DNA of 39,351 bases from Bacteroidota bacterium (GTDB lineage Bacteria; Bacteroidota; Bacteroidia; Bacteroidales; Prolixibacteraceae), in contig JAUYMU010000032.1 in NCBI GenBank assembly GCA_030698405.1, positions 1 through 39,351 of the forward strand, given 5' to 3'. Every line of letters starts with the position of its first letter. Within the stretch, counting starts at the first letter, position 1. The notes under the pieces are model-generated. The model worked only from the letters and a program-made list of their open reading frames with translations. It did not search any database and had not been told where the DNA came from. Positions 1 to 39,351 of the stretch are shown in pieces. Position numbers and translations under genes: made by a program.

Positions 1-3000
1 TTTTTCCATGAGTAGCTTACCGTGCCAACGGCATTTGTTACAGCACCGGCGGTAACAGAACCATCGGATGAGGCGTTGCATAATGCGTCTGTTTTTGAGC
101 TTGCTGCCAATGCCAGTTCCAGTGGTTCGCCAATGGTTACAGTTGTCATTGCTGATTGGCATCCATTGCCATCTTTTACAACAATTTGGTAACCACCTGC
201 TGAAAGGTTGCTGAATACATTACTTGTCTGGTAGCTTGAACCATTATCTTTTGAGTAGGTTAGAGTACCCGCTCCACTTTCACCCAACGCATTTACTGTA
301 ATCGTTCCATTGTTTCCACCGTTACAACTTACATTTGTTTGAGAAGTTGAAAATGTTGGTAACGCTGTGACCGTTACTTTCACTCCTGCTGCAACATCTG
401 AACAACCACCTGAAGATGCTGTTCTGCGAAAGTAAACCTGAGAACTTGCTGTGGTTAATGTTGCTGTGGTGTAGTTGGCTGTATTATTTGTCCCTGTAGC
501 TGCTGAATATGGCCCAGTTAATTCATTGCTGCTCTCCCACAAATAGGTATAGCTGCCAGAACCACCTGTTAATGTGCCGCCTGTCAGTGTTGTACTTGTA
601 CTGTTGCATATGGATACTGCAGAACCACTCGTGTTGCCTGCCAATACAGGATTGACCGTCACCAACGCAGTTGCAGTCCGTATGGCACTTGCACAACCTA
701 CCGCTGTTCTTGCTTCAGCATAATAGATTGTATTAACTGTAGGCGAAACAGAAAAATCAGCTCCACTTGACGAGGTTCCAATACTGGTTCCTCCTGAAGA
801 CACTGTGTACCAATAAATCGTATTACCTGCTGATGTTGCATTTAGGTTGGTACTTGATCCGTTACAAATAGCAACTCCACTATTGGGGGTAACCGAAGTG
901 GGGACATCTGGCAATGCATTTATTGTAACTGTAGTTGGCGCTGCTGCACTTATACATCCATTACTGTTGGTAACAGTGAGATAATAGGTTCCTGCCATTG
1001 CCAATGTAGCACTTGCGGAGACTGTTGGACTCTGTAAACCACTGGTAAAACCATTTGGACCTGTCCAGGCATAAATACTCATGCTTGCAAGACCTCCCGT
1101 CAAGGTAAGGGAATTTCCAACACAGACCGGCCCGTTATTAGTGGCTGTCGCTATTGGCAATGCATTCACCGTTAATAATGCAGCAGTACTGTTAACACTG
1201 CTACAGCTATTTGTAATTATCGCTTTGTATAATTTACCATCTAATCCGGTAACATCGCTGATTGATAAGGTTGGGGCTGTTGCTCCGCTGTAAACTCCTC
1301 CGCTAATGATATTTACACCGTCAACCTGCCACTGAATTGAAGTGGCTCCAGTTTCAGTAATACTAAAACTGGCTCCAGTTCCGGCGCATTTAATTTGAGG
1401 TGAAGGCTGGCTGCTTATAACAGGATTTGACAGAACAGTCAAAGTGGCAAAACTTGAAGTTGTATTTCCATAAGCATTGGTGGCAATACACCTGCATTTA
1501 TTTCCATTTAAACCTGCCACGTTTGAAATCGTCAAGGTGGAAGTAGTTGTAGTGGTTGCGGTTGAATAGACTCCCGCACTTGCAGTTGACCATGTAGTAC
1601 CTCCATCGGTACTTAATTGCCAGATAGAACTTGTAAGTGAACCGGTTGCAGTAATACTAAATGAAGTACCGCCAGAACATTTAGTTACATCATCCGGCTG
1701 AGAAGTAATTACCGGTGGACTGGTGGGAGTGTAAATGGTTATTGAAATAGGATATTTACTTTCGCAAATAGAACTCTTTTTGATGGTAATTATTCCGCTA
1801 TAGGTACCAACAGGTATCCCAGCTGGAACAGTGACATTTATTGGATTTGTCAAAGGAGTATCAGTGTCAACATCTTCTATTAACACGTCATTGGCAGCAA
1901 TTGAAAAATCAATGGTATAATGAGTTGGATCGTTTACGGGATTTGTATAAGCAAATGCTGCAGTTGTCGGTAGCGCACTCTGTAAAATGGTTACATTGGA
2001 ATTGCTTAATGTAATTAAAGGAGAAGGTAGTTCGTTATTGAAATTAATTGCTGTTGTTGAAATAGCAAAACATGCGGGAGCAAACAGATCATACGCCTTT
2101 ACATATATATTTAACAAATCAGTTGTTAAAGGAAATGTTTCCAAGGTAATTGAACCTCCGGTACCAACCAATTGGGGACCAACAGGAACACCTGCGCCGT
2201 TAACGAGTACATAAACAACCAATGGCTCTGACGAATTTACCAGAGTTCCTGTTTGACCAAAACACCAATCTTTATTTCCGCCAACATACATTGGTGGCGC
2301 CGGTGCAACACATTGCACAATGACTGAAGATGCCGACAAGGCGCTTTCGCAACCACCTGTTGATGCAGTGGCAGCTTTAACTTGTAATACAGCCCCGGTG
2401 TAAATTGAATTGTTATCAACAGTAACCGACCATACACCTCCACTAACCTGAACACGGTCAATAAGCGTTAATGTCCCCGAAACGTCTTTGTAAGGAATGG
2501 ATTCATCTACATATAGTTGAATCCATTGACCATTGACTCCTGTTCCTGAAACAGTGGTGTAGTTTTCGTAAACAGGACTATTAATGGTGGTAGAACCTGA
2601 TATTGTTGGAGCAGTTGTTAAAGTAATACCAGCAGAATAAGAGCTTTCTATTATTTTACATTTTGATGCATCGGTTATTGTTGCCACTATGGTAGTGCCA
2701 GCAATAATAGAAGAAGAAGGTGTAAAAGTCCAGGCACCGGAAGAAACAGAACTTATACCAGCAATAGGATTATATATTAAAGGTGCTGTAAATGAATAAA
2801 GTTTAACTGTGGCAGTGTTTGATTCAGTGGTAAAACCGGTAACCAAGTTTAAAGGAGAACTAATACAAGGATCCTGATTTATGGATGGAGTCGCTGCTTG
2901 TGTCGTAACAGTTACAGAATTTGATACTCCAGAAACACATTGTCCAGGAGCAGTTTGCCTTGCAGTTACATTTTGACATAATGCAAGTCCAGAAATAGAT

Positions 3001-4589
3001 GCGGTCCAAGAAGTACCAATAACAGTTGTTGAAGAAACCTGAACTCCATCAGCATACAAATATACTGTTGAACCATTAACTCCTGTTCCTGAAATAGAAG
3101 TTGTTAATAAGGTAATTGAAGAAGTTGTAATTACCGGACTTATGGTAGTTGTGCAATAGGACTGGTTTGATTCACAACCAGATCCCGGAGCTTCGGCAGT
3201 TGCAGATATTATTTTACCATTAAAAAAACTTGCTGTGGCATTAAATGTTACAGTTGTAACTCCATTAACAGTAGTTATAATTGGATTGGAACCACCTACT
3301 GAAGCTGCTGGTAAAAGAATATAATTTGGAGAAACAAATTGATAAAGTCTTATTTTTGTACCAAGTAAATGGCCAGTTGAAACTGTAACCGAATTTGGTT
3401 TAATGTCAGTAATTATTGGCGCGTTGCTGGTACAAAAAGGCGAAATTGAAGTTTGAACAATCTTCGTGCTGCAATTACCGATAGAAGATCCTTTCCCCGG
3501 GGCAATTGCTATTGCTGTTATTTCATCAAGCGCAACTAAAGTCAAACCATTTCTTGACCAGTTTCCACCTGTCACAGTCACAGTTCCACCTGCTGCTACG
3601 CCATTTACATATACCTGTACCAATGTACCATTGGTTTCAGTAGAAGTACCACTGACAATTGTTGATGAAGATGTATAGGTTCCGGTGATGATAGGGCAAG
3701 CTGATCTATCTGGGCAATATTCACCCGGAGGGCATGGCGTATAATTATTGATAATTTCATTAAAACAAACCTCCAGAGGCCCGGTACAATCGGTTCCTCC
3801 AACATCGGAAGATGAATTTGGATTACACAAGGTTGATTTATTGGCAGCCATGTTGTCAACAACTGCCATACGGATTGGTGTCGATCGTGTGATTCCGAAC
3901 GAACTGGTTATAGCGGCAAAATCAACAAAGAAATCGTAAAAATAATCGGGAGTACCGCAAATGGTTGTCAGCGCTATTGATTTCTGGTAATTTGTTGTTC
4001 CTGTATAAGATATTACAGGAGCATTGCATACCGATGTACGAACGTCGTAAACATATACACCGAACTTTGTTGCCAAAACAATTTCAATTTCAAATCCCGG
4101 ATTGGAAGTTGTATAATCCGGGTCGGCATTGGGGCCTGTATTTCCAAACTTACCATCCGTATCAACAAGAATACTGTAACTTTTTGCATTTGGGGCCGAA
4201 TTGCCCATACGCATACGAAAGAGCCATTTATTATTCGAATCAATGTAATTTTGAATGGGGTCTTCAATTCCTGAATCCACAAAATCAGTAAATCCACAAT
4301 TCGGACCAGTTCCTAAATCGGAGAAAGGCTCAAGACCCGGAAAAACCAAAGGCACGTATGGAATTTCGCTGTCAGTTTGGTCATTACCCTGAAAACCAGA
4401 AGTTGTTTTTGATGTATATCCATCTCCGTTCGGATCAAGAACAGCAGCACCCCCTCCGGTTGCACGTTCATAAATTAATCCTGGTGTTTGGGCAATTACC
4501 CGAACCGGATTTATTAGCTGAAACGAAACAGCAATCAAAACAATAACAAAGATCTTTAACTGGCGAGGGAAAAGTAAATGTGCCTTCAT
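1..4589 (-). CDS. Giant secreted adhesin with Ig-like and SprB-type repeats (3' end outside window)
   Basis: The minus-strand frame opens at an ATG at 4589 and stays open to the window edge, giving at least 1529 residues. The start (MKAHLLFPRQLK...) is a signal peptide with a hydrophobic stretch ending near VIAQ (about residue 34). An N-terminal domain of roughly 240 residues follows, rich in Asp, Gly and Asn (for example LDPNGDGYTS, ILVDTDGKFG). After it come many beta-rich repeats of about 80-100 residues with Ig-like features (ITSQP...C, IWQLSTDGGTTW, TYYLTVTNSNGC). The part nearest position 1 has SprB-like repeats (NVSCNGGNNGTITV, LCNASSDGSVTAG). Such proteins in Bacteroidota are usually exported by the type IX system and act in surface adhesion or gliding; the C-terminal sorting domain would lie outside the window. 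The frame is consistent at both ends. The exact role is unknown. Confidence 0.85.
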   Translation of the reverse strand, partial: MKAHLLFPRQLKIFVIVLIAVSFQLINPVRVIAQTPGLIYERATGGGAAVLDPNGDGYTSKTTSGFQGNDQTDSEIPYVPLVFPGLEPFSDLGTGPNCGFTDFVDSGIEDPIQNYIDSNNKWLFRMRMGNSAPNAKSYSILVDTDGKFGNTGPNADPDYTTSNPGFEIEIVLATKFGVYVYDVRTSVCNAPVISYTGTTNYQKSIALTTICGTPDYFYDFFVDFAAITSSFGITRSTPIRMAVVDNMAANKSTLCNPNSSSDVGGTDCTGPLEVCFNEIINNYTPCPPGEYCPDRSACPIITGTYTSSSTIVSGTSTETNGTLVQVYVNGVAAGGTVTVTGGNWSRNGLTLVALDEITAIAIAPGKGSSIGNCSTKIVQTSISPFCTSNAPIITDIKPNSVTVSTGHLLGTKIRLYQFVSPNYILLPAASVGGSNPIITTVNGVTTVTFNATASFFNGKIISATAEAPGSGCESNQSYCTTTISPVITTSSITLLTTSISGTGVNGSTVYLYADGVQVSSTTVIGTSWTASISGLALCQNVTARQTAPGQCVSGVSNSVTVTTQAATPSINQDPCISSPLNLVTGFTTESNTATVKLYSFTAPLIYNPIAGISSVSSGAWTFTPSSSIIAGTTIVATITDASKCKIIESSYSAGITLTTAPTISGSTTINSPVYENYTTVSGTGVNGQWIQLYVDESIPYKDVSGTLTLIDRVQVSGGVWSVTVDNNSIYTGAVLQVKAATASTGGCESALSASSVIVQCVAPAPPMYVGGNKDWCFGQTGTLVNSSEPLVVYVLVNGAGVPVGPQLVGTGGSITLETFPLTTDLLNIYVKAYDLFAPACFAISTTAINFNNELPSPLITLSNSNVTILQSALPTTAAFAYTNPVNDPTHYTIDFSIAANDVLIEDVDTDTPLTNPINVTVPAGIPVGTYSGIITIKKSSICESKYPISITIYTPTSPPVITSQPDDVTKCSGGTSFSITATGSLTSSIWQLSTDGGTTWSTASAGVYSTATTTTTSTLTISNVAGLNGNKCRCIATNAYGNTTSSFATLTVLSNPVISSQPSPQIKCAGTGASFSITETGATSIQWQVDGVNIISGGVYSGATAPTLSISDVTGLDGKLYKAIITNSCSSVNSTAALLTVNALPIATATNNGPVCVGNSLTLTGGLASMSIYAWTGPNGFTSGLQSPTVSASATLAMAGTYYLTVTNSNGCISAAAPTTVTINALPDVPTSVTPNSGVAICNGSSTNLNATSAGNTIYWYTVSSGGTSIGTSSSGADFSVSPTVNTIYYAEARTAVGCASAIRTATALVTVNPVLAGNTSGSAVSICNSTSTTLTGGTLTGGSGSYTYLWESSNELTGPYSAATGTNNTANYTTATLTTASSQVYFRRTASSGGCSDVAAGVKVTVTALPTFSTSQTNVSCNGGNNGTITVNALGESGAGTLTYSKDNGSSYQTSNVFSNLSAGGYQIVVKDGNGCQSAMTTVTIGEPLELALAASSKTDALCNASSDGSVTAGAVTNAVGTVSYSWK

Positions 4590-4724
4590 ATGGTAAATTT
4601 ATTTTATTGCAAATTCAAAATTCTACTTGAAACTTGGAATACACTATAAATTATATTCGGTTCTTAGTTTCTCTACGATAAAAATAACAATCAATTACCA
4701 GTTAGTTTTCTCAATGCCCCATGC

Positions 4725-4777
4725 AATGATCAAACCGTCCTTTTGAACTACCCAACAGGCTTTATTGCATACCGGAA
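4725..4777. repeat. Diverged direct repeat, copy 1
   Basis: This 53-nt segment beginning AATGATCAAA matches 4935-4987 at 42 of 53 positions with no gaps by hand alignment. Shared cores are TTTTGAA, TACCCAAC and GCAT. It may be a remnant of an old mobile element or duplicated gene fragment; no function is visible. Confidence 0.5.
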
Positions 4778-4934
4778 CAATAATCCAGGCTTGTAATCGT
4801 TGGAAAATCCCTTGTTTTCGTTGCATTTTATGAAATCGGCCATACAAATGCGTCACGATTGCTCAGGTTTTTTTATGTCTCAACGGGATAAAACTAAATA
4901 TTATCAATATGAAATTATTCATGTAATTTCAGGG

Positions 4935-4987
4935 AATGATCAAAACAGTCTTTTGAATTACCCAACTGGCAATACTGCATATCCGAA
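4935..4987. repeat. Diverged direct repeat, copy 2
   Basis: Second copy of the 53-nt repeat, 210 nt after the first in the same orientation, about 79% identical. It lies upstream of the DUF819 promoter box. Confidence 0.5.
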
Positions 4988-5068
4988 TGATATTTGTCAT
5001 ACTGTATAAAACTAACATTTAACCTTGGCCATTTCTTCGTCACTCTCCCACTCACTTGATTCATTTGC

Positions 5069-5076
5069 TATATTTG
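5069..5076 (+). promoter_or_regulatory. Bacteroidota -7 box for the DUF819 gene
   Basis: TATATTTG is an exact match to the TAnnTTTG -7 consensus, 28 nt upstream of the ATG at 5105. No good TTTG -33 box is seen at the expected spacing, so the call rests on one element. Confidence 0.4.
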
Positions 5077-5104
5077 GCAAAAAATCGATACCAATTCAGA
5101 CATC

Positions 5105-6376
5105 ATGATAATAACCATTACGCTGGTCTTGTTCTATATACTGACCCCCATATTGCTCGTCTATCTGGTTCATGTTTCAAAAACCATTAATAAAATCGGG
5201 GCTGTGGTGATGGCTTATGCTGTTGGACTTGTGATTGGCAACATCGGGTTATTTCCACGCGCCAGTGCTGCTTTCAAAACCATACTGGCAGGAAATCAGT
5301 TTCTTCCTCACAACGAAGTATTAAATTATCTGGCTGAAGGGAAAATTGCCCAAAGCGATTTAATCCTGAACCAAATTGGATCTGTTCAGGATACCATTAT
5401 GTCGATTGCCATACCAATTGCATTGCCGCTATTACTTTTTTCGCTCGACATTAAACGATGGCTCAAGATGGCAAAAGAAGCGTTGCTTTCGCTTATCCTG
5501 GGAGTTTCGTCTTTAATAATTGTGGTAGTTGCAGGATATTTTCTTTTTAAAGATCAGATACAGGAATCGTGGAAAGTGGCCGGTATGCTTTGTGGCGTTT
5601 ATACTGGTGGAACTCCCAATCTGGCAGCCATCGGTACTGCACTTGACGTTAGCCCGAACGTATTTGTACTTACCCACACTTACGATTTGGTGCTGGGTTC
5701 GGTAACACTTCTTTTTTTACTTACCGGCGCTCAGAAAGTTTTCAATCTGATATTGCCACACTTTAATGAAAGTCACGAAAAGATAAAACTTAAAAAGGTA
5801 ATCGCTGAAAATGAAGGGATCGATAATTACCTGGGAATGCTGACAAAAAAAGGAATGATCCAACTATCAAAAGCATTGGGTTTGTCGGTACTGATACTGG
5901 GCGCTTCGTTTTCGATCAGCCTGCTTGTTCCAAAATCTTCGCAAATGCCGGTCATTATACTATTAATTACAACTTTCGGGTTACTGCTTGGAACCCTCAA
6001 ATCCATCAGTAGTATTGAAAAAACATTTCAAATGGGAATGTATTTTATCATTGTTTTTTCACTGGTGGTATCGTCAATGGCCGATTTCCGCAGCATGTTC
6101 CAGATCGACTTTCTGCATCTGTTCATGTATGTAGCATTGGCTGTATTCGGATCAATGATTGTCCATGTTTTCTTATCCTACCTTTTCAAAGTCGATTCCG
6201 ATACCACTATTATTACAATTTGTGCACTTACTTTTTCACCTCTTTTTGTTCCCGTGGTTGCTGCAGCGCTCAAAAACAAAGATGTCATCATTACCGGCAT
6301 CACTACAGGAATTCTGGGATATGCTTTTGGCAATTACCTGGGCGTTGGGTTAGCTTATTTCCTGAAAGGATTTTAA
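5105..6376 (+). CDS. DUF819 family integral membrane protein
   Basis: The 423-residue protein is strongly hydrophobic, with about ten to twelve predicted membrane spans in two halves. It carries the conserved GGTPNLAAIGTAL segment (around residues 168-180) that I associate with the DUF819 (YjcL-like) family, whose members resemble secondary transporters and have no established substrate. The second half begins near residue 250 after a charged cytoplasmic loop (HEKIKLKKVIAENEG). The ATG at 5105 begins directly with the first membrane segment, supporting this start. It appears to be a single-gene unit with its own -7 box, divergent from the adhesin gene. The family call is firm; the transported compound cannot be told from sequence. 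Confidence 0.85.
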   Translation: MIITITLVLFYILTPILLVYLVHVSKTINKIGAVVMAYAVGLVIGNIGLFPRASAAFKTILAGNQFLPHNEVLNYLAEGKIAQSDLILNQIGSVQDTIMSIAIPIALPLLLFSLDIKRWLKMAKEALLSLILGVSSLIIVVVAGYFLFKDQIQESWKVAGMLCGVYTGGTPNLAAIGTALDVSPNVFVLTHTYDLVLGSVTLLFLLTGAQKVFNLILPHFNESHEKIKLKKVIAENEGIDNYLGMLTKKGMIQLSKALGLSVLILGASFSISLLVPKSSQMPVIILLITTFGLLLGTLKSISSIEKTFQMGMYFIIVFSLVVSSMADFRSMFQIDFLHLFMYVALAVFGSMIVHVFLSYLFKVDSDTTIITICALTFSPLFVPVVAAALKNKDVIITGITTGILGYAFGNYLGVGLAYFLKGF

Positions 6377-6428
6377 TTTGTTACCAATTCCAACCTTCAG
6401 GAATGAATTAATAATTAATAGTTACATG

Positions 6429-6459
6429 TTTGAATAATAGCAAAATATTTATAATTTTG
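6429..6459 (+). promoter_or_regulatory. Promoter of the rpsF-rpsR-rplI operon
   Basis: A TTTG -33 element (6429-6432) and a TAATTTTG -7 element (6452-6459) are separated by 19 nt, an excellent match to the primary Bacteroidota promoter. The predicted start site is near 6464-6467, about 48 nt before the rpsF ATG. Confidence 0.8.
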
Positions 6460-6463
6460 CGCG

Positions 6464-6477
6464 ACCTAAATTTAGGT
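6464..6477. promoter_or_regulatory. Perfect 14-bp palindrome at the rpsF transcription start
   Basis: ACCTAAATTTAGGT is its own reverse complement and begins 4 nt after the -7 box, so it covers the probable start site. It could be an operator, or the base of a 5' leader structure. S6:S18 leader autoregulation of rpsF is known in other bacteria, but I do not see that leader structure here with confidence. Confidence 0.35.
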
Positions 6478-6512
6478 ATAAAGTATTCATGTTTAATTAA
6501 TTTAGATGTTTT

Positions 6513-6866
6513 ATGAAAAACCAGTATGAAACCGTTTTCATCGTTACTCCCGTTTTATCTGATATTCAGGTAAAGGAAACGGTAAAAAAATTCAGGGACA
6601 TCATTACCGAACACGGTGGTGAGATTGTCAATGAAGAGGACTGGGGATTACGCAAATTAGCTTATCCCATTCAAAAAAAATCGACAGGGTTTTATCAACT
6701 CATCGAATTTGCCGCAGAACCTACGTTTGCAAAAACGTTGGAAACTCAATTCAGACGCGACGAACGCATTATCCGTTTCCTGACTTTCAGTAAGGATAAA
6801 CATGCCGTTGCTTACAGCGAAAAAAGAATCAGTAGAACAAAAGCTAAAACTGAAAAGGAGAACTAA
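6513..6866 (+). CDS. rpsF: 30S ribosomal protein S6
   Basis: The 117-residue protein has the S6 ferredoxin-like fold signature: [13 protein letters not shown] at the start, [18 protein letters not shown] in the middle and [12 protein letters not shown] near residue 90. It binds the central domain of 16S rRNA as a heterodimer with S18, whose gene starts 3 nt after the rpsF stop. The C-terminus has a basic and acidic tail ([13 protein letters not shown]), as is common. It is the first gene of a three-gene ribosomal operon with its own promoter. Confidence 0.97.
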
Positions 6867-6869
6867 ATT

Positions 6870-7139
6870 ATGGCAGCAAATTCAAGTGAAATCAGGTATT
6901 TGACCCCACCGTCGGTTGAAATCAAAAAGAAAAAGTATTGTCGCTTTAAAAAGAACAAAATCAAATTCATCGACTACAAGGATGGTGAGTTCCTGAAAAA
7001 ATTCTTAAACGAGCAAGGTAAAATTTTACCACGCCGTATCACCGGAACCTCTTTGAAGTACCAACGTAAAGTGGCAAAAGCAGTTAAAAGAGCACGTCAT
7101 ATCGCGTTACTTCCATATGTTACTGATATGATGAAATAA
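6870..7139 (+). CDS. rpsR: 30S ribosomal protein S18
   Basis: The 89-residue basic protein carries the S18 core: [17 protein letters not shown], then [19 protein letters not shown] and [13 protein letters not shown]. It partners S6 on the small-subunit platform. It is spaced 3 nt after rpsF and 16 nt before rplI, consistent with one transcript. Length and motifs are normal. Confidence 0.97.
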
Positions 7140-7155
7140 TTTTAAAGCTGAAAAA

Positions 7156-7602
7156 ATGGAAGTTATATTATTGCAGGATGTTGCACGATTAGGATCAAAA
7201 GACGATTTGGTTACCGTAAAAAGCGGCCACGGACGTAACTTTTTGATTCCACAGAAGATGGCTATTATCGCCACCGAATCGGCTAAAAAAGTATTGGCCG
7301 AAAACACCAAACAGAGAGCACACAAACAAGCAAAATTGAAAAATCTTGCTTTGGAAATTGCTGAAAAACTCAAAACTGTTCAACTTGTTATTGGAGCAAA
7401 AACCAGCACAACCGGAAAAATTTTCGGTTCGGTGAATACCATCATGCTGGCCGAAGCTATCAATGCCAAAGGATTTGAAATCGATCGCAAACAGATCATG
7501 ATTTCAGACGACAGTGTTAAAGAGATCGGAAATTACACCGCCAAAATCAAATTACACAAAGAAGTAATTGTTGAATTAGGCTTTGAAGTAGTTTCAGAGT
7601 AA
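7156..7602 (+). CDS. rplI: 50S ribosomal protein L9
   Basis: The 148-residue protein has the two-domain L9 layout. The N-terminal rRNA-binding domain has MEVILLQDVARLGSKDD and the GHGRNFLIPQKMA signature. A long charged helix (about residues 45-75) leads to the C-terminal domain (GKIFGSVNTIMLAEAI...). It is the last gene of the rpsF-rpsR-rplI operon and is followed by a strong hairpin terminator 50 nt downstream. Confidence 0.97.
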   Translation: MEVILLQDVARLGSKDDLVTVKSGHGRNFLIPQKMAIIATESAKKVLAENTKQRAHKQAKLKNLALEIAEKLKTVQLVIGAKTSTTGKIFGSVNTIMLAEAINAKGFEIDRKQIMISDDSVKEIGNYTAKIKLHKEVIVELGFEVVSE

Positions 7603-7652
7603 ATTATTAATCGTTTATAAACAAAGAGTCAAACATTTTTCAAACAGATACA

Positions 7653-7686
7653 GCCACCCGTCCTCACATGCGGGTGGCTTTTTTAT
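7653..7686 (+). terminator. Rho-independent terminator of the rpsF-rpsR-rplI operon
   Basis: A perfect 8-bp GC-rich stem, GCCACCCG (7653-7660) with CGGGTGGC (7671-7678), closes a 10-nt loop and is followed directly by a T tract. It lies 50 nt after the rplI stop. Confidence 0.9.
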
Positions 7687-7690
7687 TATA

Positions 7691-7756
7691 GAACTTTTCC
7701 AATCTACAAAGAACTTTTCCAAAGTTTTATATAGTTTATAAAACTTTGGAAAAGTT
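7691..7756. repeat. REP-like palindromic element A
   Basis: A perfect 20-bp inverted repeat (7712-7731 with 7737-7756) has the core arm AACTTTTCCAAAGTT and a 5-nt loop TAGTT. A partial extra arm, GAACTTTTCCAA, precedes it at 7691-7702. The same arm occurs at 8751 and inside the transposase-like gene at 37372-37590. It is a probable target or product of that REP-associated transposase. Confidence 0.8.
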
Positions 7757-7850
7757 AATCGATTATTACTTCCATTTCACCTTGTGAACTTTACTTAAGG
7801 AAATGAGTTATTGTTCTAAGTTTAAACTAAAGAACCAAATCATTTCCATC

Positions 7851-8741
7851 ATGAAAAAAATTACAACAAGGTTTGCCTTTATAACAATCTGTCTGATTGG
7901 CTCTTCGCTCTTCGCCTATACTCAAAACAGTCAGGACACCCTTAAAATCCAGATTGAAACTGTTGACGGGAATACGTATATCGGAACCATCCTTGAACAG
8001 ACATCCGAAACAATCAGGATAAAAACTGATAAACTTGGCGAAATAAATATCCCCCGAGCCGAAGTGAAAAGAATTAATCAACTCTCAACAATCATTGTTA
8101 AAGACGGAACTTACTGGCTCGAAAACCCACAATCAACACGATACTTCTGGGCGCCAAACGGTTACAGTCTAAAAAAAGGAGAAGGTTATTACCAGAATGT
8201 CTGGATCATGTTTAATCAGGCAGTTTACGGATTTACAGACCATTTTTCGGGAGGTGTCGGCGTAGTGCCTATGTTTCTTTTTGCAGGTGCATCAACCCCG
8301 GCATGGATTACTGCCAAGTTCTCGGTTCCTGTAGTGAAAGATAAAATCAATCTGGGTGTTGGCGCCCTGGCAGGTACTGTTATTGGAGAAGAAAATACCG
8401 GGTTTGGAATTATTTACGGAATTTCCACTTTCGGAACAAGAGACAAAAACCTCAACATTGGACTTGGTTGGGGATATGCCGGAGGAGAAATAGCGAGTAA
8501 CCCTACAGTCAGTATTGGCGGAATGATCAGAACAGGGGCAAAAGGTTATCTCATTACTGAAAATTATTTCATAGGAACACCGGAAAATTTCATCGTTCTG
8601 ATGTCAGTAGGCGGCAGAAGGATTATTCAAAAAGCCGGAATCGATTTCGGATTATGGATCCCGCTTGGAGCGGACATTGGCAGTTTTATAGCCATCCCCT
8701 GGTTGGGATTTACCATTCCGTTCGGACAGAAATTGAAGTAA
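7851..8741 (+). CDS. Exported protein with an N-terminal beta-rich domain, function unknown
   Basis: From the ATG at 7851 the product is 296 residues, beginning with a signal peptide (MKKITTRFAFITICLIGSSLFA). The frame extends up to 7803, but the 7851 start gives the cleaner signal peptide. The first mature segment (about residues 28-75, IETVDGNTYIGTILEQTSE...) resembles small SH3/LSm-like beta domains. The rest is rich in Gly and aromatic residues with alternating hydrophobic strands (GYSLKKGEGYYQNVW, NIGLGWGYAGGE, GSFIAIPWLGFTIPFG), which suggests an outer-membrane beta barrel. It is flanked on both sides by REP-like palindromes and appears monocistronic. I do not recognise a named family. 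Confidence 0.8.
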   Translation: MKKITTRFAFITICLIGSSLFAYTQNSQDTLKIQIETVDGNTYIGTILEQTSETIRIKTDKLGEINIPRAEVKRINQLSTIIVKDGTYWLENPQSTRYFWAPNGYSLKKGEGYYQNVWIMFNQAVYGFTDHFSGGVGVVPMFLFAGASTPAWITAKFSVPVVKDKINLGVGALAGTVIGEENTGFGIIYGISTFGTRDKNLNIGLGWGYAGGEIASNPTVSIGGMIRTGAKGYLITENYFIGTPENFIVLMSVGGRRIIQKAGIDFGLWIPLGADIGSFIAIPWLGFTIPFGQKLK

Positions 8742-8750
8742 AATATAAAG

Positions 8751-8828
8751 AACTTTTCCAAAGTTTTATAAACTCGATTGAAGAACTTTCCCAAAGTTTT
8801 ATACAGTTTATAAAACTTTGGGAAAGTT
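8751..8828. repeat. REP-like palindromic element B
   Basis: A first arm (8751-8770) is identical over 20 nt to the left arm of element A. It is followed by a perfect 20-bp inverted repeat, 8784-8803 with 8809-8828, with loop CAGTT. In this hairpin TTTTCC has become TTTCCC and the opposite arm has changed to GGGAAA, so pairing is kept. The element sits between the exported-protein gene and the 3' end of odhB, which converge on it. Confidence 0.8.
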
Positions 8829-8836
8829 GATATAGT

Positions 8837-10111
8837 TTATAGCCCCAACAAAACTTCCTCCGGATTTCTTCCTCCGGTAAGCAATCTTTCAGGATTTTCA
8901 ATCAGTTCCTTCACTTTAACAAGAAAACCCACAGAATCTTTTCCGTCGATGATGCGGTGATCGTATGACAATGCAACATACATCATTGGCCGGATAACCA
9001 CCTGCCCGTTTACAGCTACAGGTCGATCGACAATGTTGTGCATTCCGAGAATGGCCGATTGTGGTGGATTGATAATCGGGGTCGAAAGCAGTGAGCCAAA
9101 AGTTCCTCCATTGGTAATTGTAAATGTTCCTCCCGTCAGTTCTTCCACGCTGATTTTTTTTGTCCTTGCTTTTTCCGCCAGTTCCTTTATCTCCAGTTCA
9201 ATTTCTGAAATTGTTTTATTTTCGGCATTCCTGACAATCGGAACCATCAAACCTTTGGGAGTTTGAACAGCGATACCCACATCCACAAATTCAGAAGAAA
9301 TTATTTCTTCGCCACTGATTTGAGAATTGATGGACGGATGGAATTGCATGGCTTCGGCAACAGCTTTGGTAAATATTGACATAAAACCAAGTTTCAATCC
9401 GTGTTTTTCAACAAATTTATTCTGAAGTTTTGAACGCATTTCCATCACCCGGCTCATGTCTATTTCATTGAAAGTAGTGAGCATGGCCGTTTCATTCTTT
9501 ACTGAAACCAGGCGTTCAGCCAATTTCCGGCGCAACATGGTCATTTTCTCACGTTTCACAGTGCGATCGCTCGCTGAGCTTGTCGAAGTGGTCGAAGTGA
9601 GCTTTCCACTGCCTTTTTCCTGTTTCGGAAGGGCAAGAACCGCTTCAATATCACTTTTCGAAATACGGTGCAAACCATTCAGAACCTCTTCCATTGAAAG
9701 ATGATTGTCTTCCATCATTTTATGCGCAAGCGGTGTGATTTTGACATTCGATTCTTCCGGCTTGACTTTAACTTCATAAACAGTGGTTTTTGCAGATTTA
9801 ACAACTGTAACCTCCTTTGGCTCCGGAAAAAGTTCAGAGGCAATTGGTTGTTTTTCCGGATTTTTTTCAGGAACTACACTGGTGTCGATGTTACAGACAA
9901 TGGTTCCAACGGCAACGGTTTCACCTTCAGAAATTAAAATCTTTATTTGCCCGCTCTCGGTGGCAGCCAAAGTCAAAGTAGCCTTGTCAGATTCAACTTC
10001 AGCTATTTCCTGATCTTTAGAAACCAGGTCGCCATCGGCAACCAACCACTTGCCAATTTCTACTTCAGTAATGGATTCTCCGGGAGTAGGTATTTTTATT
10101 TCGAATAACAT
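8837..10111 (-). CDS. odhB: 2-oxoglutarate dehydrogenase E2, dihydrolipoamide succinyltransferase
   Basis: The 424-residue protein transfers the succinyl group from E1 to CoA in the TCA cycle. An N-terminal lipoyl domain (residues 1-75) carries the lipoylated lysine in ESDKATLTL (K43). A Pro/Glu-rich linker follows, then a peripheral subunit-binding domain (about 123-160, [15 protein letters not shown]). The C-terminal catalytic domain ends with the active-site motif DHRIIDG (384-390). It is encoded downstream of sucA on the same strand, but the two are separated by a two-gene cassette. The second linker (about residues 170-185, Ser/Thr-rich) is encoded by a short palindromic repeat described separately. 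The stop codon adjoins REP element B. Confidence 0.95.
9565..9603. repeat. Repeat element inside the odhB linker
   Basis: GCTGAGCTTGTCGAAG (9573-9588) lies within a 7-bp inverted repeat: GCTCGCT at 9569-9575 with AGTGAGC near 9597-9603, including one G-T pair. I recall the CTGAGCTTGTCGAAG motif as a dispersed repeat in Bacteroidota and other genomes. Here it is read in frame and encodes the Ser/Thr-rich linker before the catalytic domain. Confidence 0.5.
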
Positions 10112-10117
10112 GTTTTT

Positions 10118-10282
10118 TTATTTTCTAATGTTTTTTTTCATTTTAGGCAAACCTATCTTTCTTAGCATTTCGTTTGCTTTTTCTAATTTTCTTGGAAACA
10201 AAACCTTATCATTAAAAAAATCTAATGATTTATCTATTAAGACAATAGGCTTCCTTTTAGTATTAATTTCAGTTGTATTCAT
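10118..10282 (-). CDS. Small basic protein, second gene of a DUF6934-type cassette
   Basis: The ATG at 10282 gives 54 residues (MNTTEINTKRKPIVLIDKSL...), Lys/Arg-rich and ending KMKKNIRK. The frame extends upstream to 10354, but that would overlap the preceding gene by 61 nt. The 10282 start instead leaves an 11-nt spacer, typical of an operon. I do not recognise the family. The tight link to the upstream gene suggests that the two work together. Confidence 0.6.
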   Translation of the reverse strand: MNTTEINTKRKPIVLIDKSLDFFNDKVLFPRKLEKANEMLRKIGLPKMKKNIRK

Positions 10283-10293
10283 CGCTGATGTTT

Positions 10294-10737
10294 TTAGAAT
10301 TTGCGTTTTACTAAAAAACCTTTGTAAACTATGTCTTTTTTGAATTCTTCCCACCCTTCTTCCAATTCTCCAAAAATTTCAAAATCGGTTTCTACATCAC
10401 TAATAAACTTAGTAATACCAATACGATATAGTCTTGTTCTTGATTCTGTACTACCTGTTGCATATACCATAATTTCAGGATGTTTATCAGTAAAGGCATA
10501 TAAAGTTGCCACTACAGTTGCTAAAACTTTTTCACCATCACCATTATTTGATATAACATTATCATCAACTTCACCTGTTTCGGCATTTTTGTCACCAAAA
10601 CCAAGGTTATATAAATCCTTGTAATTTGTTGGAGTGTACTGAACTAATTTTGTTATTTTACCTTTAGTACCAATACTCACAAACTCAAACACTTCGAGCT
10701 CTTCTCCAGATTTAAGTTCGTATTTGTCAAGTTTCAT
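10294..10737 (-). CDS. DUF6934-like protein
   Basis: The 147-residue soluble protein has the pattern I associate with DUF6934 of Bacteroidota: a beta-rich start (FEFVSIGTKGKITKLVQYTP), then LYNLGFGDKN, DDNVISNNGDGEKVLATVV (around 67-85), and the GSTESRTRLYRIGI motif (around 110-123). Function is unknown. It sits with a small basic partner gene between sucA and odhB, on the same strand, 63 nt after the sucA stop. Low-GC composition and this position suggest insertion of a mobile accessory cassette. The family name is from memory and should be treated as likely, not certain. Confidence 0.7.
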   Translation of the reverse strand: MKLDKYELKSGEELEVFEFVSIGTKGKITKLVQYTPTNYKDLYNLGFGDKNAETGEVDDNVISNNGDGEKVLATVVATLYAFTDKHPEIMVYATGSTESRTRLYRIGITKFISDVETDFEIFGELEEGWEEFKKDIVYKGFLVKRKF

Positions 10738-10800
10738 CTTTCAGTTTACAAATTACAAAAGTAATATATTTTCAGATTGTTAACAGGAGTTTTCTATATA

Positions 10801-13530
10801 TCAAGCAAGCACCAAATCTTCAAAAACAGAATCCAGTATCATTTTCAATCGTAAATTATGCTGATACATCAACCCACCGGCAGGACTTGCGCTGGCTGGC
10901 CGGGAAATTAATTCGAAAGGCACAGTGGGCAAAAAACGTTGAATATGCTGCCATGCACCCATGTTCGATGGTTCATCCTGTGCCCAGATCATCTTTGTAA
11001 CATGTGGATATTTTGCAATAATCGATTTTATTCGGTCTGTCGGAAGTGGGAACAATTGCTCGACACGAACAATGGCGACATCCTGAATTCCTTCCTCTGC
11101 TTGCCTTTTGTGCAAGTCGTAATAGAGTTTTCCGTAAGTAAATACCAACTTCCTGATTTTTTCAGGCTTGCTAACCACATCTTCTATAATTTCCTGAAAA
11201 TGTCCATTTGACAATTCATCCACCGAAGAGGTTACCATAGGATGCCTCAGCAGGCTTTTAGGTGTGAAAATAATCAGTGGTATTCGTACATTCCAGTGCA
11301 TTTGCCGGCGAACTAAATGAAACATATTGGCCGGAGTTGTCGGAACTACTACCTGCATATTATTGTCAGCTGTCAGGGTTAAAAACCGTTCGATTCGCGC
11401 ACTGGAATGTTCGGGTCCCTGCCCTTCGTACCCATGTGGAAGATATAAAACCAGGCTGTTCATCATTCCCCATTTTTCGTAGGCCGAAGATATATACTGG
11501 TCGAAAATTACCTGGGCCACATTAAAGAAATCGCCAAACTGCGCTTCCCATATGGTTAAACCTTTGGGATTGGAAAGTGAATAACCATATTCGAATCCAA
11601 GTACGCCGTATTCGGAAAGGTGAGAATTAAAAACATGAAATTTTGCCTGATTTTCGCTGATATTTTTAAGTGGATAGTATTTTTCGTCGGTATCTTCAAC
11701 CACAAAAGAAGCATGGCGGTGGGCAAAAGTTCCCCGCTCGCTATCCTGACCACTTAACCTTACCTGAAAACCTTCTTCGAGCAAAGTTCCGTAGGCAAGT
11801 AACTCGGCCATCGCCCAATCCATCCGGTTATCCAATATCATCATCCGACGATCTTCAACAATCCGGTCAATTTTCTTGAAGAATTTTTTATCCGCCGGAA
11901 GGGTATTGATTCTTTCAGCAATGCGCAGCAACTCATCTTTCTTAACGCCTGTTTTAACCGGTTGGATCAGATCAATTTTAGATGGATTTTTATAGTCAAG
12001 GTATTCACCTTTCAGGAACCTGCGAACTTTAACTTTGTCAATTTCTTCTGATTCTTTGTATTTCCCTTCAAGAAAAAGATCAAACTCATGATTCAGTTTC
12101 GAAGTTTCAGCCTTGTCCATCACCCCATTTTCTGCAAGTTTATCAGCATAAATATCGCGTGGATTAGGGTGTTTCTCAATCGCTTTATACAACAATGGCT
12201 GCGTAAACCGCGGTTCATCTCCTTCGTTGTGGCCATATTTCCGATAACATAAAATATCAATAAAAACATCAACATGAAATTTTTGCCTGAACTCCATGGC
12301 CAGTTTTACCGTGAAAATAATGGCTTCCACATCGTCACCATTCACATGAAATACAGGAGAACGTGTCACTTTGGCCACATCGGTTGAATAGGTACTCGAA
12401 CGTGCATCCAAATAATTGGTAGTAAAGCCAACCTGATTATTAATGACCAGATGAATTGTTCCACCGGTTTTATAGCCGCCCAATTGTGACATCTGAATTA
12501 CTTCGTAAACAATCCCCTGGGCAGCAATGGCAGCATCGCCGTGAATAACAATTGGCGCAACTCTTTTGTAATCACCATTGTACTGACTATCAATTCTGGA
12601 TCTAACCATTCCCTGAACAAGGGCGCCAACAGTTTCAAGGTGCGATGGATTGGGCATCAGGCTTAGTCGTACTTTTTTACCATGATCGGTTTCAACTTCG
12701 TTTTCGTAGCCCAAATGGTATTTCACATCGCCTAGCGAAAGGTCTTGTTCGTATTCTTTACCAACATATTCTTTAAAAATGTGCTCATACGGTTTTTCAA
12801 GAATATTGGTCAGTACATTGAGCCTTCCACGGTGCGCCATACCGATGACAAACTCGCTGATCCCCAGCTCTGAACCATGTTCTATCACTGCATCCAAAGC
12901 TGGAATCAACGCTTCCCCACCCTCCAGTGAAAACCGTTTCTGACCTACAAATTTTTTATGAATGAAACTTTCGAAACCAACCGCAATTTTTAAATGATAA
13001 TAGATATGATTTTGTTGTTCCGGAGTAAAAACCTGTGTATTCCGGGTCGATTCCATTTTCACTTTCAGCCAGTCGATAAGTTCCGGATGCCTCATATAAA
13101 CAAACTCAACACCAATTGATTCACAATACGTAGCTTCCAGATGTTCGATGATCGCTCTCAGCGTGGCCGAACCGATTCCAATGTTGTTGCCTGCCTTAAA
13201 AACAGTGTCGAGATCGGATTTTTGAAGGCCAAAGTTTTCGATGTCCAAAGTAGGCAGATATTTCCTGCGTGAACGTACCGGATTGGTTTTGGTAAACAAA
13301 TGCCCCCGCTGACGATAGCCGTGAATGAGGTTAAGAATTGCAAATTCCTTGTCGATTTTATCATCGTGAACCGAAGATTTTGAGTCATCAAAGTTTTTGC
13401 GGGCAAACTCAAATCCAGCGAAAAAATTTTTCCAGCTTGCATCTACCGTTTCAGGATCAATAAGATAGGAAGAATACAATTCTTCAATAGCAGCGATTTC
13501 CTGGTTACCCACTTGCGAAAATTTATCCAT
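10801..13530 (-). CDS. sucA: 2-oxoglutarate dehydrogenase E1 (thiamine diphosphate-dependent)
   Basis: The 909-residue protein decarboxylates 2-oxoglutarate and succinylates the lipoyl group of E2. The N-terminus has the E1o-specific segment (YSSYLIDPETVDASWKNFF) and a linker leading to GYRQRGHLFTKTNP. The thiamine diphosphate region has GMAHRGRLNVL and HGDAAIAAQGIVYEV. The transketolase-like C-terminal half shows GQDSERGTFAHRHA, then EYGVLGFEYGYS and GPEHSSARIERFL. The length is normal for the family. It is transcribed toward odhB, with the DUF6934-type pair between them. Confidence 0.96.
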   Translation of the reverse strand: MDKFSQVGNQEIAAIEELYSSYLIDPETVDASWKNFFAGFEFARKNFDDSKSSVHDDKIDKEFAILNLIHGYRQRGHLFTKTNPVRSRRKYLPTLDIENFGLQKSDLDTVFKAGNNIGIGSATLRAIIEHLEATYCESIGVEFVYMRHPELIDWLKVKMESTRNTQVFTPEQQNHIYYHLKIAVGFESFIHKKFVGQKRFSLEGGEALIPALDAVIEHGSELGISEFVIGMAHRGRLNVLTNILEKPYEHIFKEYVGKEYEQDLSLGDVKYHLGYENEVETDHGKKVRLSLMPNPSHLETVGALVQGMVRSRIDSQYNGDYKRVAPIVIHGDAAIAAQGIVYEVIQMSQLGGYKTGGTIHLVINNQVGFTTNYLDARSSTYSTDVAKVTRSPVFHVNGDDVEAIIFTVKLAMEFRQKFHVDVFIDILCYRKYGHNEGDEPRFTQPLLYKAIEKHPNPRDIYADKLAENGVMDKAETSKLNHEFDLFLEGKYKESEEIDKVKVRRFLKGEYLDYKNPSKIDLIQPVKTGVKKDELLRIAERINTLPADKKFFKKIDRIVEDRRMMILDNRMDWAMAELLAYGTLLEEGFQVRLSGQDSERGTFAHRHASFVVEDTDEKYYPLKNISENQAKFHVFNSHLSEYGVLGFEYGYSLSNPKGLTIWEAQFGDFFNVAQVIFDQYISSAYEKWGMMNSLVLYLPHGYEGQGPEHSSARIERFLTLTADNNMQVVVPTTPANMFHLVRRQMHWNVRIPLIIFTPKSLLRHPMVTSSVDELSNGHFQEIIEDVVSKPEKIRKLVFTYGKLYYDLHKRQAEEGIQDVAIVRVEQLFPLPTDRIKSIIAKYPHVTKMIWAQDEPSNMGAWQHIQRFLPTVPFELISRPASASPAGGLMYQHNLRLKMILDSVFEDLVLA

Positions 13531-13728
13531 GTTGAACTATTGGTTTTCAGTTAAAGTATTCGTTAAAAGTAATAAATTACAATTGTAAATCATTAGGCTT
13601 GAAATCATACAGAGCCCACAAAAGAACCAATAAATGCCCAACTTGTTTAATATTTTTTGACAGAGAAAGCATTTTTCATTAGTTTAGCAAAAAACATTTA
13701 TCAAATATTCCGGAAAAACAAATTGGCC

Positions 13729-14739
13729 ATGAAAAAAATTCTGCTCATCACCGCTTCAATCTTTGGCATCCTTGCACTGATTTATGTATTTGGCCCTTCG
13801 TTTCCAAAACCGGAACTTTCAGGTAAACTTCCTGAAATACAAGTTGAAACAACCGGATTCGAAGCTTATCTTGAAGCTAAAAATTCAGCACTAAAAATTA
13901 AGCCTGACAACGAAAGCCGCATCATCTGGGCAAACGACAGCCTGAAAAGCAAAATGGAATATTGTTTACTTTATCTTCATGGGTTTTCGGCGTCATGGTA
14001 CGAAGGAGAACCTGTTCACAGAGATTTTGCACGTCGGTATGGCATGAATCTGTATATTCCGTTGCTTGCTTCTCACGGAATTGACACACCCGAAGCACTA
14101 ATCGACATGACACCCGACCGTTTGTATGAATCGGCAAAGGAAGCGCTGGTTGCGGCTCAGACTTTGGGCGAAAAGGTTATTTTGATGAGCACTTCTACCG
14201 GTGGAACATTGAGCTTAAAACTTGCAGCTGAATTTCCTGAGTTGATGGAAGGACTGATCTTGCTATCACCAAATATCGCAATCAATAATCCGGCAGCATT
14301 CCTGCTTAGCAAACCATGGGGATTGCAAATTGCACGTCAGGTTTACAAAGGAAATTACCGCATCACAAATACCGATTTCGCTTCGGAAGACTGCAAATAC
14401 TGGAACTGCAAATACAGGCTGGAAGCTATTGTTTACCTGCAACAACTGGTTGAATCGACTATGAAAAAAGAAACGTTTGAGAAAGTTAACGAACCGGTAT
14501 TTCTGGCCTATTATTACAAGGACGAAGAAAATCAGGATCCTACTGTAAAAGTAGATGCTATGTTGAAAATGTACGAACAGCTGGGAACACCGGAAAGCAT
14601 GAAGCAAAAAGTTGCTTTTCCGGATGCGGGAGCTCATCCGATTGGGAGTAAATTGTTTTCAAAAGCCTGGCAGGATGTTGAGATTGCCAGTTTTAAGTTT
14701 GCCGAAGAAAAACTGGGGTTGAAGCCAATAAATGATTGA
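13729..14739 (+). CDS. Alpha/beta hydrolase, membrane-anchored esterase or lipase-like
   Basis: The ATG at 13729 gives 336 residues starting with an uncleaved or signal-type hydrophobic segment (MKKILLITASIFGILALIYVFG). The frame reaches up to 13657, but the added 24 residues look unrelated. Hydrolase features are the oxyanion segment YLHGFSASW (about residues 82-90), the nucleophile elbow MSTSTGGTL (Ser about 156, with Ser instead of Gly at the first position of GxSxG), and a late His in DAGAHPIGS. The substrate is probably a lipid or ester in the periplasm or at the membrane; this is inferred. It is monocistronic by spacing. Confidence 0.8.
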   Translation: MKKILLITASIFGILALIYVFGPSFPKPELSGKLPEIQVETTGFEAYLEAKNSALKIKPDNESRIIWANDSLKSKMEYCLLYLHGFSASWYEGEPVHRDFARRYGMNLYIPLLASHGIDTPEALIDMTPDRLYESAKEALVAAQTLGEKVILMSTSTGGTLSLKLAAEFPELMEGLILLSPNIAINNPAAFLLSKPWGLQIARQVYKGNYRITNTDFASEDCKYWNCKYRLEAIVYLQQLVESTMKKETFEKVNEPVFLAYYYKDEENQDPTVKVDAMLKMYEQLGTPESMKQKVAFPDAGAHPIGSKLFSKAWQDVEIASFKFAEEKLGLKPIND

Positions 14740-14791
14740 TTTCTTAATTTATTAGCATTTAAGCAGGTAATTTAATCTCAGTTGCTTTTTC

Positions 14792-14799
14792 TAACTTTG
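14792..14799 (+). promoter_or_regulatory. -7 box of the antitoxin-toxin unit
   Basis: TAACTTTG matches TAnnTTTG exactly and lies 17 nt upstream of the antitoxin ATG. A convincing TTTG -33 box at normal spacing is not seen. Confidence 0.45.
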
Positions 14800-14815
14800 T
14801 AAAAAACAGATTACC

Positions 14816-15061
14816 ATGAACACATCGACAATAAGGCAAAGGCTATACGATTACATTAAGGTAGCTGACGATAAAAAAGTAAAAGCGATTTACACCGCCA
14901 TTGAAAATGACATCAGTGAAATGGATAACTGGTGGGATGACGAAACCTTAATTGCAGAACTTGATAAGTGTTCGTCTGATCTGAAGAGTGGAAAAGACAA
15001 AGGAGTTAACTGGGCGGAATTGAAAAGAAAATTAGTTAGCCAAACTTCCAATGGGTTGTAA
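14816..15061 (+). CDS. Antitoxin-like addiction module protein
   Basis: The 81-residue acidic protein (MNTSTIRQRLYDYIKVADD...) starts with a short helical segment (IRQRLYDYIKVADDKKVKAIYTAIE) and continues with a charged, probably disordered region (NWWDDETLIAELDKCSSDL). Such layouts are typical of Bacteroidota type II antitoxins paired with RelE/ParE toxins. Its stop overlaps the ATG of a small frame that looks like the N-terminus of such a toxin. Family assignment is by pattern only. Confidence 0.65.
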   Translation: MNTSTIRQRLYDYIKVADDKKVKAIYTAIENDISEMDNWWDDETLIAELDKCSSDLKSGKDKGVNWAELKRKLVSQTSNGL

Positions 15062-15158
15062 AGTTGTTTTTTCATCTTCTGCCGCGAAAGAGTTACAAGA
15101 TTCATTTGATATCTTTCACACAAAGCGCCACCCAAAAATAAAATTCAAAAAGAAATAA
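15051..15158 (+). pseudogene. Truncated RelE/ParE-type toxin
   Basis: The ATG at 15051 overlaps the antitoxin stop by 11 nt, the usual coupling in type II modules. The 35 residues (MGCKVVFSSSAAKELQDS, then FDIFHTKRHPKIKFKKK) resemble the first strand and helix of RelE/ParE toxins, which are normally about 95-105 residues. The frame ends at 15158 and rimO ends at 15169 on the other strand, so no room is left for the catalytic C-terminal half. It is a probable remnant, with the antitoxin kept. Confidence 0.55.
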
Positions 15159-15168
15159 TTAATTGTCT

Positions 15169-16470
15169 TCAATATGTTTTCACTTTTCCATACAAATCAA
15201 ACTCATCAGAGCCTGTAATTTCTATCTGGTAGAATTGTCCTTTTTCCAGCGGAACTTCTTTGCTAATCAGTACTTCACCATCCACTTCAGGAGAATCAAA
15301 TTCGGTGCGGCCAACAAAAAATTCGTCATCTTCACGATCAATGATCACTTTCAAAGTTCTTCCAACTTTTTCAGCACTCAATTGTGAGGAAATGACTTGC
15401 TGAATTCCCATCAATTCTTCCTGGCGGGCTTGCTTGACTTCTTCCGGAACATCGTCGTTATACTTTTGGTAACCGTAAGTTCCTTCTTCGTGCGAATAGG
15501 TGAAAGCACCCAAACGGTCGAACTTGTGCTTCTGTATAAAGCTTTTCAGCTGTTCAAAATCTTCGTCGGTTTCACCCGGATGACCAACCAACATGGTTGT
15601 ACGAATTGCAATTCCGGGAACTTCTTCCTTAATTTTTTGCAGTAAAGCTTCCGTTTCTTCGGTGGTAACATGACGAAGCATGTGTTTGAGCACATTGTTT
15701 GAACTATGCTGCAACGGGATATCAATATATTTACAAAGTTTTGGTACTGATTTGAAAAGTGGCAGAATGTCCATTGGGAATTTAGTCGGATACAAATAAT
15801 GCAGACGAATCCATTCGATGCCATCAATTTCTGCAATTTTTTGAATCAATTCAGCCAACATTCCTTTTCCATAAAGGTCGATTCCGTAATACGACAAATC
15901 CTGCGCAATCAGTAAAATCTCGCGAACGCCTTTCTTTGCAAGGTATTTGGCTTCTTTCACCAAATCCTCCATCGACTTTGATTTGTGTTTGCCGGTCATG
16001 CCCGGAATGGCACAAAAAGCACAAACACGGTTGCAACCTTCAGAAATTTTCAGATACGCAAAATGCGAAGGCGTGGTAATTTTTCGTTCGTAAATATATT
16101 CAGGACGATAGGTTGCTTTTAATTCGCTAACCACCGCTTTCATATCAAATTTCCCAAAAAACTTATCAACTTCAGGAACTTCCTTTTCCAAATCCAACTT
16201 GTAGCGTTCCGACAAGCAGCCCATCACATACAATTTATCGATCTCACCGCGGCCTTTGGCTCCTACAAACTGCATAATGGTATTCACCGATTCTTCCTTG
16301 GCATCGTGAATAAAACCACAAGTATTGATTACCACAATATCCGAATCTGTATCGTTCGAATCGTGAACGACATCAAAACCATCCATCGAAAGCTGGTTCA
16401 GTAACACTTCAGAATCGACCAGGTTTTTGGAACAACCCAAAGTCACTACATTTATTTTTTGCTTTTTCAT
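15169..16470 (-). CDS. rimO: Ribosomal protein S12 methylthiotransferase RimO
   Basis: The 433-residue radical SAM enzyme methylthiolates a conserved aspartate of ribosomal protein S12. The N-terminal UPF0004 domain has cluster cysteines C13 (VTLGCSKN), C51 (INTCGF) and C85 (VMGCLSE). The radical SAM CxxxCxxC motif is GCNRVCAFCAIP (C146, C150, C153). The C-terminal TRAM-like domain ends the protein (EVPLEKGQFYQIEITGSDEFDLYGKV). The GCSKNLVDSE start is characteristic of RimO rather than MiaB. It lies downstream of ftsY on the same strand, separated by a long hairpin. Confidence 0.95.
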   Translation of the reverse strand: MKKQKINVVTLGCSKNLVDSEVLLNQLSMDGFDVVHDSNDTDSDIVVINTCGFIHDAKEESVNTIMQFVGAKGRGEIDKLYVMGCLSERYKLDLEKEVPEVDKFFGKFDMKAVVSELKATYRPEYIYERKITTPSHFAYLKISEGCNRVCAFCAIPGMTGKHKSKSMEDLVKEAKYLAKKGVREILLIAQDLSYYGIDLYGKGMLAELIQKIAEIDGIEWIRLHYLYPTKFPMDILPLFKSVPKLCKYIDIPLQHSSNNVLKHMLRHVTTEETEALLQKIKEEVPGIAIRTTMLVGHPGETDEDFEQLKSFIQKHKFDRLGAFTYSHEEGTYGYQKYNDDVPEEVKQARQEELMGIQQVISSQLSAEKVGRTLKVIIDREDDEFFVGRTEFDSPEVDGEVLISKEVPLEKGQFYQIEITGSDEFDLYGKVKTY

Positions 16471-16484
16471 AGTTCAATTTTTTA

Positions 16485-16548
16485 AACCACATAGGCACAT
16501 AGGCCACATAGTTTATTTTTTCTATGTGAACTATGTGCCTATGTGGTT
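16485..16548. repeat. Long perfect hairpin built of CACATAG units
   Basis: AACCACATAGGCACATAG (16485-16502) is the exact reverse complement of 16531-16548. Inside it, CACATAG (16505-16511) pairs with CTATGTG (16522-16528), so the whole stem is about 27 bp with a 2-nt internal mismatch and a T-rich loop. It lies between rimO and ftsY, 15 nt upstream of the rimO start. It may be a dispersed palindromic repeat, a terminator for ftsY transcription, or a processing site. Confidence 0.75.
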
Positions 16549-16581
16549 ATTTATACTTCGTTAAAATCAGAAAAAAAAATT

Positions 16582-16613
16582 CCAATATCCAATACTGAAT
16601 ATCCAATATCCAA
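16582..16613. repeat. Short direct repeats CCAATATCCAA
   Basis: CCAATATCCAA occurs at 16582-16592 and 16603-16613 in the same orientation, within an AT-rich spacer downstream of ftsY. This is low-complexity repeat material with no visible function. Confidence 0.5.
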
Positions 16614-16659
16614 AAGGTTCGCTCCGAACAACTTGAAATTTGGAACTTAAAATCTGAAA

Positions 16660-17610
16660 CTATGAGAAGAGCGAATCAACGAATGCTCTTCTGTTAAAAA
16701 TCTGCAGGTCGTCCATCTTCTCGCCAATTCCGATATACTTTACCGGGATTTTAAACTGATCAGAAATGCCAATTACCACTCCACCTTTTGCAGTGCCATC
16801 AAGTTTTGTCAACGCCAATGCAGTTACTTCAGTTGCCTTGGTAAATTGCTTGGCCTGTTCAAAAGCGTTTTGTCCGGTTGAACCGTCCAGAATCAGCAAA
16901 ACTTCGTGAGGAGCATCGGGCACCACTTTTTTCATCACCGTTTTAATTTTGCTCAACTCATTCATTAAGTTGATTTTATTGTGCAGACGACCGGCGGTAT
17001 CAATAATTACCACATCAGCACCCTGAGCTTTGGCTGACGAAAGCGCATCAAAAGCTACCGAAGCAGGGTCGGCTCCCATTCCTTGTTTTACCAAGGGCAC
17101 CTGAACGCGGTCGGCCCAAATCTGAAGCTGGTCGATGGCAGCAGCACGAAAAGTATCGCCGGCTCCCAAGACAACTTTTTTTCCGGCCTGTTTAAACTGA
17201 TGGGCAAGTTTACCGATCGTGGTCGTTTTTCCAACACCATTCACGCCAACCACCATTATTACATAGGGATCTTTACTATTGGGCAGGTCAAAATCAGAGA
17301 CATCGTTTGAATTATTTTCTTCGAGCAAGCTTGCAATTTCTTCTTTCAACACCGAATTCAGCTCCGAAGTTCCCATGTATTTATCAGCGGCAACTCGTTT
17401 TTCAATGCGTTCGATGATTTTCAAAGTGGTATCTACACCAACATCTGCAGATATCAGAATTTCTTCCAGATTGTCCAGCACATCTTCATCAACCTTTGTT
17501 TTACCAACAATGGCACGGCTAATCTTCGTAAAAACACTTTCTTTTGTTTTTGCAAGCCCCTGATCAAGGCTTTCTTTTTTCTTGCTGTTAAAAATTCCGA
17601 AAATGCCCAT
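16660..17610 (-). CDS. ftsY: Signal recognition particle receptor FtsY
   Basis: The 316-residue SRP GTPase docks ribosome-SRP complexes at the inner membrane. It has a short N-domain (about residues 15-100) without the long acidic A-domain of E. coli FtsY. The G-domain follows: P-loop GVNGVGKTT (122-130), GDTFRAAA (151-158), DTAGRLHNK (204-212) and TKLDGTAKGG (268-277). The start MGIFGIFNSKKK carries an amphipathic basic helix suited to membrane binding. It lies downstream of the ribosomal protein genes and a terminator. Confidence 0.96.
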   Translation of the reverse strand: MGIFGIFNSKKKESLDQGLAKTKESVFTKISRAIVGKTKVDEDVLDNLEEILISADVGVDTTLKIIERIEKRVAADKYMGTSELNSVLKEEIASLLEENNSNDVSDFDLPNSKDPYVIMVVGVNGVGKTTTIGKLAHQFKQAGKKVVLGAGDTFRAAAIDQLQIWADRVQVPLVKQGMGADPASVAFDALSSAKAQGADVVIIDTAGRLHNKINLMNELSKIKTVMKKVVPDAPHEVLLILDGSTGQNAFEQAKQFTKATEVTALALTKLDGTAKGGVVIGISDQFKIPVKYIGIGEKMDDLQIFNRRAFVDSLFS

Positions 17611-17657
17611 ATTCGCTCGATTTATCTGTCAACTTTATTGAAACGTGTACGATTTAA

Positions 17658-17692
17658 TAAAAAAAGCCTTCACCAATGATGAAAGCTTTTTT
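17658..17692 (-). terminator. Terminator after rpmB-rpmG-DUF4295
   Basis: On the minus strand AAAAAAGC-TTTCA pairs with TGAA-GGCTTTTTT around an ATTGG-like loop, with one mismatch, giving a stem of about 11 bp ending in a T tract. It lies 19 nt after the DUF4295 stop and before ftsY. The A/T flanks would also allow termination from the other strand. Confidence 0.75.
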
Positions 17693-17710
17693 CTATAGAG
17701 AGAATTGGGT

Positions 17711-17863
17711 CTATTTCTTGAAATGATCTTTTACAGTTTCATTCGGAATGATTTCTTCCTGAAATGTATAAGCACCAGTTTTTTCTGATTTTACCATTTT
17801 TACTACTTTGGCGTAACCTTTACCGGCACCTTTTTGTAACGAAGCAACTACTTTCTTTGCCAT
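17711..17863 (-). CDS. DUF4295 small basic protein
   Basis: This 50-residue protein (MAKKVVASLQKGAGKGYAKV..., ending VKDHFKK) follows rpmG by 8 nt on the same strand. It matches the DUF4295 family, a short basic protein found in Bacteroidota next to L28 and L33. The role is unknown, but position and composition suggest that it is ribosome-associated. Confidence 0.85.
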   Translation of the reverse strand: MAKKVVASLQKGAGKGYAKVVKMVKSEKTGAYTFQEEIIPNETVKDHFKK

Positions 17864-17871
17864 ACTATTTC

Positions 17872-18054
17872 TTATTTAATTTCGCGGTGTACAGTAACTC
17901 GCTTTAAGTTAGAGTTGTATTTCTTTTTCTCCAGACGTTCAGGAGTATTCTTCCTGTTTTTGGTAGTAATGTACCGTGAAGTTCCGGGAACCCCGCTGGT
18001 TTTTTGTTCGGTACATTCCATGATTACCTGAATTCTATTGCCTTTTTTAGCCAT
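17872..18054 (-). CDS. rpmG: 50S ribosomal protein L33
   Basis: The 60-residue basic protein has the L33 pattern: [37 protein letters not shown] and [17 protein letters not shown]. It has one cysteine (C14) and lacks the CxxC zinc pairs, so it is a zinc-independent form. It lies 11 nt after rpmB in one operon. Confidence 0.96.
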
Positions 18055-18065
18055 TTCTTAAAGCT

Positions 18066-18308
18066 TTAAATAGTTGTTATAAAACCTTTTTCCCTTGCAC
18101 TTTTCAATGCAGCGTTCAATCCGTTTTTGTTGATTGTACGGATTCCGTTGGCTGAAACAGTTAACGAGATCCAACGATCTTCTTCAGGAAAATAGAACTT
18201 CTTTTTGAACAGGTTAGGAAAAAATTTCCTTTTCGTTCTGCGCTTCGAGTGTGAAACATTGTTTCCCACCATCACTTTTGTACCAGTTACTTGACAAACT
18301 CTTGACAT
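18066..18308 (-). CDS. rpmB: 50S ribosomal protein L28
   Basis: The 80-residue protein has the L28 signature: [20 protein letters not shown], then [13 protein letters not shown] and [18 protein letters not shown]. It is the first gene of the rpmB-rpmG-DUF4295 operon, with a promoter about 50 nt upstream. Confidence 0.96.
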
Positions 18309-18354
18309 TGTCTTATTTTTTAAATCTGAAATCTCACATTTTTCAAACAGTGCG

Positions 18355-18386
18355 CAAAATAACTACATTTTCTTTAGATAATCAAA
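18355..18386 (-). promoter_or_regulatory. Promoter of rpmB operon
   Basis: Read on the minus strand, TTTG (plus 18383-18386) is followed after 20 nt by TTATTTTG (plus 18355-18362), one mismatch from TAnnTTTG. The sequence after it (GCGC) is the same as after the rpsF -7 box. Confidence 0.65.
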
Positions 18387-18501
18387 TAGTTTTTGAAGTT
18401 TTTTCAATAATTATCAACACCTTATTGTTCAAAAATAAACAATCGCATATCGTTTTGCATAAAATAACCCTTACTTTCGTGAAATTAATATAAGTAGGTC
18501 A

Positions 18502-19944
18502 ATGCTTTTTAATTCAATCACCTATTTTTTCTTTGTTGTTATTGTCTTCGCGATATACTGGTCAGTTTTAAAGAAGAATTTGAAATGGCAAAATTTATTT
18601 TTGTTTGTTGCAAGTTATTGCTTTTATGGTTGGTGGGATGTCCGTTTTCTTGCTTTAATCTTCATTAGTTCGATTGTTGATTTTTACCTCGGTAGGGCGA
18701 TTTACTATCAAACTGCGAAGATAAAAAAGCGGCATTTGATTTGGTTGTGCATGTTCATCAACCTCGGAATGCTTGGGTTCTTCAAGTATTTCAATTTTTT
18801 CATCGATTCTTTCTCCAATCTGTTAATTCAAGTCGGTTTTCAGCCAAACATAAAAACGCTTCAGATTATTTTACCTGTTGGAATCAGCTTCTATACCTTT
18901 CAGTCATTAAGTTATTCCATCGATATTTATCGTGGAAAGATTAAACCAACTAATGATTTTATTTCGTTCATGACTTTTGTCTCTTTCTTTCCTCAATTAG
19001 TAGCTGGCCCTATTGAAAGAGCTTCTAACTTATTACCCCAGTTTCTAAAAGCAAGGGAATTTAACCAAGAACAGATGGTTTCGGGCTTACGGTTTATACT
19101 GTACGGCCTTTTCAAAAAAATGGTGATTGCCGACAGGCTTGCCTATTTTGTCGACTACATTTATGATTCTCCTGGAAAGCATGATGGTACGGTAACGCTG
19201 GTCGCAACTTTCATGTTTGGTTTTCAAATATATTGTGACTTTTCAGGATATTCTGACATCGCCATCGGATCAGCTCGGCTACTTGGTTTTGATCTGATGC
19301 AAAACTTCAAAACTCCATACTTGGCCAGAAATTTCAGAGAATTTTGGCGACGATGGCACATCTCGCTTTCAACTTGGTTTCGCGATTATGTTTATATTCC
19401 ACTCGGTGGTAACCGGGTTTCGTATATTCGCTGGATTTTTATTGTTCTGCTCACATTTACATTGTCAGGTCTATGGCACGGAGCTTCATTAACATTCATC
19501 ATTTGGGGATTTCTACATGGTCTCTTTCTGATTTCTGAAAATTTCATTTCAAAATTCATATCATTACCTAAAAGATTTTTATGGCTGGGATTCCTGATAA
19601 CATTTATAACCGTCAATTTGACCTGGATTTTCTTTAGGTCCGGATCGCTTGAGCAGAGCATGACTATTCTTTCAGGGTTAAATAATCTTGACCTTGATTT
19701 TATACCCAAAGCAGTGTCTCTATTTGCCGAAGACAACACATTCAGGGAGTTTACGGTATCTCTTATGGCAGGTTTTCCCATATTTTTACTCTTTGAAATA
19801 CTTATTAACCAGAATGATTTCGATCATTTAGTTAAAAAGACAGGTGTAATTTTTCGGTGGGGAATTTATCTACTCTTTGTGCTCATGATCCTGATCTTTG
19901 GTGTTTTGAATTCTGCTCCGCAATTCATCTATTTTCAATTTTAA
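18502..19944 (+). CDS. MBOAT family membrane-bound O-acyltransferase
   Basis: The 480-residue polytopic membrane protein belongs to the AlgI/DltB-like MBOAT group, which passes acyl groups (usually acetyl) across the membrane to exported polysaccharides. Visible marks are a start of consecutive membrane segments (MLFNSITYFFFVVIVFAIYW), PVGISFYTFQSLSYSID (around 130-150), the FREFWRRWHISLSTWFRDYVYIPLGG block cut by loops (around 275-300), and LWHGASLTFIIWGFLHG with the catalytic His about H326. It is followed 5 nt later by an SGNH-type partner, the standard pairing. No glycan biosynthesis genes lie nearby, so the acceptor is unknown. Confidence 0.93.
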   Translation: MLFNSITYFFFVVIVFAIYWSVLKKNLKWQNLFLFVASYCFYGWWDVRFLALIFISSIVDFYLGRAIYYQTAKIKKRHLIWLCMFINLGMLGFFKYFNFFIDSFSNLLIQVGFQPNIKTLQIILPVGISFYTFQSLSYSIDIYRGKIKPTNDFISFMTFVSFFPQLVAGPIERASNLLPQFLKAREFNQEQMVSGLRFILYGLFKKMVIADRLAYFVDYIYDSPGKHDGTVTLVATFMFGFQIYCDFSGYSDIAIGSARLLGFDLMQNFKTPYLARNFREFWRRWHISLSTWFRDYVYIPLGGNRVSYIRWIFIVLLTFTLSGLWHGASLTFIIWGFLHGLFLISENFISKFISLPKRFLWLGFLITFITVNLTWIFFRSGSLEQSMTILSGLNNLDLDFIPKAVSLFAEDNTFREFTVSLMAGFPIFLLFEILINQNDFDHLVKKTGVIFRWGIYLLFVLMILIFGVLNSAPQFIYFQF

Positions 19945-19949
19945 ACAAT

Positions 19950-20903
19950 ATGAAACAACTACTTCTGAAAATAGCGCTGTTTTTCAGTTTATTGATATTC
20001 CCATTCGTAATCTTGTTTACAACACCCTATTCTGAGGAATTTGCTTACCATTTTATTGAGGATGATTGTTACAATCATGGTTCATGGATTTTCGATCGGA
20101 TTACCAAAAATTTAGTTCCAATTGATATAGCTTTTATTGGATCATCCCATACCATTCATGCTGTTCAGGAAAAAAAGATAGAACAATTTCTATGTTCTTA
20201 TAAACACATAGTCAATCTTGGATACTGCCGATCTGGAAGAAACCTCGAATTTATATTACTAAAAATGCTTCTTAAACACAAAGGACCCAAAGTGATTGTA
20301 ATTGAAGTTTACGAAGATGAAGTGAAAAACAGTCATGATATATTTCCATATCTGGCTAACACCAGTGATTTATTTCTGACTCCAACTTTGATAAACCGCG
20401 ACTATTTTTCTGATATTTTTAATGGAGCTTTGGCTCGACTTGAGTATTTTAAAGCTAAAAATGTCTTCAGCAAAAGAATTTCAGTAACAAATAATGAACT
20501 TTATGGTTATGGAGCAGCTGACAGAAGAGTGACTGAGGAAGAGTTAGCCAGAAATGCAGCCGCATGGAAAAAAAGACTTAACCGATTTGAACCCGAATCG
20601 ATTGAAAAAATCAAGATAAAATATCCATTTGCATACCTAAAAAAAATGATTCAACTTATTAAAGAAAAAAACATACAGCTATTTTTTGTTTATTTACCAG
20701 AATCAGGATCAAAACTTAAAAGACCGAAATATGCCGAATATTATCAAAATGCCGGAACTTTGCTTTTGCCTCCTCAATTTATTTTCGACGATGCGACAAA
20801 CTGGATGGATGCCACCCATTTAAATGACAAAGGATCTGAATTATTTTCAACTTGGATGGCTGACCAGTTAAGGAATGAGTTATGTATAAATCCGGAAAAC
20901 TAA
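19950..20903 (+). CDS. SGNH/DltD-like partner of the MBOAT acyltransferase
   Basis: The ATG at 19950, 5 nt after the MBOAT stop, gives 317 residues with one N-terminal membrane segment (MKQLLLKIALFFSLLIFPFVILF). The nucleophile block IAFIGSSHTIHAV (Ser 65) and the late DATHLND block (D287, H290) form the Ser-Asp-His set of SGNH hydrolases. The body lies in the periplasm in related AlgJ/AlgX/DltD proteins and moves the acyl group from the MBOAT protein to the polymer. An upstream extension to 19857 would overlap the MBOAT gene and is unlikely. Confidence 0.8.
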   Translation: MKQLLLKIALFFSLLIFPFVILFTTPYSEEFAYHFIEDDCYNHGSWIFDRITKNLVPIDIAFIGSSHTIHAVQEKKIEQFLCSYKHIVNLGYCRSGRNLEFILLKMLLKHKGPKVIVIEVYEDEVKNSHDIFPYLANTSDLFLTPTLINRDYFSDIFNGALARLEYFKAKNVFSKRISVTNNELYGYGAADRRVTEEELARNAAAWKKRLNRFEPESIEKIKIKYPFAYLKKMIQLIKEKNIQLFFVYLPESGSKLKRPKYAEYYQNAGTLLLPPQFIFDDATNWMDATHLNDKGSELFSTWMADQLRNELCINPEN

Positions 20904-21000
20904 AAATAAGGTTGAAAAAAAATCCATGAGCCTTATTTTTGGTTTCTTTTTTTTATTCCGTGAAAGTAAACTATATTGGTCTTTCTAAATTCAAATTCAA

Positions 21001-21816
21001 GTGGATCAGCAGCAAAATAAATACTTCCCGACAATTAAAGATGCCATTCATCTGGTGGTGCTTTATATATTTGTACAAACGCTTGTCGATTTTCCGCTTG
21101 CCCTGCTCGATTATTACAACGGAACAGATTATTTGTACCATCCTGTAAAGAAAATCATTTTGGGTATCGGCTCCACAGTGTTCATCTTTTACTATGCATG
21201 GCGGCGGGCTGGTGTGCCACTGAAAGAACTTTTTCCCTATAAATCATTCAATGTTCTGATCTTAATTCCGGTTCTGTTTTTTCTGTGGGCAGCTCACAAT
21301 TTAATCGGCGAGGTAAATGTTTGGGTTGACAAAGCCATACCTCCCCCACCCTGGTTCTGGGAAATGTTCAATAAAATATTCGAAAACGATTACGGAATTT
21401 ATGGCGCAATATTAAAAGTGGTCATCATGGCGCCGGTCATCGAGGAACTGATATTCAGGGGAGTAATTATGCACGGGCTGATGCGGAACTATTCGAAGTT
21501 CACGGCCGTTTTTGTTTCAGCGCTGATGTTTGCACTGTTCCATCTCAATCCATGGCAGTTCCCGTCCACTTTTATTCTCGGCATTGTGCTCGGAATCCTG
21601 ATGCTTCGAACCCGAAATATCTATTTGTGTATTCTTGGACATGCCATCAACAACGGCTTGGTTTTAATCAGTATCGAATATTGGGACGTCATTCAGAAAA
21701 CTTCCTTTTTTCAAAGCAGCAAATCCAACCAACTTCTGATCAGCGCTTTGATTGCAACAGCAGCATTGGTTCTGATCTTCCTTTTAAGCATTCAGCGTAA
21801 ACCAAAAAGCAATTAA
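21001..21816 (+). CDS. CPBP family intramembrane glutamic protease
   Basis: The 271-residue membrane protein has the three CPBP (Abi/Rce1-like) motifs: EELIFR (148-153), ALFHLNPW with its conserved His, and LGHAINNG with His and Asn. In this family the catalytic Glu and His residues lie within membrane helices. The only start codon before the first membrane helix is GTG at 21001, with an in-frame stop 5 codons upstream. Its substrate is unknown. The gene lies 97 nt after the SGNH gene and 72 nt before coaD, so it is probably its own unit. Confidence 0.88.
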   Translation: MDQQQNKYFPTIKDAIHLVVLYIFVQTLVDFPLALLDYYNGTDYLYHPVKKIILGIGSTVFIFYYAWRRAGVPLKELFPYKSFNVLILIPVLFFLWAAHNLIGEVNVWVDKAIPPPPWFWEMFNKIFENDYGIYGAILKVVIMAPVIEELIFRGVIMHGLMRNYSKFTAVFVSALMFALFHLNPWQFPSTFILGIVLGILMLRTRNIYLCILGHAINNGLVLISIEYWDVIQKTSFFQSSKSNQLLISALIATAALVLIFLLSIQRKPKSN

Positions 21817-21888
21817 TCCTGAATGTTTGCCCACTGCTTTTGAATAAACTCTATATTTACAACTCATTTTTTCTGAAAAGACAAAATC

Positions 21889-22368
21889 ATGGAGCGAATT
21901 GCCATTTTTCCGGGGTCATTTGATCCGTTTACTGTTGGGCACGAAAGCATTGTAAAACGAGCCATTCCGATGTTCGACAAGATTATTATCATGATCGGAT
22001 ACAACTCCAGTAAACGTTCATTTTTCCCGATTGAAAAAAGAGAGAAGTGGATCAAAGAAGTTTTCAAAAATGAGCCCACAGTTTCGGTGGAATGTTACCA
22101 GGGACTGACCGTAGATTTTTGCAAGAAAGTAAATGCCGGTTACATTCTCAGAGGATTGCGCACTTCTGCCGACTTTGAATTTGAGCGGGCCATTGCCCAG
22201 GTAAACAAAATGATGCACCCAAAAATCGAATCGGTTTTTCTGCTGACCACTCCTGAACATACACCGATTAATTCGACCATCGTTCGCGACATCATTTCAC
22301 ATGGCGGCGATGCAAGTAAGTTTCTTCCGGCTGCATTAAACATGTCGGAATTTAAAAAGGAAGAATAG
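21889..22368 (+). CDS. coaD: Pantetheine-phosphate adenylyltransferase
   Basis: The 159-residue enzyme makes dephospho-CoA from phosphopantetheine and ATP. It has the nucleotidyltransferase motif GSFDPFTVGH (8-17), YILRGLRTSADFEFE and the late signature INSTIVRDI. Its TAG stop shares bases with the GTG start of the next gene (TAGTG), which indicates translational coupling. Confidence 0.96.
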   Translation: MERIAIFPGSFDPFTVGHESIVKRAIPMFDKIIIMIGYNSSKRSFFPIEKREKWIKEVFKNEPTVSVECYQGLTVDFCKKVNAGYILRGLRTSADFEFERAIAQVNKMMHPKIESVFLLTTPEHTPINSTIVRDIISHGGDASKFLPAALNMSEFKKEE

Positions 22369-23792
22369 TGAACTTGAAAATCCTGAAAACCGCTGTTGTC
22401 ATTTGGTGCCTGTTCTTAGCTGGAAAAAGCATTGCTGCGCCTGTGAAAATTACCGGGAAAGCTGCGGAATATGCGCAAAATTCAATCGAACTGAACAAGT
22501 TTCACGATTACATTTCAGAAGAAACTATCAAATTGGGCGACATCAGGTTCAATTCTGAAGGAGTTTTCGAGCTGGAATTTGACCTAACTGAAACCAGCCT
22601 TTGCTTTGCTGATTTTGATGGCTATCACGGAATGATCTACCTTGAACCCGGCAAGTCGTATCAATTGGTATTCCCTCCGAAGCAAAAATTAACCGAGGCG
22701 CAAAAGAGAAATCCGTTTACAAAACCCGATCCTGTTTGGTTTGGAATCACAAATCCAACCAGCGACGATCTGAATGTTTTGATACAGCAATTTGAAACGG
22801 CCTATACAAAATATGAAAACAGTTATTTTGATCAGATATTTGTAAAAAAATCACGGTTACTCGTCGATTCGGTGAAGCTGATGCTCGCGCGTGAATTTCC
22901 CAAAACCAGTAATTCACTTTTCGAATCTCACAAATTGTTCAGGAATGCCAACCTCGAATTTGCCCTCCATCAGGGAAAAGTTGAAATTTTTAAAGAAACT
23001 TATTTCAGGAAGACCAAACCAGTTTACAATCTGGCAGCCTATTCAAATTTGTTTAATCAGGTTTTTCCTGACTATTTCAGTTTTCTGGACAACTCGACCC
23101 ACAATCCTGAAATCAGGAACATGATCAACACCGCAAAATTGCAGCAACTGGATGATTATCTTCAAAAGGAATTGCAATTCAACCGGGATTTGGCGCATTG
23201 GATATTATTAAAGTCGCTGAAAGATGCTTATTACAGCAGGAATTTCAACAAAGCTGCGATCCTGAAAATGCTGGATCAGGTGAAAATTGCCGGATGGAGC
23301 AGCTACGAACAAAAAACGGCGCAACTAATCCGCGCAAAACTTACCTTTCTGGCCAGCGGAACCAACCCTCCAAAAATCAATCTCAAAGATTTGACCGGAA
23401 GAGCAGTCCACTTTTCAGACTATCCTGACACCTATATTTACCTGCATTTTACCGATCCGAAGAATACCGTATGTCGCCAGCATCTGGATGTTTTGAAAAC
23501 AATTGCCGGACGGTACAAAGAGAAAATTGTCATCATCAATGTATTGCGTGATGGTGTAAACTTTAAAAACGAATCAGGATGGGCAGGGATATTTGCAACT
23601 ACTGACAGCAACCCGGAATTAACGTACAAGGTAAAAACGTACCCAAATTCATTCCTGATCGGGAAAGACGGAAAATTACTGCTTTCGCCTGCCCCAAATC
23701 CGATTGATGGACTCGACAGGCAATTGGGACAGATCTTAAAAAGTGACCATTTCAAAGAGATGAAGAAAACAAGTGGCCAGAATGTCAGATAA
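22368..23792 (+). CDS. Exported thioredoxin-fold protein lacking a CxxC pair
   Basis: The 474-residue protein begins with GTG overlapping the coaD stop, followed by a signal peptide (NLKILKTAVVIWCLFLAG...SIAA). The middle (about 30-330) has a beta-rich DUF4369-like start and a helical part. The C-terminal 130 residues look like a TlpA/AhpC-type thioredoxin fold: GRAVHFSDYPDTYIYLHF, then KIVIINVLRDG, and TYPNSFLIGKDGKLL. The expected CxxC is replaced by NTVCRQHL, leaving one cysteine (about C369). It is probably periplasmic and may act as a binding or redox-sensor protein rather than an oxidoreductase. Confidence 0.8.
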   Translation: MNLKILKTAVVIWCLFLAGKSIAAPVKITGKAAEYAQNSIELNKFHDYISEETIKLGDIRFNSEGVFELEFDLTETSLCFADFDGYHGMIYLEPGKSYQLVFPPKQKLTEAQKRNPFTKPDPVWFGITNPTSDDLNVLIQQFETAYTKYENSYFDQIFVKKSRLLVDSVKLMLAREFPKTSNSLFESHKLFRNANLEFALHQGKVEIFKETYFRKTKPVYNLAAYSNLFNQVFPDYFSFLDNSTHNPEIRNMINTAKLQQLDDYLQKELQFNRDLAHWILLKSLKDAYYSRNFNKAAILKMLDQVKIAGWSSYEQKTAQLIRAKLTFLASGTNPPKINLKDLTGRAVHFSDYPDTYIYLHFTDPKNTVCRQHLDVLKTIAGRYKEKIVIINVLRDGVNFKNESGWAGIFATTDSNPELTYKVKTYPNSFLIGKDGKLLLSPAPNPIDGLDRQLGQILKSDHFKEMKKTSGQNVR

Positions 23793-24417
23793 GAGGAATT
23801 GTTTTTGTCAGAAATTCGCACAAGCTTAAATACGTATTTTGCATCACTTTGTCGATTTCGTTCAAAGCAATCCACCTTACTTCTTCGATATTTTCCTCCG
23901 ATTGCGGAATCAAAGTTTGATCATCGTCACAACTCATAAAGAACCATTTTGTTTCTTTCAGTACCAGATTATCAGGAAATTTCAGGAAAGGCGAACGGTA
24001 AATGTGGTAGGTTGAATCGAGTTGCCTGATGATTTCCAGCCCCTTCACACCACACTCCTCCTCCACTTCGCGAATGGCTGCAATTTCGGGCGTTTCACCC
24101 TTGTCAATTTTCCCTTTAGGCAAATCCCAAACACCCAGGCGTTTGATAAATAACAATGACTGGTCGCTGTTTTTTACCAGTCCTCCCGCTGCCGGAATTT
24201 CAACAAATTGCCGTTTGAAACACTCCCAAACTAATTCAGTTTCATTATTCTGAAGTAAATAATTAATTGCTTCATCGCCTTTTTCAATTTCAGCAATCAA
24301 GTCCCTGACAAACCTATGATTCTCACAATCAACCGTTTGACTTATGTTATTTTTTGATGATTTTTTGCTTTCAACACCTATTTGAAAGGTAGAGTCATTG
24401 AAAAAAACTTTGTACAT
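23785..24417 (-). CDS. NUDIX hydrolase
   Basis: The 210-residue protein carries a full Nudix box, GKIDKGETPEIAAIREVEEE then CGV (about 102-124), with all acidic metal ligands (REVEEE). LGVWDLPKGKI just before it is typical of the fold. The first 70 residues are a separate alpha/beta segment. It likely hydrolyses a nucleoside diphosphate derivative; the substrate cannot be inferred. It converges on the thioredoxin-like gene with an 8-nt overlap and diverges from pyrE. Confidence 0.88.
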   Translation of the reverse strand: MYKVFFNDSTFQIGVESKKSSKNNISQTVDCENHRFVRDLIAEIEKGDEAINYLLQNNETELVWECFKRQFVEIPAAGGLVKNSDQSLLFIKRLGVWDLPKGKIDKGETPEIAAIREVEEECGVKGLEIIRQLDSTYHIYRSPFLKFPDNLVLKETKWFFMSCDDDQTLIPQSEENIEEVRWIALNEIDKVMQNTYLSLCEFLTKTIPLI

Positions 24418-24420
24418 TTG
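24413..24420 (+). promoter_or_regulatory. -7 box of pyrE
   Basis: TACATTTG matches TAnnTTTG and lies 31 nt upstream of the pyrE ATG. It overlaps the start codon of the divergent NUDIX gene (24415-24417). No clear -33 box is seen at normal spacing. Confidence 0.45.
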
Positions 24421-24450
24421 CGATCATTATTTTAGTAAAATCAATTTATC

Positions 24451-25086
24451 ATGTTAGAACAAATTCAACTCGAAGTTACAAAGAAACTGCTTCAAATTAA
24501 CACAATAAAAGTACAGCCAAACAATCCCTTTACATGGGCCTCAGGCTGGAAAGCCCCAATATACTGTGATAACCGTAAAATTCTTTCTTATCCTGAAGAA
24601 AGAACTTTTATTTGCACACAATTCTGCAAAATAATCCGTGAAAAATATCCGCAGGCCGAAGTGATTGCCGGTGTTGCTACCGGTGCAATTGCCCACGGGA
24701 TGCTGGTTGCCCAGGAATTGGGACTGCCATTTATTTATGTGAGGGCAAAACCAAAAGATCACGGACTTGAAAACCTGATTGAAGGCGACATGAAAGCCGG
24801 ACAGAAAGTGGTAATTATTGAAGACCTTATTTCAACCGGACTAAGTAGCCTGAAAGCTGCCGAAGCGATCACCAATTTTGGCGGCGACGTTTTGGGAATG
24901 CTGGCTATTTTCACTTACAATTTTCCGCAGGCACGTAAAAACTTTGAAGATGCAGGTATAGAACTGACTGCTCTTAGCCGTTACCAGGTGCTGATTGATC
25001 TTGCAATTGAGTCGGGTGATGTAAAACCCGAAGAGGTTGAAAAACTCAACAAATGGCGCGAACAGCCTGAAAGCTGGGGCAAATAG
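24451..25086 (+). CDS. pyrE: Orotate phosphoribosyltransferase
   Basis: The 211-residue enzyme of pyrimidine synthesis joins orotate and PRPP. It has FTWASGWKAPIYCDNRK near the start, GVATGAIAHG (about 70-79), and the PRPP-binding motif VVIIEDLISTGLSSL (about 119-133). The length is normal. It is followed 15 nt later by the SRPBCC gene, so the two may share a transcript. Confidence 0.95.
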   Translation: MLEQIQLEVTKKLLQINTIKVQPNNPFTWASGWKAPIYCDNRKILSYPEERTFICTQFCKIIREKYPQAEVIAGVATGAIAHGMLVAQELGLPFIYVRAKPKDHGLENLIEGDMKAGQKVVIIEDLISTGLSSLKAAEAITNFGGDVLGMLAIFTYNFPQARKNFEDAGIELTALSRYQVLIDLAIESGDVKPEEVEKLNKWREQPESWGK

Positions 25087-25101
25087 TTAATATTTCTCAT
25101 A

Positions 25102-25551
25102 ATGGGTATTACCAAATATGTCAGCGACATTAAAATCGTCCAGAACAATCAGGAAATAATCTACAATTACCTTTCAAACTTCGAAAACCTTTCGAAATAC
25201 GTGAACGAAGGTCTTTTGGAGAAAATGACGGAGAAAATTCCACAGATTCAGATTTCAAATTTCGAATCGGATGCTGATTCATGCCGCTTTCAAATCAGTG
25301 GAATGGGTTTGGCCGAAATCAGGATTATTGAGCGCGAACCGGCCAAAACCATTAAAATAAGCAGTAGCGGAAGCCTTCCTGTCGGTATCGTTTTTTGGAT
25401 ACAGCTGCTTCTGGTGGACGCCTATGAAACCAAGCTTCGCCTGACTTTGGATGCCGACATGAGCATGATGATTAAGATGATGGTGAACAAGAAACTGGAA
25501 GAAGGCATCAACAGCATGGCAGATATGTTGGCCGCATTGCCTTACAGGTGA
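25102..25551 (+). CDS. SRPBCC (START-like) family protein
   Basis: The 149-residue protein has the helix-grip pattern of SRPBCC proteins: an opening strand (YVSDIKIVQNNQEIIYNYLS), a central antiparallel sheet (RFQISGMGLAEIRIIEREP, then ETKLRLTLDADM) and a long C-terminal helix (VNKKLEEGINSMADMLAAL). Such proteins bind hydrophobic ligands; the ligand is unknown. It follows pyrE closely, and a tandem 9-nt repeat separates it from convergent birA. Confidence 0.75.
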   Translation: MGITKYVSDIKIVQNNQEIIYNYLSNFENLSKYVNEGLLEKMTEKIPQIQISNFESDADSCRFQISGMGLAEIRIIEREPAKTIKISSSGSLPVGIVFWIQLLLVDAYETKLRLTLDADMSMMIKMMVNKKLEEGINSMADMLAALPYR

Positions 25552-25562
25552 GAAAACGTGGA

Positions 25563-25616
25563 TTTCAATCCTTCAATCCCTTCAATCTTTTCAATCTTTT
25601 CAATCTTTTCAATCTT
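25563..25616. repeat. Tandem TTCAATCTT repeat running into birA stop
   Basis: Six TTCAATC units occur in a row, most at a 9-nt period (TTCAATCTT). The last unit supplies the TCA at 25609-25611, which read on the minus strand is the birA TGA stop. It is a short tandem repeat between convergent genes. Confidence 0.75.
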
Positions 25617-26394
25617 TCTGCAGAAATTCCACCTCCTTGAAATGAAAATCCAGTATTTCGCCGTTCTGTTTTTTGATGAGTAGCTGCCCGATTTCATTCA
25701 CACCAATGATTTCACCTTCAAACTCCTCCTGTTCAGACCGAAACCAATGCTTTTCATTCAGGCGGTACAATACTGAAATAAATTCCCGGTCGATCTGTTC
25801 TTCTGCACCATCGCGCAACAGAGAATAATACCGGTCGATTCCGGATAAAATCTCAGATAAAACCACCTCGCCATCAAATTGCTGATTTGTCAGGTTTTTC
25901 AACGAAACCGGATTGGGTGCATTGCTCTTAAAGTCAGTTTGGTTTACGTTGATTCCGATACCGATCACAGAACTTTTAATTGAACTGTACATGATCGAAT
26001 TCTCAATTAAAATTCCACCAAGTTTCTGATTGCCGGCATAAATATCATTTGGCCATTTTATCCTGAGCCTGTCAACATATTTGCTAAGAGCATAATAAAT
26101 TCCCAGGGTAACAACTTTTGAAAGCATAAACTGACGGCGGATATCCAGAAAATCAGGAAAGACCACAATTGAAAAAGTAAGATTCTTTCCGGATTCGCTC
26201 TCCCAAAAGTTTTTCAATTGCCCACGACCTGCAGTTTGTTCGTATGCCAAAAAGACAGTACCCTCGGGTAAGGCATTTGCCTGTAATTGGCCGTTGGCAT
26301 AGTTGTTGGTAGAATCAGCGCTTGGTATGCGAATAATAGTATTTCCGATCATTTTATTTTTTGTTATTTTTTGTGAAAGAAATTCGTCATACAA
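25609..26394 (-). CDS. birA: Biotin--[acetyl-CoA-carboxylase] ligase
   Basis: The enzyme activates biotin with ATP and attaches it to carboxylase carrier protein. Seen are STNNYA near the start, the biotin loop AGRGQLKNFWESESGKNLTFS, KWPNDIYAGNQKLGGILIE, and a small C-terminal SH3-like domain (EGEIIGVNEIGQLLIKKQNGEILDFHF). No N-terminal helix-turn-helix is present, so it is not a BirA-type repressor. The full frame is 261 residues. A start at 26352 (MIGNTIIRIPSADSTN) is equally plausible and fits the usual family start better. Confidence 0.92.
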   Translation of the reverse strand: MYDEFLSQKITKNKMIGNTIIRIPSADSTNNYANGQLQANALPEGTVFLAYEQTAGRGQLKNFWESESGKNLTFSIVVFPDFLDIRRQFMLSKVVTLGIYYALSKYVDRLRIKWPNDIYAGNQKLGGILIENSIMYSSIKSSVIGIGINVNQTDFKSNAPNPVSLKNLTNQQFDGEVVLSEILSGIDRYYSLLRDGAEEQIDREFISVLYRLNEKHWFRSEQEEFEGEIIGVNEIGQLLIKKQNGEILDFHFKEVEFLQKD

Positions 26395-26424
26395 GTTTAA
26401 TCACTTATTATAAAGTAAAAAATT

Positions 26425-26432
26425 TATCTTTG
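26425..26432 (+). promoter_or_regulatory. -7 box of rsfS-ftsH
   Basis: TATCTTTG, an exact -7 consensus, lies 19 nt upstream of the rsfS ATG in the divergent space next to birA. No clear -33 box is seen. Confidence 0.5.
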
Positions 26433-26450
26433 TAGTTCTAATAAATAAAT

Positions 26451-26834
26451 ATGAATAAAAGCATTGCAGAAGCTGAAACTGAACAATTGATCGAAGCCAT
26501 TGTTGAAGGAATTCAAAGGAAAAAAGGAATAGAGCTGGTTAAAATTGATCTGACTAAAATTAACCATACCGAATGCAAATATTTTATTATTTGCCACGGA
26601 AACTCAAATACACAAGTTGATGCAATTGCACATTCGGTTGAAGACACTGTTGAAGAATTAATCAAAGAAAAAGCCTGGCACAAAGACGGATACCTGAATT
26701 CAATCTGGGTGCTGCTCGATTATGCCGACATCATGGTTCATGTTTTTCAGAAAGAAGCCCGTAAATTATACGATCTTGAAAACCTGTGGGCTGATGCACA
26801 TGTTGAATATATAAAAGATGATAATAAGAAATAA
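26451..26834 (+). CDS. rsfS: Ribosomal silencing factor RsfS
   Basis: The 127-residue protein binds L14 and blocks subunit joining when nutrients are low. The family pattern is clear: GIELVKIDLTKINHTECKYF, then FIICHGNSNTQVDAIAHSVE, and WVLLDYADIMVHVFQKEARKLYDLENLW. The gene stops 2 nt before the ftsH ATG, consistent with coupling. Confidence 0.95.
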   Translation: MNKSIAEAETEQLIEAIVEGIQRKKGIELVKIDLTKINHTECKYFIICHGNSNTQVDAIAHSVEDTVEELIKEKAWHKDGYLNSIWVLLDYADIMVHVFQKEARKLYDLENLWADAHVEYIKDDNKK

Positions 26835-26836
26835 AA

Positions 26837-28864
26837 ATGGCAGATAAGAAAATCAATAAAGCTAAGCCTAATTTGGGCAACACGAAACCAATGAACAATG
26901 TTCCAAAGATTAATCCATACTGGATTTACGGAGTAATCATCATTGCTTTTCTGGCTATTCAGTGGTTCACCCTGGGAGCAGGACCTGTTGAGACCAATTG
27001 GATGGAAGTAAAAAACACCATGCTTCAGAGTAACGACATCAAAAAAATCATCGTTATAAACCGGGAAGAGGCACAAATTTACCTGAAAGATACCAGTTAC
27101 GATAAATATACTGAAAAGCTAAAAAACGGTTTTACCGCACCTGCTAAAATCGGACCTCATTTCTTTTTCACAATTGGTTCGGTAGAAACATTTGAAGCCA
27201 GTTTGCAGGAAGCACAGGAAAGTTTATCACCTGACAACAAAATTAGTGTCGAGTATAAAACTGTTCACAACTATTTGGGCGAACTGCTCAACTGGATATT
27301 ACCATTTGCAATTATCATCCTTATCTGGTGGTTTATTTTCAAACGAATGAGCAAAGGTGCCGGTGGCGGTGGTGCCGGCAATATTTTCAATGTCGGAAAA
27401 TCGCAGGCGAAAGTATTTGACAAGGATTCAAGGGTTTCAACCAATTTCAAGGATGTGGCAGGCCTGGCCGAAGCCAAACAGGAAGTGGAAGAAATTGTTG
27501 ATTTTTTGAAAAGCCCCGAGAAATTCACCAAACTTGGAGGTAAAATTCCGAAAGGCGCTCTTTTGGTTGGCCCTCCGGGAACCGGAAAAACTTTGCTTGC
27601 AAAAGCAGTTGCCGGCGAAGCAAACGTTCCTTTCTTCTCCATGTCGGGTTCCGATTTTGTTGAAATGTTTGTCGGAGTGGGCGCTTCACGTGTTCGCGAT
27701 CTGTTTAAGCAAGCCAAGGAAAAAGCGCCGTGTATTGTTTTCATCGACGAAATTGACGCGATTGGACGTGCCCGTGGCAAAAACCCAAACATGGGTTCGA
27801 ACGACGAACGCGAAAATACATTGAACCAGTTGTTGACCGAAATGGATGGTTTTGATACCAATTCAGGAGTAATAATACTGGCTGCCACCAACCGTGCCGA
27901 CATTCTCGACAGAGCCTTGATGCGCGCAGGTCGTTTCGACCGGCAGATTCATGTTGAACTTCCCGACCTCAACGAACGTCAGGAAATATTCAACGTACAT
28001 TTAAAACCGATCAAACTATCTCCTGAAGTTCAGGCATCATTCCTGGCCAGACAGACTCCCGGTTTTTCAGGAGCCGACATTGCCAATGTTTGCAACGAAT
28101 CGGCGCTGATTGCTGCCCGTAAAAACAAAGATATCGTCGAAAAACAAGACTTCCTGGATGCAGTTGACCGCATCATAGGTGGACTTGAAAAGAAAAATAA
28201 AATCATTTCGGTGGATGAAAAGCGAAGAATCGCCTACCATGAAGCCGGACATGCCACTATCAGCTGGCTGCTAGAACATGCACATCCTTTGGTAAAAGTG
28301 ACCATCGTTCCCCGCGGAAAAGCGTTGGGCGCTGCATGGTATCTTCCTGAAGAACGTTCGATCACCACCAAAGAACAACTGCTCGACGAAATGTGCTCGG
28401 CACTCGGAGGAAGGGCTGCGGAACAAATTTCATTCAGGAGCATCTCTTCAGGAGCTCAAAACGATCTCGAAAAAGTAACCAAACAAGCTTATGCAATGGT
28501 CAGTATTTTTGGTATGAGTGATAAAGTTGGCAATGTTAGCTATTACGATTCAACCGGTCAGAACGAATTCGGGTTCAGTAAACCGTACAGCGAAAAAACT
28601 GCCGAACTGATTGATGCAGAATCGAAACAACTGATTGAAACGCAATACGTGAGGGCGCTGGAAGTACTGAATAATCACAAGGAAGGCCATCAGAAACTTG
28701 CAGAACTGCTACTTGACAAAGAAGTCATTTTCAGTGAAGACCTTGAGCATATCTTCGGTCATCGCACATGGGAAAAACCTTTAATGGTAAGTGAATCGAA
28801 AAAGGAGACACCCATTGAATTACCGGGGAAACCTGAAGTAAACGTTGAATCTGTACCCTATTAA
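26837..28864 (+). CDS. ftsH: ATP-dependent zinc metalloprotease FtsH
   Basis: The 675-residue membrane protease degrades misfolded or regulated membrane proteins. It has two membrane segments (about 28-45 and 152-168) around a periplasmic domain, Walker A GPPGTGKT (245-252), Walker [12 protein letters not shown], an SRH region ([20 protein letters not shown]), and the zinc motif HEAGH (468-472). The Gly-rich stretch after the second membrane segment (GAGGGGAGN) is usual in Bacteroidota. The C-terminal tail is Glu/Lys/Pro-rich. The stop overlaps the next ATG (TAATG). Confidence 0.97.
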
Positions 28865-29499
28865 TGGAATCAGCAAGAAATAATATTCTGGCCAAACTTA
28901 AGGCCGCGCAGGAAAAAAGAGGTGAAATTGGGGAGAATATCCCCGATTTCACCTCTCCTGTTTACCATGCCCTCAACGAATCACTGGTTCAGGAATTTAA
29001 AACAAATCTGGAACTGATTGGCGGAAAAGTTATTCTGTGTGAAACGAAATCTGAAATTGCAACCCAGGTAAAACTGATTTGCGAGGAGAAAAATCAGGAT
29101 AAACTCTTTTGCACTGATCCAAACCTGCTAAAAATGCTAAACGGTTTGGTAAAAACAAATTCAGCAGAAACCGATTTTTTAAGTCTGAATACTGGACTTA
29201 CAGGCTGTGAATTTCTGGTTGCCCATCTTGGTTCTGTTTTAATCAGTTCAGCACAAATTTCGGGACGCAGGCTGAATGTTTTTCCTGAAACGCACATAAT
29301 CTTAGCCCACGAAGCACAAATAGTTGATTATTTAGACAACGCACTTGAAAAGTTGCAGGAAAAATACAAAAATAAATTACCTTCGCTCATAAGCAACATA
29401 ACCGGTCCGAGCCGTACTGCCGACATTGAAAAAACCCTGGTAATGGGTATGCACGGACCAAAGAACTTGATTGTAATTATTGCCTGTGAACCTTTTTAA
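28864..29499 (+). CDS. LUD domain (LutC/YkgG-like) protein
   Basis: The 211-residue protein has the LUD fold pattern of LutC: a helical start (ARNNILAKLKAAQEKRG), a central Rossmann-like region (LTGCEFLVAHLGSVLISS) and the late block ISNITGPSRTADIEKTLVMGMHGPKNL. LutC works with LutA and LutB in lactate oxidation, but neither is nearby. Its ATG overlaps the ftsH stop. Its task in this operon is unknown. Confidence 0.88.
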   Translation: MESARNNILAKLKAAQEKRGEIGENIPDFTSPVYHALNESLVQEFKTNLELIGGKVILCETKSEIATQVKLICEEKNQDKLFCTDPNLLKMLNGLVKTNSAETDFLSLNTGLTGCEFLVAHLGSVLISSAQISGRRLNVFPETHIILAHEAQIVDYLDNALEKLQEKYKNKLPSLISNITGPSRTADIEKTLVMGMHGPKNLIVIIACEPF

Positions 29500-29510
29500 A
29501 CTATTTTACC

Positions 29511-29717
29511 ATGGAAAAAGATTGGGTATGCGTTTTTCAAACCGGACAAAACTTTCAGGCTGAGATTGCAAAAGAAATACTTGAGAACGAAGAAATTCAA
29601 TGTGTTATCCTCAACGAACACGATTCAATTTTTCCTTCAATTGCCGATATTGAAGTAATGGTTCACAGAGAATTTGCAGAAAAAGCCACCGAACTTTTAA
29701 AAGATTTAATCAATTGA
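29511..29717 (+). CDS. DUF2007 domain protein
   Basis: The 68-residue protein has the DUF2007 (putative signal-transducing) pattern: WVCVFQTGQNFQAEIAKEIL, ENEEIQCVILNEHDS and ADIEVMVHREFAEKATELLK. It lies between the lutC-like gene and cdsA, and its TGA overlaps the cdsA start. Function is unknown; the fold resembles GlnB/ACT-like modules. Confidence 0.82.
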   Translation: MEKDWVCVFQTGQNFQAEIAKEILENEEIQCVILNEHDSIFPSIADIEVMVHREFAEKATELLKDLIN

Positions 29718-30538
29718 AGAAATTAGTAACTCGAACGATTACCGGAATCGTTCTGGTTTTAGTTATGCTGACTGCAATCTTGGTCAGCAAATACAGTTAT
29801 GCACTTTTGTTCCTCGCAATAATTATTGGAGGATTAACCGAATTCATCAGCCTTTTTAAAAGTTCTGATGTTAAACCAAACAAGTGGTTTATCTATCTGA
29901 TTTCCATTCTTTCGTTCGTTTCCTCATTTCTGGCAGTCCAGGGAATACTTGAATTCAAGTATTTTTTTTTAATCTTCCCGGCGATGCTGTTAGTTATGGC
30001 AGGAGAACTCTTCCGTAAAAAAGAAAAACCTGCCGAAAACATCGCGGTTTCCATTTTCAGTATTCTTTACATCGCCATTCCGCTTTCACTCATCAATTTC
30101 CTTGTCTTTCCCGGCCAGCTTTACGAAAATGATTATGCACCAAAATTATTGATAGCAATCTTTGCATTGATTTGGACCTACGATTCAGGCGCATACCTTT
30201 TCGGCGTTTCGATGGGTAAGCACCGGCTTTTCGAGCGGATCTCGCCAAAAAAATCTTGGGAAGGCGCCATCGGCGGAACCTTAACAGCTTTGGTTGCAGC
30301 ATTTGCAATTTCTATTTTTATTCCTGAAATACAACTTATCCATTGGACTGCGATCAGCATTCTAACGGTGATAAGTTCCACATTTGGAGATTTAACCGAA
30401 TCGATGTTAAAACGGTATTTTGGCATCAAAGACAGCGGAAGCATTTTGCCCGGCCATGGTGGTGTACTCGACCGGTTCGATTCGTTGCTGTTTGCTATCC
30501 CGGTTATTGTCGTATATCTGAAAATAATTCTGGAATAG
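29714..30538 (+). CDS. cdsA: Phosphatidate cytidylyltransferase
   Basis: The 274-residue membrane enzyme makes CDP-diacylglycerol from phosphatidate and CTP. It has about eight membrane segments and the CdsA signature near the C-terminus: GDLTESMLKRYFGIKDSG and LPGHGGVLDRFDSL. An earlier conserved block is ISPKKSWEGAIGG. The start is TTG at 29714, overlapping the DUF2007 stop; no ATG lies near the first membrane segment. It is the first step of the phospholipid genes that follow. Confidence 0.95.
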   Translation: MKKLVTRTITGIVLVLVMLTAILVSKYSYALLFLAIIIGGLTEFISLFKSSDVKPNKWFIYLISILSFVSSFLAVQGILEFKYFFLIFPAMLLVMAGELFRKKEKPAENIAVSIFSILYIAIPLSLINFLVFPGQLYENDYAPKLLIAIFALIWTYDSGAYLFGVSMGKHRLFERISPKKSWEGAIGGTLTALVAAFAISIFIPEIQLIHWTAISILTVISSTFGDLTESMLKRYFGIKDSGSILPGHGGVLDRFDSLLFAIPVIVVYLKIILE

Positions 30539-30551
30539 CTCAATAAATTAC

Positions 30552-30559
30552 TATTTTTG
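30552..30559 (+). promoter_or_regulatory. -7 box of psd
   Basis: TATTTTTG matches TAnnTTTG, 25 nt before the psd ATG. TCTG lies at the -33 spacing within the end of cdsA. It may give psd-pssA extra transcription separate from ftsH-cdsA. Confidence 0.4.
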
Positions 30560-30583
30560 TGCCGGAAATTCTAAACACTATCA

Positions 30584-31240
30584 ATGAAAGTTCATAAAGC
30601 CGGTATCGGTACAATTAATTATGCAACTGCCGCACTGGCAGTACTCATCGTATTATCATGGTTTTTTATTACTGAAACAGTCATTAAAGTGGCCGTTTTA
30701 TCTGTTGCAGCTGTGCTCTATTTCATAGTCATTCAATTCTTCAGATATCCTCAACGCACAGTAATTAAAAATGAAAAGTTGATATTATCGCCTGCCGACG
30801 GGAAAGTTTGCGATATCAAAGAGTTTGTTGAGAATGAGTACCTGAAAAGCAAATGTCTTCAGATATCTATTTTCATGTCGCCAACCAATGTACACATCAA
30901 TTGGGTTCCGGTGCCGGGAATCGTAACTTATATGAAACACAAGGACGGTGAGTTTTATGCTGCTTTCAAGGATAAATCGGCAGAAGAAAACGAACGGATG
31001 ACCACCGCCATAAAGATGAAAGATGGCCAGGAAATCGTGATGCGCCAGATCGCCGGTGCTATGGCCCGCAGGATTATCAATTACGTTACTGTTGGCGACG
31101 AGGTCGATCAGGCTACCGAAGTTGGATTTATTCGCTTTGGTTCGCGTGTCGATCTGTTTCTGCCACTCAATACAAAACTAAATATCAAATTGGGACAGAA
31201 AGTGACCGGTTCTCAAACCATCATTGGAGAACTTCAGTAA
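30584..31240 (+). CDS. psd: Phosphatidylserine decarboxylase proenzyme
   Basis: The 218-residue short-form enzyme makes phosphatidylethanolamine from phosphatidylserine. It has two N-terminal membrane segments, the conserved SPADGKVCDIKEF and IFMSPTNVHINWVP blocks, and the self-cleavage site RFGSRVDLFLP, where Ser187 becomes the pyruvoyl group. Its stop overlaps the pssA ATG (TAATG), pairing the two enzymes. Confidence 0.96.
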   Translation: MKVHKAGIGTINYATAALAVLIVLSWFFITETVIKVAVLSVAAVLYFIVIQFFRYPQRTVIKNEKLILSPADGKVCDIKEFVENEYLKSKCLQISIFMSPTNVHINWVPVPGIVTYMKHKDGEFYAAFKDKSAEENERMTTAIKMKDGQEIVMRQIAGAMARRIINYVTVGDEVDQATEVGFIRFGSRVDLFLPLNTKLNIKLGQKVTGSQTIIGELQ

Positions 31241-31992
31241 TGAGCCGTATCAGCAACATGTTTTTTTGGATTCCAAATGCCATCACCGCCTTAAACCTTG
31301 TGAGCGGCAGTTTAGCCGTATTTTTTGCCGTTGACGGACAATTGGGCTGGGCTTCGGTATTTATACTTGTCGCCGCAGTTTTCGATTTCCTCGACGGATT
31401 TGCTGCCCGACTTTTAAAAGCTTATTCATCCATTGGCAAAGAACTTGACTCGCTGGCCGATATGGTTTCTTTTGGCCTTGCTCCGGCAGCAATTGTCTTC
31501 ACCATGCTCGAATATACTTTGTTTGGCATCAATCAACCCATTCAGGATATAGATGCAAACTGGAGCCAGTGGATAGTACTTTTCACCAGTTTAATAATTC
31601 CGGTAGCCGGCGCTTTTCGCCTCGCAAAATTCAATACCGACGACCGGCAAAGTGAACAGTTTCTGGGAATGCCCATTCCGGCCAATGCCATCTTTTTTGC
31701 CTCACTCGGATTAATTCTCGAATTGGGAACCAACCTGTCAGTTCAGTCCGTAATTTTAAATAAATACGTGATACTGGCAGCCGTATTTGGCTGTTCATTC
31801 CTGATGGTTTCCGAACTACCGATGTTCTCCATGAAATTTAAAAACCTGCACCTGAAGGAAAATGCCATCCGCTTCCTTTTCCTCGGGTCAACTGTTCTGA
31901 TGATCATCTTCCTTCAGGTTTATGCCCTTCCGCTAATCATTATCTGGTATGTATTGCTTTCGGCGATAACTTATTTGGCTGGAGTAAAATAA
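31240..31992 (+). CDS. pssA: CDP-diacylglycerol--serine O-phosphatidyltransferase
   Basis: The 250-residue membrane enzyme makes phosphatidylserine from CDP-diacylglycerol and serine. The CDP-alcohol phosphotransferase motif DGFAAR...SSIGKELDSLAD (about 49-71) contains all four acidic residues. About seven membrane segments follow. With cdsA and psd it completes the route to phosphatidylethanolamine. It is the last gene of the run. Confidence 0.95.
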   Translation: MSRISNMFFWIPNAITALNLVSGSLAVFFAVDGQLGWASVFILVAAVFDFLDGFAARLLKAYSSIGKELDSLADMVSFGLAPAAIVFTMLEYTLFGINQPIQDIDANWSQWIVLFTSLIIPVAGAFRLAKFNTDDRQSEQFLGMPIPANAIFFASLGLILELGTNLSVQSVILNKYVILAAVFGCSFLMVSELPMFSMKFKNLHLKENAIRFLFLGSTVLMIIFLQVYALPLIIIWYVLLSAITYLAGVK

Positions 31993-32187
31993 ATGAATTC
32001 AATGGATTCAGACAAAATTGTTTACCAGCATAGCACGATAGATAAAGGCTGCGATTATTTCACATTCGACAAGTGGAGAAAGAAATATCATTTCCGGATT
32101 TCTTCATTTCCTGTTCCCTCTGGGTTGTAGTCAGAAGCTTTTAATGAAATTCGGAAAACGACATTGAATATACTTCGACGATATTAG
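31993..32187 (+). pseudogene. Small open frame with an internal TAG, possible gene remnant
   Basis: An ATG at 31993, directly after the pssA stop, opens 45 codons (MNSMDSDKIVYQHSTIDKGC..., ending PVPSGL) to a TAG at 32128-32130. The same frame continues with protein-like sequence (SEAFNEIRKTTLNILRRY) to a second stop at 32185-32187. I do not recognise a family. It may be a degraded short gene between pssA and the terminator at 32190. Confidence 0.3.
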
Positions 32188-32189
32188 AA

Positions 32190-32221
32190 AAGCTGGAAAA
32201 ATTTATTTCCGGCTTTTTTTT
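32190..32221 (+). terminator. Terminator downstream of pssA
   Basis: AAGCTGGAAA (32190-32199) pairs over 10 bp (one G-T) with TTTCCGGCTT (32206-32215) around a 6-nt loop and is followed by a run of T to 32221. It would end the ftsH-to-pssA transcript. Confidence 0.85.
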
Positions 32222-32321
32222 GCCCTAAAAACTGATACTGAAAAGCTGATTCTAAAATTACAATCCGCTTTATTAAATTAAACCATATATTTAATAAATA
32301 ATTATTGTAAGTTTAGAAGCG

Positions 32322-32369
32322 AAAAAACGACCCGTTAAGGCCGCTTTAAATGTTTTTACAACGGAATAA
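32322..32369 (-). ncRNA. Second, partial tracrRNA-like tail
   Basis: On the minus strand this copy repeats the tracrRNA core: TTATTCCGTTGT, one changed base, AAAACATTTAA and GC (plus 32343-32369). It then has its own terminator-like hairpin, CGGCC (plus 32339-32343) with GGTCG (32328-32332) and a T6 tract (32322-32327). The anti-repeat half is missing or unrecognisable, and no good promoter is seen. It may be a duplication remnant or a separate small RNA. Confidence 0.5.
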
Positions 32370-32402
32370 AGTTTCTCAATGAAGATTATCTAAGATTTTA
32401 GC

Positions 32403-32492
32403 AAAAAAATACCCCCGTATTGTAAGACGAGGGCAGCTTAAATGTTTTCACAACGGAATAATCCTTATTGTGATTTGCTTCAAATTGTGGTT
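32403..32492 (-). ncRNA. tracrRNA of the type II-C system
   Basis: Read on the minus strand, an anti-repeat (AATTTGAAGCAAATCACAAT, plus 32467-32486) leads into AAGGATTATTCC, a small nexus hairpin (GGA-TTAT-TCC), then GTTGTGAAAACATTTAA. A strong terminator ends it: CCCTCGT (plus 32427-32433) with ACGGGGG (plus 32412-32418), then a T tract at plus 32403-32409. The layout anti-repeat, nexus, terminator matches II-C tracrRNAs such as that of Neisseria, with its CAATAAGG nexus start. It lies 38 nt upstream of cas9 on the opposite strand. The predicted crRNA repeat should contain a match to TTGTGATTTGCTTCAAATT. Confidence 0.75.
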
Positions 32493-32500
32493 CAAAGATA
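32493..32500 (-). promoter_or_regulatory. -7 box of the tracrRNA
   Basis: TATCTTTG on the minus strand is an exact TAnnTTTG box, placed so that transcription would start at or just before the anti-repeat. A weak TTAG lies 18 nt upstream at the -33 spacing. Confidence 0.6.
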
Positions 32501-32529
32501 AAAAACTAAACATATAAACTAACTATAGA

Positions 32530-35500
32530 ATGAAAAAAATTTTAGGACTGGATTTAGGAACCAATAGTATTGGATGGGCATTGATAAATGAAGATGGAGG
32601 AAGAAAAGAGATTCTTGGAATTGGAACCAGAATAATTCCGATGAGCCAGGATATTCTGGGGAAGTTTGATAGTGGTAACTCCATATCTCAAACTGCCGAA
32701 AGAACCGGATTTAGAGGAATACGCAGAATAAGAGAAAGATATTTATTGCGGCGTGAACGTCTGCACAGAATACTAAACAAATTGGGATTTTTACCTGAAC
32801 ATTTCGCGAAGGCCATTGATTTTGAAGACCGGCTTGGTCAGTTTAAGCCAGACAATGAACCAAAATTAGTCTGGGAAGAAGCCAAAACTGGTGTTTTCGA
32901 ATTCATCTTTAAATCTTCTTTCAATGAAATGGTTGAAGAATTTAAAGTTACTCAACCTGAACTTTTCTCCATAAAAGAAAATGGAGAAGAGAGACAAATA
33001 CCTTACGACTGGACAATTTATTATCTCCGTAAAAAAGCATTGCAAGCCAAAATTGAAAAAGAAGAATTGGCCTGGTTGTTACTTAACTTTAATCAAAAGA
33101 GAGGTTATTATCAGTTACGAGGAGAGGAAGAGGAAGAAAATCCCAATAAATTGGTTGAATTTCATGCACTGAAAGTAGTTGATGTTACTTCCGATGAACC
33201 GCAAAAAGGTAAAATTGACATCTGGTATAGTGTGATTCTGGAAAATAGTTGGATTTACAGACGTTCAAGTAAAACGCCCTTGTTCGATTGGAAAGATAAA
33301 ATCAAGGAATTTATTGTTACAACCGATTTAAATGATGATGGTACTGTAAAAACGGACAAAGAAGGAGCTGAAAAACGTTCGTTTCGCGCACCATCTGAAG
33401 ATGATTGGACATTACTGAAAAAGAAAACAGAGTCAGATATAGTTAAAAGCAACAAAACTGTTGGTTGCTACATCTATGAAACATTGCTCGAAAATCCGGC
33501 ACAAAAAATCAATGGGAAATTGGTTCGAACCATCGAACGAAAATTTTACAAACAAGAGCTACAAACCATCTTAGAAAAACAAAAATTGTATCATCCTGAA
33601 TTACAAAACAAAGAGCTATACAATGTGTGTCTCGAAGAACTGTATCAGAACAATGAAGCACACCGCAAAACACTCCAAAATGCCAATTATACCAAACTAT
33701 TTATTGATGGATATTATCTTTTACCAACGTCCACTAAAAAGTAAAAAATCGTTGATTAGCAACTGCCCTTATGAATTTAGGGCATTTAAAAATGAAGCTG
33801 GAGAATTAAAAAAAGAATCAATTAAGTGCATTTCCAAATCGCACCCTCTGTTTCAGGAGTTCCGGTTGTGGCAGTTTGTGCAAAATCTAAAGATTTATGA
33901 AAGAGAACGAGATACAAATGGGAAGCTCCAAACTGATGTAGATGTTACTAATGATTTTTTGAAAACAGAAGATGATTATGTGGCTCTGTTTGAGTGGCTG
34001 AACAACCGCAAGGAAATAAAACAAGATACTTTGCTTTCATCGTATTTCAAGATAAAAAAGCCAAAAGGTTCCACCAATTTGCCTTTTCGATGGAACTATG
34101 TTGAAGACAAAGAATATCCTTCAAATGAAACACATTCTCAAATCAAGAATCGACTTTCTAAGTTGAGTGAAGTCCCTGAAAATTTTCTTGATAACGAAAA
34201 AGAATTGATGTTATGGCATATCCTTTACTCAGTTGAAGATAAAGCAGAACTTGAGAAAGCATTGAAATCATTCTCGGACAAACACCATTTGGGTACTGAT
34301 TTCATGGAAGTTTTTAAAAAATTTCCACCTTTCAAAAAAGAATATGGTTCATATTCAGCCAAGGCGATCAAAAAGCTATTGCCATTGATGCGAATGGGGA
34401 AATATTGGGATGAAAGCGAGATTCATGAGCAGACAAAACAAAGAATTGATAAAATAATCGACGGTGAATATGATGAGACTATTCGAAACAGAGTTAGGGA
34501 TAAAACAATAAACCTTGCTGACATAAAATTTTTCAGAAGCTTACCGCTTTGGCTTGCATGCTATGTTGTATATGACCGTCATTCAGAGGCCAACGACTTA
34601 AAAAAATGGAAAACCCCGCAGGATGTTGAAGATTATTTGAGAAATGAATTTAAACAGCACTCATTGCGTAATCCAATCGTTGAGCAGGTAATCACAGAAA
34701 CGTTAAGGGTTGTAAAAGATATTTGGAGAAATTATGGAGAAAAAGACGAAAAAGGAGAATTTCATCAACTATTTGATGAAATTCATATTGAATTGGGTCG
34801 TGAGATGAAAAATCCAGCTGATAAACGGAAAAAGATGACGGAACAGGTAACTGAAAACGAAAATACAAATCTCCGCATCAAGGCTCTTTTGGTCGAACTG
34901 ATGAATTACAGCGATGTAGAAAATGTTAGACCATATTCGCCCAGTCAGCAGGAAATTTTAAAGATATATGAAGAAGGCGTATTGAATTCAAGCGTAGAAG
35001 TTCCTGATGATATCGTCAAAATCGTAAAATCCTGTCAGCCAACCAAATCAGAACTTATTCGATACAAGTGCTGGCTGGAACAAGGATACCGCTCACCATA
35101 CACAGGAGAAATGATTCCGCTTACCAAACTCTTTACTTCGGCTTATGAGATTGAGCATATCATTCCACAATCAAGATATTTCGACGATTCTTTAAGCAAT
35201 AAAGTAATCTGCGAATCAGAAGTAAACAAAGAAAAAGACAATGCGCTCGGCTATGAGTTTATAAAAAAGAATGAAGGTAGAATCATTGAACTAAGCTATG
35301 CAAAAAAGGTAAAAGTATTCTCTATTAATGAGTACGAAGAATTTGTAAAACGACAGTATGGGAAGAATCGCAGCAAAATGAAAAAACTTTTGATGGAAGA
35401 CATTCCTGATGCTTTTATTGAAAGACAACTCAACGACAGCCGATACATTAGCAAAGTAGTAAAGAGTCTATTGTCAAATATTGTGCGTGAAGATGGCGAA

Positions 35501-37138
35501 CAAGAAGCCACTTCAAAAAATGTGATTTCATGTTCCGGTGGTGTTACCTCTATTTTAAAACACGATTGGGGATTAAACGATGTTTGGAACAACATTGTTT
35601 ATCCACGTTTTGAGCGAATGAACGAGAAAACGAACAGCAATGGTTTTGGACATTGGACCAGCAAAGAAGGCAAACGCGTATTTCAAACAGAAATGCCACT
35701 TGAACTACAAAAGGGGTTTGTCAAAAAGCGGATCGATCATCGCCATCATGCAATGGATGCATTGGTAATTGCCTGCGCTACCCGAAACCACATCAACTAC
35801 TTGAATAACGAACATGCCCGGCAAAAAGACGACAAAATGCGCATTGACCTGAGGAACAAGTTGCGTCGATTAGAAGATATTGTTGTTGACCGATACGAAA
35901 ACGGACAGAAAGTTCGCAAAAACATGAAAGTTGCTAAGGAATTCCATAAACCGTGGGATACTTTTACCCAGGATGCACATACCGCACTGGAAAATATTGT
36001 GGTGAGTTTTAAGCAAAACCTGAGGGTAATAAACAAAAGTATGAACAACTACCAACATTTTGTGGACGGGAAGAAAGTTATTGAAAAACAAATAAAAGGA
36101 GACAATTGGGCAATACGAAAACCTATGCATAAAGATACCGTAGCTGGGCAAGTTAATTTGCGGTTTAAGAAAGCGGCTACACTTTCAGTCGCGATCGATC
36201 AATGGGAAATGTTGGTTGATAAAAACCTAAAAACGAAAATTAAACATTTGATTAATGAAGGCTTAGATAAAAAAAAGATACGAAAATTCTTCGCCGACTG
36301 TGAAAATAAATGGATGGGAAAAGATATATCAAAGCCCGAACTTTACTATTTCAGCAATGAAAAAGATGAATTAGTAGCCTCACGGGTAAGTTTAAATGAT
36401 TCTTTTAATTCTAAAAAAATCGAAAGCATTACAGATACAGGTATTCAAAAAATATTGAATAATCACTTAGCCAATTACGATGAAGAAAAGGATGGAAAAA
36501 CGATTGAACATCCGGAATTGGCCTTTTCTCCCGAAAGAATTGAGGAAATGAATAAAAACATTTTCACTCTCAATGACGGCAAATACCACCAACCCATATG
36601 TAAAGTGCGCACTTATGAACCCAAAGGGAATAAATTCAATGTTGGAAGCACTGGAAATAAAAAAGATAAATATGTGGAAGCTGCCAAGGGAACGAATTTA
36701 TTTTTTGCAATTTATCAAACAGAGGAAGGTAAACGCACATTCGAAACAATACTTTTAAATATTGTAATAGAGCTTCAAAAACAAGGCCTACCACCTGTTC
36801 CTAGAACTAATGAAAATGGAGACAAACTACTTTTCTGGCTTTCTCCAAACGATTTAGTGTATTTACCTATTCAAGATGAAAAATTAGATATTATTTCTGG
36901 GAAAGGTGTTGCAAAAGAGCGAATTTTCAAAATAATTAGTTTTACAGGTAATAGACTGTATGCGATTCCCTACTATATCGCAAGCGTGATTGTTGATAAA
37001 ATGGAATACTCACAATTAAACAAAGTTGAATTTACCGACCAAAAGGAATCGATTAAGGAAATATGTACTCAGATAAGAGTTGATAGGCTTGGAAACATTG
37101 TCGAAATATTTAGTGAAAATTATAACAAAATCAACTAA
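32530..37138 (+). pseudogene. cas9: Cas9, type II-C, interrupted by one frameshift
   Basis: The reading frame from 32530 ends early at 33744. The frame one base later continues the protein from 33710 to the stop at 37138. Dropping one G of the GG pair at 33709-33710 restores TKLFID-DIIFYQRPLKSKK and a product of about 1535 residues, normal for Bacteroidota II-C Cas9. Catalytic sites are all kept: RuvC-I LGLDLGTNSIG (D8), an Arg-rich bridge helix (about 61-85), RuvC-II IHIELGREM (E754), HNH YEIEHIIPQSRYFDD (H876) and RuvC-III HRHHAMDA (H1073, D1076). No other stop or shift is seen in the remaining 1142 codons. The damage is therefore recent, or it is a sequencing error. The stop overlaps the next ATG (TAATG). 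Confidence 0.93.
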
Positions 37139-37984
37139 TGTATTCTCTTGTACCCGATACCAGCTACCATATTTTCAACCATGCCAATGGGTTCGAGAAT
37201 GTGTTCAGGAAAGAAGATAATTTCTATTTCTTTCTGGAAAAGTATCGGTTGTACATTTCCCCCATCGCCGAAACCTACGCGTATTGCCTGATGCCGAACC
37301 ATTTTCACCTGGTGGTGCGGATTCGTAAGCGCGTAGTGATTGAGGAGCTGATTCGAAATAAAACGAAAACTAACTTTTCCAAAGTTTCTAACCTTGATAA
37401 GAGCGTTAGTGGACCTCTAAATGAACACGATATAACAAAGTCTGTAAACTTTGGAAAAGTTGAACGCGTTAGTGGACCTCTAAATGAATACGATAAAAAT
37501 AACTTTTCCAAAGTTTCTAACCTTGAAAAAAGCGTTAGTATACTTCAAAATGAATTAGCCAAAACAAAACCTATAAACTTTGGAAAAGTTGAAGGAAAAG
37601 TTATCAGCGATAGCGATATCGAGAAATTTTTATCGAAACAATTCGCGAACCTGTTTAGCTGTTATACGCAGTCGTTCAACAAGGTATATGATCGAATGGG
37701 ATCGTTGTTTATCAAGAATTTCAAACGCGAACCAATACACGATAAAACCCATTTTCTGAATGTGATTGTTTATACCCACCGCAACCCTGTTCATCATGGA
37801 TTTTGCTCAAATTATGAAGATTGGGATTATAGTTCGTACAACGAAATTATAAACGGAATTTGCGACCAAATAGAACTTGAAAAACTACTTAAAATGACTA
37901 ACGGAATTGAATCATTCAAAGAAATGCACCGAAATGCGCTCGAAAATTTCACTCCGATAAACGAGCTTGAAATACCACCTCACG

Positions 37985-37992
<8 letters not shown>
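37138..37992 (+). CDS. REP-associated Y1 (HUH) transposase-like protein inside the cas operon
   Basis: The 284-residue protein has the Y1 transposase pattern of REP-associated (RAYT) proteins. YHIFNHANG near the start is followed by the HUH motif in YCLMPNHFHLVV (H55, H57) and by a late YTHRNPVHHGF block (Y212 the likely catalytic tyrosine) with WDYSSYNEI. Between them, residues about 79-152 are two tandem 43-residue units encoded by DNA palindromes (NFSKVSNL then NFGKVE), absent from a typical compact family member. Its ATG overlaps the cas9 stop and its end overlaps the cas1 start by 8 nt, so it is built into the cas operon. Whether it serves CRISPR or REP movement is unknown. Confidence 0.88.
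37372..37461. repeat. In-frame palindromic REP-like unit 1 in the transposase-like gene
   Basis: AACTTTTCCAAAGTT (37372-37386) and its exact reverse complement AACTTTGGAAAAGTT (37447-37461) bracket a 90-nt unit. Both arms are translated, as NFSKV and NFGKV. The arms equal the core of REP-like elements A and B at 7.7 and 8.8 kb. Confidence 0.85.
37501..37590. repeat. In-frame palindromic REP-like unit 2 in the transposase-like gene
   Basis: Second unit, again exactly 90 nt, with identical 15-nt arms at 37501-37515 and 37576-37590. The two units are 129 nt apart (43 codons). Between and within them a shorter repeat, GCGTTAGTGGACCTCTAAAT, occurs twice. Reading frame is kept throughout. Confidence 0.85.
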
Positions 37993-39227
<1,235 letters not shown>

Positions 39228-39238
39228 CCTCTCGCACA

Positions 39239-39351
39239 TTAATTTGTCGCTAATTTATAAATCAACCTAAGTTCTGTACCCGGATAAATTGTTTCAGAAT
39301 CGGTTAGCAGTTCACATAATTTTTCTAAAGCACGATTATCCCTTGGGTTTG
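39239..39351 (-). CDS. 3' end of an unidentified gene
   Basis: A minus-strand frame enters from the window edge and ends at TAA (39239-39241), giving the last 36 residues: NPRDNRALEKLCELL, then TDSETIYPGTELRLIYKLATN less its first few shared positions. The helix followed by a YPGT-type strand looks protein-like and faintly recalls C-termini of Bacteroidota transposases, but that is not certain. It converges on cas2 with an 11-nt gap. Confidence 0.55.
   Translation of the reverse strand, partial: NPRDNRALEKLCELLTDSETIYPGTELRLIYKLATN

Follow-up and report, generated by a model that had tools for sequence, protein, structure and literature searches.

The window analysed here is an entire contig of 39351 bases, from a draft genome of 138 contigs. 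Between cas9 and cas1 it carries an uninterrupted open reading frame of 284 aa on the + strand (Table 1). One base is common to the TAA that ends the cas9 frame (37136-37138) and the ATG of this gene (37138-37140), giving TAATG. Since its own TAA (37990-37992) falls within cas1, which starts with the ATG at 37985, the two genes overlap by 8 nt; the position and both junctions given in the earlier note were confirmed from the sequence. The neighbours were identified as Cas9, Cas1 and Cas2 using Pfam and NCBIfam, and the type II-C gene set is present (cas9, type II cas1 and cas2). A frameshift splits cas9 into two open reading frames, so that this cas9 may be broken or misassembled. The contig stops 124 nt after cas2 and the CRISPR array is therefore off this contig; in a near relative (locus L061) the array lies downstream of cas2, and repeat arrays adjoin the cas loci of many relatives. 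The cas4 matches of the genome sit on other contigs.

Table 1. Genes and REP elements of the window.
Feature	Position	Strand	Basis
Extragenic REP pair (hairpin), same half-site AACTTTTCCAAAGTT	7712..7756		pattern search
Further REP half-site and REP pair, same family	8751..8828		pattern search
cas9, first part, frame broken	32530..33744	+	ORF, TIGR01865
cas9, second part, other frame; stop overlaps RAYT start codon	33623..37138	+	ORF, profile match
RAYT / TnpA-REP gene (Y1 HUH ssDNA nuclease)	37138..37992	+	ORF, profile match, alignment, fold
In-frame linker insert with REP palindromes	37366..37593	+	sequence, palindrome search, model
cas1 (type II), start overlaps RAYT stop by 8 nt	37985..38887	+	TIGR03639, E 1.2e-88
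cas2, start set from relatives (listed ORF from 38832)	38952..39227	+	TIGR01573

The gene encodes a REP-associated tyrosine transposase (RAYT, or TnpA-REP). The sole NCBIfam match of the protein at E 0.001 was NF047646 (E 2.2e-13; 50.3 bits, curated cut-off 80 bits), which spans residues 175-232 only; cas-linked copies at two other loci reach 48 bits (L218) and 53 bits (L351) with the same model. Pfam families, Y1_Tnp included, gave no match at E 0.001, and an IS200/IS605 transposase was rejected, as neither NF033573 nor Y1_Tnp was matched at this threshold. Residues 54-57 (NHFH) are taken to be the HUH motif, and Tyr 212 (in YTHRNP) is presumably the catalytic residue. H55, H57, Y212, N216 and P217 are invariant in 40/40 aligned RAYT rows, and the catalytic motifs are intact. 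In the Protein Data Bank, the predicted structure (pLDDT 81) had a single match with E < 0.001, to 4er8 (E 2e-6, 10% identity). The Y1/HUH transposase-like identity proposed earlier was thus narrowed to RAYT by the invariant HUH and Tyr residues, the 4er8 fold and the REPs of the gene itself.

These REPs lie in a linker insert of about 76 codons, with half-sites at 37372-37387, 37446-37461, 37501-37516 and 37575-37590; linker residues 94-139 and 145-149 are poorly predicted in the structure model. The palindrome-bearing insert was absent from the earlier description of the gene. A palindrome scoring at least 12 was found in the linker of 49 of 101 RAYT genes (the window counted, relic L036 omitted) and of 38 of 50 in a second set. 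The pattern AACTTTNNCAAAGTT has 20 matches in the genome, 4 of them within the RAYT gene, and the reversed control has 1; with one mismatch allowed, the window holds 18 REP matches against 0.31 expected. The partner of the extragenic copies could be other RAYTs of the same genome. An origin of the REP palindrome from the CRISPR repeat was rejected, as the two are unlike by eye; for the same reason a role for the RAYT in handling repeat hairpins, suggested beforehand, is unsupported.

In one reading the RAYT and its REPs form a semi-selfish pair which inserts at gene junctions and spreads with operons, with no immune role, a view that we consider quite possible, at somewhat less than an even chance. 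As CRISPR operons are useful to the cell and move often between genomes, a harmless sense-oriented RAYT would spread with them. The genome-wide REPs favour such a passenger, as do cognate REPs scattered near free RAYTs as well: these occur more than 300 nt from the RAYT gene at 8/24 II-C loci and 4/21 free loci and so are not particular to cas loci. It is, on the other hand, very improbable that the RAYT forms a REP-type transposable element which carries the cas locus, as had also been proposed. REPs and RAYT do co-occur in the genome, and some relatives have REPs past cas2. However, the extragenic cognate REPs of the contig, all at 7712-8828, are at least 28 kb distant and do not enclose the cas genes; other operons have REPs not only after cas2 but also at inner junctions (cas1/cas2, or between cas7 and cas5); and in the window clade cas9 was exchanged while RAYT and cas1 stayed, which makes the locus unlike one moving unit.

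In the family of the window, a RAYT lies directly upstream of cas1 and on the same strand in 35/47 type II Cas1 loci, from 12/16 genera and with several RAYT subfamilies. The other 12/47 are without a RAYT ORF; among them, L214 retains a C-terminal trace and L247 is truncated by the end of its contig. For comparison, cas6, cas4 and hsdR loci of the family were fetched as best matches, one per genome. RAYTs were found in 0/30 hsdR loci (of more than 150 matches), giving a Fisher p of 8e-12 against the Cas1 loci, with loci that are not independent by descent. The flanks compared at hsdR are partly taken up by hsdR itself. A RAYT adjoins cas6 in 9/30 loci (best 30 of 56 matches) and lies near cas4 in 6/30 (best 30 of 48), always on the cas strand; in I-B operons its usual site is between cas6 and cas8. 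Three CRISPR operons (II-C, I-B and I-C) were found in the window genome, with one RAYT in each. Sense-oriented RAYTs are thus present in three types of Bacteroidota CRISPR operon (II-C, I-B and I-C), and the cas9-RAYT-cas1 arrangement lies far outside what chance would give. Beyond the family its distribution is patchy: in-line RAYTs were present at 4/62 loci sampled phylum-wide (the window counted; 58/62 without), at none of the 30 top-scoring loci of the order, and at 11/59 further loci of the order, a sample of 60 loci (about every other remaining row) from which L368 (G040), whose RAYT was known beforehand, was excluded.

Among 63 further II-C loci, the RAYT is on the cas1 strand in 63/63 and upstream of cas1 in 61/63, so that the integration into the operon described in the earlier note, rather than random disruption, is general. 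The gene order is kept; the overlap with cas1 is not, being present in 9/61 of the further loci and 6/35 in the family. The concern that the order might be unique to this genome fails, since it recurs in others; the further concern, relatives with an intact cas9-cas1 junction and no trace of the gene, applies in part, given the 12/47 family loci with no RAYT ORF. A unique or chance insertion was refuted by RAYTs upstream of cas1 in five single-contig genomes (G462, G463, G467, G494 and G496) and in the isolates Splendidivirga corallicola, Reichenbachiella agariperforans and Roseivirga spongicola; despite the draft state of the genome and the frameshifted cas9, an error of assembly or binning, or a chance insertion of recent date, has a negligible probability. 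The cas1 ORF of Reichenbachiella agariperforans is short. G009 holds a relic, a broken RAYT with the initial 22 codons of cas1 behind it.

Several of these counts tell against a mere passenger: the occupancy of 35/47 loci by several subfamilies demands a strong site preference, hsdR belongs to another defence operon that is likely transferred and had no RAYT at the 30 loci, and several genomes had no RAYT besides the cas-located one at the thresholds used. The last holds for G188, G246 and G377, drawn regardless of RAYT, where the cas-located RAYTs were the sole RAYT matches at E 1e-5; the 14 genomes of one census were picked for a known cas-linked RAYT. Other genes use the same junctions, which favours the passenger: PQLLE, RhuM-Fic and DUF6261 genes lie upstream of cas1, and IS200 TnpA, DUF559 and GIY-YIG genes between cas1 and cas2. 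At 9 loci of the family the gene directly upstream of the RAYT is a PQLLE gene. The idea that RAYTs prefer defence operons in general gained no support from the hsdR result or from PADLOC, of whose models 37 were hit among 84 neighbours of RAYTs labelled free and 61 among 73 more distant genes, counted as families and not as genes. One neighbour of a RAYT labelled free matched Cas5a.

The dN/dS of II-C RAYTs was 0.044-0.131 (11 pairs), showing that RAYTs of cas operons are under purifying selection; free RAYTs gave the same values (0.047-0.141, 4 pairs), and selection equally strong on free copies again agrees with a passenger. By sequence distance, RAYT in the window clade tracks cas1 (rho 0.56 over 10 loci, Mantel p 0.009) and not cas9 (rho 0.20 over 8 loci, p 0.16). 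Over all 23 loci of the same comparison RAYT and cas1 correlated weakly (rho 0.16, p 0.08), and over 62 loci rho was only 0.18 (p 0.0005). In the proposed tree of cas-linked against free RAYTs several unrelated lineages share the site, which also speaks for the passenger. On 151 rows the II-C label takes 19 changes, of which starred branches force at least 8, and a single ancestral insertion is therefore ruled out. The trees omit rows below 140 aa, near-identical rows and relic L036. In earlier label sets L036 was labelled cas-linked, and L042, L044, L053, L054, L057 and L106, whose cas neighbours were then unrecognised, were labelled free; for the 151-row tree L044, L053, L054 and L057 were relabelled and L042 and L106 were not, and one gene is present twice under two labels (L049 and L377). 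Window-clade RAYTs whose available surroundings lack cas genes (L062, L067 and L033/L060, the loci L067 and L033/L060 being cut on the upstream side) are a further point for the passenger. RAYT-type genes entered CRISPR operons repeatedly in relatives of the window, a pattern suggestive of a still unexplored link between RAYTs and CRISPR.

That the RAYT has settled in the cas operon and is retained because it is useful there has in our view close to an even chance; a selected accessory role, in spacer acquisition or in the control of expression, has only a slight edge over a gene that travels without a role. Speaking for the accessory are the family count set against hsdR, the constant strand and position, the RAYTs at cas6 and cas4 and in all three operons found in the window genome, the genomes whose sole RAYT matches are at cas loci, the low dN/dS, the tracking of cas1 in the window clade, the invariant motif residues, REP copies at further junctions of the operon and the G009 relic. 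Against it stand the many loci that do without a RAYT, the other genes at these junctions, the scattered REPs of free RAYTs, the equal dN/dS of free copies, the weak wider correlation with cas1 and the usual cas6-cas8 site in I-B. By analogy with known RAYTs, the protein would bind single-stranded REP hairpins, cut beside the REP via Tyr212 and rejoin the ends. A resident RAYT might then serve in either of two ways: REP hairpins at gene junctions (within the RAYT frame and, in some relatives, at cas1/cas2, past cas2 and at cas7/cas5) may set the relative amounts of the Cas proteins, or the nick-and-join activity on single-stranded DNA may aid spacer acquisition. The narrower proposal, that a REP-transposase was recruited several times as an adaptation accessory, a hairpin-reading nick-and-join enzyme for single-stranded DNA that prepares or places spacers, is unlikely; the frequent position of the RAYT directly upstream of cas1 (II-C) or cas4 (I-C, some I-B) would fit it. 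Recruitment of the RAYT to CRISPR, as first suggested, is plausible.

RAYTs are domesticated transposases, and their use to the cell is unclear. A family in which about three quarters of the type II loci bear a sense RAYT upstream of cas1 is a testable setting for that use, with natural comparisons in the same genomes (operons with and without RAYT, three CRISPR types together, and relics). A RAYT that serves CRISPR would add a new accessory function to the smallest Cas9 systems; one that does not would show a mobile family persisting inside immune operons. Were the adaptation reading true, domesticated transposases would give CRISPR a second enzyme beside the transposase-derived Cas1.

No description of RAYT genes within cas operons was found among the best-ranked matches in the open-access literature. 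REPs inserted in-frame between the HuH and Y motifs are reported, in the accessible part of the source, for RAYT subclass 2.4 (Quentin et al., 2018; PMC6006769), so that intragenic REPs were rejected as a new feature; the window RAYT likewise has them between HUH and Tyr, and is placed in this subclass by the inserted REPs, not by a tree with 2.4 sequences. CRISPR is mentioned 0 times in the main text of that article. Bertels and Rainey (2011; PMC3116915) proposed, in the text available, that REPIN-like elements may be the source of CRISPRs, a tie that concerns repeats, whereas here RAYT genes lie inside cas operons. In CasMu (PMC10910872), Mu-type DDE enzymes of CRISPR-associated transposases are linked to cas genes; a transposase-cas link is common to both, but the enzyme is DDE, and the available text contains HUH, RAYT and REP-associated 0 times. 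In II-C loci of F. psychrophilum (PMC10309648), IS982 and IS256 are described, in the part available, in the tracrRNA-cas9 interval and within the array of a single isolate; a transposase gene thus lies in a II-C locus as here, but it is not a RAYT. For E. coli TnpA-REP (PMC8266576), cleavage of the REP hairpin and strand transfer form the model of mechanism in the accessible text; the window protein has the same fold (4er8, 10% identity) and differs by its poorly predicted, REP-bearing linker. With type II-C CRISPR-Cas the window locus shares the cas9-cas1-cas2 order and the type II Cas1, and it differs by the RAYT gene between cas9 and cas1.

Direct reading of the window bore out the arrangement described in the earlier note: the RAYT ORF (37138-37992) is flanked by cas9 and cas1, all three on one strand, its ATG has one base in common with the cas9 stop codon, and its own stop codon reaches 8 nt into cas1. 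Because of these overlaps and this orientation, RAYT is predicted to be expressed together with cas9 and cas1. A Pfam search with the window RAYT protein returned no family; the single NCBIfam match was NF047646 (REP-associated tyrosine transposase; residues 175-232, E 2.2e-13), at 50.3 bits for a cut-off of 80. Residues N54, H55, H57, Y176, G188, Y212, N216 and P217 were invariant in a 40-row alignment of the RAYT family, and include the HUH and Y..NP motifs, with roles as in known HUH enzymes. The fold was predicted with a mean pLDDT of 81 (below 50 at residues 94-139), and its sole match with E <0.001 in the PDB was 4er8, a REP transposase with bound REP hairpin. At 33620-33745 the window cas9 breaks up into two ORFs that overlap but differ in frame (in locus L063 it is one frame of 1473 aa), perhaps through a real loss, perhaps through an error in assembly.

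Many Bacteroidota were found to have a RAYT in their cas9-cas1-cas2 loci, in most cases between cas9 and cas1 and, in L069, L098 and L118, between cas1 and cas2, so that the order is not unique to this genome, as the earlier note had allowed it might be. This first survey started from RAYT and covered 29 loci from near relatives together with 80 retained after genome contigs had been scanned; the phylum, order and family counts began from Cas1 (TIGR03639), and selection on RAYT was thereby avoided. In the phylum sample, Cas1 was present in 61 of 392 genomes (62 loci) and RAYT stood in line within the operon in 4 of the 62 (the window, L154, L159 and L169). By a rough estimate (96 RAYT places in 60 other genomes, an assumed ~3,500 genes each, 122 inner junctions) chance would place 0.06 RAYTs inside operons, against 3 observed. 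A different, more distant RAYT was convergent right behind cas2 in L157, L192, L195 and L196, all of one genus. The order sample had Cas1 in 145 of 393 genomes; RAYT was upstream of cas1 in none of the 30 top-scoring Cas1 loci and in 11 of 59 others; in 7 of these 11, cas9 was recognised on the far side of RAYT. A 60th locus, L368, picked knowingly and kept outside the 59, has its RAYT upstream of cas9. RAYTs, intragenic REPs and II-C operons are already known, and a passage of Bertels and Rainey (2011; PMC3116915) raises the possibility that CRISPRs derive from REPIN-like elements. Recurrent RAYT genes in cas operons were described in none of the matches listed in the open-access literature, a scope beyond which most subscription papers lie, and an earlier description may exist elsewhere.

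Within Prolixibacteraceae (the family name was inferred from loci matching named records), type II Cas1 was found in 45 of 140 genomes (47 loci). RAYT was upstream of cas1 on the same strand in 35 of the 47, at gaps of -62 to 316 nt, and RAYT-bearing loci occurred in 12 of the 16 genera having type II. Beyond RAYT in these 35, our own search recognised cas9 in 8 loci and NCBIfam did so in another 2 (L234, L241); 9 have a gene of the PQLLE family there (L218, L220, L224, L225, L227, L235, L238, L240, L242), so that part of the family has a junction with two extra genes. In the remaining loci the DNA upstream of RAYT was short, ran into a contig end or had ORFs matching no family. Tandem pairs of RAYT ORFs, one often shortened, were seen upstream of cas1 in L154, L071, L238 and L243, by repeated entry or duplication at a single junction. 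Relatives without the transposase at the cas1 junction, which the earlier note had set against its proposal, do occur (12 of the 47 loci have no RAYT ORF); yet one of them, L214, keeps a C-terminal RAYT trace adjoining cas1 (38 aa, 42%, E 3e-6) and another, L247, is cut at a contig end. Other genes at the junction of RAYT-less loci were PQLLE alone (L228), RhuM-Fic (L222) and DUF6261 (L206). In all, IS200 TnpA, DUF559 (L179, by eye), GIY-YIG, RhuM-Fic and DUF6261 genes were also seen in cas operon junctions of L164, L158, L179, L161, L174, L222 and L206. The many loci without RAYT, and the occupation of the same junctions by these genes and PQLLE, speak for hitchhiking, that is, persistence of RAYT in cas operons without serving them, to which we give somewhat less than an even chance.

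A RAYT tree was built from 151 rows (75 labelled free of nearby cas genes, 65 II-C and 11 beside cas6). The II-C label required 19 changes, at least 8 of them on well supported branches, against 49.1 for shuffled labels (0/500 as low). The clade of the window's RAYT holds 11 II-C and 3 free rows, another of 15 rows is all II-C, and a clade of 20 with 17 II-C rows spans 11 families of the order; label changes and clade make-up together point to several entries into operons, long residence and some losses. The existence of free relatives is also in keeping with hitchhiking. In the window clade RAYT distance tracked that of cas1 (rho 0.56, p 0.009, 10 loci) and did not track that of cas9 (rho 0.20, p 0.16, 8 loci); in wider sets the correlation with cas1 was rho 0.16 (p 0.08) for 23 loci and 0.18 (p 0.0005) for 62. 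The window and L032 share 88% identity in cas1, 81% in RAYT and 32% in cas9 (L032 C-terminal piece). In this clade cas9 has been exchanged, RAYT and cas1 remaining together. A relic in genome G009 (L036, contig C75) consists of a broken RAYT and, behind it, codons 1-22 of cas1, the rest of the operon being gone; neither cas9 nor cas2 was found there, and it adjoins, by eye, apparently the same upstream neighbour gene as window 31240-31992. For RAYT, dN/dS was 0.044-0.131 among 11 pairs from II-C loci, 0.071 for a single cas6 pair and 0.047-0.141 among four free pairs; for cas1 it was 0.023-0.073 in 11 pairs. Several dS were near saturation, and RAYT and cas1 each had one pair that gave no value.

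RAYTs also accompany type I systems of the family, within the fetched flanks of 9 of 30 cas6 loci (from 56 matches) and 6 of 30 cas4 loci (from 48), always in the same direction as the cas gene. Four I-B operons (L369, L370, L373, L376) read cas6 - RAYT - cas8 - cas7 - cas5 - cas3, then cas4 and cas1 where seen, with small ORFs separating cas6 from RAYT in L369; the I-C operon of the window's own genome (L381) reads cas3 - cas5 - cas8 - cas7 - RAYT - cas4 - cas1. Here cas6 and cas4 were named by models, and cas8, cas7, cas5 and cas3 are presumed from order and characteristic sequence features. RAYT was directly upstream of cas4 also in L385, L388, L393 and L413; in L106, which belongs to another family, 9 nt separate it from a downstream cas4. 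In L371, L372 and L377 cas6 adjoins RAYT, no further cas operon being recognised in the fetched stretch, and between cas4 and cas1 of one I-B operon lies a small gene (L370:1275-1628) that we take to resemble a four-helix-bundle family. Since RAYT is present in II-C (window), I-B (contig C24) and I-C (contig C43), the genome has three RAYT-bearing CRISPR operons; their RAYTs belong to different subfamilies (the first two by tree, the third by motif), and two more RAYTs, on C81 and C49, lie away from cas genes. The I-B site, usually away from adaptation genes, fits hitchhiking.

In 63 II-C loci besides the window, RAYT was on the cas1 strand in all and upstream of cas1 in 61. The coupled order for which the earlier note proposed a count thus held in strand and position, but overlap with cas1 was kept in only 9 of the 61 (36 within 60 nt). 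Both gaps were ≤30 nt in 4 of 22 RAYTs labelled cas-linked (relic L036 included) against 0 of 71 labelled free (a few later found near cas genes). The hsdR loci of type I restriction systems in the same genomes, a defence operon likewise expected to be mobile, served as control: RAYT was in the fetched stretch of 0 of 30, the 1.5 kb flanks starting at the matched domain and being partly hsdR itself, so that less neighbouring DNA was seen than for cas. By eye, L037 (G046:C242) has a RAYT between genes resembling type I restriction hsdS and hsdR. Free RAYTs in L073, L104 and L127 lie between two shared neighbours, presumably deoC-like and aldehyde dehydrogenase-like, so a fixed location occurs outside cas loci too. 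The cas RAYT was the only one at the threshold used in G188, G246 and G377, and in G494, G496, G521 and G532, which were picked for having a cas-linked RAYT. Occupancy, sense direction, purifying selection, presence in three CRISPR types and these genomes with a sole RAYT argue that RAYT is kept for a service to the cas operon, a reading whose chance we put only just short of even.

RAYT codons 77-152 contain a pair of 99-nt repeats that are 84% alike, as well as four AACTTTTCCAAAGTT half-sites whose orientation alternates. The general form AACTTTNNCAAAGTT was matched 20 times across the genome, the RAYT gene itself accounting for 4 (reversed control, 1). REP sites were mapped in ten operons, two of them I-B; in the window's II-C operon no half-sites were found beyond the RAYT gene itself. 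A RAYT's own half-site recurred >300 nt from the gene in 8 of 24 II-C loci examined versus 4 of 21 free loci (shuffled arms, 0-0.05 per locus). REPs thus persist across the genome and near free RAYTs, as hitchhiking would have it.

REP hairpins and REP sites on the window contig and in cas operons
Feature	Position	Locus or contig	Remark
Extragenic REP hairpin pair	7712-7756	Window contig	Matches AACTTTNNCAAAGTT
Extragenic REP hairpin pair	8784-8828	Window contig	Matches AACTTTNNCAAAGTT
REP sites	Between cas1 and cas2	L068, L235, L242	
REP sites	Directly behind cas2	L071, L111, L113, L235, L359	
REP site	Between cas9 and cas1	L069	
REP sites	Between cas7 and cas5, and behind cas3	L369, own genome's I-B operon	
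REP site	Between cas3 and cas4	L373	

Between their HUH and Tyr motifs, 49 of 101 relatives in one set and 38 of 50 in another had in-frame palindromes, with member-specific sequences. The linker of a near relative (L031:961-2115, 385 aa) has yet more half-sites, suggesting that REPs have multiplied within the gene. By analogy with TnpA-REP of E. coli and others, for which a passage of PMC8266576 reports cutting and rejoining of single-stranded REPs in vitro, RAYT would cut and rejoin single-stranded REPs. REPs in frame between the HUH and Tyr motifs are, in the relevant part of PMC6006769, a known trait of TnpA-REP subclass 2.4, which the window RAYT and its relatives resemble in their in-frame linker palindromes.
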